A DNA stretch of 64,000 nucleotides from Dissophora ornata (Eukaryota > Mortierellomycota > Mortierellomycetes > Mortierellales > Mortierellaceae): the NCBI GenBank assembly GCA_025201705.1, contig MU616614.1, positions 1 through 64,000 of the forward strand. Reading direction: 5' to 3'. The translations under genes were made by a program, and so were the position numbers. The notes under the pieces are model-generated. The model did no database searches. It saw nothing but the letters and a program-made list of their open reading frames with translations, and had not been told where the DNA came from. The first letter of the stretch is position 1; the number at the start of each line of letters is the position of its first letter. This document shows positions 1-64,000 of this stretch, in pieces.

Positions 1-209
1 TCTTTTGAAATGCGGTGCAGTAACAACACAGCCTTCTTGTGGTCAAATAAACGCGCGAGAAATCATGCATGCAGATTTTTTTTTTTTTTTTTTCAAAAAT
101 TTCTTTATGAGAGTAGGAAAGGCAAGAAAGGATCTATACAAACATGTTGGGGTGTGGTAGAGTTGCAATGGGAAAACCAACAGCCAGATTTTTTTTAAAA
201 AAATCTGAC

Positions 210-2630
210 TTAGGCAGAAACAATGCGCATGGTGTTGGTGTTTCCGTATCCAGATCGGAATCCCTGGATCACAATGACGGTCTGACCAGCCTTCAACAGA
301 CCAACCTCGATCGCCTGATCCATACCCCACCGCAGTCTCCTGTCAACATCCTCCTGCCAGTCTGAGATCTTGGGTTCCTTATAAATAAATGGATAGCATC
401 CACGCGACAAGTGGATAGCACGCGCAGTCGACTCCTTGCGTGTCACAATAATAATGTTGGACTGGGGGCGGTACTTTGAGACCAAACGGGCAGTATCACC
501 CGAGGTTGAGAGCACAACAATGGCGCCGGCGTTCTGCTCGTGTGCGGCCGAGACAGCAGAGGAGGCAACAGTCTCGGTGGTCTCGGTGGGGCGCTTCTGA
601 AGTTGACGGAGCTCGTTGAACAGAGGAGGGTAGCAGATAGCGGACTCGGCCAGGATGCAGGTCTCATCCATGGTACGAACAGCTTCCAGAGGGTATGACC
701 CCTTGGCGGTCTCTCCGGACAACATGACACAATCGGCACCATCCAAGACAGCGTTAGCCACGTCCGACACTTCTGCGCGAGTGGGGCGGGGGTTGTACTA
801 GAAGAAACCCAGAGAAAGGCTGTTAGGCATTATTTCTCGAGCATTCAGACAGGACTTTCCTCGACTGGGCCAAAAAAAAATTCACATACAGTCATGGACT
901 CCAACATCTGAGTGGCACAAATGACGGGCTTGCCAGCCAAGTTGCACTTGGAGATCATCATCTTCTGGGCAATAAAGACCTGGGCGCAGGGGATCTCGAT
1001 ACCAAGATCACCACGGGCGACCATAACACCGTCTGTCGCTTCCAGAATCTCGTCAAAGTTCTTGACACCCTGATGGTTCTCGATCTTGACGATGATCTTG
1101 ATGTGCTTTCCTTCCTCACCCAAAACCTTGCGGATCTCATGAACGTCATCCGCGCGACGGATGAAGGATGCAAAGATCATATCCACGTTGTTCTTCACAC
1201 CAAACAGAAGATCTTGCTTATCCTTTTCTGAGAGGGCAGGCAGATCGACCTCAGTCTTGGGCAAGTTCACTCCCTTGCGAGAGCACAGCTTGCCGTTGTT
1301 GATGGCTTCGACCTTCACATGGTGGCTCTCGACAGCAAGGACCTTGAACGAGAGGACGCCGTCATCAACATAGATGACCTTGCCAGGAACAATGACCTTA
1401 GTCAAGTTCTTGTAGTCGACATACATGACCTCGTCCGTGCAGGACTCGGCGTATTTGCTGTCGGTCGAGAAAATCATCTGGTGACCGGCAGTGATAGGGA
1501 TCTCGGCGTCGTCCTTCATCAATCCTGTACGGATCTCGGGACCCTTGGTGTCAAGAGCAATACCTACGGGGCGTCCAGGGTGCTCTATTGTTTTGATATT
1601 TTTGGGGGGAATAAAGGGGTGAGAGATTCGGAAGAAACTGCGTTTGTTAGTCGCTTTTGCTACAATGCAGGATGATGATGAGTTCTCTCGGAACATCGAC
1701 ACTCTCAACGTGGAGGAATAACACGCAAAGAGGGCGCGCTAAAAGCGGGCAATCAAAAAGACACCAGAGAGCAGTCCAACAAGCGATCGCAGCGATTGCG
1801 CGTGGGAGAGATAAGGAAATGCAATAATTAAAGTGCGCGGGAATTTAAACATCGCTTGGGGATCAACTATCGCCGGTGATCTCTGAGAGGCAAGATGTAG
1901 ACTACCCATCAACGCGGTTACAGACAACGGGGGAATAACAACCAACACTATTGAAATATTTAGGTGTTCTTACCGAGACCGCTCTGACGGGTGTTGTTGA
2001 TAACCGACTGGTGGTACTCGTATGATCCATGGGAGAAGTTCTACAATTTCAAAAAAAAAAAAAAAAAACACAATTAGAACAAAAGGCCATTGCTCCTCTG
2101 CGCCAGCTCGAAGACATGCTTCCCTCTAAATCATCGGTCAGTTTGCTTCCAAGGAAAGGTCATCACTCTCCCCTGGAGCCGAATAACATCGAGCTACCGC
2201 AATCGTGATCTCTACGATTGTGCTTGCTGTCGCTATCATCAATCTCTCGCGTTCGCTTCAAAGCATAGTGTCGAGCTATTGGTGTCGATACTCGACTCCC
2301 ACCCCCTTTACGTCCATGAGGGCGTGTGCGAACTTACCATGCGAACAATGTTCATTCCAGCGTCGCGCAACTTGGTGATCATCTCGACGGAATTGGTCTT
2401 GGGGCCTATAGCAAAGAGTTGTAGAGGGAGAGCAGATCGGTCAACAGATCGGTCAACAGGCCAGGTGGCAAAACAATGTCGAGGGATCAATTGTATCCTC
2501 GTTCTCTTCGAAGAAGGAGGGCAGTACCGATGGTGCAGATGATGGAGGTCTTGCGGGTGTTGTTGGGTTGGTAGTCGATATCGAGGGACGAGGTCCACTC
2601 GAGGTTGGTTTTGATGCTATCGTCAGTCAT
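210..2630 (-). CDS. PYK1: Pyruvate kinase, five exons
   Basis: Catalyses the last step of glycolysis in the cytosol: phosphoenolpyruvate + ADP to pyruvate + ATP. Exons on the minus strand are 2630-2528, 2405-2338, 2040-1974, 1584-890 and 797-210. All junctions are GT-AG and keep phase, giving 506 residues, normal for the family. Visible family blocks are the N-terminal [41 protein letters not shown] (substrate and K+/Mg2+ region), the metal-binding [20 protein letters not shown], and the [19 protein letters not shown] helix; the C-terminal allosteric domain is complete. I chose the ATG giving MTDDSIKTN because upstream in-frame sequence is low complexity and lies beyond the TATA box. Three small exons sit at the 5' end, and one intron carries a 19-A run. 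The gene is divergent from uS11m. Identification is firm; intron borders are my reading. Confidence 0.96.
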
Positions 2631-3429
2631 GGCGTGGATTGGCTTTGTGGCTGAGTGTGCGAGTTTGGGAGGAGAAGAAGAAAGAGTGAATGTGAATGAA
2701 TGAGAGAAAAGGAGGGAATGAACAAAGGAAAGGTGTAGTTGACTTGGTGGGTCTTTATAGTGTGTGTGCGATGCACACAAATCGTTAATGTTCCAAACAT
2801 TTTTTTTTGCCGACAAAGCCCCAGCAAACCCAGCAACTATTGTGCGACACGACCTACAGCCCTACAGCTTGGGGCACGCCGTTACACTATAGCCACGTCC
2901 AAGAGAGGTGCCCCTTGTCATCTTCTTATCTCTTACCACCGCTCCCAAAATCAGAAAACCCAGCACGCGGAGTCCATCTTGGAAGTTACTGTGCATAGAG
3001 TACACACCGCTGTCGTCATTAAATAGTGCACCGCTGAGAGGACTATTGCGTCCACAGGTTGACTCCAAGGACATTTTTTGCATGACGAGGCGACTGCAGT
3101 AGGATCAGATACCAAGATACGTCGCGACTAATGCTGGATAGACAGCTTGCCTTGACCCCTCGTAGATCAAAGGTATAGTAGCTGATCACACGGTGAACTG
3201 TGTAGTCTTTTTTTAAACCTTCTGTGTCTCCAAGTTTCGTGCAGATTCAAGTGTGACTGTTCAGTGGCATTTGTTTACGTCTCACAACTACCGGACAAAG
3301 ATCAACAACGGACCACTCGCCTGGCATTCAACTGCATTCACTCGCCCTTCACTCCGGACGACCTATTCTTGACAAGGATTCCAGACACGCCTTTCTCATC
3401 CGGTCCATCAGAGGAGCTAGCGAATCAAA
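2631..3429. promoter_or_regulatory. Divergent intergenic region, PYK1 / uS11m
   Basis: About 800 bases separate the two divergently transcribed genes. Apart from the TATA box near the PYK side I see no convincing coding frame; the short frames here are not conserved-looking. It presumably holds both promoters. Confidence 0.6.
2753..2759 (-). promoter_or_regulatory. TATA box of the pyruvate kinase gene
   Basis: On the minus strand this reads TATAAAG, 123 nt upstream of the pyruvate kinase ATG. That spacing and a strong TATA are what a highly expressed glycolytic gene would be expected to have. The assignment is by position and sequence only. Confidence 0.6.
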
Positions 3430-4288
3430 ATGTTGTCTGCCATTCCCCGCCAGGCCCTTAGGGTAACCAGCACCCGCCAACTTCAATCTGTCAACAGCCT
3501 CAGGTACGACGCTGATTCCGGTCGTGTGGTCTAAGCTTGCAGCACACACGTAATGGCGGTGCACAGAAAAGCTGCTCTACAGTTGTTGACTTGATCCCAC
3601 TTATATTTGCGGCCAACGTAGACACTACACTAGCGACAGCAATAACAGCGACAGCAACAATAATGACAGCAAGGGCAAATCGGAAGGCACAGAAGCGCTT
3701 ATGAGCATCCTCTCCTCGTCCCCTTCATCATCACAGACAGACCGTGCCAAAAACAACAGCGGCGGCAGTAGCAGCGCGTTTAAAGGAAACAGTGCTGCGC
3801 TCATCATGGAGACGCTTACAAAGGCCACAGATCGTCAACAGCAGGCTTCATCCCGCCCCTCCAACTTCTTGAACTCAAAGATGTTCATGGGTGGATTAGG
3901 AGCATCTGGACGTCACTTCTTGGGCGAGTCCCAGACCTGCACACACAACCTGCATATCAGCGCCACGATGAACAACACTATCCTGACCTTGACCGACTCG
4001 AATGGGGATCCTATCACGACCCAGAGTGGTGGATCTGCTGGCTTTAAGAAGTCTGCACGCGCAGGACCCGAGGCCGGCTATCAGGCGATGACAAAGTTGA
4101 TTGAGAAGGTCGAGGAGAAGAATGTGCAGATTCAGACACTGCATGTATTGATGAAGGGATTCGGACCCGGCCGCGATTCAGCGTTCAAGGCGATCCGCGC
4201 AAAGACCACCTGGGACATCAAGAGGATATCCGATACCACCCCTATTCCTTTCAATGGATGCAGGCCACCCAAGGCTCGCCGTCTTTAG
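3430..4288 (+). CDS. MRPS18: Mitochondrial small-subunit ribosomal protein uS11m
   Basis: Component of the mitochondrial small ribosomal subunit platform, near the decoding region. Two exons, 3430-3503 and 3622-4288, joined in phase by a GT-AG intron, give 246 residues. The first exon encodes an Arg-containing, acid-poor start typical of a mitochondrial presequence. A Ser/Asn-rich linker follows, then a complete S11 domain: NNTILTLTDSNGDP, SGGSAGFKKSARAGPEAGYQA, VLMKGFGPGRDSAFKAIR and the C-terminal TPIPFNGCRPPKARRL, all hallmarks of bacterial/mitochondrial S11. The linker makes it longer than bacterial S11 (about 130). The yeast name for this protein is MRPS18. A broken copy of its 3' end lies at 10835-11035. 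It is convergent with the downstream alcohol dehydrogenase. Confidence 0.92.
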
Positions 4289-4671
4289 AACCTCTTTTGT
4301 TGAAGAGCTCAGGGATGACGGAAAGCAAGATTTTCCAGCGCTTTTATTATGTGGGAATTGTTTAGATAGAAAAGAAAAACCGCAGCGCAATTGTGGGTTA
4401 GTAATGAAAGACCACAGTTTACAAAGCATCATCGGATAGATTTGTTCAGCTGCTGTCTTTGACTTGATGGTGCCGTATGCATACATTGTCAGCATTTGCC
4501 AAGGCATGAGAGATTTCGTCCTATTTTGTTTACGAAAACTACGTGGATTGCTTCGGCTTTTACATGTCTATGATTCTTAGAGTCCCTAAGATAGGTAAAT
4601 TATATTTTCAACAACACCTCTGTACAAAAGAAGCCGGCAAACAATGCGAATGATTTTTAAACAAGATCCTT

Positions 4672-5938
4672 TCAGACGTGTGCGGCGGCTTCAGTCTCCA
4701 AGACGATCCTGTAGCGTGGGTAGCCTTTCATCATATGCTTAACTGCTGCATTGACGTCGCTCATAGGCATCTTCTCGATCAAGGGGCGGATATTCTTCTC
4801 GGCAGCAAAGTCCAACATCTCTTGGACAGCCTTGCGACCTCCGATCAAGGAACCTCCGATGGAAACTCCACGAGGGATGAGAGAGAAGCCATCGATCTTG
4901 AGAGGAGACTCTGGCAAAGCCAAGAGGATCATCTTGCCGTGGTTGGCAACCAAGGCAAGGAGCTTGTCCCAATCCTGGTCGGTATCAAAGCTGGTGCAGA
5001 GGATGAGATCCATAGAAGCGGCAGCGGCCTCCATATCCTCGAGCTTCGTGGAGCTAGTTAACGCGATGAACCATAAAAAAGTTCGAGTCAGAAAAAGAGT
5101 GGGATAATACGAAAGTGCGACACGATGCTGTGGAAGATAAATAGGTATCGCTTACTTGACAAACTTTGTGGCGCCAAGTTTCTTGGACTCGTCGCGCTTG
5201 CTGTCGCTGGTGGAAATGGCAACAACCTCGTCGCAATTCAAGGCACTAGCCCACTGGATGGCCAAATGTCCAAGACCACCAATACCAATGACACCGACCC
5301 TCATGCCGGGCCCAGCGCCGTTCTGCTTGAGAGGAGCGTAAGTAGTGATACCAGCGCAGAGAAGAGGAGCGGCTATACAAAATTTGAATTAGTTCGCAAA
5401 CGCTTTTGTTGTGCAACTGTCAATTAGACTTGTAGCAGAAAAACTCACCTTCCGCAGCCGAGATTTGGGATGGGATCTTGAATGCATACTCGCTGTTCAC
5501 CCGAATACGATCGGCATATCCTCCATAAGTGTTTCCTCCACGACCATCCTTGTATGCGGCGTTGTAGGTATATGCTGCCTTGGAGCAGAACTGATCAAAG
5601 CCAGATTTGCACTCATCACACTCGCCGCAAGCATCGACCATGGCTCCAACACCGACCAAGTCACCAATCTTGTGATAGCTGTCCTTGCCAGTGGCAACGA
5701 CCTTGCCAACAATCTCGTGGCCAGGAATGCAGGGTCCGTTCGTCAACTCGCCCCAACCGCCGGTGATGGTGTGAATATCAGATCCACAGATACTGCAATG
5801 ACTGATCTCAATCTCGACATCCTTGGGTCCAATAGGGCGAGGATGGTAGCTGAATTTCTTGAGGATGGTGTTGCCACTGGACGCCCAGCCATTGAAGGAG
5901 ACAGGGGTGTCCTCGGAGACATTTATGTAAGAAATCAT
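4672..5938 (-). CDS. Zinc-type alcohol dehydrogenase, CAD/ADH6-like, copy 1
   Basis: Medium-chain, zinc-dependent dehydrogenase, likely NADP(H)-linked aldehyde/alcohol oxidoreductase of the cinnamyl-alcohol-dehydrogenase/yeast ADH6 type. Three exons, 5938-5449, 5372-5156 and 5053-4672, give 362 residues, the usual length. Catalytic zinc ligands are visible as Cys51 (CSICGSD), His74 in GHE, and a Cys in PLLCAGITTY. The structural zinc lobe is CGECDEC...FC (Cys104, 107, 110, 118). The nucleotide-binding glycine loop is VIGIGGLGHLA. The start MISYINVSED was chosen by comparison with copy 2 (11392-12658), which begins at the same alignment point. The two genes are offset by exactly 6720 bases through every exon border. 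Upstream of the ATG the two loci are unrelated, so their promoters differ. Substrate is not deducible. Confidence 0.92.
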
Positions 5939-6424
5939 TATAGTTGAGGAGAGGAGACAATGCTTGCTGTTGATACCATGCTCATTGAATATATAGAAAA
6001 ATATTACTCGCTTTATTTCGCCCTCACTACTTTTCACCATAAATATGCAGAAAAAGATATTAGGGATAAAAAGAATAAGAGCTACAATGCCGCATGCAAC
6101 TAAGGAGTCGAAATAAAAATAGTCGAGGGATGGGTTTGCCGCAGGCAGTAAAGATAAATAGCAGAATCAGTAAGATCATGGAAGTGAGTCTGGGCTGAGA
6201 AGTCCGATCTCTAGTCGTACTAACATGGGTATCATCTAGAACTGTCTACCAGACATCCGGATGCTTGTCCTGCAGATGATCTTGGTCGAGGTGCTTGAGG
6301 CGTACTGAGCAACGCGCCCTTCAGAAGCCTTGCAGACACGGACCATGACATTCGGATCTTTATGAAAAGCGAGTAAATTCTGGAAGTATGCTATGAATAA
6401 ACAGGACATGCTTCAAAGCAGAGA
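5939..6424. other. Gene-less stretch upstream of ADH copy 1
   Basis: No credible coding frame or RNA gene seen. It contains AT-rich sequence just upstream of the ADH start and leads into the 190-bp tandem repeat. Confidence 0.5.
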
Positions 6425-6950
6425 AGGAGCCACACAGATTGTCAGCTCCAACTTCACAATAGGGGACCAGTTTTCGGCCGGCCTGACAGCTGCTTTCTCA
6501 GAACAGCTTCGTCCATGAGGGAATGGCTGTACCAATGTTGAGACACTGCAAATTTGACCCAAAGAAAAAAAAAGGCATCATCTACTACAGACAAATACCA
6601 AGGGTCTCCTCCAAAGGCGCCCCACAGACTGTCAGCTCGAACCCCACAATCGGGGACCAGTTTTCGGCCGGCCTGACAGCTGCTTTCTCAGAACAGCTTC
6701 GTCCATGAAGGAGTGGCTAGTACCAATGTTGAGACACTGCAAATTTGACCTAAAGAAAAAAAAGGCATCATCCATTACAGACAAGTACCTAAGGTCTCCT
6801 CCAAAGGCGCCCCACAGACTGTCAGCTCGAACCCCACAATCGGGGACCAGTTTTCGGCCGGCCTGACAGCTGCTTTCTCAGAACAGCTTCGTCCATGAAG
6901 GAGTGACTGCACCAATGTTGAAACGCTGCAAATTTGACCCAAAGAAAAAA
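6425..6950. repeat. Tandem repeat, 190-bp unit, about 2.8 copies
   Basis: The marker GGGGACCAGTTTTCGGCCGG begins at 6462, 6652 and 6842, giving two periods of exactly 190 bases. Copies 2 and 3 are nearly identical; copy 1 is more diverged (CTCCAACTTCACAATAG versus CTCGAACCCCACAATCG). Each unit holds the palindrome CGGCCGGCC and a stretch resembling a Pol III B-box (GCTCGAACCCC), so a tRNA-derived short element is possible but unproven. The array ends at a short (ACTC)n run. Confidence 0.85.
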
Positions 6951-6989
6951 AACTCACTCACTCACTCACTCACTCACTCTCTCTCTCTC
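6951..6989. repeat. (ACTC)n / (CT)n microsatellite
   Basis: Simple-sequence run of ACTC units passing into CT dinucleotides, directly after the last 190-bp repeat. Confidence 0.9.
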
Positions 6990-7434
6990 GCTTTCTCTCC
7001 ATGACACGCCCTATGTGCCAAGCTGACGCTAGTTTTCCCAAATCGATTCGTAATTTCCAGAATTCCCCAGCCGAGTCAAAATAATGTCGATGCTGTCATT
7101 GCTGACGCGTTCTTTTTGACGCCACTCCTGCTCCTTGAGTGGTTTTCCTTGATGGTTGAGCAGTCTTTCCTGTTTGCCTTTTGTTGTCATGGTGTGCAGC
7201 GCACACAGGGAATTCAGGAGGGGGTGTAAGTGATAGGTCGCGTGATGGTGGTGTTTATTTTTTTTTTCTCATGGGTCTTTGCTTTGTAAGCCACGCAAGT
7301 TACGCGTCCACAGAAAAATCAAATCTCTCGTACGACAACTGAAACGGGCTAAATATGCTAAATATTAATAACGTGGGCGTAAAATAGCGTCAGACGCGCC
7401 ATGGACAACCCGCTCTTTAACTCTTTAACTAACG

Positions 7435-9757
7435 ATGACTGATTTCGACACATTCAGCCTTCCTGATTCGAACTCACGATTCTCGTCGTTCTTCAAGAAT
7501 CGCCCGCCAGCAAAGTGGACATCCTTCCGGGAATTTGTAGACCCCAATCGACCGCTCGATGATCAGTACTAGAAGTACATCGATAGCCTTAATCGGATTG
7601 CCGACGCACATGAGGTCCCAACAGACGTGCAGCAATTTGCTCGCGACCTCACCGAATCGATAACCGTATGAGCACTTCAATGTCCGATCTCATCTTCCCT
7701 TCCTTTGACGTGTCACTAATAACAGTTTTTCTGTTTGAATAGAAAGAGATATTCTATATGAAACTTGAGGAGCGAAAGAGCAAAGCCAACAACAACCAGG
7801 TAAAGCTCCAAATACTCGTATTTATTGATGCCAAAGAGTCAGCCATATGGCGATGCTAACGGTTTTTCCCATCTGTAGCTCTTAGCGGACCAGACGCTCG
7901 AGACGTCTGCCCGCATATTGATGCATGGCAACAAGCATCATGAACAACAATTCATTCGTAGCGTGGTTGTCTCTTCGCCAGAAGAGTCACCACCACCATC
8001 TTCTTCACCATGTGAACTGCAGGCCCAGCGGCGTTCTCAGTAGCAAAAGCAGACCTCTACATTTGACGAAGACAAGGTATGTCTGTTATTATGTACGAAT
8101 TCGCATGTGCCGGCATCCTATTAATTCGTTCTTGGCGATATAGGATGATCACAGGCCGTCGACGAACGATTCCCATGAGGGTAATGCAGAGGCCCCCCCC
8201 AACTTATGGCGCCCAAGCCATTGTGGAACCCAAAACCCCTGAGGCGCGACCAAGTGATCACTCTAGGCCCGTTTCTTTATTGCCTTCCCAAAAAAGGACA
8301 GTGAGTCAGCGAGATGATGGGCTTGACTACAGCCTAGAAGAGGAGCGCAATATCGTTGCACTGGCTGAGTGTGGTTACGTCTTTCAGGTGAACCTTTTCA
8401 ACTTCGTGGCGCAGGTGGGAGACTATGACTTGTGGTCGGCTTTCACAGAGTACTTCAAACGATGTCGGTCCTTGACTTTCAACAAAGACGCTGCCGCCGA
8501 TTTTTTGTAAGCTGCCCCGTACCTCCGGTCTGTTACTTCACATGCCGTGGCATCTGGATGATGTTGTTTTGCTTGTTCTGATGAGCATTTGTAAAATAGA
8601 GTCGTCAATGGTATCTTGTATTTGAAAGCAATGCCAACTCGTACCCAAGAAGACGTATTTGAGACTAGGTACGCTACATTAGTAGACTATGCCCAGCAAC
8701 TAATCCCGAAGACGGACAGCAACACCTACATGAAGGCTTTAGGAGATTTCAGATCCTGGAAAGATGTATGTTTGCATTTTCCTACTGCTTTAAATGTGTC
8801 GTTTTGCTTGCATAACTTATCTTCGTAACACGAATGTTTCTCTTTTGCTCAATTCGTGAAATAGGCATACCGATTAGAGGAACGGCAACACGGTGATAAA
8901 ATTAGGTCACGAGCGGCGGTTCTGAACGCGGTAGGGAAATCGGAGCCATCATCCCTACAGCGACTCTTCTTGCATGGTATCCACTATTTTACCACTGATA
9001 ATGGAAAGGCACGGAAGCGGACCTCACGTCGGAGTTCATTTTGCCACAGCTTAGATGCATTCTGTCGCGTCCTGATCAGTGTCGATTAGCTCAGTAAGTA
9101 TCAATGCTATGTGTAACATATACGCCGTGTTTGCCAAGTACGTTCTAATACGTCGCCCCTGGTTTCTACCAGCACTGCCTCGATGCCTACATCAGGCAGT
9201 CTTTTCATAAGGCTGACGCGCGACCTGGGAGCGCCACCCAAATTTCCTGATATCATCTGGAAGAGGATCTCTCATTCAGCGCCCCTTTGGACTGATGACA
9301 TAGGGTTCTGTGAGGTTTCCTTCACCGTGGATAAAAACAAGGACGTCGGGGATTTCTGCAGGCTATGTATCTGGGGGAAGCGGTCATTGGATGCCCTTTA
9401 CTGTAACTTCCACGTCCCCGACCAAGTATGGCTGCCCTTGCTGCAAGTTGTGAACGACAAGTGCAATATTTTGGAATTCGACGAGTGGGAAACCTGCATA
9501 TCGTGCATCAATTCTGCACTATGCCAATTATCAAAGACGTTGCTGGTTTGTTGGTGTTTGAAGATTACGTCGACAGTTGGTTGGGCTTGAATGCAGCGAT
9601 CACAACGCTTCTGAGCGGCATCGACTTGGCCTTGAGTCGCAAGCGGAAACAACCATTGACAAATGTCTTTCTAGGGATGTCTACTCCATCCTCTCGAAAA
9701 ATGCCTCGTAGACCACTCTCACCGCGTCATCTGCGCCAGGTCAACAAGAGGAAGTAA
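7435..9757 (+). pseudogene. Decayed multi-exon gene of unrecognised family
   Basis: A protein-like reading can be followed for 2.3 kb but is repeatedly broken. It opens at ATG 7435 (MTDFDTFSLPDS...) and meets an in-frame TAG at 7570-7572; the frame then continues as KYIDSLNRIADAHEVPTD. Plausible GT-AG introns follow near 7664-7740, 7800-7878 and 8080-8143. A second in-frame TAG lies at 8041-8043, inside a Gln/Arg-rich stretch. A C-run near 8193-8200 is followed by a frame change, and there is another frame change near 9480. Further protein-like stretches are 8300-8510 (LDYSLEEERNIVALAECGY), 9300-9480 and 9500-9757 (MPIIKDVAGLLVFEDYVDSW). I recognise no domain. The pattern of exon-like blocks with stops and frameshifts suggests a recently dead member of a lineage-specific family. 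Confidence 0.6.
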
Positions 9758-10129
9758 AGGACGTTTTACATTGACTGGAGAAAAATATTGAAACACGCCT
9801 TTGTAATACCCAGATACGTGACGTGATTCACATGGAGGCAATAAACAACACAAAAGAAAACAATAAAACAGAAAAGGCGTCAGTAAAATGTGCAGCTACG
9901 AGGCGGTGGCGATTCTCAGCTGCAAGGTCCTGAGGCAATGGCATTATCTCAACGACTCAGAGCAACAAGGGCTTAGTCTGTGATTAGTCTCGGCAGATCA
10001 TGGCAGCAGATCGATCACACACAGCAGCAAAGGGTACTCATTAAAATTGGTAGATGCGTGAACGCGGCTCCTCTCGCTCCTATTAATTTGACTACAGGAA
10101 CAAAATAAGAGATACGGAATATCCTCACA
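9758..10129. other. Gene-less stretch beside the rRNA fragment
   Basis: No coding frame seen. The part around 9940-10010 loosely echoes the 25S 3' terminus (ATCTCAACGACTCAGAGCAACAAGGG) and may be a more decayed second copy of that end. Confidence 0.35.
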
Positions 10130-10700
10130 GCTGCGACAAAAGGTTTAATCTCAGCGAATCGAAACAACAAGGGCTACTCGAATGCTACAATACCCCGTTC
10201 AATTAAAGTCGCCTGCAATGAACTTATCTCCTCCAATATTTGACATTATCATTTTCAAGAGCCTCAAGAAGCCTTTCCGCTCCACAAAACCACTCCACGT
10301 AATATGATTCAGGGACCGAAGGTCTGTTCGTATTCAACTAAAAGTGGCCAAGGCGGTGATCGTCGCGTTCTAGCACGGATTCTGACTTAAAAGCGTTCAG
10401 CCATAATCCAACGGATGATAGCTTTGGGCCATTGCCTGCTCAGGCAGGCCCAAATACCAATTATCCGAATAAAGTGTTCCTGTCGTACTAACTTTAATTA
10501 CTATTGCAACAACATTTCATCAGAAGGGTAAAACTAACCTGTCTCACGGCGGTCTATACTCAGCTCACGTTCCCTATTCGTGGGTGAACAATCCAACGCT
10601 TACTGAATTCTGCTTCAGTATGATAGGGGGAGCCGACATCGAGGGGTAAAAAAGCAACGTCCCTATGAACGCTCGGCTGCCACAAGTCAGCTATTAAAAC
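10130..10700 (-). rRNA. 25S rRNA 3'-end fragment, diverged (pseudogene)
   Basis: Read on the minus strand, this matches the 3' part of eukaryotic large-subunit rRNA in order. It runs from the block resembling GCGTTCATAGCGACGTTGC, through GTTCACCCACGAATAGGG and AACGTGAGCTG..TAGACCG, GTGAGACAGGTTAGTTTTAC, the sarcin-ricin loop region, TTATTCGGATAATTGG and GGATTATGGCTGAACGC, to the terminal stretch near TTGTTTCGATTCGCTGAGAT. Homology stops abruptly near 10700 where 25S should continue upstream. Invariant positions are changed: the sarcin-ricin loop reads AGTACGACAGGAAC instead of AGTACGAGAGGAAC, and ACCCTACTGATG reads ACCCTTCTGATG. This is therefore a displaced, non-functional rDNA fragment, not an rDNA repeat. 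Comparison with the universal 25S sequence is from memory. Confidence 0.85.
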
Positions 10701-10834
10701 TTTATAGGAATTTTAGGCTGACACAGGCTCAGTACATCTAAGAATTATGAAGCCGTTAATCTACTGAGGAAAGTGCTTGGCTGCAAACATGTAGAAAAAG
10801 GGACAGGGTAGAAGAAGGAGCTCAGCGATAAATC

Positions 10835-11035
10835 ATGACGAAGTTGATTGAGAAACTTGAGGAGAAGAATGTACAGTTTCAGACACTGCATGTGTTGATG
10901 AGAGATTCAAACCCGATCGCGATTTCAGCGTTCAAGACGATTCACACAAAGACCAACTTGGACATCAAGACGATATTCAATATCACCTCTATTCCTTTCA
11001 ATGGATGCAGGCCACCCAAGACTCCCCGCCTGTAG
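10835..11035 (+). pseudogene. Truncated uS11m copy (3' end only)
   Basis: A 66-codon frame matching the C-terminal part of the uS11m gene at 4088-4288, from MTKLIEKLEEKNVQ to the terminal NGCRPPKTPRL. The N-terminal two-thirds are absent. The conserved GFGPGRDSAF block has decayed to DSNPIAISAF, so it cannot act as S11. It arrived with the ADH copy downstream as one duplicated segment (about 4085-5938 copied to about 10830-12658) and has since drifted, while the ADH copy stayed intact. Confidence 0.85.
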
Positions 11036-11391
11036 AGATTTTTTTTTTTCGTTGGACAGCTCGGTGATGATGGAAGGAAGATTTGGCAATCGTTTTTATC
11101 ATCGGAAGCTATTTAGATAAATAAAAAACACTATAGCGTAATTGCGGGTTAGCAATGAAAGACCATAGTTTACAAAGCATCATCGGTTGGAAAATAATTA
11201 ACTAAAATCCATTGTACTACATATTGGTGACATATGCTGACTTTGCCGAAGTATGAGAGATTACGTCCTACTTTGCTTGCGAAAATTACGGGGATTGCTT
11301 AGAACAACGGTATCGTATATTTTATTTTATTTTTTACAGGTGTATAGAAAAATTCTGCCAATGCTGCGAGTGAGTTTTAAACAATATCCGC

Positions 11392-12658
11392 TTAGACGCG
11401 TGCGGCAGCTTCAGTCTCCAAGACGATTCTGTAGCGTGGGCGGCCTTCCATCATGTGCTTGACTGCTGCATTGGCGTCGCTCATAGGCATCTTCTCGATC
11501 AAGGGGCGGATATTCTTCTCGGCAGCAAAATCAAACATCTCCTGGACAGCCTTGCGACCGCCGATCAAGGAACCTCCGATGGAGACTCCACGACCGATGA
11601 GAGAGAAGCCGTGGATCTTAAGATCAGATTCTGGCAAGCCCAAGAGGACCAATTTGCCGTGGTTGGCAACCAAGGCAAGTAGCTTGCCCCAGTCCTGGTC
11701 ATCGGCAAAGCTGGTGCAGAGGATGAGATCCATAGAAGCGGCAGCGGCCTCCATATCCTCGGGCTTCGTGGAGCTAGTTAACGCGATGAACCATAAAAAA
11801 GTTCGAGTCAGAAAAAGAGTGTGATAATACGAAAGTGCGACACGATGCTGTGGAAGACAAATAGGTATCGCATACTTGACAAACTTTGTGGCGCCAAGTT
11901 TCTTGGACTCCTCGCGCTTGCTGTCGCTGGTGGAAATGGCAACAACTTCGTCGCAATTCAAGGCACTAGCCCACTGGATGGCCAAATGTCCAAGACCACC
12001 AATACCAATGACACCGACCCTCATGCCGGGCCCGGCACCGTGCTGCTTGAGAGGAGCGTAGGTAGTGATACCAGCGCAGAGAAGAGGAGCGGCTATACAA
12101 AATTTGAATTAGTTTGCGAACGCTGTTGTTGTGCAGCTGTCAATTAGACTTGTGGCATAAAAACTCACCTTCCGCAGCCGAGATTTGGGATGGGATCTTG
12201 AATGCATACTCGCTGTTCACCCGAATACGATCGGCATATCCTCCATAAGTGTTTCCTCCACGACCATCCTTGTATGTGGCGTTGTAGGTATATGCTGCCT
12301 TGGAGCAGAACTGATCAAAGCCAGATTTGCACTCATCACACTCGCCGCAAGCATCGACCATGGCTCCAACACCGACCAGGTCACCAATCTTGTGATAGCT
12401 GTCCCTGCCAGTGGCAACGACCTTGCCAACAATCTCGTGGCCAGGAATGCAAGGTCCGTTCTTCAACTCGCCCCAACCGCCGGTGATGGTGTGAATATCA
12501 GACCCACAGATGCCACAGTGACTGATCTCGATCTCGACATCCTTGGGTCCAATAGGGCGAGGATGGTAGCTGAATTTCTTGAGGATGGTGTTGCCAGTGG
12601 AGGCCCAGCCGTTGAAGGAGACAGAGGTGTCCTCAGAAACTCTGATGTCAGAAGTCAT
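11392..12658 (-). CDS. Zinc-type alcohol dehydrogenase, CAD/ADH6-like, copy 2
   Basis: Paralogue of the gene at 4672-5938, with exons 12658-12169, 12092-11876 and 11773-11392 at a constant offset of 6720 bases, also 362 residues. It retains the catalytic zinc motif (CGICGSD, GHE), the structural zinc lobe CGECDEC..FC and the glycine loop VIGIGGLGHLA, so it should be active. Differences from copy 1 are scattered substitutions. Its start MTSDIRVSEDTSV follows a clear TATA box at 12762-12769, which copy 1 lacks. Its second intron (11774-11875) is 102 bases, a multiple of three, and has no in-frame stop, unlike copy 1, so a retained intron would insert 34 residues. Substrate unknown. Confidence 0.92.
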
Positions 12659-12761
12659 GATTGTAGGAGTGTGTTTCTTGTGTTTTGGTGGGGAGAAAAG
12701 AGAGATAGAGAATGTGTATGTTGCAAGACAAGCTGAGGTGGATGATGGGGTGTGTAACCAG

Positions 12762-12769
12762 TATTTATA
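12762..12769 (-). promoter_or_regulatory. TATA box of ADH copy 2
   Basis: Minus strand reads TATAAATA, 104 nt upstream of the ATG at 12658. No equivalent is seen at the same distance upstream of ADH copy 1. Confidence 0.6.
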
Positions 12770-14151
12770 CAGAGGACTTTACTGGATTTAAAGTCTCTGA
12801 AGTCTTATCCCTGAAGCAACTAAGACAAGAGCAATTGTGCAAGTGTACAGTAAGCAACGACGCGGTATCGCCATGTCTCTGATCATCCCCGATGCGATTG
12901 CGCAGTTTAACGCGCCATGTTTCGGTCCATGATTACTAAAATACTGGTCGATCCCTCAAAATCGCGTCAAATCACCGGGCTGCTTTGAAATTATGGTTCT
13001 GTCACTCCGCGGCTACAGTTTTGCCGAGAGCCAATCGCAGGACAATTGCTAAATTGAGACGTGTACAGTCATCCTACGAACAGGATTGCCTTTTAAGGCA
13101 ATTATATTTCCTGTTCGTGTTGGCCCTTCGGTTCTCTTGGGCGGCTTTCCAGAGACAGCAAGTCATCCAGGCACGGAGAGTGACGAGCTGGCTCGGTAAG
13201 TAGCTTGTATCTGAGATAGAATACAAGCGTCAATGAAATACAGAGATATTGTAAATCTAGAGAGTAGTTTGGGCAGACGACAGAAGTCACTAGGGCTCCT
13301 GGATCGTGCAACACAGGTTTTAAAGGCATGCGTCTGGGAAAGCGAGCAGCTCCTCTGGAGTGAGCTGCGAGAAAGATAGTGCAGCATGTCCGTTGCCTTT
13401 TTAAAAAGGCGTCTGGATATCCCCTCTCCAATTGGTTTCCTTGGATCCCGTGTGGATGCGGACGACCGCCTTGGTCACTGATCTTTCCAGTACCCTTGCG
13501 CTGCAATGCTCGGTTCTTTGAACGTCGTGCTACATCTCAGGTCAAGGAAGACAGGTTATTCAGAGTCTCATTTTTATACACACTCTGCGCATGAGAGTCT
13601 TACCCGCTCTAGAAAGTCCCCCCATCCCTTTCCATTGTCAATACAGGTGATGGCCCAATGTGTACTGTATGTCCATCTCAAGACCGATGCACATCTATGA
13701 AAGAAAGATAAAACTTTCCTTGATAAAATACCCTCACTAGCATTCTAGATGGCAAGTTTGCTTGGTCGATCACCCCAGTTTGAGCAAACTGCGCGTGAAA
13801 AGAATAGTTCTCGAAAACGAGCGCTGCGCTAGAAGAGACCGTATTGTGCCCGCGCCTTCGGGTACGTACCAGTTGTGACATCTATACTAAAATACACCAC
13901 TTCCATGTTTCTTCATAAAACAAACGAGTAGCCTAAAGAACGGATACATGAAGGTATCGCTCCGGCTCAGAATAAACAACCACCTCTTTGTCTCCCCAGT
14001 TCAACATAACTCAAAGTTTATCATTTTTTGTATAACGCGTCTTTTGTACATAAACAACTCAATTTGTTGTGGCAGACACGCACCAGCAAGTATGGCCCAT
14101 AGGATACGAGTGCTGCACTCTGGAGACCTAATCCTGCCGCAGGGTCAGGAT

Positions 14152-14156
<5 letters not shown>
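12770..14156. other. Gene-less stretch
   Basis: Only short, unconvincing frames on both strands; no RNA gene recognised. Confidence 0.5.
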
Positions 14157-14190
<34 letters not shown>

Positions 14191-14285
14191 ACGTCAAGTT
14201 TAATCCGTTTTTGAAAGTCCAAGTGTAGCTCGTACGAACAACAAATCTACCTAAGTGTAAGAACAAATTGGCACACTGGCAGGGT
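14157..14285 (-). mobile_element. Retroposon 3' end with poly-A tail (minus orientation)
   Basis: A run of over 30 T on the plus strand (a poly-A tail on the minus strand) is preceded, in minus orientation, by CAAAAACGGATTAAACTTG then ACGTCA. The same 3' terminal block followed by poly-A occurs on the plus strand at about 49355-49385. A shared terminus plus A-tail in two loci is the signature of a poly-A-dependent retroposon (LINE or SINE). No coding part is visible here. Confidence 0.6.
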
Positions 14286-14450
14286 CAGGAGTTTAGACTT
14301 TTGGATCTACACGTGACCAACAGTTGTTGGCAACTTGAAATTTGGGAAAGCCAACTAACTCATCTTACGTGATGGATAAATAGCGTGCAATTGATCGAAT
14401 CCACACGCGTATGCTGGACATACAAATGACCGACACCTAAACTTGACATT

Positions 14451-14454
<4 letters not shown>

Positions 14455-14481
<27 letters not shown>
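14455..14481. repeat. (AT)n microsatellite
   Basis: About 13 AT units. The sequence AAATGACCGACACC occurs on both sides of it, so it sits inside a short direct duplication. Confidence 0.9.
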
Positions 14482-14484
<3 letters not shown>

Positions 14485-16821
14485 GACCGACACCCGTATG
14501 ATACATGAATGACTAACACGCGGGTGCCAGGCTACCATGCTGGCCAGCCACCGGGATGCCAAGACATCATGCGTCATAACGGGTCCCCTAACTCCATGTA
14601 GAATTAATATAAATAAGTAACCAAGATTAGTTCAATAGTTTCTTCTTTCCACTGAACAAACTCTCCCTTCTCCCAGTTCTATGACCACCGCTCCACTTCA
14701 CCAGGCTTGCGTTTTCTGTTCTTTCCCCCATGCCGTCCATGACGCGCTCGCTGGCACTCGTTTGCCCAATTCCTAGCTCGTTGTCCCAGTTTCCCCGAAT
14801 TGACCGTCACGTACCCTCTCAAGCCTCGCGAATACAACACCGGAGAAAATGCCTTGTTAAAGTTGACAAACAAATACGCGGAAGACTGCAAGATCCTCCG
14901 CGGACATTGTTTTGACTTTTGAGTTCAGCACCTTCTTTTTTTCCCTCTTTCGCCTGCTGTTCCAGACTTTGTTCATTTCTTTTTTCTTTTTTTTTCCGCA
15001 GCCTTCTAGGCTCCATTGGCCCACGGAGTTCTATGCGATGTGATGCAAATCTCAGGACCTGAGAGCATTTTGATTGTTTGTTGTCCAAGCGGTCAGAATA
15101 GACATCCGTCTTTTGTTTTCGGGGACGGTGAAGCTGCGCGGTAACATTCTGAGAAACATAAGTGGTGGTACAAGTTTACAATAGGGCCTCGTTCGCTCCT
15201 TTCGTTCCTCCCTCGATTTCGCTCACTTGAAAAGATAGCGGACAAAGCGGCCCTTGCTTTTACCACGCGTTTCCCAAAACATTCCACGCGCCCTCCGACT
15301 GCACCCACTCTTCCTCCCTTGTTTTTTCTGAACAGACCACTTACTGTATTCCCCCCCCTCACTTTCTTCGCCTACTTAGACTGACAGCATGAATAAAAAT
15401 GTGTGCAGGTTATTTTGAGTGCAGCTTTAGCATTCCCTCGTCTCACATGTCTATTTGTCTATTTGTCTATTTGTAGCCCCCTCCCCCCCTGCGCACTACA
15501 ACCGCCGCTGTGTTTGCCCTGTTCACGGAAAGAGTCGTTGCAATCATCCCTTCCCCCATTTCCTCTCCCTTACGTTGGTTGAACAACTACTTCACTTGGT
15601 GGTGTATGATATATAAAACGAAAACACGAAAATAGGCATCAGGGGGATACCCAACGGGACAATTTGTTCCAAATCTGGCAGTTCAAAAATTGGTCCCGAT
15701 CTATGGCTCTTTGGGTCTTAACTCCAATTCGTTCTTTGTAATCACTTAGGCTCTGAGATGGTTGCACAATCCTGGATACAGTCCCTTTGGCCTTGAATCG
15801 TTGGAGATCTAGAGAACAGGGAGATGTATGGGTGCCGGAACCCTGTTGCTCGCGGATTGTCCAGACCCAATGGAAGTCTTTCACTATGACGAAGATGGGC
15901 GTGTTTGTCCGTGTGTCTCGAGAACGCGAGTGAGCCTCTCCATGGAAAAGATAGAAGCCACTCTACGGAAAAGATAGACGATCCTTAGCAAAAACAAAGA
16001 GAGCAGAAGAATGAAGAGCAAGAGCAAAAAGGCGCAACGATAGGGAAGCAGATGTAAGATGTAGATACATATGCAAGGAATAGGGAATAATATTTTTGAG
16101 CGCGCGGACTCTCTGGTCCGCAACCTTCAATGGACACGTCGGGGATGATAAAGCAATCCCAACAACTTCCACGCCTTCAGATGTCCTCGGGGATTACGAG
16201 AGTCGAGAGCAAGAGACTATAGAGCAGACGTCAAAGTCTAGTCTACCTGCAGTATGCATGCATCAAACACAATGGACCCATGTTGGGGGCGAGTGCATGA
16301 ACTATAGCCTTGGGAAACGATTCCAGATACATATGCGGTCAGAGTGATATCGCAGCATCTCCTAGGAGGTCGATGAGACTACGATTGCGTAGCTGCTCCG
16401 ATTGGGTAGGTGCTCTAACTTTCTTTTTTTTCTTTTTTTTTTTTGAGAGAGGGTAAGTATTGGTGCAGTAGATGAAGGCTCGCACGGTTGGGGGTCCGTA
16501 CGTCTTCCACGGAGCCCAGTTGCGCCCCATTGCGACGCCTACAGCAGTCTAGTGAAGAGTAGAGAGCTCCAAAGAGAATCTGGTGGTCTGGACAGAGGGC
16601 GCAGGAGGCGAGGAGTGTGGGCACTAGGCGGGCCATGAGTACCAACTCTATTCTTATTTTTGCTCGCACTGGCGTAGTAGACACATTTATTTTTACGATT
16701 GAATAGGAAATGAATCAATTGCTCGCAAACACAACAAAAACACAACAAACACTCCAAAAGCCAAAAGAACGTAGATAAGATGTACGGGTGCGCTGATACA
16801 AGTTCAAAAGGTCCGCCACCG
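14482..16821. other. Gene-less stretch, low complexity
   Basis: More than 2 kb without a credible gene. It contains a three-fold CTATTTGT-type repeat near 15450-15475, homopolymer runs and pyrimidine-rich sequence. It may include distal regulatory sequence for the gene at 17029. Confidence 0.5.
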
Positions 16822-16828
16822 TATAAAT
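16822..16828 (+). promoter_or_regulatory. TATA-like box upstream of the three-TM protein gene
   Basis: TATAAAT about 200 nt upstream of the ATG at 17029, followed by a pyrimidine-rich leader. Assigned by sequence and position. Confidence 0.4.
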
Positions 16829-17028
16829 GAGAGCGGTCGTTAATGCGCTCCTTCCCCTCTTCTCTTTTTCTTCTGTGTATTCCTCTCACTGCGCCAGGAA
16901 CACCTTTTTTTTACTTCATTTGCGTTCGGATCTCATCACACCTTCCACGCAACCCTGCCTCTATCCCTCTCACTCCCAGCACGCGTATACTCTCCTAGTC
17001 ACTCCTAATTTGAAAGAAGCCAAATATC

Positions 17029-19320
17029 ATGACCTCTTCTGCACACGCGCCCTGCGCTAACGTGGCCTCCTTCGTCTACACCTTCGAGACCGAGCCACCA
17101 CAACAGCAATCATCACCAAAAGCCCTCATATTTAATGCCCACCACAAAACCCCACAGGCTAACAACAATGCCCATCCAAATCGGCACTCCTTCCCATGCT
17201 CAAACAATATCTGGCAGCAGCACCAGCAGCAGATGCAGCAGGTGCAGGAGCTCCAGGAGAAGTCTTCCTATCAGACCCCACCACCGTCGCCGGGCCGTGC
17301 AGCACGGGGTCCTAGGCTGAGCTTGGATACATCTCAAGAACGGCTTCATAAATTCACAGTGATCCAGCACAACAACCAGAGCTATCTCAAACTGTTTACT
17401 CCAACCCTTGTCGAGTCTCCCGTCAGCTTCTTGAGTGCAAACCAGCAGCTCCAGGACAAGAAGTTGTGGGAAAACGGACCCGATGAGGCCCTCCAGAAAA
17501 AGATGGAAATGGAGAGACGTGAGGTTTATCAAGGTATGAGAATTATATCTTGGTTCTGGATGGAACTAAGCCAGTACCCGCTTTTCAAATCCAAAACATG
17601 GATACCCATTTCTTCGTTTAGTGGGACCGTTTTGGTGCCATCTTTTTTTTTGGTCAGTGGTTGAAGCACGCACTCCAACATAGCCGCACTCCGGCATAGC
17701 CGTTGTTTTGTAACTGAGAGTCAACGCCTTTCCATTTTGCTATCTGTGCTCACTTTCTCGAATCGCGCGTATTTTTGGGCGGCGTTTCTTTTTACCACCG
17801 TTTATCGCTCTTGATTTTTTATTTTATTTTATTTTTTTTTGGCTAAAAGCCCTAGACCCACAGCCTATATTTCTCATGTTTGCCAATATTGGGCAAAGAC
17901 AGACGAGACAACGCTTGTACAGTACACGAAGGGCCCATTTGATTTTACACTTCTGCATATTATTTTAATCAGAAAAAAAGAGGAGAGCAAAATAAGGGGG
18001 CAAGGAGTCCCGGTTCTCAGGACATGGCACTGGCGCCAGACTTTTTGTTCTTGGGAGATATATGCATGTGTGCGATTACAGTATGGCTCTGCCTGCAATG
18101 ATGAAATCGCCTTCGTATAATGGTGACATCCTATTACGGGTCTTGCAGGTAGCAAGGAAGGAATTGAGTTCTGCGGAGCGTTTGTTCCGCCACCTGGTTG
18201 TGTGGGCGTATGCAAGGCGCATAAAGATCGTCCGCGGGTCCGTCTATTTTTGTCGAGAGAGATTTTTTTTTTTTTTTTAATGGGCGCATTTGTTTATTAT
18301 TGAAAGACCCTTCTCTGTGTTCAGGTCTAGTCCTCGCTCTGTCGCCACTGATTGTGGCATTTTCAGCATCCGCCCACTTCGATGACATAAGAATCGCGCA
18401 ACATGTGTCTAAAGTCGACTGCAATCGGCTCCGAGTCTAACCAAATTCTCAACGTTTCTTACGCCGATAGCGCGCTCTAAACAACAACTCCGTGGGTTTC
18501 TCCTGGGTATCTGGCTCGGATGCTTAATGGGTCTTCTGATCGTGCAGCAAACAGCCGCCAAGGTCTACATCCCTATCCATCTCGCAAGGTAAGAAGAGCA
18601 ATACACAATCACATCTACACAGACGCGTCGGTGAGCTCTGCGCCATTCAACAACAAACAATATCAGGGCATAAACAGACGCTCACACCCGTGGTTTACGA
18701 ATGTTACCGACAAAAGCCTCCAAAAAAGGAACTTCAAAGAGAAGATTCCGACCCGACCTCGCCGCCACTTTCCTCCGCCCCTGTCTACACTCCTGCTCTC
18801 TTTTTCTCCAAGGAGGCAGCCCTTTCGAGATAGCATCAGCGAATCAGATGCTTGGGATCGTCAACATGTCTTGTCGCTCCAGGGCATCCTGCACCCAAGT
18901 TGCTGCAGCAAAGATACGCTTATGCACTCAAACCTTCATCAACTTAACTTTACACCCTCTAAAAAATCAACCATGCATGCACTGCATCATCTGCATCTGC
19001 ATATTACGCATCAACTTGCAATGCACCGGGCTATAATATTCCAAATGTATTTATCCATTATACTGACTGTTTTTATTAACTTTTTTACTGTTCTCTACTT
19101 ATCTAGACGCGACACATCGCCATTGTTACTGTTCATGGTCTTCATGAGCTGCTTCGCCGCCGTAAGGTCGGGCACGCGTTGCATGGTTGCAGCCATCGCG
19201 ACGTGTGCAGCGGTCCTTACTTGCTTTGCGACCCTGATCGCCAACCACTCTGTCGAGTTCGGGGTCTACAAGTCCGTCCAAGGATCTTCCTTCCGATCGA
19301 CTTCGAACGAGTCGCCTTAA
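17029..19320 (+). CDS. Three-TM membrane protein with Gln/Pro-rich N-terminus, unknown function
   Basis: Not a family I recognise. Three exons, 17029-17533, 18471-18588 and 19107-19320, join in phase (1, then 2) through GT-AG introns of 937 and 518 bases to give 278 residues. Residues 1-168 are hydrophilic: Gln-rich (QQHQQQMQQVQELQ), a PPPSPGRAARGPR segment with possible phospho-sites, then an ordered-looking stretch LHKFTVIQHNNQSYLKLF and a charged helix ending EMERREVYQ. Three hydrophobic segments follow: about 177-194 (GFLLGIWLGCLMGLLIV), about 213-229 (PLLLFMVFMSCFAAV) and about 233-256, the last two Cys/Ala-rich, with a short Ser-rich tail. There is no signal peptide, so the Q-rich domain is probably cytosolic. 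The acceptor at 18470 was chosen because it alone restores frame. Long introns are unusual for this window. Confidence 0.6.
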
Positions 19321-22300
19321 AGCAGCAACAAAAAAAGGGCAATCTCCTTGTTTATATGTCCATTCTATTTCCCTTCAACACACATTTTTGTTATACATCC
19401 TCCTATCATCATTTACTTGTACACACAACTCTCCCCCCTCTCCCGACCATCTTCCTCTCCTAAGAAGACCTGTATTCTTTATTCTGCTCTCTATATGGGG
19501 TGGTCTCCCACTTTACTTCACATCTATCCACGGTCCTTGTGGCAAACCTTTTCATCTAGAATTTGTATATAACCCTTCCCATCTTACACCTAGCCTTCCG
19601 CACTAAACCTCCCCATGTAATATAATATTATTAAGCCGCCCGTAAATAAAAAGAAAAAAAAAGACAGTTGGCGGTCTTTAATTTGCACAGACAGTTGTAC
19701 AAATTTATGGGAACAAGATAAGAAAGAATGCGTTGTTGAGAAGCTCTCTGGAGGTGATACAACGCTGACTACTAGTGACTAGTAAACAAAGCAAGGTGCG
19801 TTGGTCAGCAGTGCTCGAAATAAGAGGAGTTCTCAAATAAGAGAGTGACGACCATGTGTCGCATTTTACCGACGAGAGGGAGGGGCTGGATAGGACTGCT
19901 CTCTTGTTTCCCCGAAACAGATCGCAGTAGCCAGAATAATGAAAGAGGAGGGCGGTGAGACGCGATACCGTGTGCTGTCAGACAATTCTCGCGTTTTGTG
20001 GTCGGGTGAACTTCGCCCTGGGATGGGCCCTTTGTGCTGTCATATCCGTTTCGAGTTCCCTCGCAATCGGTGCGTTGGGCTGTGGCGAACCGCTGGCGAA
20101 GAATCGTGACTGCTTTTAAAGTCGACAAGTGTGGAATATAGTTTAACTTAGCGTGTCTCCTTGAGTTAAGGTAAGTCACAGTTACGGGTTCCACCCACCT
20201 TTGCAAGTGAGAGAGACGGGCACTTTGAGCATATGATCTGTGTGCGTGGCACACGTCCCTCCAATCGCTTGTTACAGGCATACAGTCACTGCTACTATTA
20301 CTCAAGGGAGGGAGGCGAGGGGGGTTGGAGTCTTTCATCCAGGGTTAGGAGGCGCCTACTGCATTCGACATCGAAAATAAGGAACGCGGGGAACGGGAAC
20401 CACATTCTATTTTTTTGAGAGCACAGTTTCTCAAGAGAAGGGCGAAGTCAAGGGATCTTCTGACCAATGCCGCCCAATGCTTTCTGCGCTCTTTTTCCAT
20501 AGCCGTTTTGCCAACACACTTCACATGTAGTCGCTAGTCGTCATTGCTTCATCGCTGTTGTTTATCATGACCTCGACAACTTTTGCTAGGGTCCGGATGA
20601 ATCAGTATAATAAACCCCTCACTGGGTGCTACTTGAGCAATAGCACATCGTGGCCATGCAGATTGCATTAAAGACAATTGTCTGCCGGAGGATGCGTGCT
20701 CAGATGAATGGCCCGTTTTGAAACAGGGCGTTCCTTTCCTTGACCACGATGTCATCCATTCTTTCTCCACGTAGAATTGGGCTGTAGTCTTGCCGTTCGT
20801 TGTGTCACCACTCTATTCAGCATTCTCGTGTGAGAGTATTTACCGCATTCCTCAACGCTCGAACTTACTCTCACACAACACACACAACACACACACACAC
20901 ACACACACTCTCTCTCTCTCTCTCTCTGTCTCTCTGTCTCTCTGTCTCTCCTGGCCTGGCGGTTTGTTTGTCCATTGCGAACAATACATCTATTCGCTCG
21001 CGTCAGAGGGCTGAGCCGAGGCAATCGATCAGTCTGTGAGAGACATGTCGTCATGGCTATCGTCTCTGAGAACACTCCACAATGACTCTGGTGGTGCGAG
21101 ACCAAGACGTGGCAGTGCCGATCCTGAAAAAAAAGTGCGGCGTCAAACGATTTATTCTAGCTCATTCGCTCCGAATTCGGTAAACAATCGAAATGAATAA
21201 CATGATCCTGAACCGGTGATCTCATAGTTCCTTTCCACAAGGCCAATGGCGCTCTGCAGTTTCATTGTGCTGGAATGGATGCTGTGGACTCGCAATTAAG
21301 CATCGTTCCTCTTTGATTTGCTCCCTCGTGGCATGGAGGGCAACCCACGCGTGGTTATGCAGGTGTATTAGCCGCATGGCCAAACGGCCCCGTACATCTT
21401 CTATCTCGTGCTACCTCGGACGTTTCTACCACGCATGGATCATTGAGCGCGATTGTCCATGCAAGGGTTCGGGTGCGTCGACTTTGATCTTTGATCTTTG
21501 AACTTTGCCATTGAAAAAAAGGGGCGAGGGGGGTGCGTGAAGAGAGGGTGATGTTCGAATGCTGAGGCAGAAGGGGTGTGTGGCTGATCATACTCGGCCA
21601 AGAGTCCTTAATAGGAAGTTCCCTCTGTCCTCTTGTTTTCGTTTTCTTCCGAGGGACTCGACTCAAGGGTTTCTCCCATTCGGTGAAGAGCAAGTGATAC
21701 AACCGGGCAAACCCAACATAAGGAGAGCATGGCAGGTCTGGGTGTTTCCCTTGCGACAGCCAGCGCAAAACAAATGCGCGAATAAAAAAAAAAGAAAAAA
21801 GACTGAGCTCATGATTTAAGCGCACGGGGTTATTTCTCGTGCGCAAGTTAACTTAACAATTGAGATTTACTCAAACCTAAACCGCAGCGCAGGCCAGAAC
21901 ACTTAAAAAGAAACAGCTTGGCATTTCCCCCTCTCCGTTTTTCTTTCCATTCCTACATCTGCATTCACATTCTTGACAAGTAAATCGTTTGAACAGTTGT
22001 GCCGTCGCCCTCAACATCATCGTATCGTACACCCTTGTTCGCCTCTCTGACAGCTATTTCCTCTGACGACTTCCAGCCCTCGCCGAAACGACTCTGCGGC
22101 CCTCTCCACTCTATTTTTTGAGCTCCTTTGATCTGATCATCTGGGCAACTCCGGACCAAAAACCAATAAAAGATTACGCTTGAGCGACCCGACAACACAT
22201 TAGTGGCAATACTAGACCCTCTTTCAGCGCCTCCTTGCCCGCCCCTCGGTCGTTACCCTTGCTACATCCGCTCTTTGTCTTTGCAAGCAGGCCTTTTGTT

Positions 22301-22431
22301 GGATATTACAATTATCCAACTTTAAATCCTCAGCCAATCGCAGCAGTTCCGTCGTTCCCAGCACAGGTGCTGAACCTCCACCATTTTCAACTTGCAAAAC
22401 ACGAATACACACGCGCAGAAACAACAGACAG
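19321..22431. other. Gene-less 3.1-kb stretch
   Basis: No gene supported on either strand. The longest frames (a minus-strand frame at 19805-20338 and another at 21355-21846) have no domain, no exon-like borders and a non-coding composition. It contains the microsatellite at 20877-20950 and many short homopolymers; the 3' end is the leader of the regulator at 22432. Confidence 0.5.
20877..20950. repeat. (CA)n(CT)n compound microsatellite
   Basis: ACAC repeats pass directly into TCTC repeats with a few G interruptions. Confidence 0.95.
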
Positions 22432-24379
22432 ATGCCGATGCAAGTCTTTGAGTTCCAGGCGGACAGTTCAGTCAGTCTCGCCAGCACCGCAGCCATCAAC
22501 CGCAAGAGTTGTGATCACTGCTTCCTGAACAGAAAGACCTGCGACAAGGTCCGGACGGCGGCCGACTCAGGCGAGAAGTGCAAGCGCTGTGCCAAAGATG
22601 ACCGCCCCTGTACATTCACCCCAACGGTCCATCTTTATCATATCGCAGACTGCGTGGGTCGCCACCAATGTCGCGCCAAGGTGATTCAATCAATGGGTGG
22701 TCGCAAGAAAGAGGTCAAGTTCAAGACGATCGAGATCTCCATTGTTTGTGACATGGATTCGGAACTTGATCAAGCCTTGTACGAGAACATCCTGAGACAG
22801 CCCAACTTGCTTGCTTACAATAACAGGATAAAGTCTTTCCTTGCCCAAGACGTAAGCCTGCTTTCAAAAGCCCGCTTCCACACGAGATACTCTCGATAGA
22901 AAGTGTACAGGTCTAACTGTATCCCTCTCGTCATCAAATATAGATGCTTGGACTTACAGAAGAGCAAGAGGACCGCATGTCATCTACGCACACTGACCAA
23001 GGCGTACCAGACTCTGTAAGAAATCACGGCATTGACACTGCAAGTTTGCCTTGTTGAAAAGTTCGCCGATGACGTTCTAACCTCCTGTTTATGTGTCGTA
23101 GACCTCTGAGTCGCCCACCCATGGTTCAAAGCGATCGTTCGAAGCAGAAGTGAGTGGGATCAAAGATGAAGCTGGCAACACCTCGCTTGCCTCTCCCACA
23201 CAAGGGCCTCACAAATTCAGAATCATGGCATTGATTGACGCTCACCAGAACCAGAATCAGCTGCAACAACAGCAACAACAGCTGCAACAGCAGCAGCAAC
23301 CGCAGCAAAATTTGTATCAAGTCCCCCATTCTGGAAACAGTCCAGGGGTCTCTCCCTTGGACACGATGCAGTTCAACCCTCCGCTCCCAAGCCCCAACAC
23401 GCTTAGTCCTAACGACGCTATGAGCACTCACCAGAGACGTCTCTCGGAAACTCTGGCTGCATCAGCATTGCCCTCGCTGACCTCCGTGGGCCAGTATGGT
23501 GCAAGCTATCAAAATACGGTACAGCAACAGCAGAACCCGTACCAGCAGCAGCAGCACCACTACGCTCAGCATAACCATCCACAGGCTTCGATATACGGTC
23601 AGCAGCAGCAGTTCCAACAGCAGCAGCAGATGATGATGCAAAGCAGCTATCGAGGCTCCAGCCCGATGCCGCACAGCCCTCTTGGGCACAGTCCTACGCG
23701 ACACTCTCCTCAGCCTCCTAGCCCTTTGGAGCTTTCGCTTAGCATCAACACCAACTTTGGAAACCTGAACAGCAGCCACCAAAACCTCCCAAGCCTCTTC
23801 GATAGTACTCTGACAATGTCTACCCAGCAGCATCAGCAGCAGCAGCAGGAACAACAGATGCCAACCAGGACTAGCGTCGGCACGTCTACTTCGCCACAGA
23901 TGGGCTCGGAAAGCAATCTGGCCAACCTTCCTGCACCGCCGCCACTGGTTATCACCACCACGAACGAAGACGGAAACGAAGTTGGGTTCTATTATGCCGT
24001 CCCCAATGTTAACCTGAATCCAGCCTACAGTGATGCAGATCTGTTCCAGGATTTCACCATGATGGATCCTCTTGGCGAAGACTTTGTGTGGATCCAGAAT
24101 TTGTTCGATGACCCTACACCCGAGGAAGAAGTCGCTAATATGGCTGCAATGTCTGTCGCCGCTGCCGCCGGCTCTCCTGTCAATAGCAGTCCCTCATCGA
24201 CATCGGCACCAGCTGGTGCCGACAATGCCGCGTCGGACGTGACTGCTGTGGGCACAGCGATGAGCGCCAACGATGATGTGTCGATGGTGTCTGCAAACTT
24301 TGGGCAGTTGTCTGATAGTGGCTCACAGCAGCAGCAATCATGGATGAACCAGGGCTATTCGCACACTATGCAGGGTTAA
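22432..24379 (+). CDS. Zn(II)2Cys6 transcription factor with polyglutamine activation region
   Basis: Nuclear DNA-binding regulator of the fungal-specific binuclear zinc cluster class. Exons 22432-22851, 22944-23015 and 23102-24379 are all phase 0 and give 589 residues. The cluster is exact: Cys27, 30, 37, 50, 53 and 60 (C-x2-C-x6-C-x12-C-x2-C-x6-C), with basic residues between Cys30 and Cys50. Next comes an ordered stretch ending LLAYNNRIKSFLAQ. The large third exon is Gln-, Ser- and Pro-rich with several CAG/CAA runs (near 23265-23310, 23520-23560, 23600-23640 and 23830-23860), typical of a transactivation region; the C-terminal part is acidic and Ala/Ser-rich. The usual fungal-specific middle homology domain is not evident. 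Targets cannot be inferred. Confidence 0.88.
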
Positions 24380-25060
24380 GAGGTGGTTGAGGTGGGATAT
24401 CTTGAGTTTTTATTTCTTCACTTCTGTACACCTATTGTATTTTTAATCTCTTCTTAGTAGATACCATTCTGGCGCAGGGTATTCAATCCTGTTGTAAATA
24501 GTTCGCTCACTGCCAACCCTTTGGCTCCATATATCGTAATAAACAGAAGACAGCTTGGAAACAAGCTGCACAGACAGTGCCCCGCAACTGACTTTGGCGT
24601 GGATGTTGATCGATGAGAGCGCACTCGCGCTGTGGCAGCACAATGAGAAACCTTGTTATTTGACAAGACTCAGACACGCTGGATGTGTTGTTGTGCCAGA
24701 CGCGTTTTCCTGCAGCGAATGGGGTCGCCGTAATTATAGATCGCAAAATATTTTTTTCTTTGTGAAACGAATGTTCGGATTCAGCTCTGCGCGTACGGCC
24801 AATAACAAGAACCGCGATTAGATCCATCCAGTCTTGGAACAGTTGCTGAAGAAAGGGTTCCCCGCAGAACTATTAAAGTCCTCGACGATCTCCAACCTCT
24901 CTCCGACTTTTCTATTCTTTATTTTTCTCCCTTCGAAACCACACTGTCTTCCATTACGCGACAAAAAAAACGATTACTTGCCCTTTCGTTTGCGTCTCGC
25001 CGCTAATTCCTCCCTTCAACCACATCTGCTGCTGTTCCTTTTCTCTGCTCCGATTCCAAA
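24380..25060. other. Intergenic region between regulator and aquaporin
   Basis: 3' sequence of the regulator and a pyrimidine-rich leader before the aquaporin ATG. No gene seen. Confidence 0.5.
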
Positions 25061-26132
25061 ATGGATAGAAATACAGACATGAAATCGTCTGCCCGTGGGT
25101 GGCTCATACAGTCATTTGCAGAATTCGTCGGCACTGCAATGTTCTTGTATCTTGCCATTGGAGGTGCCGATGCCGTCGAGCTGGGAGTCCCTCCAGGCGA
25201 CAGTTATCTCGGGACATCGTTCGGCTTCGGCATCGCGCTCATGGTCGTCGCTTGGTCCTTTTTCCACATTAGTGGAAGTCACTTCAACCCCGCCATCTCC
25301 TTCAGCTCGTTCATCACGGGCCACATCCCGCTCCCCAAGTTTATATTGTACTTTATCGCTCAGTTCTTGGGAGCCTTGGTCGGCGTTGCCTTGGTCCGCG
25401 GAACGACACCGTCAAGTGAGACGACTGCACAGGTCATGACTCTCGTAAGTCTTTTTTGGCGATGAAATGAATGTCTGAGATGATATGCGACATTCATGGA
25501 ATGCGATTACAAAATTCCTGAACCATCTCACGTTTTTTTTGTTTATTCCATTTGCAGGCGCACGGCGAGAGTATTACTCGCGGTTTCTTCCTTGAGTTCT
25601 TCTTGACGGCGATGCTGTGCTTCGTGTACCACATGACGATCCATGAAAAGAACCGCTCGACCTTCATGGCAGCCATCCCCGTCGGGTTCACCCTATTCGC
25701 ATGCCATCTTCTTGCCGCCCGCTACACTAACGGAGGTTTTAACCCTGCCCGTGCATTTGCCACATCGGCCGTAACCAACTCCTTTACTTCGTATCAATGG
25801 ATCTTCTGGTTTGGGTACGTCGAAAACCATAAACACGCGCATTTTTTTTTTTTTTTTGGTTCGTTGAGAAACTGGTGTCTAACAATATAAAATTTTTTCT
25901 TGCACGTCTCGTCCGGTGTCATTTGACGCCATACTTTTATAGCCCCTTGTGCGGATCCATCCTCGCTGCTGCTTTGCACATCCTCTTCCGGTTCTTGGAC
26001 TATGACAAGTACACGGCTGGCATCGATGCCGAGAACGCTGCCCAGTACGAGCGTGCTCAGGCTGCCGTCCTCGAAGGCGAAAACTACCGTGGCTCTAGCG
26101 GCACAACCGGCAATAACACCCTCCCTCGCTAA
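25061..26132 (+). CDS. Aquaporin (MIP family channel)
   Basis: Integral membrane channel for water or small neutral solutes. Exons 25061-25444, 25558-25814 and 25943-26132 give 276 residues. Both NPA boxes are present: HFNPAIS (Asn76-Ala78) and GFNPARA (Asn190-Ala192, followed by the selectivity Arg193). Hydrophobic segments fit the six-helix MIP fold, with FAEFVGTAMFLYLAIG as helix 1. The residue after NPAR is Ala rather than the Asp of glycerol facilitators, which favours an orthodox aquaporin; this is an inference. The Gly/Asn-rich C-terminal tail is short. A 15-T run lies in the second intron. Confidence 0.93.
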
Positions 26133-28276
26133 AAAAAGAACAGCTCTCTTCATAGCTGAAAAACGGATATTCTGAAATTGCGTTTGTTTGTTCGTTTATC
26201 TGTTCCCGCAACAAATGTTCATTGCTAGTTTATACTGTAGTCAACCTAATAATAATCAAAAAGAAAAAGAACCCCTCCTCCTTTCTACGTCGTTGCCCAT
26301 TTGAGAGGCGTTGATCTAGTACTAGACAGTTCGTGAAGCATCTGAGGATGACGCGACTAAAAAGAATGAAGAAGACAGCCAACAGCAGCGTGTTTGACAT
26401 TTAGCAATACGGCTCCCTCTGTGGCATCTCCTATTTCGAAATAGGAAGCAATAATAGCTTGTTACTGCTCCCAAACCACAGACGGATTGTTTTCTGTAAT
26501 GCATGGGTAGGTGCTTGAAAACAGGACTGAGATAACATAGTGTAGCGAACTTGAGACAATTCCTCGGCGATCCTGACTGCAGACAAGGATCCGTTGAATT
26601 TTTTTATTTATTCTAGAATTGCCTCTGATCTCGCTCTCTTTAATCTGCAGACAAGGATCCGTTGAAGTCTTGTTGATGTGGCGTGATGACATGGGTTGGA
26701 TAAGGCACTTGCATCACAGATGATAGTTGATACCAAGACTTTTCATAGATATACATCTGATTCTCGGTGTTGTCCTTCTTCCAGCAACCCTTGAAGTTTA
26801 ATACATGGACGTATCGTGGTGTCGTCCTTGATATGGCCCTGAAAGATGGATAACAAGGCCGTTAGGAAATGTCATAGCCTTGTACTTCATTCGTTGGCGG
26901 CTACTGTCAGCCTTATCTCTCAACAGCCCCAGCACCCGTCCTTTTTGCCTTGAAACGTGTCGGTGATTTTTTTTATTGAGAAAGCCAGAATCAGTAGCGT
27001 TCGCTTCAGTAAAAAGGGGGTGTACCTATTTTGAGTGGATCTAACTCACGTCATGTCCTCCAGAATGCCATGTCTAAACGTCGATCGTCCATTTGACTCT
27101 CCCGTTTATATGTCGCCCTGGGGGTTGCTCGTAACGCCCTCTCGCTACCCTCTCGTTACCCATTCCTCGTTCGTACGCCCGTCCCATCCACTGTCAGTTT
27201 GGTACCGCCAAAATTCTCTGGATTCACAGCATGCACGAGTTTGTATCGCCGTTGGCAGGGCCACATCCGTGTGCAAAGTACCGGGGACAACCCATCCTCC
27301 TTTTGTTTGGCGCCTCGGCTTGGCGTCGAAGTATGCAAGCATGGTGGGGACGTATAATTTCATATCAAATTTCATTCGAGGGATTATACTCCGATGGCCA
27401 TTTTTACCCACTTGGCTGTTGTAAAATTCCAGGGGCCATGCATGAACAAGATGACCTCTTTGTGTGCATAACTATACTCCTTCTTCATACACCACCCCAG
27501 GCGGTACTCCAATACTGTACTCTGCTCCTGTTGTCGTCGTTTGGGTTCGAATAGACTATGGATGCTGAACGAGGACGGATTTTTTCAGCTCACAGGGCTC
27601 TCACTATTCGTCTTTTTTTTGGTACGGCTCTTGCCCGGGATTGACAACCCAAAATGAATTTTTGAACTTTGTCACGCATCTCCCGGTATTTTTGTACCTG
27701 GTGGACAAAAAAAATTCGCTCGAACTCTGAACGTTACTGCTTTACTGCTCCTACAGCACTTCATATTCGCTATTCTCTGCGACAGTTTCGCGAGCAATGA
27801 GCCAGGCAATTTAAACAATGAGAAGTGACAGGTCAAAAGGCGACGCTGAGAGAGGACAGGTGAGACAGAGAGAGAACAGGTGAGACAGAGAGAGAAGGTG
27901 AGCGAGTAAGGTGGATGTAGTTGAGTTGCTACAGGAGGATGAGGGGGATTAATGGTTGCATAACAGAGCTACCCAGGCATTAGTAAACAGATGCATTTCC
28001 TTTTTTTCACAAATCCATGAGACCACATTTTGCTCCTTTTATGTTAGACTGGGGGAGAGCTACATTCCTGCATTGCTTTCTAAATTTGATATTTTGATAT
28101 AAGTAGTGTCTGTCACCCCACCCCTGTAGCGTTTTTTCTTTTCTCGTTGTCAATCTAACACCTCCTTCCACAAGCACTACCTTTGCCCCCACCACCACCG
28201 CCCTTTCACCTCCTTCCGCCTTTCGCCCCAAACCCCCCCCCTGTCATCTACACCTCTACAAACCGACATATCAACA
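26133..28276. other. Gene-less 2.1-kb stretch
   Basis: No supported gene. It holds a 22-bp direct repeat (26577-26598 and 26645-26666) and a short purine-rich repeat (GGTGAGACAGAGAGAGAACA type) near 27850-27900. Around 27570-27655 it has a block (GGATTTTTTCAGCTCACAGGG ... GCTCTTGCCCGGGATTGACAAC) that recurs near 32495-32550 and, more diverged, near 35970-36010, within the array described below. Confidence 0.5.
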
Positions 28277-29557
28277 ATGGCTGCATATTCGACTACTATG
28301 AAGGCATCCTGGATCATGTGCCTGGGACTCTTGATCCTCGCCCTCTTGGCACCCCAGCAGTCTGAGGCCCACATGGCTATGCTCTACCCCACCCCTCGTG
28401 GCGGATATGGCACCAAGGCCTTTGACTGGAAAATCCACACCTTCATCGGATACGAAGGACTCAAGTTCCCATGCGGTGGATACCCCAAGGGACCCAACAC
28501 CAGTACGATACAGTAGATTCACCATGCATATTGTGAAGCTCCTCTGCAATTTCTTTGTCTAACTGATACTACTACCCTTTCTTGCTTTGTGAATTTAGAC
28601 CTCAAGGCTGGTCAGGTCGTCCCTGTCCGCTTCTGGACCCCTAAGTTGACCAACACCAACTCGTTGCCCAAGAACAAGATCAGCGAGGCCCGTCACGGCG
28701 GTGGTTTGTGCGAGTTCTCGCTCTCGTACGATGGTGGAAAGACTTTCCACGTCATCGGATCCTACACCAAGACCTGCCCTGATGGTAAACCAAAAAAAAA
28801 AAAAAAAAAAAAAAAAAAATAGAACATGATCGCAATGCGATACTGTTGCATTGGCCTCGAATCTCAATGCAATTGATGCTGATGTGCTCTTGTGTCTTGC
28901 GTCTTTTCCGTTAGCTTACTACGAGTGGCCCGTCAGAATTCCAGACAATATTCCTTCCTGCAACAACCCTGGTAATGCAACATTCCTGTCCTCCACATGC
29001 TTTTTTTAGAGTGTTAATTTCATTTGCTTGGAGCCCTTTACCAAGGGGTTGTCCACAAGTGACGCGAAAAACCCAAAAAAAAAAGACGAGGGCTCACAAA
29101 TTTGTTGCGATTGGTTCATTCATTGTCCCCACAACGGGGGCACGTTTAACAAAACAAATGCGTACAATGTTCATGTACTCATCACCTGCCTGCCCTGCGC
29201 TCTTGATGATGTTTAGGCAAGTGCCTCTTCTCCTGGTCGTGGACTGCTAACCTCGTCCCCCAGTACTACCACAAGTAAGATTGCTCATCATCGTCGTCAT
29301 CTTTTTTCGATATGCATCGTGGTTGGCGCGAAAAGAAGTGTGAAAGCTAACGGAAGCATTCCTTTCTCCTGTAAAACAGCTGTGCTGACGTCACCATCAC
29401 CGGTGTCAAGAACGGCAAGTTGCCATCGAAGATGATGCAGGTCTATGACTTCAAGGGCGTGAAGCAGGGCAAGACCTTCCCTGGCGATGGTCACTCCCAG
29501 GACCGTGGCCCAGGCCCCATCAAGAGCGAGATCACCACCAACACTCGCAAGGCATAA
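28277..29557 (+). CDS. Secreted LPMO-like copper enzyme, AA11-like
   Basis: Probable lytic polysaccharide monooxygenase or close relative: a secreted mononuclear copper enzyme oxidising polysaccharide, possibly chitin. Five exons, 28277-28502, 28599-28784, 28915-28971, 29217-29274 and 29380-29557, in phase, give 234 residues. A signal peptide (MKASWIMCLGLLILALLA...) ends at SEA|H, placing His32 at the mature N-terminus, as the histidine brace requires. The second brace His is His108 in ARHGGG. The chain continues with GLCEFSLSYDGGKTFHVIGSY, PVRIPDNIPSCNNPG, CLFSWSWTANLVPQYYH and NCADVTITG, a layout like AA11-type enzymes. The exact AA family is not resolved. Its last two exons were copied into the tandem array downstream. 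Confidence 0.72.
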
Positions 29558-29954
29558 TTAATAAAAGCGAGCGCAAGAATTAGAGCAGTTACAGCGGACA
29601 ATCAGTTGTGCAGAATGAACTGAAGGAGAATAGAAAAAAAGTGGGCGCCGGTCGTTCTTTTTCTCCGTCATCTTGTTTAGACGCGTGAATTGTCTAGTTG
29701 GTTGATTTCATGTGGGACAAGAATAAAAGCGAACAAACAAACGCGTCTCCACTTGATTAATGCTGCATGTCCAAGACCTACCATAAACACAGCCACAAAC
29801 AACTCAAACACGAGGTCATATCTACAACCTCGGCGCTCACACCATCGCGACGAAAATGTATGAATGTTTACAAATGAACGTGAAGAAGTGTATGATATGT
29901 AACAAGTCGGATGAGAACAGTCGAGTTCTACTATGGAAGGGGTGCGCTGTGTGT

Positions 29955-30060
29955 AATTTGTATAGATGGGTGGGATGGACCTACAGCTTTGTCGAAAGCT
30001 CTTTGCCGCTTAATTCCACAAGCGAGCTCTCACTCCTCATTTCTGCGGCCTTGGTTGCGC
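29955..30060 (-). pseudogene. P5CR 3'-tail fragment, array unit 1
   Basis: Matches the last ~16 codons and 3' flank of the pyrroline-5-carboxylate reductase gene at 39900-40000 (GATGGGTGGGATGG.CCTACAGCTTTGT then AGCTCTCACTCCTCAT). Similarity ends at the codons equivalent to the P5CR C-terminal helix. It is evidence that the array unit was cut from sequence abutting the P5CR gene. Confidence 0.7.
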
Positions 30061-30201
30061 AGTGGAGTGTGGATGTGGGAGTGCCACACCACCTCCATCT
30101 AGTTAAAGAAATTAGCGCTCCTTGCTACAGCGGCACATGGCATTGACATCGGTTCGAAGGCTAGGCCATCAAACTTTTATTTTTAAAAAATGGGTTGCAG
30201 T

Positions 30202-31770
30202 CTACACACTCGACTTTTCAAGCTCAAACGTTGGTCCATCATCGCCATGATCCTCGCGGATTATCCTCAAGACCTCACCATCACTCCTCGGCTCGCTCAC
30301 GATGAACCTCGAATAGCAAAGGTTGATGATGTACTCTCGAGCATCCACATGGAACTTGTATGAGAGCCATTTTCCGTCGTTCATGAACAACTTGACGGCA
30401 ACAACGGCATATGGGACGAGGAATACAATGGTAACCAACAACAATGGGATTGCCAACACCAGCTTGATGGAGATGACGGGTGTGATGACACCGGCTTGTT
30501 CGTATCCCTTGATCATGCCAATGGGTCGTGTTTGGGAGACAGCCATGGTGAAGCACGTAGTGATGTAGCTGAGAAAGTCTCCATTGTTAGCCGTTGACGA
30601 AGAGTCATGGCCATTGGCCATATCTTGTATAGCGGCTTGTAGATCTCTGCCATAGTCCAATAGGACGCCAATGTTGCCCCGTAGATTACGTAACGTGGCA
30701 TTTAATACCTCGTCCGCATCAACGCGTTTTATCTGCCTGATATCGGTGAACTTGGAGAACTCGAGTTGGTTGACAATTCCTTGGTTTCGGGATACGAGCG
30801 TGACATTTGTCGCAGCCAGCCAACTTTGGTGGTAGATTACCCCGTAGTAGGTTGCTTTCGTTACGTAGTTGCTCGTATCATTGCTCGTAAGATGACCATA
30901 TGCCTCAAGTATCGACTGCGCATTCCCAAAGTTGCTGGAGATGGATGAACCAAGTAACATATTAATCCCGACAGTGGTAACCGCAGTCAATGAGAACTTC
31001 TTTGTATCCCAATCGCTGAACGTACTGTTCAAGGAAGGAAAATCTTCCATGCTCCATCCACCAACTCCTACTACGCTGTAGTTGTAGACAGTTGTCATTC
31101 CTGGCGTCAAGTATACGAAGGTACCGTTCGCATACTCCAATCCCATTGAGAACGCGGTAACCATCACGCTGTCATATATCCCGGAATACTCGATGCTTCT
31201 TCCCAATCTTTCCAATGGAAGTTGGTATACCGCCAGTGGCACGTTTGCGGCCACAATGGATCTCGTGTTACTTCCTCCCCATGGTAAACCCGTCGTTAAT
31301 GTACTGTTCATGGGTTGGAGTACAAAGTTGTTCATCGACGAAAACTCGGAAGTCTCTGTCGGAGGAATGGTCGTGATGTTGGTGTACCCTTGCAGTAAAT
31401 CTTGCCCAATTCCGGTAGAGAAGCATTGGTTCTTGGTGCACAAGTCCATGGGGATATTTTTGGTACCAACGACAAGACCCGAGAACGCATGTCCAAGTAC
31501 ACCAATGGTCATGAGCAGCAAGACGGCAAACATTGGGAATCCACCAAGAAGGTTGAACAAATTAAGCACATCCAGATACGATCCACCACGAGATGTTGCC
31601 ATGACGTATAATTTGCCCCGGTTCTTGGGGAAATACTTGAAGAGCCAAAAGGTTATCCCTTCTCTGGAACTTTGGACGATGATGAAGAAAAATCCACCCA
31701 CGATGGCCAGTAGCATGCTCGTGACGATGCCCCTAAGGACATCATCCTTGATAACGATTTGGATATCCAT
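30202..31770 (-). CDS. Orphan glycosylated membrane protein, array copy 1
   Basis: Unrecognised family; single exon, 522 residues. Hydrophobic segments at about 14-34 (IVTSMLLAIVGGFFFIIVQ) and 75-100 (GGFPMFAVLLLMTIGVLGHAF) are followed by a ~330-residue region rich in N-glycosylation sequons (NIT, NST, NGT, NYS, NDT, NVT, NAT), so it is probably lumenal or extracellular. A third segment at about 445-470 (AIPLLLVTIVFLVPYAVVAV) precedes a ~50-residue cytosolic tail ending GPTFELEKSSV. No enzymatic motif is visible; a surface receptor or adhesin-like role is speculation. The gene is repeated at 33692 and 37292. It lies between LPMO-derived and P5CR-derived sequence, on the opposite strand to the LPMO gene. 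Confidence 0.8.
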   Translation of the reverse strand: MDIQIVIKDDVLRGIVTSMLLAIVGGFFFIIVQSSREGITFWLFKYFPKNRGKLYVMATSRGGSYLDVLNLFNLLGGFPMFAVLLLMTIGVLGHAFSGLVVGTKNIPMDLCTKNQCFSTGIGQDLLQGYTNITTIPPTETSEFSSMNNFVLQPMNSTLTTGLPWGGSNTRSIVAANVPLAVYQLPLERLGRSIEYSGIYDSVMVTAFSMGLEYANGTFVYLTPGMTTVYNYSVVGVGGWSMEDFPSLNSTFSDWDTKKFSLTAVTTVGINMLLGSSISSNFGNAQSILEAYGHLTSNDTSNYVTKATYYGVIYHQSWLAATNVTLVSRNQGIVNQLEFSKFTDIRQIKRVDADEVLNATLRNLRGNIGVLLDYGRDLQAAIQDMANGHDSSSTANNGDFLSYITTCFTMAVSQTRPIGMIKGYEQAGVITPVISIKLVLAIPLLLVTIVFLVPYAVVAVKLFMNDGKWLSYKFHVDAREYIINLCYSRFIVSEPRSDGEVLRIIREDHGDDGPTFELEKSSV

Positions 31771-32494
31771 TGTAGTTCAGACGTCGTAGGGTTGTCAACA
31801 AAAATGTCGGAAGGCGTAACAAAACTGTTGGGCTCTCGCTCTCAGAGTCGGAAGTGAGGAAAATGTCGGCCTTGCCGCGGGCGTCAGCAATAGCAGTGTC
31901 GATACGAGCTTGGGGTTGTTGACAGAAGCACAAGCAAAAAGCACTGTGTGGGGAAAAGTTGCCGAGGAAAACTTCGAACGGATGCGTCGACAGTGAAAGC
32001 GAAAACGTCGCAGTGCGGTAGTATTGCTAAACGAAGCAATGCAAAACACGACGTGTGAGTAAGAGCGGGAGCTTATGACAAACGATGCTTTGCTCCCATT
32101 GACGTGCGGGGCGCAGCCTATCAACGGTAGAGCCACTCACCCGCAACTGGTCTCGCTAAAACGGAAGTGAGTGTCGGGAACTCTTGGAAGCCGGCCGAGT
32201 GAATTTTCAATGGACACTCTCTGAACTGAGCAGCAGAGAGAAAGCAATATGACTGAAGAAAGAGTTCTATTAGCCTTAGTCGTCTCTGTCTGTACATGAG
32301 CTGTCCATTATATCTAAAGTTGTCATACCTGAATAGCTGAGAGAAAGCAACAGGATTGTAGAAAAGAGTGTCAGGGTCAGAGCAGGCACAGGTGAGCAAG
32401 AAGAGGAAGAGGTGAGGACAGAAAACAAAGAATACTAGGGACAAGGAAATGTATTTATTGCCGACTGGATTGTGCAAGGAGATTACTGTTGTCG
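31771..32494. promoter_or_regulatory. 5' flank of array membrane-protein copy 1
   Basis: Upstream region of the minus-strand gene. The same sequence recurs upstream of copies 2 (35210-35890) and 3 (38861-39540), so all three genes share promoter ancestry. A 63-codon minus-strand frame (31742-31933) is conserved in copy 2 (35181-35372) but not in copy 3. It could be part of a 5' exon or leader; unresolved. Confidence 0.5.
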
Positions 32495-33115
32495 GATTTT
32501 TTCAGCTCACGGGGATTTTTTTGTTGCGGCTCTTGCCCGGGATTAACAACCCAGAAGGTTCCCTCCTGCAATAACCCTGGTAAGGCAACATCCTGAGTAC
32601 TCCAACATCCTTGTCCTCCACGTGCTCTTTCCGAGGGGTCGCCAAAGAAAAAAAGAAAAAAAGAAAAAAAAGGACGAGGGCTCACAAATTTGTTGGCGAT
32701 TGGTCCCCCCAACGGACACATTCAACAAAACAAATATGTGCCGCGTTCTTGCGCTCATCACCTGCCTGTCCTGCGCTCTTGGTCGTGGACCGCTAACCTC
32801 GTCCCCCAGCACTGCCACAAGTAAGATTGCTCGTCGCCGTCGTTATCTTATTTCGATATGCATCGTGGTCGGCGCGAAAAGACGTGTGAAAACTAACGGA
32901 AACGAATCAAGGTATTTCTTTCCCCTGTAAAAAACAGTTGTGCTGATGTGACCATCGTCGGCGTCAAGAGCGGCAAGTTGCCATCGGAGATGAGGCAGGT
33001 CTATGACTTCAAGGGCGTGAAGCAGGGCAAGACCTTCCCAGGCGATGGCCATTCCCAGGACCGCAGCTCAGGCCTCATCAAGGGCGAGATCACTGCCAAC
33101 ACTCGCAAGTCATAA
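32495..33115 (+). pseudogene. LPMO 3'-end fragment, array unit 2
   Basis: Copy of the LPMO gene from within exon 3 (GCAATAACCCTGGTAA) to its stop codon. It retains exon 4-like sequence near 32775-32820, the following intron and a complete last exon (32938-33115, CADVTIVGVKSGK...NTRKS). Exons 1-3, including the signal peptide and both histidine-brace residues, are missing, so no LPMO can be made, although the last-exon frame has stayed open. Confidence 0.82.
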
Positions 33116-33479
33116 TTAAAAACAAATGAGAGCGAGAATGAGAGATAGAGCGGACAAGCAGTTGCGCAGAATGCACTGAAAGAGAATATAAAAAAAAGGG
33201 GGCGTCAGTCATTCTTTTTTTTTTTTCGTCATCTTGTTTAAACGCGTTGTTCTAGTTGGTTGATTGTTTCTCCTAGGAATGTGGGATAAGAGCCAAACAA
33301 ACAAACGCGTCTCCACTTGGTTAATGCAAACAGTTCAAGCAACTCAAACACGAGACCACATCTACAACCTCGCTGGTTTCACCATCGCAACGAAAATGTA
33401 TGAATGTTTACAAATGAACGAAGAAGTGTATGATATATTACAATTCGGAAGAGAAAAGCCGTGTTCTACAATGGAAGGG

Positions 33480-33565
33480 TGGGGTGGACCTAGAGATTTG
33501 TAGAAAGCTCCTTGCCGCTTAATTCCACAGCCGAGCTCTCACTCCTCATTTCTGCAGCCTTGGTT
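33480..33565 (-). pseudogene. P5CR 3'-tail fragment, array unit 2
   Basis: Second copy of the P5CR C-terminal tail sequence, same content as at 29955-30060 and 37060-37148. Confidence 0.65.
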
Positions 33566-33691
33566 GCGCAGGGGAGAGTGGATGTAGAGGCGTCATGCCA
33601 AGCGACACCCCTTACAACAGCGGCACATGGCATTGACATCGGTTCCATGGCTAGGACATCAAACTTTTATTTATAAAACATGGGTCGCAGT

Positions 33692-35209
33692 CTACGCACG
33701 CAACTTTTCCAGCTCAAACATTGGCCCATCATCGCCATGATCTTCGAGGATTATCCTCAGGACCTCACCATCACTCCTCGGCTCGCTCACGATGAAACTC
33801 GAATGGCAAAGGTTGATGATGTACTCTCGAGCATCCACATGGAACTTGTATGACAGCCATTTTCCGTCGTTCATGAACAACTTGACGGCAACAACGGCAT
33901 ATGGGACGAGGAATACAATGGTAACCAACAACAATGGGATTGCCCACGCCAGATTGATAGAGATGACGGGTGTGGGGACACCAGCTTGCTCGTATCCCTT
34001 GATCATGCCAATGGGTTGCGTTTGAGAGACAGCCATGGTGAAGCACGTAGCGATGTAGCTGAGAAAGTCTCCGTTGTTGGCCGTTGACGTCATGTCAATA
34101 CAATTCGCCCCACCTTGGGAAGAGGCTTGCAGCTCTCGACCATAGTCCAACAGGACGCCAACGTTGTCCCGTAGATTATGTAAAGTGGCATTTAATACAT
34201 CGTCCGCATCAACGCGTTTTATCAGCTTGAGGCTGGTGACACCGGAGATCTCAAGTTGGGTGACATTTCCTTGGTTTTGAGATATGAGCGTGACATTTGC
34301 CGCAGCTAGCCAACTTTGGTAGTTGATTGTTCCATAGTAGGTTGCTTTCGTTGCATTGCTGCTCGATTTACCGCTCGGGACACCAAAGTCGTTGAGCAAC
34401 ATATTAATCCCGTCAAGGGTAACTTCAGTCAAGGAGAGTTTCTTCGCATACCAACAACTGGGCGTACTGTCGCAGGAAGAATAATATTCCATGATCCATC
34501 CATCAACTCCTACGCTGTCGTTGCGGGTAGTTGTCGCTCTGCGAGTCAAGCATTCGCCGGTACCGTCCGCATATCCAATCCTATTGCGAACATGGTAACC
34601 GCCAAGCGGTAGAAAGGCCCGGAATACTCGATGCTTTCTTCCCAATCTTTCCAATGGAAGTTGGTATACCGCCAGTGGCACGTTTGCAGCCACAATGAAT
34701 CTCATGTTACTTCCTCCCCATGGCAACCCCGCCGTTATTGTACTGGTCATAGGTTGGAGTACAAAATTGTTCATCAACGAAAACCCGGAAGTCTTTGTTG
34801 AAGGAATGGTCGTGATGTTGGTGTACCCTTGCAGTGAATCTTGCCCAATTCCGGTAGAGAAGCATTGGTTATCGGTGCACAAGTCCGTGGGGATATTTTT
34901 GGTGGTAATTACAAGACCCGAGAACGCATGCCCAAGTACGCCGATGGTCATGAGCAGAAAGACGGCAAACATTGGGAATCCGCCAAGCAGGTTGAACAAA
35001 TTAAGCACATCCAGATACGATCCACCACGAGATGTTGCCATGACGTACAATTTGCCTCGATTCTTAGGGAAATGCTTGAAGAGCCAAAAGGTTATCCCTT
35101 CTCTGGCGCTTTGGACGATTATGAAGAAAAATCCACCCACGATGGCCAGTAGCATGCTCGTGACGATGCCCCTAAGGACATCATCCTTGATAGGGATATG
35201 GATATCCAT
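33692..35209 (-). CDS. Orphan glycosylated membrane protein, array copy 2 (divergent)
   Basis: 505 residues, single exon, same topology as copies 1 and 3. Two peculiarities are visible by direct comparison. After LERLGR, one extra base (an added T in GCTTTCTTCC, plus strand, near 34635) shifts the frame. A one-base loss about 60 nt further on restores it, so about 21 residues read in an alternative frame (KHRVFRAFLPLGGYHVRNRI) in place of SIEYSGIYDSVMVTAF. A stretch equal to about 17 residues after NMLL is deleted, removing the SISSNFGNAQ region. Several sequons are lost. It may be drifting toward a pseudogene or be a functional variant; the open frame and intact TM segments favour expression potential. 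Confidence 0.7.
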   Translation of the reverse strand: MDIHIPIKDDVLRGIVTSMLLAIVGGFFFIIVQSAREGITFWLFKHFPKNRGKLYVMATSRGGSYLDVLNLFNLLGGFPMFAVFLLMTIGVLGHAFSGLVITTKNIPTDLCTDNQCFSTGIGQDSLQGYTNITTIPSTKTSGFSLMNNFVLQPMTSTITAGLPWGGSNMRFIVAANVPLAVYQLPLERLGRKHRVFRAFLPLGGYHVRNRIGYADGTGECLTRRATTTRNDSVGVDGWIMEYYSSCDSTPSCWYAKKLSLTEVTLDGINMLLNDFGVPSGKSSSNATKATYYGTINYQSWLAAANVTLISQNQGNVTQLEISGVTSLKLIKRVDADDVLNATLHNLRDNVGVLLDYGRELQASSQGGANCIDMTSTANNGDFLSYIATCFTMAVSQTQPIGMIKGYEQAGVPTPVISINLAWAIPLLLVTIVFLVPYAVVAVKLFMNDGKWLSYKFHVDAREYIINLCHSSFIVSEPRSDGEVLRIILEDHGDDGPMFELEKLRA

Positions 35210-35964
35210 TGTAATTCAGAAGGCGTAGGGTTGTCAACAAAAATGTCGGAAGGCGTAACAAAACTGTTGGGCTCTCGCTCTCAGAGTCGGAAGTGAGGAA
35301 AATGTCGGCCTTGCCGCGGGCGTCAGCAATAGCAGTGTCGATACGAGCTTGGGGTTGTTGACAGAAGCACAAGCAAAAAGCACTGTGTGGGGAAAAGTTG
35401 TCGATGAAAACTTCGAACGGATGGATGCACAGTGATAGCGAAAACGTCGCGGTACGGTAATTTTGTTAAACGAAGCAATGCAAAAACACGACGTGTGAGT
35501 AAGAGCAGGAGCTTAGGACAAACGAGGCTTTGCTACCATTGACGTGCGGGGCGCAGCCTATCAACGGTAGAGCCACTCACCTGCAACTGGTCTCGCTAAA
35601 ACGGAAGCGAGTATCGGGAACTCTTGGAAGCCGATCGAGTGAATCTTCGGTGGATACACTCTGAACTGAGCAGCATAGAGAAAGCAACATGATTGAAGAA
35701 AGAGTTCTATTAGCCTTAGTTGTCTATATCTGTACATGATCTGTCCATTCCATCTAAAGTTATAATACCTGGACAGCAAAGAGAAAGTAACAGGATTGAG
35801 GAAAAGGGTGTCAGGGTCAGAGCAGGCACAGGTGAGCAAGAAGAGGAAGAGGAAGAGGTGAGGACTGGGAGCAAGGAATACTGGAGTCAAGGAAATTTAT
35901 TTATTGCAGACTGGACTGTACAAGAGGATATTACTGCTGACATGCACTCTGCCTGTTGTCGTTT

Positions 35965-36778
35965 GGGTTCAGCTTTTTTTTTTTTTGCGGCCCTTGCCGG
36001 GATTTTACCCAAAAGGTTCCTTCCTGCAATAATTCTGGAAAGGAAACACTCTTGTATGGCTCGGTTCCAGCGAACAGGACGCGAAATGCTAAAAAAAAAA
36101 AAAGCGATTGGTTCATTCGTCGTCACCACAGCCGCTGGGCACATTCAACAAATTAAATTCGTGCTTCGTTCATGTGCATGAACATACACAGCATTTCCCG
36201 ATATACTAATTGGTCAACTTCAAGGCGGTCCATCCTGCGGCTGGATTTCGAGCGCGCGTTTGACATCGAGTACGGATTGGAAAGTTTCGAAGATGCGCTT
36301 CCTTGTCTTCTTGCCTACGAGGTAGCCCGTGAACGTGGGGATCTTCAAATCCGGCCACAAAATTTAACCCAACTATATCGGGAAATGCTGTACTCATCAC
36401 CTGTCCTGCGCTCTTGATGATGGTTAGGCAGGCGCCTCTTCTCTTGGTCGTGGATCGCTAAATTCGTCTCCCAGTACTACCACAAGTAAGATTGCTCGTC
36501 ATCGTCGTCATCTTATTACGATATGCATTGTAGTCGGCGCGAAATGAAGTGTGAAAGCTAAAGGAAACGTATCAACTTATTTCTTTCCCCTGTAAAACAG
36601 CTGTGCTGATGTGACCATCGTCGGTGCCGAGAACGGCAATTTGCCATCGAAGATGAGGCAAGTCTATAGCTTCAAGGGTGTTAAGCAGGGTAAGACCTTC
36701 CCTGGCGATGGCCGCTCTCAGAGCCGCGGCCCTGGCCCCATCAAGGGCGAGATCACCGCCAACACTCGCACGCCATAA
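35965..36778 (+). pseudogene. LPMO 3'-end fragment, array unit 3
   Basis: Starts with the exon 3-like TTCCTTCCTGCAATAATTCTGG, contains exon 4-like sequence near 36435-36487 that is disrupted by substitutions and insertions, and ends with an open last exon at 36601-36778 (CADVTIVGAENGN...NTRTP). The exon 3-exon 4 interval contains additional unrelated sequence (36080-36400) not seen in unit 2. Catalytic exons are absent. Confidence 0.78.
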
Positions 36779-37059
36779 TTAAAAAAGACGAGTGCAAGAA
36801 TGAGAGATAGAGCGGACAAGCAGTTGCGCAGAATAAACTGAAGGAGAATAGAAAACCTTTTTTTTCTGTCACCTTGTTTAGACGCGTTGTTCTAGTTGGT
36901 TGATTATTGTTTCTCCTTTGTGGAATAAAAAGCCAAACAAACAAACGCGTCTCAAACACGCCGCAACCTCGCCGCTCTCACTATCGCAACGAAAAAACGT
37001 ATAAATGAACGTGAAGAAGTGTATTACAATTCGGAAGAGAAAAGCCGTGTTCTACAATG

Positions 37060-37148
37060 GAAGGGTGGGGTTGACCTACAGATTTGTAGAAAGCTCCTCG
37101 CCGCTTAATTCCAGAGCCGAGCTCTCACTCCTCATTTCTGCAGCCTTG
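37060..37148 (-). pseudogene. P5CR 3'-tail fragment, array unit 3
   Basis: Third copy of the P5CR C-terminal tail. On the minus strand it reads like an altered version of the P5CR end (AAEMRSESSALELSGEEL versus AADMRSKSLAVELGGKEL). Confidence 0.7.
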
Positions 37149-37291
37149 GTTGCGCAGGGGAGAGTTGATGAAGAGGCGCCACATCACCCGGCCGAAAGGA
37201 ATTGATACTCCTTACAACAGCGGCACATGGCATTGACATCGGTTCGACAGCTAGGCCACCAAACTTTTATTTTTAAAAAATGGGTCGTAGT

Positions 37292-38860
37292 CTACGCACG
37301 CAACTTTTCCAGCTCAAACATTGGTCCATCATCGCCATGATCTTCGAGGATTATCCTCAGGACCTCACCATCACTCCTCGGCTCGCTCACGATGAAACTC
37401 GAATGGCAAAGGTTGATGATGTACTCTCGAGCATCTACATGGGACTTGTATGACAGCCATTTTCCGTCGTTCATGTACAACTTGATGGCGACAATGGTAT
37501 ATGGGACGAGGAATACAATGGTAACCAACAACAATGGGATTGCCCACACCAGATTGATAGAGATGACGGGTGTGATGACATCAGCTTGTTCGTATCCCTT
37601 GATCATGCCAATGGGTCGCGTTTGGGAGACAGCCATGGTGAAGCACGTAGCGATGTAGCTGAGAAAGTCTCCGTTGTTGGCCGTTGACGTAATGACAATT
37701 GGATTCGCCCCACCTTGGGAAGAGGCTTGCAGATCTTGACCATAGTCCAACAGGACGCCAACGTTGTCCCGTAGGTTACGTAAAGTGGCATTGAATACCT
37801 TGTCCGCATCAACGCGTTTTATCAACGTGAGGTTGGCAATAGTGGAGATCTCCAGTTGGTTGACATTTCCTTGGTTTCGGGATACGAGCGTGACATTTGT
37901 CGCAGCCAGCCAACTTTGGTGGTAGATTACCCCGTAGTAGGTTGCTTTCGTTACGTAGCTGCTCGTATCATTGCTCGCGAGATGACCATATGCCTCAAGT
38001 AACGACTGCGCATTCCCAAAGTTGCTGGAGATGGATGAACCAAGTAACATATTAATCTCGACAGTGGTAACTGCAGTCAATGAGAACTCCTTCGTATCCC
38101 AACCACTGAACGTACTGTTCAAGGAAGGAAAATCTTCCATGCTCCATCCATCAACTCCTACTACGCTGTAGTTGTAGGCAGTTGTCACTCCGGGCGTCAA
38201 GTATACGAAGGTACCGTTCGCATACTCCAATCCCATTGAGGACGCGGTAACCATCACGCTGTCATATATCCCGGAATACTGGATGCTTCTTCCCAATCTT
38301 TCCAATGGAAGTTGGTATACCGCCAGTGGCACGTTTGCGGCCACAATGGATCTCGTGTTACTTCCTCCCCATGGTAAACCCGTCGTTAATGTACTGTTCA
38401 TGGGTTGGAGTACAAAGTTGTTCATCGACGAAAACTCGAAAGTCTTTGTTGGAGGAATGGTCGTGATGTTGGTGTATCCCTGCAGTAAATCTTGCCCAAT
38501 TCCGGTAGAGAAGCATTGGTTCTTGGTGCACAAGTCCATGGGGATATTTTTGGTACCAACGACAAGACCCGAGAACGCATGTCCAAGTACGCCGATGGTC
38601 ATGAGCAGAAAGACGGCAAACATTGGGAATCCACCAAGAAGGTTGAACAAATTAAGCACATCCAGATACGATCCACCACGAGATGTTGCCATGACGTATA
38701 ATTTGCCCCGGTTCTTGGGGAAATGCTTGAAGAGCCAAAAGGTTATCCCTTCTCTGGCACTTTGGACGATTATGAAGAAAAATCCACCCACGATGGCCAG
38801 TAGCATGCTCGTGACGATGCCCCTAAGGACATCATCCTTGATAGGGATATGGATATCCAT
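37292..38860 (-). CDS. Orphan glycosylated membrane protein, array copy 3 (mosaic)
   Basis: 522 residues, single exon, same topology as copy 1. The sequence is a patchwork. Residues 1 to about 110 match copy 2 (MDIHIPIKDDV, QSAREG, FKHFPK), about 112-350 match copy 1 (VVGTKNIPMDLCTKNQC, GNAQSLLEAYGHL), and the remainder again matches copy 2 (LRDNVGVLLDYG, ASSQGGAN, GPMFELEKLRA). That is the pattern left by gene conversion or unequal crossing over between tandem copies. It keeps the segment deleted in copy 2. Function unknown. Confidence 0.8.
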   Translation of the reverse strand: MDIHIPIKDDVLRGIVTSMLLAIVGGFFFIIVQSAREGITFWLFKHFPKNRGKLYVMATSRGGSYLDVLNLFNLLGGFPMFAVFLLMTIGVLGHAFSGLVVGTKNIPMDLCTKNQCFSTGIGQDLLQGYTNITTIPPTKTFEFSSMNNFVLQPMNSTLTTGLPWGGSNTRSIVAANVPLAVYQLPLERLGRSIQYSGIYDSVMVTASSMGLEYANGTFVYLTPGVTTAYNYSVVGVDGWSMEDFPSLNSTFSGWDTKEFSLTAVTTVEINMLLGSSISSNFGNAQSLLEAYGHLASNDTSSYVTKATYYGVIYHQSWLAATNVTLVSRNQGNVNQLEISTIANLTLIKRVDADKVFNATLRNLRDNVGVLLDYGQDLQASSQGGANPIVITSTANNGDFLSYIATCFTMAVSQTRPIGMIKGYEQADVITPVISINLVWAIPLLLVTIVFLVPYTIVAIKLYMNDGKWLSYKSHVDAREYIINLCHSSFIVSEPRSDGEVLRIILEDHGDDGPMFELEKLRA

Positions 38861-39540
38861 TGTAATTCAGAAGGCGTAGGGTTGCCAACAAAGACGTCTG
38901 AAAGACTAGGTTGGGGTATCACTGCAGGAGTATCGTCGTCCGCCTTGTTGAAGCCGAAGGGTGTTTTGTTGACAGGAGAAAGAAATAAGCACTGTGTGAG
39001 AAAAAGTTGTCGATGAAAACTTCGAACGGATGGATGCACAGTGATAGCGAAAACGTCGCGGTACGGTAATTTTGTTAAACGAAGCAATGCAAAAACACGA
39101 CGTGTGAGTAAGAGCAGGAGCTTAGGACAAACGAGGCTTTGCTACCATTGACGTACGGGGCGCAGCCTATCAACGGTAGAGCCACTCACCTGCAACTGGT
39201 CTCGCTAAAACGGAAGCGAGTATCGGGAACTCTTGGAAGCCGATCGAGTGAATCTTCGGTGGATACACTCTGAACTGAGCAGCAGAGAGAAAGCAACATG
39301 TTTGAAGAAAGAGTTCTATTAGCCTTAGTCGTCTATGTCTGTACATGATCTGTCCATTCTATTAAAGTTGTCATACCTGAACAGCAGAGAGAAAGTAACA
39401 GGATTGAAGAAAAGAGTGTCAGGGCCAGAGCAGGCACAGGTGAGCAAAAAGAGGAAGAGGTGAGGACAGGGAACAAGGGATACTTAAGTCAAGGAAATGT
39501 ATTTATTGCAGACTGGATTGTATAAGAGGAGACTACTGTT

Positions 39541-39926
39541 GACATGTACTCTGCTTCAGGCCTTTTTTTTATTGCGGCTCTTACAATATTGCAATAACCC
39601 TGACAAGGCTAGGCTCGAATCCACATGGATTTTGTCAATTGCCAATGCCAGCTTCTACCAGGACGGTTCTTAAGGGTTTACCGACGAAAAAAAAGAGGAG
39701 TGCAAGAATGAGAGACAGAGCGGACGCGCAGAATTTTGTTCTTGGACAAACGCTATTCCGCTTGGTTAATGCACTGCCCAAAAGTGAGGCTACATCTTCA
39801 ACCTCGCTGATCTCACCATCGTAACGAAAATGCATGGATGTTTATAAATGATAAATTACAGTTCGGAAGAGGACAGCGAGTTCTATTATGGAAGGGGCGC
39901 ACTGTGTATAGATGGGTGGGATGGGC
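39541..39926. other. Right edge of the array, P5CR 3' flank
   Basis: Contains a very short LPMO-like remnant (GCAATAACCCTGACAAGG at 39590-39607). It then has sequence homologous to the intergenic part of the array units (ACCATCGTAACGAAAATG, TCTATTATGGAAGGGG...GATGGGTGGGATGGGCCTAC), running directly into the genuine P5CR stop codon. This identifies the parental right-hand boundary of the repeated unit. Confidence 0.6.
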
Positions 39927-40904
39927 CTACAGCTTTGTTGTAAGCTCCTTGCCGCCTAATTCCACAGCCAAGCTCTTACTCCTCATATCTGCAGCCTTGA
40001 CACTCTCGTAAACGAGCTCTCGGAGACCGCCGCTCTCGAGCGTCTTGATCGCGGCATCTGTGGTTCCATGTGGCGACGTGACCTTTACTCTCAATGTCTT
40101 GAGGTCATCGCTGCTCGATTGTGCCATCTTGGCTGCGCCCAAACAGGTCTGGATAGTCAACGCCTTGGCTGTCTCCCGATCCATGCCCAACCTGACAGCA
40201 GCGTCCTCCATGGCCTCCATCATCAAGAAGAAATAGGCGGGCCCCGATCCAGAGACTCCAGTGACAGTATCGATCAAGCCTTCACGGTCGACCCACGAAA
40301 CCTGCTTCGAGACCGCGGCCATTAACGATTCCGCGACATGACGTTGATCCTGTGTCGCATCTGCGGTAGCATATAATCCTGCTGCGCCTTCGTTCACAAG
40401 CGAGGGCGTATTGGGCATGACTCTAATGACGGGCGGCATGTCTTTGGGCTGGAAGCTCGTCCCCTCGGTCATGAAGTTCGCGATCGCACTGGTCTCGATT
40501 CCTGCGGCGATTGATATGATAAGAGGCTGGCGCGTACGCAGGACCGAGCTCAAATCGTTGACAACGCTCTTGAGGACTTGAGGCTTGACGGCGAGAATGA
40601 TCACCTCGGCTGGTGCAAAGTTTATGGAAGTAGCGGTGGTGGGGCTGATATGAACAGATCCTTCAGTGATCATAGCAGCTGTTTTTGAAGGCGAGGTAGA
40701 GCCGTTGACAGCGAGCTGGTTCGCCTGAGGGCCGGAGAGGACCTGAAGACCAGGGTATTTTTTGTATAGAAATTCATAGCGGGCTTGCAGTGGCTCTGAA
40801 ATGACACATTGGGAGAGAGGGTAGCCGCAGGCTAGGAGACCGCCTAGGATAGCCTCAGCCATGTTGCCGCCTCCAATGAATGCGATTCTTGATTGCAACG
40901 TCAT
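39927..40904 (-). CDS. PRO3: Pyrroline-5-carboxylate reductase
   Basis: Final step of proline synthesis: NAD(P)H-dependent reduction of pyrroline-5-carboxylate to proline. Single exon, 325 residues from MTLQSRIAFIGGGNMAEAI; the longer upstream extension has no family match, so this ATG was chosen. Visible features are the N-terminal Rossmann loop GGGNMAEAILGGL, VIILAVKPQVL, IISIAAGIE, VIRVMPNTPSLVNEGAAGL, and the C-terminal dimerisation/substrate block GVSGSGPAYFFLMMEAMEDAAVRLGM with VTSPHGTTDAAI. The 3' end is duplicated three times in the array to the left. It is intact and presumably functional. Confidence 0.96.
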   Translation of the reverse strand: MTLQSRIAFIGGGNMAEAILGGLLACGYPLSQCVISEPLQARYEFLYKKYPGLQVLSGPQANQLAVNGSTSPSKTAAMITEGSVHISPTTATSINFAPAEVIILAVKPQVLKSVVNDLSSVLRTRQPLIISIAAGIETSAIANFMTEGTSFQPKDMPPVIRVMPNTPSLVNEGAAGLYATADATQDQRHVAESLMAAVSKQVSWVDREGLIDTVTGVSGSGPAYFFLMMEAMEDAAVRLGMDRETAKALTIQTCLGAAKMAQSSSDDLKTLRVKVTSPHGTTDAAIKTLESGGLRELVYESVKAADMRSKSLAVELGGKELTTKL

Positions 40905-41917
40905 GCTGTGTGTATGCTGTGGGTGGTAGAAGTTGAACAGAAGGCAACGTTGTGGGATGAAGCGAAGTGTGTCTGTGCTCGTTTTGTGCAACAAAGAGTG
41001 CGATGTGTTTAAAAGCACTGGCGCTTAAAAAGAGATGCTGGTTTTTGTAGGATGTCGAATGCGGTGCACCGTGAATTAGGGATGGCATTGTCCACAACGG
41101 ACCCTGATCACATTGGTCCCTCCATTGTCGTCAGTGTTCCTGCAAGCGCAACTCCGAAGTATATACATGATTCACAGCTTATCTTTTTTGAGTCGATTGC
41201 CCGTCTTATTGAATAAAGAGGACTTGACTCCATGACATAAAATGACATCACGTGTACGGTGGGCCCCAGCTTATTTTGGCCGTCTATGAGAATTCCCAGC
41301 GCCTTTCCACCAGGAAGTCCATCCATTCCCGGCAATGCGGGGTTGATAATCTCAGAGAATGTCGTGTCGAGTTTTAGTGCCGTTCTAACGACTACTGCGT
41401 ATAACCCCGCACGAGTACTTTGCGACTTACTATACTATTCTATTACTAGCATGTACCTTCGGCCGCCACGTTTAGTCTTCTCTCATTGTAGTATCCAACC
41501 GACGCCAGCCTTGAATAGCGATGGATCTAGTTTTGCGGTCAATGCGGTCTACTCTTATCTTTGAGGCATTATTGAGCGAGTCTAGCTAAATTTGCACTTG
41601 GTCCAAGGGAGGAAGGGGATGGTGATGGCAACGATAGCAGGAGTCTTGTCACAACTAGCAGTACTCATGGGAGAGGACAGCGATGTCACCACAACTACCA
41701 CGACGACCACAGAAGTGACATTTCCAACAAGCGATCTCCAGCGCGACAAATAGAGAGAGATCGAGGTGTAGCAGTCATTCAGTACGCATACTTGACTACA
41801 AAAAACCTCTCATGCCTTTGTTTGACATACCTTTCATTCTTTCCGTACGCTCTTTATTATTCTGTCACAATATTATTCCATGCGTGTCCCCCCCACGCGT
41901 TTTTTTTTCAGTCTGCT
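40905..41917. other. Intergenic region
   Basis: P5CR promoter side (CAACAAAGAGTGCG, pyrimidine tracts) and about 700 bases with no credible gene on either strand. Confidence 0.5.
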
Positions 41918-42196
41918 TTAGACCTCGCGCTCGAGATCACCCTTGACTTCGTCGCCGTGTCCCTTAGCCTCCATGGAGGTGTTTCCGGTGAGGGATCGGA
42001 CAGTCTGCTAGACCTGTTCCTGGACCTTGTGGCCCAGTCTTTCGGCGTGGGTCTTGGCATCGGCATCAGCCTAGGCCTTCTGCTGAGCACCGGAGGCAGC
42101 GAGGTCACTGTAGCTGAGAGTCCCGCCGACGGTCTGCTTGGCACCTCCGAGGCAGGAGTTGGCGGTGTTGGAGATCTTGTCGGTGATGTCCGACAT
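41918..42196 (-). pseudogene. CsbD-like stress protein with two in-frame TAG codons
   Basis: From ATG 42196 to TAA 41918 the minus strand reads as one uninterrupted 92-codon frame of CsbD/Hmp1-like type (MSDITDKISNTANS, LGGAKQTVGGTL, AASGAQQKA, QEQV, SMEAKGHGDEVKGDLEREV). Codons 42 (42073-42071) and 63 (42010-42008) are TAG where Gln (CAG) would fit. There is no frameshift and no plausible intron removing either stop. Neighbouring genes (uS11m, P5CR, the ALKBH7-like gene) use TAG as a true stop, so reassignment is excluded. The likeliest reading is a young pseudogene from two C-to-T changes; translational readthrough is the alternative. The family is small, hydrophilic and stress-induced. Confidence 0.72.
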
Positions 42197-42377
42197 CTTT
42201 GGTTTTGCGTATCGTGTCCGTTACTATGGACGCGTTCTAACGAGAGCCCGCCGACGAGACAGCAAAAAAAAAGGAGTATTGAGCGGAAAGACTTTATATG
42301 CGAGGAGAGGAGGTTTAATAAATCATGATAATAGTTTCAATAGTTTCAGTAAGAGTGAGCTAAAGAAAAAAACTTAC

Positions 42378-42650
42378 AGGGGTCATGGGCTTTTCATGAA
42401 GCTCCTCGTCCTCCTCTAGCTCTCCGCCCCTACCAGGGCTGTTGTTGTTTCTGCGATTCGAAGGCGTGGGAAAATAGGCAGATTGCTCTGCATCCGAAGA
42501 GAAGTCATCGTTCACGTCATTCGGTTCACTGTCGGTATCGTCAGCACTATTGCGCCTTCTCCTTCCAGGACTTCTTCGATGCGAGCGGCGAACTCTGTTG
42601 CTAGGGGCTGCATTACGCACGCTGGCTTGGCTATCGTCCGAGTCATGCAT
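42378..42650 (-). CDS. Orphan 5' exon, charged Arg/Ser/acidic protein (partial)
   Basis: An open segment starting at ATG 42650 (MHDSDDSQASVRNA) encodes 91 residues of low complexity: Arg-rich RRSHRRSPGRRRR, acidic stretches and GGELEEDEELHEKP. It ends at a good donor (T|GTAAGT at 42377). No acceptor-linked continuation is seen downstream on this strand, where the CsbD-like frame lies at 42196. It could be the first exon of a broken gene or a short protein ending in the intron. It resembles disordered N-termini of nuclear proteins; no function is assigned. Confidence 0.35.
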
Positions 42651-42994
42651 TTTAACAGTGCATGCTGGGTATGTGTATGTTGGACAGAGGATGAAGGGTG
42701 GGAGAGAGAAGGAAAGAGAGAGAGAGAGAGAAAAAGAAGGGAAGAGCGAGAAAAGATGTGTGCGTATGTCCAGATGAAAGAAGATAGAGAGGGAGAAAGG
42801 GAGAAAAAAGACAGAGTGGGAGGACAAGAGTCGATGCTACTGTTGCAACATGCCTGAGCTGATCTTCTTTAATTGCAAGATGCTGTCCTATAGTACGAAC
42901 TAGACTAAAATAATGCTACAGCCCCCAGTTTGGGCCACTCTCCATGCTGCATACGACGCTTTTGAACTCGCGGGTTGACAGGCGGCTGGTCCGA
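42651..42994. other. Intergenic region with (AG)n
   Basis: Purine-rich (GA repeats 42713-42730 and onward) and 3' sequence of the fusion gene. No gene seen. Confidence 0.5.
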
Positions 42995-45900
42995 TCAAGT
43001 TTGGATCGCGTTCATCACGTTGGTCGGCGTAATGAGATCGAACACTACCGTCTCAGGAATCGCAGTAGCACCGGGCCGCGAGCTTAGGTATTTCGCTGTA
43101 TCCCTGGCCTGCCGCGCAGCAATAGCTTCACCGATCTTCACGACGTCTTGGTAGTACTTGAACACGACGTCCCGAAGCTCTGTTGTGACGAAACCGTAGC
43201 TGTCCTGCAAGAAGTCGATCGAAGGCTCCAGCACGCCGCGGCCCAGTACCGTTTCTGGATAAGGGCCTTGGCCAGTCAGCGACGCATTAATCTGAATGTC
43301 CTTAAATGTCATTTTGCCGATTTGATCATACGTATGAGTTTGCGAGGGAAGACAGGCCAGTACGTCGTCCGACGTCCAGTGTGAGGACAGCTTTCCTTGC
43401 GGCAATGGATACATCAGGAACGAGGCGTTGGGCACGAACGCCCCGTGATTATAAGAGCCATCGTTCACCACTGTATGCTGCACTGTGAACTGCCATATGA
43501 ACATTGTAAGCACTTCGTGTAGCTTCTCGACGGTCTTGACCTTATCCGGAAAGCGATGCGCGACCCTCTCGTCCTCACCCTCATCCGGAAGGCGATGCGC
43601 GACACTCTGGTCGTTGACATGGTTGAATGCCGGAGTCAGCTTGCTGAAGAAGCGCTGGAGCTGGATATCCTCCGCAACCGCCTGATCGCTTTGGCGATAT
43701 TGAATTGCGATGAAATTTTTGACGAAGTCTGAAATCGCATCATACCAAAGACGGGCGTCGTGAATATACGCATAGGAGAACGGAGTTTGCTCGACGCCGC
43801 GACGTTCGGCGTTGATTGGAATTGCCAGATCCAGGAAGCGAAATTTATCATTGTCGTTGTACATCTTGTCCTGCAGCTGATAGTTGCCGATTCGACCACA
43901 GGAGAAAATCAGGTCGTAGATGAAGCCGACGTTGTACACCCCTGGAGCACCATTGAGCACGCGGGTGTCGGGGAAGGATTGGGCATGAGGGCGGTAGTCT
44001 TGGTTGTAGATATTCTTTTGGAACTCCAAGGCTTTCACCAGGTGCGGCCGCAGCAACTTGAACACGGGGTGTTGCTGAAACTCCTCGCGAGATTGGGGCG
44101 ATGTGGTTGGATTGAAGACCTCTTGCGAGAAAAGAGCGATCGAAACCATCGCGCAGATCTGATGCGTATGCAGCTGATGGAAGCCTACATCGTGCAGCGT
44201 CTGGCCTGCGCAATTGGTCTGCATCTTGGCCAGCAGCCAGGCATTTTCGGCATTGATCATGTTCGGCGTGAACAACTCGCCGTCTTCCTCAAGCTGTATG
44301 CCGACTGGCATCAGCTCATTATTGTCGTTAACGGTGAAAAGGACGAGAGGCTTGGCAAGATAATGGCCCACCGGAGTTATTGTGCAGGCATTGAGATAGT
44401 GCCGGTAGTCGGCCACGTATTTCACCGTTTCTAGCCCTCCAGGAATATGCGCTGGGTCAATGCGTGCCTCCCTCAGCAGCCGGTTGAAATTCAAATTCGA
44501 CACATTCTGTAGTAAATTCGGCATAAAGCCCGCCAATTGTTGTCGGGCAAACTCATCGTCGTCCTTCAGCCAGAATTTCGGTGCCGGGATCGTCTGAAAG
44601 TTGTTGCCATAGTAAATGGCCTCCAACTTCCTCACCGAGCTATCTGTATCCGCGACCTGGACTGGCGGCAGCTTGTCACGCCGGGTGACATTTTCATTCC
44701 AGGTCGCATTCAGCATGGCCAACACCTGCTTATCCCGCGTGGAGGACTTCATGGATTGCGGCACCGTGTCGTACTTCTTCACGAACGCGGGAACTTCCCC
44801 TTCGAAGACGTAGTCCTCCTCGCTATAGATGCTTGGGCCTCCGCTCGGTGGCAGTGTTGCAGCTTTGCGGTCATCCGGGTTGTACTGATACTCATAGTGC
44901 ATTATGTTGGCTGTTGCCGGGTCGCCCATTATATCCGGTACCGTGAATGTCCCCCAGGTCTTCGTCATCTGTTTAATTTTCTCGTCCTCTCCAGCATGCC
45001 CCAGGATGTTCAGCACCGCGTTATAGGCCGAATCCAACGCCCCAACTATCCAGCCGTGATGGACTGAGCAGCACTCCCCGGCAAAGTTCAGGCGGCCGTC
45101 AAACTCGGGCGTCAACAGAGAGGGGTAGAGGTACTTGAACTGTCCTGGCTTGAACAAGGCGAACGCGCCTCCGCCTGCATGCTGGTCCCAGAACCAGGTC
45201 TTGGCCGTGCTGGCGTAGTCCCGGGGATTCGGTAAAACGTCGTCCATTTTAATGTGGGGATATAGATACTGAATGCTCTTGAGACATTCTTGGATGCGCT
45301 CCTCTTCGCCGAGCGCCCCCAACTTGCGCGCATCTTCACCCCAACAGTACACCTGAAGCACACCCCCCGTCGCGTTGTAGCCATACGACGGAAAGACGAT
45401 CTGCCTGATGGGGCGGTCCGTTGTTGCCACACCGCCCTTTATGCCCCTGTCGCTCCAGAACTGCCGCGTGAAGGTTATGAAGGCCTTGAATGAGGACATG
45501 TAGTTGCTACTGCGTAAAGCCTGTGCCTTCGCGAAGGAAACGTCTTCTTCCAGCAGGTTCGAATAAGCGCTGTTGGGCAATGTGGTGATGACATACGGGT
45601 AGGTTCGCACTTCGGTGCTACCATTGATGGCCAGTGTTACCTGCATGCCACTGAGGCGTTGCATCTGGTCCCGAACAGGACGCATGGCGGTCACTTTGTG
45701 TGAAGTGTACACGCGCTGTCTGCGCACAATTTCTTCATAGCTAGTCGCGATACCCAAACGCTCGACGGGGTGCAAATCCCATTCATCCTGCAGGAGGTTG
45801 GGCGGGTCATACTTGTAGCGACCATCCGATTGCGGCAACATGCCCACATCACGCTGAGCGTCTTGACCTTCGCTTATTGTGACAGAGCCGTTCATATCGA

Positions 45901-47092
45901 GTACCAGCCTACATGCATCCGGGAGGTTCTGCATCCCCTTGTTCACCGTCAGCATATGGATATTGGGGTCTTTCGGCTCATACGGGTTTTTGCTACCGCC
46001 CCAATCATAGACGGCGATTACCATCTCCACGAAAGATACGGAGTACATCCCAGTTCCCGCGTTGGTAGTCTCGAGGAAATTGACAACGGACCATGGCAGC
46101 GGATCGCTCTTTATCCCCATTTCCGGATCGTAGTACTTGCCCAGGTCTCCGAGGCGGAACTGAGTGGTCAGGTAATCCCACATTGAATATTGATCGAACT
46201 GCATTAGCAGCTCGAAGCCCTCAGCGAACAACCGGTTGATGGCCTCCAGGAACGGCGCGTTCACCATATCCAGCACCTTGTGGATCGGTAGGTAATCCTG
46301 GCCATCTTCCTGCTTTGCAGTCAACCAGACCATAGGCACGTTGCCGCCCTTCTTCACGTCGAAGTTGAGGCTCCCCAGCTTCGCCTCTTCGGCAGTCGTG
46401 GGCTCGCTCATGTTATTATAACGCAGCGGTTGCATTGGTGAATCGTAATAGAACTTTCGCCAGTACACTTTCTGATCGTCCATGCCTTTGCGGTGCAGCA
46501 CCGCATTCACCGCCAGAGCCATCTGCTGCACCGGCAGCATGTCCTCCGAATACTTTGGCAGGCGCATCCCACCTACTTCTCCATACAAGCAGGCATTGTT
46601 CTCGACTAGCGCATTGTAGTTGCCGGGCGAGTACCAAGTGTAAATTCGTCCGCCCACGCGTTCCGATGACTCCAACACCTCGAACTCGACATTGAGCGAC
46701 TGAAGGATCAATCCTGCAAATAGGCCCGCCATACCGGCACCCACGATCCCGACCTGGGCCTTTTCCGTGTGGGCAGGCAACCCGGCAGTGTATTTCCCCT
46801 CGATGGCTTCACGATCCCTGCGGTATATGTCACTCTCTATAGGAATTTCATCGTCCTTGAGCTGTTTGTCACTCTCCTTGCGAAATTCAAGCTCCTCCTG
46901 TTTTTTTTTATGAGTTGCCTCGTGATGAGAACGATCCAAGCGGGCAGTGTCACGCTGTTGCTTGAGCTTGGCACGGTGTTCGGCTCCAAAATTCTCCAAT
47001 ACCCAGCGTGCGTACGCTTTGCGGAAAGAACCCCGATTCTGATAGTCGCGCTGGAGGGACCCGGTCGTGGGATTGAGATCAAGATAGCTCAT
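42995..47092 (-). CDS. FAD amine/L-amino acid oxidase fused to a lipoxygenase domain
   Basis: 1365 residues in one exon. The N-terminal half is a flavin amine oxidase: charged leader (about 1-110), FAD loop GIVGAGMAGLFAG (Gly118, 120, 123), ERVGGRIYTW, and the closing flavin motif LNFAGECCSVHHGWIVGALD. It should oxidise an amine or amino acid, releasing H2O2. The C-terminal ~550 residues are a lipoxygenase domain: WLLAKMQTNCAGQTLHD, then His972 and His977 (H-x4-H), HPVFKLLRPH, His1206 and Asn1210 (QHTVVNDG) and VPNASFLMYPLP. Those residues match four of the five iron ligands. The fifth is the C-terminal carboxylate, and the chain ends NAIQT rather than the usual Ile. I know of no characterised enzyme of this architecture. 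No signal peptide is seen. Both halves read without a break, so this is a true fusion frame. A ~15-residue motif (VAHR[LF]PD) is tandemly repeated near 1160-1185. Confidence 0.85.
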   Translation of the reverse strand: MSYLDLNPTTGSLQRDYQNRGSFRKAYARWVLENFGAEHRAKLKQQRDTARLDRSHHEATHKKKQEELEFRKESDKQLKDDEIPIESDIYRRDREAIEGKYTAGLPAHTEKAQVGIVGAGMAGLFAGLILQSLNVEFEVLESSERVGGRIYTWYSPGNYNALVENNACLYGEVGGMRLPKYSEDMLPVQQMALAVNAVLHRKGMDDQKVYWRKFYYDSPMQPLRYNNMSEPTTAEEAKLGSLNFDVKKGGNVPMVWLTAKQEDGQDYLPIHKVLDMVNAPFLEAINRLFAEGFELLMQFDQYSMWDYLTTQFRLGDLGKYYDPEMGIKSDPLPWSVVNFLETTNAGTGMYSVSFVEMVIAVYDWGGSKNPYEPKDPNIHMLTVNKGMQNLPDACRLVLDMNGSVTISEGQDAQRDVGMLPQSDGRYKYDPPNLLQDEWDLHPVERLGIATSYEEIVRRQRVYTSHKVTAMRPVRDQMQRLSGMQVTLAINGSTEVRTYPYVITTLPNSAYSNLLEEDVSFAKAQALRSSNYMSSFKAFITFTRQFWSDRGIKGGVATTDRPIRQIVFPSYGYNATGGVLQVYCWGEDARKLGALGEEERIQECLKSIQYLYPHIKMDDVLPNPRDYASTAKTWFWDQHAGGGAFALFKPGQFKYLYPSLLTPEFDGRLNFAGECCSVHHGWIVGALDSAYNAVLNILGHAGEDEKIKQMTKTWGTFTVPDIMGDPATANIMHYEYQYNPDDRKAATLPPSGGPSIYSEEDYVFEGEVPAFVKKYDTVPQSMKSSTRDKQVLAMLNATWNENVTRRDKLPPVQVADTDSSVRKLEAIYYGNNFQTIPAPKFWLKDDDEFARQQLAGFMPNLLQNVSNLNFNRLLREARIDPAHIPGGLETVKYVADYRHYLNACTITPVGHYLAKPLVLFTVNDNNELMPVGIQLEEDGELFTPNMINAENAWLLAKMQTNCAGQTLHDVGFHQLHTHQICAMVSIALFSQEVFNPTTSPQSREEFQQHPVFKLLRPHLVKALEFQKNIYNQDYRPHAQSFPDTRVLNGAPGVYNVGFIYDLIFSCGRIGNYQLQDKMYNDNDKFRFLDLAIPINAERRGVEQTPFSYAYIHDARLWYDAISDFVKNFIAIQYRQSDQAVAEDIQLQRFFSKLTPAFNHVNDQSVAHRLPDEGEDERVAHRFPDKVKTVEKLHEVLTMFIWQFTVQHTVVNDGSYNHGAFVPNASFLMYPLPQGKLSSHWTSDDVLACLPSQTHTYDQIGKMTFKDIQINASLTGQGPYPETVLGRGVLEPSIDFLQDSYGFVTTELRDVVFKYYQDVVKIGEAIAARQARDTAKYLSSRPGATAIPETVVFDLITPTNVMNAIQT

Positions 47093-47846
47093 GATGGGTC
47101 TTCAATAACGAAAAACTATTGTAAAAAGCTGTATGAAACGAGTTGAAGGACCGAGAAGCAGTAATGATTGTCAGAAGTTGCTGGTATGCAATCTCGATAG
47201 GCAAACCCCACCACCGCAACAAAAGTCACTCATGAATCGAAGAACAGTGAAATGGCAGACACCGAAATAACAAAATTTTCTATACACATCGTGTGTCAAT
47301 TTTTCTAGCACACTTCGTGGGATTCCATGAAATATGGACCTTCAGCGTTCGTAGGAGTACCACTGCAAACCATTGGTTTGTAAGAGCCCAGATGCGGATG
47401 AAGAGGAGGATGAGAGTACCTCAGAGGATGATGAATACCGTTCCAGACACGCTTATGGCCCGTGCGAAACCGTGCCAGCTGTGCTTGCCTCCATTGCGCG
47501 CTCAAATTATTTTTTTCCTTTTAATCCTCACAAGAGCCTTCACACATGTGTTCTCCTTTGCGAGCAGTTCTTTTTTTTTTCAGTGTTCATTTTTTCGGCC
47601 AAAATGCCTCATCATCATTATAATAATGATTCGCAGATTTCCACGGGAAGTTTTGACCAGAGACCTCCACTTACCCTTTAAAAAAGTTTTGATATTCCTA
47701 TGCAGTTAATTCTTGTGTCTGAGTTGGCCTTTGTCAAGGCAGGGTCGAGGATTTAGGGAGAATTGGATGGGAAAGAGAAGCGGAAGGTGAGGATCACTGT
47801 ATTAAAGCTAAGGACTACATATATAACTTTTCAACCGGGCCCGTGC
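47093..47846. other. Gene-less stretch upstream of the fusion gene
   Basis: Probable promoter of the minus-strand fusion gene. A short acidic frame near 47391-47520 (SPDADEEEDESTSEDDEY) looks protein-like but has no start or exon context and is not called. Confidence 0.4.
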
Positions 47847-48240
47847 GCATGGAAAGAGTTGAGCGTAGGGCGCGGAGCCACTGTCGTGTTTCTCAAACAT
47901 GCCATGGACAGCACACCAATCAAAGAAGATGGAGAGCAGGGCAACCAATTGATAGTCTATGCAAATCGCTTGTGCAACATAAAGAAAAGAAAATTTCACG
48001 GTCATCTGTAAGATCAAGAGTTGAGTGTGGAGCGAACATCATGTTTCTCAAACATACCATGCACAGTGCATAAATCAAACAAAAGGGAGAGCCTTACCAA
48101 GCGCAGGGTAAACAAAATGATATACAAATCACTTGTGCAACATAAAGAAAAGAAGAGTTGGGTGTGGAGCGAACATCGATGCGTGTTTCTCAAACATACC
48201 ATGCACAGCGCATAAATCAAACAATAGGGAGAGCCTCACC
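47847..48240. repeat. Diverged tandem repeat, ~142-155-bp unit, three copies
   Basis: The block TTTCTCAAACAT.CCATG recurs at 47889, 48044 and 48186, each time preceded by GAGTTG.G.GT(G/A)G.GCG and, in two cases, by GTGCAACATAAAGAAAAGAA. Copies differ by indels. Origin unknown. Confidence 0.75.
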
Positions 48241-48682
48241 AAGCTTGTCTATAATCGTAAAGCAAAGAACATTCTGTCTATTCCACCATCTACACATCCA
48301 TCTCTTTGTTCACATCTCCAAAACGTGATTTATGCATCAAAACGTGATTTAGGTGACTACCCTTTTCCCCGCGGAAAGCAAGAAAGTAGGTCAAAAGGTT
48401 ATCGCGACGTGCACTATTGAGAGTGAATGCCAGCGACAAATGAACAACGATGTGCCACCGAGATCAACGCTTGACTGCACCATGGAGAGGATTGGAGGAT
48501 ACAGTTTTGGTCGATGTCTTCAAATTTTTAACACCCTGACGAGGGGTGGCAGTAATTGCGTGGGTCCATCGAGTTAGCCCATGGGAACGCGACTGGTTAT
48601 ATAGCGTTGGTGGATACCTTCATTGCAAAGGGGGACATTATTCGTAGATTCCTACCTACATATGATTTTGGCAAAGTTGTTG

Positions 48683-48783
48683 GAGCTGTCCGAAAGTTGT
48701 TCTAGGCGTTCGAAAGTTGTTCTAGGCGTTCGAAAGTTGTTCTAGGCGTTCGAAAGTTGTTCGAGGCGTTCCAGGCGTTCGAC
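48683..48783. repeat. 20-bp minisatellite
   Basis: About four units of GTTCTAGGCGTTCGAAAGTT, decaying into GTTCGAGGCGTTCCAGGCG. A related array is at 49594-49668. Confidence 0.9.
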
Positions 48784-49425
48784 CTGTTAAGTACATATTA
48801 GGTCTGTTGTTATCTGCTATGCAAACACTCGTGTGTCCAAAGCAAGAGAGGCAGCCGGTTACCATTCAGCATTGCCCAGCGTGTCGCCCGGTCTTTCTGT
48901 TGTTTTATCGAGAAGGAGACCCGCGAGCGTCTATGGAAACCAAGGTGCACAGCAACGGTGGTATGGGAAAAATCCAACAGGGTCACGGAGAAGAAGAAGC
49001 GGAACTGACCAGAGGGTCAGCAAGCGCGACCGTGGAAGCAGATATACGGCTGGAGCCCTCGAGCGAACGAGTGTTTATGCGGCAAGTCTCCAACGGAGCA
49101 CGAAAATGAGCAGTGCCCTGGCGAGCAACCAGACCCCCGAGTTGCCGATCGGGCTGTGCTAGCGAGCCTCAAGGGTTTGCAGTACCTAGGAGTGATGGAA
49201 AGGAGAGGATATATGGCAATCGAGCTGTTCAGGGAGGACTAGACTTCCTTGAACTTGCCTCCACGAAGGGCGGCAAGGGTCATCCGGGGTTAAGCGCACC
49301 CAGTGTGTCGTAGAGAACGGATTGTGTCTCCTCAAGTGCTGGCAACCATTCTTACACTTCCAAAAACGGATTAAACTTGACGTCAATAAAAAAAAAAAAA
49401 GGAAAGAAAAAAAAAAAAAAAAAAG
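48784..49425 (+). mobile_element. Retroposon 3' region ending in poly-A
   Basis: Ends in CCAAAAACGGATTAAACTTG, ACGTCA and an A-rich tail (49387-49425). The same terminus, inverted, is at 14157-14285. Upstream, 48800-49320 has several overlapping degenerate frames (for example CPACRPVFLLFYREGD) without a recognisable reverse transcriptase, consistent with a 5'-truncated, decayed LINE. The left limit is not defined. Confidence 0.5.
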
Positions 49426-49593
49426 GTCAAAGAGGGGTTATCGCGAACATGGCATGGCACAGGAGTGCGACGCGCACTGTTGAGAGTGAATGCCGATGAC
49501 AAATGAACAATGATGTGTCAAAATCAAAACCACCGAGATCGATGCAAGAAATCGCTTACTACATTTTTATTGACTTGCGCGACTGGACCACCA

Positions 49594-49668
49594 TGTTCGA
49601 AAGTTGTTCGAGCCGTTCGAGGCGTTCAACTTGTTCGAGGCGTTCGAGGCGTTCGACCTGTTCGTAGG
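49594..49668. repeat. Minisatellite related to 48683-48783
   Basis: GTTCGAAAGTTGTTCGAGCC then GTTCGAGGCGTTCGACCTG-type units: the same motif family as the array 0.9 kb to the left. Confidence 0.85.
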
Positions 49669-49859
49669 GGGTGTCCAACCATATTTACCATGTTAGGAAA
49701 ACGAGCAGCGCAGGGGGCCAACACGCCGAACAGAAATTCTTCTTGGTTCAAATTTCAGGATCAGAGTACTTGACCTGAAAGACTTGATTCTCGTCCCAAA
49801 TACTTCAGGATCCTCTCTGAGCAAATAAAAAGAAAGTGTGCTGTAAGAGGCTCAGGCCA

Positions 49860-50181
49860 TGCACGCTGCCCTATGAACCGCAAGAGAGCACGTCTCCAAT
49901 CCCCGTCTGCGTCTATTTCGCTTGACGTTGAGGGCCAAGCTGACATGGACAACGGTCGAATGCCTGAAGTCGGCGAAAGAGATATCGAAACCGAGACTTC
50001 TCATAACCGCACTCAGCGGTGTGCATCTTGCAAGAATTTTGGCCACGCTCGCTCAAACCATAGTCACTGCCCTATGAATCCCAAGAGAGCACGTCTCCAA
50101 GTTCCGTCTACGTCAATTTCGCTTGATGCTGAGTACCAAGCTGACATGGAGAATGGTCGAGTCCCTGAGACATGCCAGTGA
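49860..50181 (+). pseudogene. Helitron-associated zinc-knuckle repeats
   Basis: An open frame carries a 201-bp in-frame duplication (ATG at 49873 and 50074). Each copy reads CPMN.KRARLQ.PS.SISLD.E.QADM.NGR.PE, preceded by GHAR. The second copy has a full CASCKNFGHARSNHSHC knuckle (C-x2-C-x4-H-x4-H-x2-C by inspection). A third, FCEKRGHLNRKHGSC, follows at about 50297-50340. Such knuckles are expected for a nucleic-acid-binding N-terminus of the element. Confidence 0.55.
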
Positions 50182-50459
50182 GTTTCTGCGCCATGGTCAA
50201 CGCACCGATATAAAAAAATAGAAAAACGCACTCTAATATTCATTCCATTTTTCCGCTTCTTGACAGGGCCCAACGACAGCAAAGGAACACCGATATGTAT
50301 TCTGTGAGAAACGGGGCCATTTAAATCGCAAGCACGGTAGTTGTAACTTCAATCGCCAAAAGTACGCCGCTCTGTCCGCATGCACATTCAGGTCGCAATT
50401 GTCATCAATTATCACTCTAATCTGCCTTCTCACTGTCAGGTTACAGCAAAGGGAATAAA

Positions 50460-51726
50460 ACGCTCAAAATATTGCCAGCAATCATCTTCACGACCCTGCG
50501 GGGCCATCCATCAACACCTCTGTTGATACCCTGGCTCCTCCCAACGTACCTGTCGACCCGCCTGCCCCCCTTGCCCTTCCTGTCGACGATCCTGCGCCTC
50601 CTGCCGTCGAACCCGCTGCCTCTCCTGTCCAAGTCCTTGCCCCTATCGCCCGAAGGGCATTCATCGAGGACTTGATCAAGAGCAAGCACGTCAGTGACCA
50701 TCGACACTACGCTGGGGAAATAGTTACATGCCGTCACTGCAAAGCACGCATGTTGATCCAAGAACGATCCCTGATTGTAGGCCCCACGGTCACCGCCCCA
50801 CTGTTTAATCTCTGCTGTGGCAACGGCACTATTCTCCCCCCCCCAAAAAAAAAAAAAATTGATCATGAGCCGATTATCTTGGATCTCCTCCGAGGCCCTC
50901 ACAGAACCATTTTCGTACACACATCAGGAGGTACAGTGTACTGTCTTTCACGTCCACTGGCGCCATAGTCGACGAAAGCTACGCCACCCAGCCAGGCCCC
51001 TACATCTATCGCATCGGAGGAGACTTTTTCTACCGTCCTGGGTCTTTGTTACTGCCAGGAGAGCTGCAGATTGACCTTAACGACCCAGCTCAGCGCGAAC
51101 GGCTGAAAGGTTTGTTCGCCCAAGTTTGGATCTATGATCCATCTGTCCAGACTGCCCGTCGCATGGATATCGCCAATGGAGACTTAAAGGAGGAGATCCT
51201 CAATCAGCTTCAGGTGCTCTTCGAATGCATCAACTCGTTTTGCTAGGCATACAGGTCCATGCGGGAACAGCTTCAGAACGGCGAGAACGTTGACGAGTAC
51301 AACCTCTTTCGGTGTCAGTATAATCTTCCGGCATCGACCGAGGTTTCTTTGATCATTCCTGGAGAAGCCATCACCGCTGCCAGCAGGGATATCATCATCC
51401 AGGGCAGAGATGGCCCTTTCAACCGGGTCTTTGAGACCTCCCCCATCTTTGATCCCTTACATTTTGTCCTTTTGCATCCGCATGTCGAACACGGCTGGAC
51501 ATTCAAGGTCATTCCCAGGCACGACCCTGCAGCTGGAAATGACGGTGGTGACGATGGCGAGGAGATCCAAGTCGAGGAGGGGGAGCTGAAGGTGGAGGGG
51601 CAAGCCGACGACGGTGTCGAGATCGATCGTGGGACAACAGGCAACAAGTGGGTGACGCTTGCCCAATTCACTAGCTTTCGCCTTATGATCCCATTGATTT
51701 TCTGCTTCACATTGGAGAGGCATTGA
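50460..51726 (+). pseudogene. Helitron N-terminal region, broken
   Basis: Contains VTCRHCKARMLIQER and FNLCCGNGTILPP, the Cys-rich start typical of Helitron proteins. VWIYDPSVQTARRMD, RSMREQLQNGENVDEY, VSLIIPGEAIT..SRDIII and FDPLHFVLLHPHVEHGW follow, the segment normally preceding the Rep domain. Breaks: a frame change across the A-run at 50845-50860 and a TAG at 51244-51246 in the middle of the conserved NSF.AYR block. Confidence 0.75.
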
Positions 51727-51819
51727 ACCAACAGTCGCAGTCGGAGACCACAGCGATTACATTTGCATACCGCTACAAGTCCTCTTTGCCCCTCTCCCCT
51801 CGACCACCCACGGTTCACC

Positions 51820-52490
51820 TGAAAAGCAGCTCATCAAAGCCATCTATCCCACCATTGACACTGCTCCACTGGACCCTGACCTCTTCATGAGTAGTATCAT
51901 CTCGACGCCCCGTAACAAGGATGTTGCCACGTCGAACAGCATGGCCACCGATATGCTGTATCGCGGGCAAGACAGGACTCTGTCTCGGACCCAGAGTCAT
52001 CAGGTCGGTATCCCATCGAATACTTGAACTCACTCGACCCCTCGGGATTAGCGCCCTATGAACTGCGGTTGAAGATCGGACAGCCTGTGGTTCTCATACT
52101 CAATATGAACGCCAAGCAGGGTCTTTACAATGGCATACGGCTCATTATCAGGTACCTTGGGAGAAAGGTAATGCACGCAAACATTCTCTTTAGCGCACAC
52201 AGAGGTAAGTGCGTCTTTCTCCCTCGCATCCCTCTGACCACTGTCGATGATGGCACATGCCCTGTCATGTTCACAAGGCGTCAGTTCTCAGTCAAGCCCG
52301 CCTTCGCTATGACCATCAGTTAGGCCCAAGGGCAGACACTCAACTCCGTTGGCGTTTACCTCTCAGAGCCTGTGTTCGGTCATGGTCAACTCTATGTCGC
52401 GCTTTCCCGATGCACAGATCCTCGCCGTCTGAAGGTCCTTATCAGCAACAGCACCTTCAAGGAAGGGATGGCACGCATACCCGCAATATA
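51820..52490 (+). pseudogene. Helitron Pif1-like helicase C-terminus, broken
   Basis: Fragments in two frames read LIKAIYPTIDTAPLD, IISTPRNKDVA and YPIEYLNSLDPSGLAPYELRLKIGQPV. They continue as NAKQGLYNGIRLIIRYLG, HRGKCVFLPRIPLT, FAMTIS and, after a TAG at 52321-52323 (where AAG for the conserved KAQGQTLNSVG would fit), LYVALSRCTDPRRLKVLIS. This is the C-terminal helicase end (motifs V-VI region) of Helitron transposases. Confidence 0.85.
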
Positions 52491-52592
52491 GTCTACAAAT
52501 CCATATTGTAATCATATAGAATACCCGCGTTATACCCGCGATATTGTTAGAAGATCCGGGTTGTAATAAAGCCATCACTCCTCCATTCATCA

Positions 52593-52621
52593 CCCGTGCG
52601 TGAGCCACGGGCTTTTGCTGG
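52593..52621 (+). other. Helitron 3' terminus: hairpin plus CTGG
   Basis: A perfect 6-bp stem CCCGTG (52593-52598) / CACGGG (52606-52611) with a 7-nt loop is followed six bases later by CTGG (52618-52621) and then T. This matches the canonical subterminal hairpin, CTRR end and 3'-T target of Helitrons. Confidence 0.8.
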
Positions 52622-53665
52622 TCAGCTTGCATAAAACCACATTTTCAACGAAATAGAAAATGTAAGGGTCCACAAAAGGGAAGGACCTTTTCTGACAAAG
52701 AGTTCTTCAAAAAGAAAAAAAAAAAAAAAAAAAACTCGAGTTGCTTCTTTCTAAACAAGGGGCTGAAGATGAAGGCCGCGCAAATGAGAGCTCCCCCCGG
52801 GTCTCTATTTTTTCGCTGGGGTCGGTCCAATAATCAGTCTTTGCCAGGATATACTTTTTTTCAGAACTTTGGGTGAACGTTCAAGACTGGTCGTTTGGAC
52901 TTGCGGTGGCCTCATTTCGTATGCTGTAACGAAACTCAGGTCGAGGAGTAAAGCGCACGAGCCAGGCAGAAGGGCCGAGTTTCAGTGCCGATCAGACAAG
53001 AGGAAAAAGGGAGTGACGACTAAAGGGGAGGGAGAACTGGCAGTTTCAAGAACCACCATTTTCCAGGAGATGTTGCGGTTGCTGCAATTCTAAACGGCCC
53101 AGGTTCAGAACTTAACTAATGAACCCAAGGGCAAGGGCAGGCAGGTAGGGGGCTGCGACGGGTTTGAGGAAGACGACAATAAAAAAAAAAATTGGCAAAA
53201 ATGGAAATGATCTAAGGAATATCACCTAGAACTACGCCAAAAAAGCAACAGCAGCGTTGAGCATCATCACCGTCATCGACCGAACGGGTCATGTGCGACA
53301 CCAATGATGGAGCTAGGCAATTTACAAAGGGACTAGTCTACAATAAGGTGTACATTCGCCCGACTCTTGCATTGCCTCGCCATGTTATCTTGGCGTGCGA
53401 TAAGTGTAATTGAGAAATGACAGGTTTGGACACAGAAGCGATGCATGGCCTCCTTGATGTTTATTACTGCAGCAGGCTGCGTTCGACTGCATGCTTGCGC
53501 GCAAGTGTAACAGAGGCTTCCCCTCAAAGGGCGGTGATTCAACTCATTAATGAAAATCGGGTAACAGGAGCTGAGACCAGCATAAATACCACGCAGTTTG
53601 TTTGTTATTGCTCCTCACTTTTTCTCATTTCATTCAGCATCTTTCATTCAGCACTTGCAACAGCC
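52622..53665. other. Gene-less stretch between Helitron and cyclophilin
   Basis: No gene supported. It contains a 20-A run (52715-52734), short A-rich tracts and, near its right end, a TATA-like ATAAATA at 53582-53588, 78 nt before the cyclophilin ATG. Confidence 0.5.
53582..53588 (+). promoter_or_regulatory. TATA-like box of the cyclophilin gene
   Basis: ATAAATA, 78 nt upstream of ATG 53666, followed by a pyrimidine-rich leader. Confidence 0.4.
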
Positions 53666-54627
53666 ATGACCAACGGCAACATCAGCAGCACCAACGCCAG
53701 CAGCGGAGACACGCTCGTCTACCTCGACATCGAAATCGGCGACCAAGAATTCAAGGCCACCTCGTGGGATCTGTATGTATATTGTTGACATGTATTTTAA
53801 GCCGGGTTCCTGATATTTCCATGTCACTCATAGCATACTGTGTTTGAATACGATGTCTTTTACATAGCTATCGCCGCGGACAAGCCTTCTTCGCGACACA
53901 CGGCTCCCTCTACGGCTACGCAGGCATGACTCTCGAACAACTTGAGCCAGAAGACAAACAAAATCTGCAAGAGATCTACGACTCGAACCCAGTTCTCACT
54001 AAAGGCGGGTCCATCACCTTGAACGAACCAGCGCCTCTTCCCGGCGGACGTCTTATCATCAAACTCGATGCGGAGGGATGTCCTAAAACTAGCCAGAACT
54101 TTTTGAATTTCGTGGAGTCGATATATACGAACAAGGTCCAAGAGGCAACATATGTTCACACGAGGTTCTTTAGACTGGTTAAGGATCATATCATCCAAGG
54201 AGGGGATTTCACAAAGAACAATGGGTCGGGCGGATTCTCGAGCTACCCGAGCATAGAGAACCCGAAACCGTTTGCGGATGAGCGACATGGACTGAGGAAG
54301 GGCGTGTTCAAGAAGGCAGGCGTGTTGGCGATGGCGAACAGGGGGAAGAACACGAATGGATCACAGTTCTTTTTGACAATTGGACAAGGCGCCCGGTGGA
54401 CCAAGGCTCTGGAAGGAAGCTATGTTGCGTTTGGAGAGGTTGTGGACGAGGAAGACGAGAAGAAGAAAACGGAGCAGAACGCAAGTGGACTATCGGGCAC
54501 ACCGAGCAATAATGGGTTGACATGTGTGGATGGATTGGCGTTGCTGGACAAGCTGAACAAGATCCCGACGGATGAAGAGGAGCGACCGATCCAGGCCATC
54601 ACCGTTATTGGGTGCGGGCGCCTTTAA
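53666..54627 (+). CDS. Cyclophilin-type peptidyl-prolyl isomerase with N-terminal extension
   Basis: Proline cis-trans isomerase. Exons 53666-53772 and 53868-54627 join in phase to give 288 residues, about 120 longer than minimal cyclophilin A. An N-terminal module (YLDIEIGDQEFKATSWDLY to about residue 110) precedes the catalytic domain. The active-site core is present: FFRLVKDHIIQGGDFT, NGSGGFSSYPS, LAMANRG and NTNGSQFFLTI, with the drug-binding Trp in ARWTK, then VAFGEVV. An acidic/Lys insertion (DEEDEKKKTEQNASG) interrupts the C-terminal part. No signal peptide is seen, so cytosolic or nuclear location is likely. The N-terminal extension may be a protein-interaction module; its identity is not clear. 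Confidence 0.88.
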
Positions 54628-54799
54628 AAATAACAGCGTGAATATCTATCTCTTCATACCCATTGAACCAGCCATGTCTCACTCCATCCTCATATACCAT
54701 TGCAATAAACCACACGTGATATTGTTACCTATGAGCTACGGCCTCCGTTGGCAAGCGATCTTCTTCCTCATTCAAACGATTCTGAGGGAAGAGCAAGCA

Positions 54800-55945
54800 A
54801 TGTCCAGACTATTCACCTCAGGCAGAGCGTGCATGGCTAAGATTGGTGGGGGAATGCACCCTCGTCATGTTGCGCTCTCACCATGCGCTGCCTCAGGAGC
54901 ACCAGTTGCATGGACCCGATCATTCGCGTTCTTCCGGGCACCTGTTTTGCCCTTCAAAGCAAGTATGCGGGTTATTCCTCGCAAAGGGGATTTATACTCT
55001 ACCGCTCGTCTCAACACCACATCGCTCGAAAATGGAGACCACAGCAACACGGCTTCTTACAAGAACCTACGAAGCTCGTCATCAATTGCTGCAACCCACT
55101 TTGATCTCTCTCAGATCGATCCCTCCGAACACTCTCAGATCCTACGGAATTTTATTATCATCCCGGACTATCTCTCGCCAACCGAACACGACATGCTTAT
55201 GGAAGCCGCGACCAAGAAGCTCAAGCGCGCACTTGGAAAGCAGGTGCGATATGAGGACGGACATTTCGACGGAGTCATCACCCGATACAGAGAATGTTCT
55301 GCCACAGATTGGGGATCTGGACCAGAGTCAACGGCCGCAGAATCATTACCAACATCTTCTCAAACCTCCGCCGGCAACAAAGACACGCCCGCGCCTCGAC
55401 CTGAGAGAATATCACCACGGGAGATCATGCACTCGATCAAACAAGAGTTTTTCCCACACCACTGGAAATGGGTCGCGCCTCACATCTTGGAGCTCGAGCC
55501 TGGAAAGGGTGGGATCAAACCTCATGTGGACCATCTCGATGCCTCGGGAGAGGTTGTCGCAGGACTCTGCCTGGGTTCTACAGCCGTTATGGAATTGATC
55601 CACGAGACTGACCCCAACAAACAATTCAGGGTCCTGTTGCCAAAGGGCTGCTTTTACTTCCAAAGAGATGGTGTTCGGTACCATTACAAACATGGAATCC
55701 CTATACTGAAAGAAGACCATCAGTTCAAAGGCATTATCATTCCAAAGGAGAAACGCATCTCGGTCATGTTGAGGGTATGTTGTATCTGAGAGTTGTAAGT
55801 CTCTGTTGGACCTGCCAAACGACGTGAATGTCCTTCGACTAACAATATTCTTGATCTACCCTCTCCGTCCTTTCCCGAGCAGAATGCACTAGATCCTTCG
55901 GTGCGCGGCGGTCAGACGAGCAACTCGTCGTATTACAGAGAATAG
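54800..55945 (+). CDS. ALKBH7-like 2-oxoglutarate/Fe(II) oxygenase, probably mitochondrial
   Basis: AlkB-superfamily dioxygenase most like ALKBH7, a mitochondrial protein linked to fatty-acid metabolism and programmed necrosis. Exons 54800-55774 and 55883-55945 give 345 residues. The first ~70 residues are Arg/Ser/Ala-rich and acid-poor (MSRLFTSGRACMAKIGGG), fitting a mitochondrial presequence; an upstream in-frame ATG at 54674 is possible but lies only 47 nt after the cyclophilin stop. The core shows SQILRNFIIIPDYLSPTEHD, the iron motif His242-x-Asp244 in IKPHVDHLDASG, CLGSTAVMELIH, LLPKGCFYFQRDGVRYHYKH with the distal His, and KRISVMLR for 2-oxoglutarate. Catalytic residues are complete. 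It is convergent with the FHA-BRCT gene. Confidence 0.85.
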
Positions 55946-56112
55946 AATAGGAAACACACTATAGAAGTCCGGTTGCAATTCGTTCGTTTACTATTCATTT
56001 CTTTTTCTTTGGATTGATTATACGCGAATGCTTCAAAGTACAGGCAAAGAGAGGGAGTACATAAATAGCAAAGACGCGGAGAGAGTCGATTCATCGACGC
56101 TTGGGAGACCAC

Positions 56113-59100
56113 CTACTTCTTGCGAGTGGGTTTTCGCTCAGAAGTCTCCTGCGACGCCGAGTCAGAGTGTTTAGCCCTGCTCTTCGTTGCCTTGGTTGCA
56201 GGTGCCTCAACGGCCACTGAAGAATCTGCAGTGTCATGTACCGTGCCATCATCGTCAGTCGTCTCTTTTTCTTCATCCGTTTGAGTCGCTTTGACCTTGG
56301 ATGGCTTCCGTCGAAGAGCTGCCTTGGATTTAGACGTGATATCGCCTTCAGCGACCTTTCTCCGCACCACATGACTACTTTTAGTCGCCGACGTGCTTGT
56401 AGACTCCTCCTGCGATACCTCACTGCCGCCTGTGGTGCTCTTCATTCTTGTAGGGGGAAGAGCAGCACGCGACCCTCCTTTAGTTGTTTTGGCCGTCGAT
56501 GACGACGACAGGTACGTCGAGTATGATGTAGCAACCTGTAGCGCTGCTACAGATTCCTCGGATTCCATTCTCGAAAGGATACTTTCTGTCGTAGATACAG
56601 TGCTCAACGATCTGGAGACCGCGCGAGGTATCCGTGCCGCTGCAACTGCCTTGCCTTTCGATGTAGACTTTGGGAGCGTGAACATGCTATCCCTACTGAT
56701 ATCAGGGTCGTCGCCATCGTTGTCCTCATCATCATCGTGATCGCCGTCATCGCCGTCATTCACAGTCTCGTTCTCCGCATCTGCTAGTTCGTGATCGGCG
56801 AGTTCGATCTTGTGCCTGATATATAGTGATGTTTAGAACGGTTAGAGGCGATTTTAAATTGTCTGCAAAGAAAGAAACAACCTTGTAACCTGGTAAACCT
56901 AGCAATGACACATACGTTGAATATTCAGGGTCTTGGTAAAGGATAGTGTTCCAGATGAACTCTCTCTTCATTACTCTGAAGTTGCGTTTGATGAATGATT
57001 GAGTTGTGGCACAGTAGGCGTCTGGTCCAATGATGATGACATTCTCCACCTCGTCATCCTGTGGAGGTCTTCTTTTGGCCTATCATGAATCGCAACAGAG
57101 TAAGAGGCAAGTCATTTAGCCAAACCCATGCAAAAGTGTTTTGATAGGAAAAATGCTCTATCTCCTTGATCACAACTCGTCTTACCCATACTTTCCCGCC
57201 ACAGACTTCAATCATCGGCTTCACCTGAGAAACTGTCTCTCGTGTAATATATCCCTGCTCCACTAGGCTTTTGCCCTTTCCTTTCACGGTGACGAAATAA
57301 AAACTCAGATCCCTGAAAAGCGCGACGTTGTTACGCATGTTCATTCTTGCCCGTTCGCAGGATTCTGCTAGGCTTATTCCATATCTCTCTTCCATGAACG
57401 ATCCTTGGAACTGGCAACCTTCCCCTGTTTGGCATACGAATGATAAAATGAGGATGAATAAAGGAGGTCATTCAGCGTATATTTGAGCTTGTAACAATAA
57501 TGTATACTGTATACTTACAGGGCACAAATCGACCTTTGTCTTTTGACTTTTCGAGCCACTGTAGGGTCACGATCGGGATGCATCGCACAATGGCGCACAT
57601 CAGTTTCCAAGTCCTTGTAGTACTATCAAAGACGAGGATCGTTGGTTCCTTGTAATCATTGTCATTACAAGACCCACCAGCAGCCATGATGATTTTTTTG
57701 TAGTACTCCTGGAAACAGATACCAAACGTTAGTTGAGGTACCTTCAGCACTACATCATGCCGAGTAAGAAACTTGGATGCGCAAGCTGTGTACATGCCTT
57801 TTTGATATTATCCAGACCTGGGGCGCTGATCTGCACCACGTGCCGTTGCGACTCAAGTTCAACAGTGGAACGTCTGCTCAGTTGCCGGGAAGACGTCGTA
57901 CGTACAAATGACGGAGACGGCGTAGTCGTTTTCATACTCTCAGTTCTGATCAGCTTGGCAGGCTTTGGCGACCTCTCTTCAGGGTCACTGTCTATGCTAT
58001 GCTTTGGAGAGCCCTCCCTTGAAGATTGCGTGATAGCCTCATGTACAGTAGTTCCGATTACTTGCGAGGAGGTTTCGTCAAGTTGTTGCGAAGAAGTCAC
58101 AGGTTCCTGGCTGTCCTTCAAGATCGGTCGCGACCGTCGTCGGTTGCGCCGTCTCGGAAGTTCATCATCGTCATCATCATCTGCATCCTCTGACACTCCA
58201 TGATCAACTTCGTCGGCGCAGGCAATTGGTCCTCTGTTCCTTCGAGACTTTCCTTTGTCCTCTTTACCATCCCCATGACCCTGTTCGTTGTCAGACGACG
58301 TAGTGGACCCTCCTTTCTCGCCTGACGCCATACGAGTCGTTTTTGACAATGTTGTCCTGATGATATGATCGTTATGCCGCCTCGCTCCGAGTGAGTCCGT
58401 CATATATTGTGAGTCTCGACTTTCGCCATGTATGCTACCAGAATCGGAGTCCAATGAACCTCCCAGCGAATCTGCTTGCGGCGCCAATGAGCGTCGGATA
58501 TCAATAGTAGATGCATCGGACATGATAGAGTGCCTCTTATATTCCGGGGTCTGAGGTACCTCGTCCTCGTATGCTTGTTTCTTGGAATTCCTTCTCTCTT
58601 CAGCATCCTGGCTTGCCTCCACGTTGTCGGGATTGGTGCTGCGTACCAATGTCGTATCGGCAATCAACTCTAGAGGTGTTGCAGGGATACGTTCTTGATA
58701 AACCTGAGAAAGCTCTTGTGATGCTGTCTCTGGTGATGCCTGACTAGAGCGAGTTAATGGTTGCGTATTCTGAGCTTCGTCCTGCTGTGTAAATTGCGTC
58801 TCGCAAACCATTTCCTGGTCCCTGTCAGATGCATCCTCAGACTTGATCTTTTGCGAGGAGGCGGTCAGCTGGAGGAGCTGTCTCTTTGGTTCGGATTCGT
58901 CTAGGACGCCCTGCGAGTCAGCAGGCTGAGAGATGGAGTCGTCAAATGACAGACTCTGAATGTCGCCGGGCTCCAATAGTTGAGTAGGGGCATCTGGGTC
59001 GACGTATGGCTCCGATTGAGGACCCAAATGCAAATCTTGATCCTCTGTGCTGATATCATTTTCCTCGTGGAGAGCGTCTAATTGTGATAAGTGTTGGGTA

Positions 59101-60254
59101 GGAGTCGAGCTCGATGATATACAAGGACTAGCACCTCGCTTTGTAAACTCCTTAGGCAGAATGTTCTTATCAATAGTCAGCGTTGCCGGGATACTATTGT
59201 CACTGTTGCTCTCCAAACTGCTGGATTGATCTCCGAAACATGTTAACGTCGGGGTCGGGTCTTGCATGGTATATGTACACGGCATCGAGTCTTCCTCTGG
59301 AACATTTTCGCCTTCGTCGAGCTTATCTGGTTGATCCTGAACTGGTACTAGTTGCGTTGGAGCATCGTCGTTCGACGCACTGTCTGCAGTGTCGGTGTGT
59401 GGCTCTTGTGTCGCTGATGCAGACTTCTGAGCTATTTCCGCCCTGCGCGCTTCTTTGATTACTTTATGGACTTCATTCTATGAAGAAAGTTATTGACAAG
59501 CTCTGAGTAACATCGCAGTGCACAGTGCCGCCAATCTCGAGTTTTTCTTTGTGCCAGTTGCTTACCCGTGGCGGCAAGGTATTTCTTTTATCAAGGGGAA
59601 TCGGCATATACTCGAAGAATATATTGCCCATTACAGTGAGTTGCTATGCCGTTTTCAATAAAGTTAGAAGGCAATGAAATAGGCAACACCGTCGAGTTAA
59701 TGAGTTGGTGTGAGTAAAGTCAAGCACTCAACATACCCTTCCTCTAGACAGCTCGTAAAACGTGCCGCTCTTCAATTCGAGACCGTCGATTTTGGCCCTG
59801 AACGGAGTCTATTAGTGTGCAATGTATGTCTAGCATTTGTCAATCTAGCACTCTATAGCCAGAACATCCGTCAAATAACAAGGAAATTGCGCGGCACGTA
59901 AGGGGAAGCATGTACAAACATACGGCTGGAGACAACACGTCCCTGACAAAGGCCATTTCTTTTTCGCCAGTTTCTATATCATGAACACAACATCGCAAAC
60001 AGAGGGAAGCAATTTCAGCATCAAATTAGGTGGCCAAACTGCAGAATGCTTCTACAGAGACGGTTGGCGTTATTACCAATGAGTAGGTGGCATGGGGCAA
60101 AGCCCCTGTCGCGTGGAATGTATGCCTCGACATTCCAAGGGTCGCTTCCGATGCGGTTAAGGCCCTCGTATATGTAGTAGACCTCCGGGATGCTTCTCCT
60201 TCCCAGCTTGACCAATAGCTTCCCGACGGGGAAGTTGTCGTCGGGGGGTTGCAT
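56113..60254 (-). CDS. FHA-BRCT DNA-damage mediator (MDC1-like)
   Basis: Nine exons: 60254-60077, 59973-59916, 59797-59737, 59643-59566, 59477-57798, 57741-57519, 57418-57186, 57079-56916 and 56815-56113. They stay in phase throughout and give 1125 residues. The N-terminal FHA domain (about 8-125: GKLLVKLGRRSIPEVYYIYE, LNRIGSDP, IPRDRGFAPCHLLIE) binds phosphothreonine. A ~560-residue disordered middle is dense in SQ/TQ sites, the target of ATM/ATR-type kinases. Tandem BRCT domains start near 686 (PQLTFGICFQEYYKKIIMAA, IVTLQWLEKSKDKGRF, LFRDLSFYFVTVKG, IEVCGGKVW), followed by a Ser/Lys-rich tail. The architecture is that of MDC1-type chromatin mediators of double-strand-break signalling. The intron at 57797-57742 needs a GC-AG splice, and a further 5' exon before 60254 is possible. 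Confidence 0.82.
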
Positions 60255-60381
60255 GCCTGAAATGGGAGGTGAATGGAATGAATTTGACAAAGAGACGAAA
60301 GCAGACGGACAAGTCGTTCTCCCTTTTTGTGCAATTGCCAAACAAGGATATTTTATTTAATTGCCTCCAATCCGAGCTCCA

Positions 60382-62409
60382 TTAATCTGACTTGTCAGTC
60401 TTGCCCTCCTTACTGGCCCGACGCGCCTCCTTCCTCCTCTTCTTCTTGCACTTGTGGCACATGCAGATCTCTCCAATATCGCTTTCGCTCTCTGTCGAGC
60501 TCATGTCGTCGCTCGAATCCGAGCTCGACGAGCTGCTGGAGCTGCTATCGTCAGTGGACATGCGAAGCATCGGAACATACGCAAGGGACCTACATTTATC
60601 CAGCAGGTCCTTGTAGAAGCACCGTCCTGTCTTGACATGCAGACGCTCAATCTCAGACTGAAGCTTCTTCGCCAATTTTGGTCGAGCATGGCGCGTGTTC
60701 AGCCACACCGACTCAAAGTTGGTGGGCGAACAAAAGTTCTGCGTGATCGCGATCGTAAAGTCTGCCACCGGTGACAAAGACAAGGATATAGTTAGAAAAT
60801 GAGAAAAAAAAAAATCCTTGGGATATCGAAACCGGATGTGTCATTACATATTGTCCATACCCAAATTCATCACAATGTGCGGCCAGCCTCCTGGCACAAA
60901 CATGGTCTCTCCAGGGCCCTGGATGACTTGGATCATGCCATACTTCTTGCCCAACTCAAAATCATTTTCTACGAAACGGGGGTAGACATGGTGGAACCAC
61001 GAGACGGCCTCGCGATCAAAGGGTTTCATGGGCGGGTCATAAACGCTTTTCGGTATTCCCGGCGGAAATAGACACCATCGCTTGTGTCCAGTAGTTAGTG
61101 TATTCCAAGCAGAGGTTCCTAAAGCAATACAAAACGGTATCGTTAGATTAAGCGCCAAGAAAATAAAATAAAATAAAATAGATTGAGGTCGATAATAAGG
61201 TGCTTACCAAGAGGGTCAATGTGAATGCCGGTGCCACTCCTGGCCCCCCCAACAACAAACCAGCGATAAGGCGGTCTCCTTCGATCACCCGCAAGCCTAA
61301 AAGAAAGTATCAGAGACATGGTTAGGATGTCAATCTCCTCACTGATGATAGACAGACAACAGCGCATTTCAGTTGGAATAGCATCTTACTGGAACAAATC
61401 ATCCTTAAAGTACTTTGGCACCATGTAGTCGTTCAACAAAGTACTTGCGTGTTCCTCTTCGCGTTTGGAAACTCGTTCCTTAGAAGCTTCTGTAGATCCT
61501 GATCTGCTATTGGTGCTGTCACTAGCACCAGGGCTGACTCTCTTTCCAAAGACGCGAATAATCTTCCTGGAAGTGGCTGTTGGAGACTTTGATCCAGAGC
61601 GAGCCCTCTTGCTCCCGACGGCTCCTGCTTCGTCTCCGCTACTAGACGATTCCTCCTTGGATTTGGGCGACCTTTTCAGCTTTCGCTCGGAAGATGACGA
61701 GGAAGATGAAGAGGAGCCCGAGCCCGTGATGCGTCTCTTCTGAACGGGGGTCAGCTTGCGCTTGACAAACCCGGAATCAAAGATATAAAGTGGAGAGTCA
61801 TCCTTGAGCCCATCCGTCTCGGCGTACTTTAAGAAGTATTTCATCTTGACGTAGACATTGTTGCCATCGTCGTCCTCGCCCACTTTGAATGGCTGTGAAT
61901 AGTATTTCTTTAAAAAGGTCTATCGGGAATTGCAATAGTGGTGTTGTTAGGATATCGCAGCTCGTTGATGCGATTATTTTCTTCTACTCAAAGACGTGCT
62001 ACTCGCAACCGTTCCGTGTCAAAGGATGTATATATACCTCAGAGTTCCAGTTCTTGCAAGACCCCCAATCCTCGGTCACTCCTCTGATCACAACGGGCAG
62101 ATATTTTTCCTCGAATTGCTCGATAAACTCCTCCCTGGAAACCTTGTCATAGTCGATTCTCTGAAGAGTATCGTGTGATTCGGGGATAGTGAATTCCTGC
62201 TTCGCAAACTGATGCTTGTCCCATTGAAAAATGTCGAGCTCTAGTTTGACGTAGCAAAAAAAAAAAAAAGTTTAGTTTAGTTTAGTTTTTTGACACATGC
62301 AAAATGCATTCCTTTGGGTTTGGATGCTAGTGTTGTGCGAACCTGATCTCGCTCTCAATTTGGCTCGCCTGATCCGCCGGTGCTGGCGGGTCATCATGGG
62401 GGGCTGCAT
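60382..62409 (-). CDS. JMJD6: JmjC oxygenase JMJD6 homologue
   Basis: Nuclear Fe(II)/2-oxoglutarate oxygenase; animal JMJD6 hydroxylates lysines in splicing factors. Exons 62409-62343, 62240-62038, 61919-61390, 61296-61208, 61118-60861 and 60761-60382 are fully in phase, 508 residues (human 403). It follows JMJD6 along its length: [63 protein letters not shown], and the iron triad His292, Asp294 (GIHIDPLG) and His377 (VPGGWPHIV), with [10 protein letters not shown] and FTIAITQNF for cofactor binding. About 95 extra residues sit after [10 protein letters not shown] (Ser-rich, then [13 protein letters not shown]). The C-terminus has a poly-Ser run and a basic [12 protein letters not shown] tail, as in the animal protein's serine-rich end. 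The start could also be a little upstream. Confidence 0.93.
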
Positions 62410-62502
62410 TTTCAGTTCCGATGTGATCGATGTGATGAGGCAGGAAGGCGAAGCAAGCAAGCATCAAAAAATAAAACACAATAATGAAAGCAGTCATAAC
62501 AT

Positions 62503-64000
62503 TTATTGCTCACAGAAAGCGGAAGGTGCCTCGTACTTCACCGCGTTGCTGTTGCGCTCCGTGAGGAGCAGAGACTCCTCTATCCTGCGAACCTCCCTCT
62601 GTAGTAATTCTGGATTCAGATACAGCACATTGCTGGCATGGCTCAGAACCCTCGCATAGTTGCCAAGGTACACGCCCTCATTGTCATTCCTGTAAAGCAC
62701 ATAGCCCTCCCCTGGCCTCAAAGGCGGCGGCTCTAACCCACCGTCATCTCTGCTGCTCTCAGGAGGAGCCACTCCAGAATGCAGATTTCTAATAAACGCC
62801 TCAATCCCTGGCGATATGTCTTGCTTGTAACTGCATTCACCTGCCTTTTGGGCATACTCGGTCGTTTCAAAGGCTGTGAGCAAATCACCGAACTCTACAG
62901 TAAAGATCGAGTGATGAAAGAAGATAAGTAAGCTTGTTACGCGTGTCCCTCCCCCAACTGTCCACACCTAGACCAAGACGCACCTGGCTTTGAGACTGGC
63001 ATTACTTCCTCTTTGAAGTATTCGCTATAGAGGTCAGGATTGACCTGGATGAGCTCCTCAAACTCCCTAATGTCACATAGAAGAAAGGGGGATTAGCCAG
63101 GAACTCGTGTTTTAGAATCAGTAGAGTCAACTCTCCCTGAGACAGCGTCGTACCCGAGCAATATTGGTATCTTCGTTTGGCTTTGCACACTGTCAAAAAT
63201 ATCGAGCGACTTGATCCACTGCTGCTCCTTGGGTAGTGCATTGATCCAAGACAGTCGATCGGCTGGTGATCTATTGAAATCAAGAGTAAACACCATGGTT
63301 GAGTACAGGTGAGGTAGAATAGGCAATCTAAGGTGGTTGCTCTTTAAATGCAACATATACGCACCTATTCTTTCCGTCCAAGCCAAAGAACATCTTCGCT
63401 ACGACAATCACTAAAGCCATGGCGATGGTTGGGCCCTTCACTGTACGGTGACGAAAGTGGTAAATGTCCAAAGAGCTTTCTGGCTGGCCAGCACTCGGTG
63501 TTTTAATCTCGAATAAGATCTGTGATAGCCTCAGCGCGCAAGGGTAGACCTCGACTACAGGGTAAAAAAAAAAAAAAAAGAGTCAGCAACAGGTAGCAGT
63601 GTATGAGACGTAGCCTTAAAAGCAAATGTGTCTTACTTGGCAACATCAACTCTTGCGTGAATCGAAAGATAAGTAGTGGAATATTTGGCATATCAGGATA
63701 TAATCCAAACGACTGCCGCAATAGCATGAGAAGGTTTCTCGTGAGGACAAGGAACATTCCCGTTCTCCTATACTGTAGTTTGACGGAGAAGAGCATGAGA
63801 TCGTGTCCAATAAAAATACCACTCTTCAACAAAGGCTTGATTATGGCTTACATTGGGTCGGAGAGCTCCGGGGAAGGGAACCTTAAGTTTCATATCTGCT
63901 GGTAGATGCTGCATCGCGTTGAAATAAGGAAGCCTCCGATCCATGGCCCACCTGCATGAGAAATTGGCGGAAGGCACTTTGTTAAGCATTATGCTCCACC
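62503..64000 (-). CDS. RNA polymerase I factor TAF1B/Rrn7-like (5' end beyond the window)
   Basis: Partial gene. Its N-terminal part lies past the right edge. Readable exon content, 5' to 3' on the minus strand: WAMDRRLPYFNAMQHLPAD ... GALRPN; LYPDMPNIPLLIFRFTQEL; VYPCALRLSQILFEI ... ALVIVVAKMFFGLDGKNR (the conserved YGLDG-type block of TAF1B/Rrn7); SPADRLSWINALPKEQQW; FEELIQVNPDLYSEYFKEEV; and the last exon 62894-62503. TAF1B/Rrn7 is the TFIIB-like subunit of the Pol I core factor, acting in nucleolar rRNA transcription. The zinc ribbon would be in the missing part. The exon joint near 63130 is unresolved. JMJD6 starts 94 bases downstream of its stop on the same strand. Confidence 0.7.

What the first reader, a model, noticed from the sequence alone, without database searches (positions are those of the whole stretch)
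42995..47092. Amine oxidase-lipoxygenase fusion enzyme in a single exon
One uninterrupted 1365-codon frame carries a complete FAD amine/L-amino acid oxidase (dinucleotide loop at 118-123, ERVGGR, closing AGECCSVHHGWIVGALD) followed by a lipoxygenase domain with His972, His977, His1206 and Asn1210 placed as iron ligands. Established knowledge: LOX fusions described elsewhere join a catalase-like allene oxide synthase; a flavin oxidase partner is not one I know as characterised. Inference: the oxidase half makes H2O2, or a hydroperoxide tone, beside an iron centre that needs oxidation to Fe(III), so the two halves may be coupled.
Basis: partly seen in the sequence, partly recalled or inferred. 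Interest (0 to 1): 0.82.

Follow-up and report, generated by a model that had tools for sequence, protein, structure and literature searches.

The report
Bacterial-type oxidase-lipoxygenase fusion in a fungus
A fungus carries, as one uninterrupted gene that looks acquired from Burkholderia-like bacteria, a large enzyme joining an amino-acid oxidase to a fatty-acid oxygenase; the same fusion occurs in many bacteria, and I found no description of it.

Summary
Window 42995-47092 (-) is one 1365-codon frame with an L-amino acid oxidase (LAAO)-type FAD half (residues 1-720) and a lipoxygenase (LOX) half (721-1365). The four predicted iron ligands and the oxidase motifs are intact; models of the halves match solved LOXs and LAAOs. 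The architecture is not unique to this gene: the homology search returned 58 other near-full-length fusions (52-67% identical), of which 10 are named bacteria, 2 are Mortierellaceae fungi and 46 are unnamed. The three fungal sequences form one clade nested inside Burkholderia/Paraburkholderia/Chitinimonas. The surroundings are fungal, so interkingdom transfer of the ready-made fusion is the best reading. The C-terminus is Thr, not the usual Ile, in all 58 rows with a complete end. The oxidase half also occurs alone in many Bacteroidota; LOX-half records without a whole oxidase all begin inside the fusion and mostly look like fragments, which hints that this LOX depends on the oxidase. A tyrosinase gene lies within 10 kb in 6 of 12 bacterial fusion loci. 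Ten paper searches showed no characterised enzyme of this architecture.

The parts
42995..47092 (-). Single ORF, 1365 aa, LAAO-LOX fusion
   Evidence: Pfam; only strong match in the 31.4-Mb assembly (one other, weak, E 6e-4, residues 585-697)
44933..47092 (-). Residues 1-720: FAD L-amino acid oxidase half
   Evidence: Pfam PF01593/PF13450; phmmer to LAAO4 9enh 6.4e-45; model pTM 0.83, Foldseek to L-lysine oxidase and LAAO4
42998..44932 (-). Residues 721-1365: lipoxygenase half (no PLAT/C2 domain in the Pfam scan)
46724..46741 (-). Residues 118-123, FAD dinucleotide-binding loop (GAGMAG)
   Evidence: G118, G120, G123 in 58 of 59 each
46646..46663 (-). Residues 144-149 ERVGGR
   Evidence: R145, G147, G148, R149 in 59 of 59
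46562..46564 (-). R177 of GEVGGMR: presumed substrate-carboxylate arginine (role recalled from LAAO structures)
   Evidence: 59 of 59 fusions, 116 of 116 oxidase-only proteins examined; aligns with the Arg of GAMRYP in LAAO4 and L-lysine oxidase
45485..45487 (-). K536: presumed active-site lysine near the flavin (role recalled)
   Evidence: invariant in the 29 rows of A1 and in 116 of 116 oxidase-only proteins examined; aligned to Lys in LAAO4 and L-lysine oxidase
45050..45082 (-). Residues 671-681 AGECCSVHHGW, closing FAD/substrate motif
   Evidence: A671, G672, E673, S676, H678, G680, W681 in 59 of 59
44177..44179 (-). H972, predicted iron ligand
   Evidence: 59 of 59
44162..44164 (-). H977, predicted iron ligand
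   Evidence: 58 of 59, Asn in Modicella P0009
43475..43477 (-). H1206, predicted iron ligand
   Evidence: 59 of 59
43463..43465 (-). N1210, predicted iron ligand
   Evidence: 58 of 59, Ser in Modicella P0009
42998..43000 (-). C-terminal Thr1365, in the place of the usual C-terminal Ile whose carboxylate binds iron (ligand role recalled)
   Evidence: Thr in 58 of 59 rows, the other being a partial record; LOX-only relative P0079 ends AIQI against AIQT here; VIA-align pairs the last model residues with the last residues of solved LOXs
46793..46915 (-). Residues 60-100: 41-residue in-frame insertion absent from over 90% of the 56 non-fungal fusions; modelled as the end of a helix (37-79), then low confidence
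   Evidence: model; I saw no convincing GT-AG intron by eye
43571..43606 (-). Residues 1163-1174: 12-residue insertion that looks like a local duplication (VAHRLPDEG / VAHRFPDKV)

Best explanation
The gene encodes one polypeptide with two catalytic centres: an FAD L-amino acid oxidase (L-amino acid + O2 -> 2-oxo acid + NH3 + H2O2) and an iron lipoxygenase (polyunsaturated fatty acid + O2 -> fatty-acid hydroperoxide). A fungus acquired the ready-made fusion from a Burkholderia-like bacterium and keeps it as one intact, single-copy gene. Shown by computation: frame, domains, folds of the halves, intact catalytic residues, bacterial family, nesting in the Burkholderiales clade, fungal surroundings. 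Inferred: that both halves are active, and that the link is one-way, the oxidase helping the LOX by providing peroxide close by (to form or keep the active Fe(III) state) or by being needed for its folding or positioning. Likely use in the fungus (inferred): oxygenation of its own polyunsaturated fatty acids, with H2O2, as a signalling or defensive burst. Confidence in identity plus horizontal transfer is about 0.9; in two active centres about 0.7; in the one-way coupling about 0.3.
For: Domains and folds. Residue conservation. Family: 58 near-full-length relatives besides the window (only the 7996 candidates sharing most words were scored); 12 full-length fusion loci in bacterial genome records. 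Transfer: window + Entomortierella + Modicella (both Mortierellaceae) in one clade (bootstrap/SH-aLRT 99/97), inside a six-row clade with Burkholderia and Paraburkholderia (100/99), then Chitinimonas (98/94), then two unnamed rows (nine rows, 100/100). The constraint that the six non-fungal rows of that clade stay together without the fungi is rejected (p-AU 0.0156). A quick tree of 65 rows agrees (3 rows 99, 9 rows 100). Both halves taken apart fall in the same nine-row clade (100/100 each). Fungal setting: pyruvate kinase, P5C reductase, cyclophilin and AlkB-like ORFs in the window, eukaryotic LSU rRNA segments, strong chitin synthase hits and no bacterial DnaA in the assembly. Constraint: of 342 columns invariant in 56 non-fungal rows the window changes 15, none an iron ligand. 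One-way link: oxidase-only proteins are common and end at the junction (116 examined; alignment ends at window residue 721 in 91. 27 of 28 loci stop 3-22 codons after it, L042 being cut off by its contig end), while 13 LOX-half records without a whole oxidase half all start inside the fusion.
Against: No activity, transcript or localisation data. The window lineage has a long branch (0.70; 0.96 in the oxidase half), and its 15 changes at otherwise invariant columns exceed every leave-one-out value among the 56 non-fungal rows (largest 11, middle row 1); 11 of the 15 are in the oxidase half. The oxidase could have changed or lost function. In Modicella two iron ligands are changed, so the LOX half is dispensable in at least one fungal record. 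Oxidase-only relatives show the oxidase does not need the LOX. P0062 and P0064 begin with Met inside the oxidase half and could be real short forms. The LOX-half tree alone does not group the window with the other two fungi. GC3 (0.67) is near local genes but also not far from Microcystis (0.57) and Paraburkholderia (0.77), so it does not discriminate by itself. Substrates are not predicted.
Confidence: 0.65

Rival explanations
1. The two halves are active but not chemically coupled; they are yoked so that H2O2, ammonia, 2-oxo acids and lipid hydroperoxides are delivered together as an oxidative weapon, or for cross-linking or pigment formation, in bacteria often beside a tyrosinase.
For: Tyrosinase within 10 kb of the fusion in 6 of 12 full-length fusion loci (L002, L005, L006, L012, L013, L014), with the copper chaperone PpoB2 in 4 of them (L002, L005, L013, L014) and a multicopper oxidase in L006 and L012. 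7 of these 12 genomes hold a tyrosinase at all, one gene in six of them and two in G012 (G005 and G010 give two pieces of one gene each). A stretch of about 20 kb in genomes of 4-9 Mb would hold such a gene by chance in under 1% of cases (arithmetic, no shuffle run). A tyrosinase also lies near one oxidase-only gene (L041, Roseivirga).
Against: 6 of 12 fusion loci show none within the flanks held, and in L010's genome the tyrosinase (C14) is on another contig than the fusion (C9). The Burkholderia-type neighbours count as one lineage. Only 1 of 28 oxidase-only loci has one. The window's own assembly gave no tyrosinase hit, though that search rang in no control genome. Co-location does not show joint action.
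Confidence: 0.3
2. The LOX half acts in sequence with the oxidase on one substrate, for example an amino-acid-headed lipid, rather than on free fatty acid.
For: The fusion is kept at nearly one length (mostly 1310-1350 aa) over many lineages; sequential use is known for the coral allene oxide synthase-LOX (recalled).
Against: LAAOs need a free alpha-amine and carboxylate (recalled); nothing in the neighbourhoods examined points to such a lipid.
Confidence: 0.08
3. In fungi one half is decaying, and the transferred gene works mainly as the other enzyme.
For: Modicella P0009 lacks two of four protein iron ligands (N977, S1210). The window's oxidase half evolves about twice as fast as its LOX half (end branches 0.96 and 0.50).
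Against: In the window and in Entomortierella the four iron ligands are intact, and the oxidase motif residues checked are intact in the window; the frame is open over 4.1 kb after long divergence.
Confidence: 0.15
4. Bacterial contamination or misassembly put a bacterial gene on a fungal contig.
For: The gene is bacterial in ancestry and has no intron in its frame.
Against: It is at most 70% identical to any of the 64 rows compared, lies about 43 kb into its contig among eukaryotic genes, groups with two other fungal records, and no DnaA is in the assembly (13 of 14 control genomes rang).
Confidence: 0.02

Closest known systems
Coral (Plexaura homomalla) allene oxide synthase-lipoxygenase fusion
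   Same: A single polypeptide with a peroxide-type N-terminal enzyme and a C-terminal LOX; its LOX is the best PDB match by sequence (3fg3, 3fg1, 3dy5) and among the best by fold
   Different: The coral N-terminal half is a catalase-like haem domain (recalled), here an FAD amine-oxidase fold; LOX identity about 20%; C-terminal Thr here
Fungal and venom L-amino acid oxidases (Hebeloma LAAO4, L-lysine oxidase, Bothrops LAAO)
   Same: FAD fold and active-site motifs
   Different: Stand-alone enzymes; about 20-25% identity in the structure alignment; substrate unknown here
Bacterial lipoxygenases (Pseudomonas aeruginosa PA-LOX, Cyanothece CspLOX2, Enhygromyxa LOX)
   Different: Not fused to an amine oxidase (recalled); 18-22% identity; LOX-only rows P0079-P0082 end in Ile
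Oxidase-only proteins of about 700 aa, mostly Bacteroidota where named ('flavin monoamine oxidase family')
   Same: 47-57% identical to the window's oxidase half in the listed rows P0084-P0199, same end point
   Different: No LOX half; 7 of 8 such genomes tested gave no LOX hit

Membership tests
Lipoxygenase (PF00305) | Match above the family cut-off | tested here: met
   64.8 bits against 23.6
Lipoxygenase (PF00305) | H-x4-H, H-x3-N iron ligands | tested here: met
   H972, H977, H1206, N1210
Lipoxygenase (PF00305) | Helical LOX fold | tested here: met
Lipoxygenase (PF00305) | C-terminal Ile (or Val) whose carboxylate is the fifth ligand (recalled) | tested here: not met
   C-terminal residue is Thr in all 58 complete rows. 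The terminal position, and so a carboxylate, is kept, so iron binding is expected but was not measured. This lowers the claim of a canonical LOX, not that it works like one
Lipoxygenase (PF00305) | Dioxygenates a PUFA | not testable with these tools
   needs assay
L-amino acid oxidase (FAD amine oxidoreductase, PF01593) | FAD dinucleotide motif and closing FAD motif | tested here: met
L-amino acid oxidase (FAD amine oxidoreductase, PF01593) | Substrate-carboxylate Arg and flavin-side Lys (roles recalled) | tested here: met
   R177, K536 aligned to LAAO4 and L-lysine oxidase and invariant
L-amino acid oxidase (FAD amine oxidoreductase, PF01593) | Oxidises L-amino acids, making H2O2 | not testable with these tools
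   needs assay; dehydrogenase or monooxygenase use of the same fold cannot be excluded
Catalase-like allene oxide synthase-LOX | N-terminal haem catalase-like domain (recalled) | tested here: not met
   no catalase family in the Pfam scan at E<=1; Amino_oxidase instead

The most novel reading that the evidence does not exclude
A self-priming lipoxygenase: the oxidase half feeds peroxide directly to the iron site, so that L-amino acid availability switches fatty-acid oxygenation on (or makes the LOX half work as an H2O2-driven peroxygenase); the Ile-to-Thr C-terminus would be part of that altered iron site. The module arose in bacteria and was passed to fungi.
Probability: 0.2. Interest if true: 0.85.

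Novelty: new variant of a known kind. Interest (0 to 1): 0.62.

Why it matters
LOX enzymes need oxidation to Fe(III) before they work (recalled). A natural family in which a LOX is tied to an H2O2-making type of oxidase, and was not seen whole without at least part of it, would let that activation problem be tested in one protein. The family is broad (58 further clusters of near-full-length members; one Burkholderia cluster alone stands for 141 sequences), and the names given by the sources mention only the oxidase, so the LOX half is hidden. The fungal copies show interkingdom transfer of a complete two-enzyme module.

Tried and rejected
Rooting the oxidase-half tree with distant outgroups: the two outgroups sit on branches of length 10, so the root is meaningless. 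I used only the unrooted finding that oxidase-only proteins fall in three places among the fusions (P0176/P0198; P0084/P0118/P0146; the large group beside fusion P0045). With middling support (81-100) that favours repeated loss of the LOX half but does not prove it. P0066 and P0067, labelled 'alone' there, in fact run into the LOX half and are cut short. In one search the six oxidase-only outgroup rows were not one side of any branch.

Conserved operon partner across the bacterial loci: none found. Apart from the gene itself no ORF family was shared by more than 6 of 42 loci. That greedy ORF call also gave wrong long ORFs in GC-rich loci, so one search used a codon-usage score, for the 12 full-length fusion loci only.

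LOX-only members of this clade: none whole. P0061-P0065 and P0071-P0078 (13) all start inside the fusion, at window residues 325-982. I did not look at their contigs, so 'fragment' is inferred from start points and mostly short contigs; P0062 (contig of 199,721 bases) and P0064 begin with Met and may be true short forms with part of the oxidase half.

Hidden intron in the 41-residue insertion: none seen by eye. Anti-phage library: one match only, to a desaturase-labelled model covering part of the oxidase half (E 1.8e-24), taken as the shared FAD fold. No tRNA. A full-length model was not possible (limit 1200 aa). Plasmid collection: one fusion, on a Burkholderia stagnalis replicon, among 231 records with any match.

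Host identification beyond 'fungus, kin to Mortierellaceae by this gene': the own-genome rRNA searches did not complete. Chitin synthase rang in 4 of 14 control genomes too, so it is only supporting.

Literature: all 10 searches used; lists were cut for (25 of 51,297 papers shown, an over-broad query; 12 of 25; 12 of 59). I saw search listings for all, matched passages of PMC11291939 (0 hits for lipoxygenase and amine oxidase) and PMC11011848 (0 for fusion and amine oxidase), and no match for my six terms in PMC5712309. No paper was read whole. Subscription papers are mostly missing and bioRxiv is not held.

P0009 is a partial record without its C-terminus; its aligned 'S' at 1365 is an artefact, hence 58 complete rows.


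Full report
OBSERVATION. The frame 42995-47092 on the minus strand is open for 1365 codons from an ATG. Pfam finds Amino_oxidase (3.6e-40), NAD_binding_8 and Lipoxygenase (7.7e-18), all above cut-off. By sequence the closest solved structures are L-amino acid oxidases for the first half (Hebeloma LAAO4, 6.4e-45) and the coral allene oxide synthase-lipoxygenase for the second (1.3e-20).

A BACTERIAL FAMILY. The full-length search returned 70 proteins, from a capped candidate set. 59 of them, window included, are 1280 aa or longer; the other 58 match 91-100% of the window protein at 52-67% identity. A scan of 84,980 species genomes with two short exact motifs gave 42 loci: 12 full-length fusions, one incomplete (L011), one truncated near a contig end (L043), and 28 with the oxidase half alone and no LOX match in the stretch held. 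Of these 28, 27 stop 3-22 codons after the junction and L042 is cut off by its contig; 26 of the 28 are Bacteroidota going by the genus or group in their titles, the others Colwellia and a gammaproteobacterial MAG. Some of these 27 loci hold little sequence after the gene (255 to 10,054 bases). Exact motifs miss relatives, so absence elsewhere is not shown. The source names mention only the oxidase.

CONSERVATION. H972 and H1206 are kept in 59 of 59 rows, H977 and N1210 in 58 of 59; Modicella is the exception at both. The chain ends in Thr in all 58 complete rows, two places after an Ile (57 rows; Val in Entomortierella); the residue between is Gln in 48, Leu in 9, Glu in 1. The nearest LOX-only relative, P0079 (28% identical), ends AIQI where the window ends AIQT. 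So Thr has replaced the terminal Ile while the terminal position is fixed. That the carboxylate is the fifth iron ligand is general LOX knowledge, recalled. In the oxidase half R177, H678, G680 and W681 are kept in 59 of 59 fusions, and R177, K536, H678, H679, G680 and W681 in 116 of 116 oxidase-only proteins (116 of 210 hits, the list being capped at 120).

TRANSFER. In a tree of 20 fusions (LG+C20) the window, Entomortierella and Modicella form a clade (99/97) inside a six-row clade with Burkholderia and Paraburkholderia (100/99), then Chitinimonas (98/94) and two unnamed rows (100/100). Holding the six non-fungal rows together without the fungi is rejected (p-AU 0.0156). That test was chosen after seeing the quick tree, so it is weaker than the number. 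Separate trees put both halves in the same nine-row clade (100/100 each). The oxidase half groups the three fungal sequences (99/98), while the LOX half leaves the window unresolved beside Burkholderia and the other fungi. One transfer of the whole fusion is the simplest reading; two transfers are not excluded. The window branch is long (0.70). Relative to 56 non-fungal rows the window changes 15 of 342 invariant columns, against 5 in Entomortierella, 15 in Modicella, and at most 11 when each non-fungal row is left out in turn.

SETTING. The window's other recognisable genes include pyruvate kinase, P5C reductase, a cyclophilin and an AlkB-like protein, with eukaryotic LSU rRNA segments. The 31.4-Mb assembly has 23 chitin synthase matches, best 5.1e-250 (4 of 14 control genomes rang too), no bacterial DnaA (13 of 14 controls rang) and one copy of the fusion, besides a weak partial oxidase match. 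GC3 of the ORF is 0.67, near nine local ORFs (0.49-0.64) and below Burkholderia cepacia (0.90), but Paraburkholderia is 0.77 and Microcystis 0.57, so GC3 is weak evidence. Contamination is unlikely.

WHICH HALF NEEDS WHICH. Oxidase-only relatives are abundant and end at the junction; 7 of 8 such genomes tested gave no LOX hit. In contrast the 13 shorter proteins carrying this clade's LOX half all begin inside the fusion, and the next LOX-only relatives are at 24-28% identity. This one-way pattern is what is expected if the LOX half leans on the oxidase half. It would also arise if the LOX was simply lost several times from an ancestral fusion, which the interleaved tree suggests.

NEIGHBOURS. 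A tyrosinase gene lies within 10 kb of the fusion in 6 of 12 full-length loci: Burkholderia/Paraburkholderia L002, L005, L013, L014, with the copper chaperone PpoB2, and Undibacterium L006, L012, with a multicopper oxidase. Seven of the 12 genomes have a tyrosinase anywhere; in the seventh (L010) it is on another contig than the fusion. Flanks were short for some loci (L004, L013). A second B. stagnalis record, L044, shows the same. One oxidase-only locus of 28 (L041) also has a tyrosinase. The fungal assembly gave no tyrosinase match; the search is intron-blind and rang in no control genome, though the same family rang in 7 of the 12 bacterial genomes.

MECHANISM. Most likely both centres work, giving 2-oxo acid, ammonia and H2O2 at one and fatty-acid hydroperoxide at the other. 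[quoted passage not shown] Mortierella-like fungi make such lipids themselves (recalled).

LITERATURE. Ten searches listed no paper whose title or shown abstract concerns an amine-oxidase or LAAO-LOX fusion. [quoted passage not shown] Subscription journals are mostly missing, so absence from print is not shown.

VERDICT. A real, intact, bacterial-type LAAO-LOX fusion gained by a fungus. The kinds of parts are known; the combination, its breadth, the terminal Thr and the one-way pattern seem undescribed in what I could search.

Noticed in passing
window 30202-38860 (-): Three tandem ORFs of 522, 505 and 522 aa without a Pfam match are paralogues: the third is 90% and the second 75% identical to the first.
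   Followed up: partly
window 10128-10694 (-): Two adjacent segments matching the 3' part of eukaryotic LSU rRNA (model 2826-3399 of 3401), apparently an isolated rRNA fragment.
   Followed up: no
P0009 (Modicella reniformis): Two of four protein iron ligands are changed (N977, S1210) though the protein is 82.5% identical to Entomortierella: possible loss of LOX function in one fungus, or sequence error.
   Followed up: partly
L024, L026, L031, L032, L034: A patatin-like phospholipase gene lies within a few hundred bases of the oxidase-only gene in 5 of 28 oxidase-only loci (Pfam for L031 only).
   Followed up: partly
L044, 1-23975: The Burkholderia stagnalis fusion sits among tyrosinase, octopine/nopaline dehydrogenase, phytanoyl-CoA dioxygenase, methyltransferase, LLM flavoenzyme, PLP decarboxylase and ATP-grasp genes, resembling a biosynthetic cluster.
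   Followed up: no
window 42998-47092: In the window lineage the oxidase half evolves about twice as fast as the LOX half (0.96 and 0.50), whereas in Entomortierella they are about equal (0.084 and 0.095).
   Followed up: no
P0051-P0059: A subgroup of nine unnamed fusions ends in ILT instead of IQT; the oxidase halves of three of them sit beside oxidase-only P0176/P0198.
   Followed up: no
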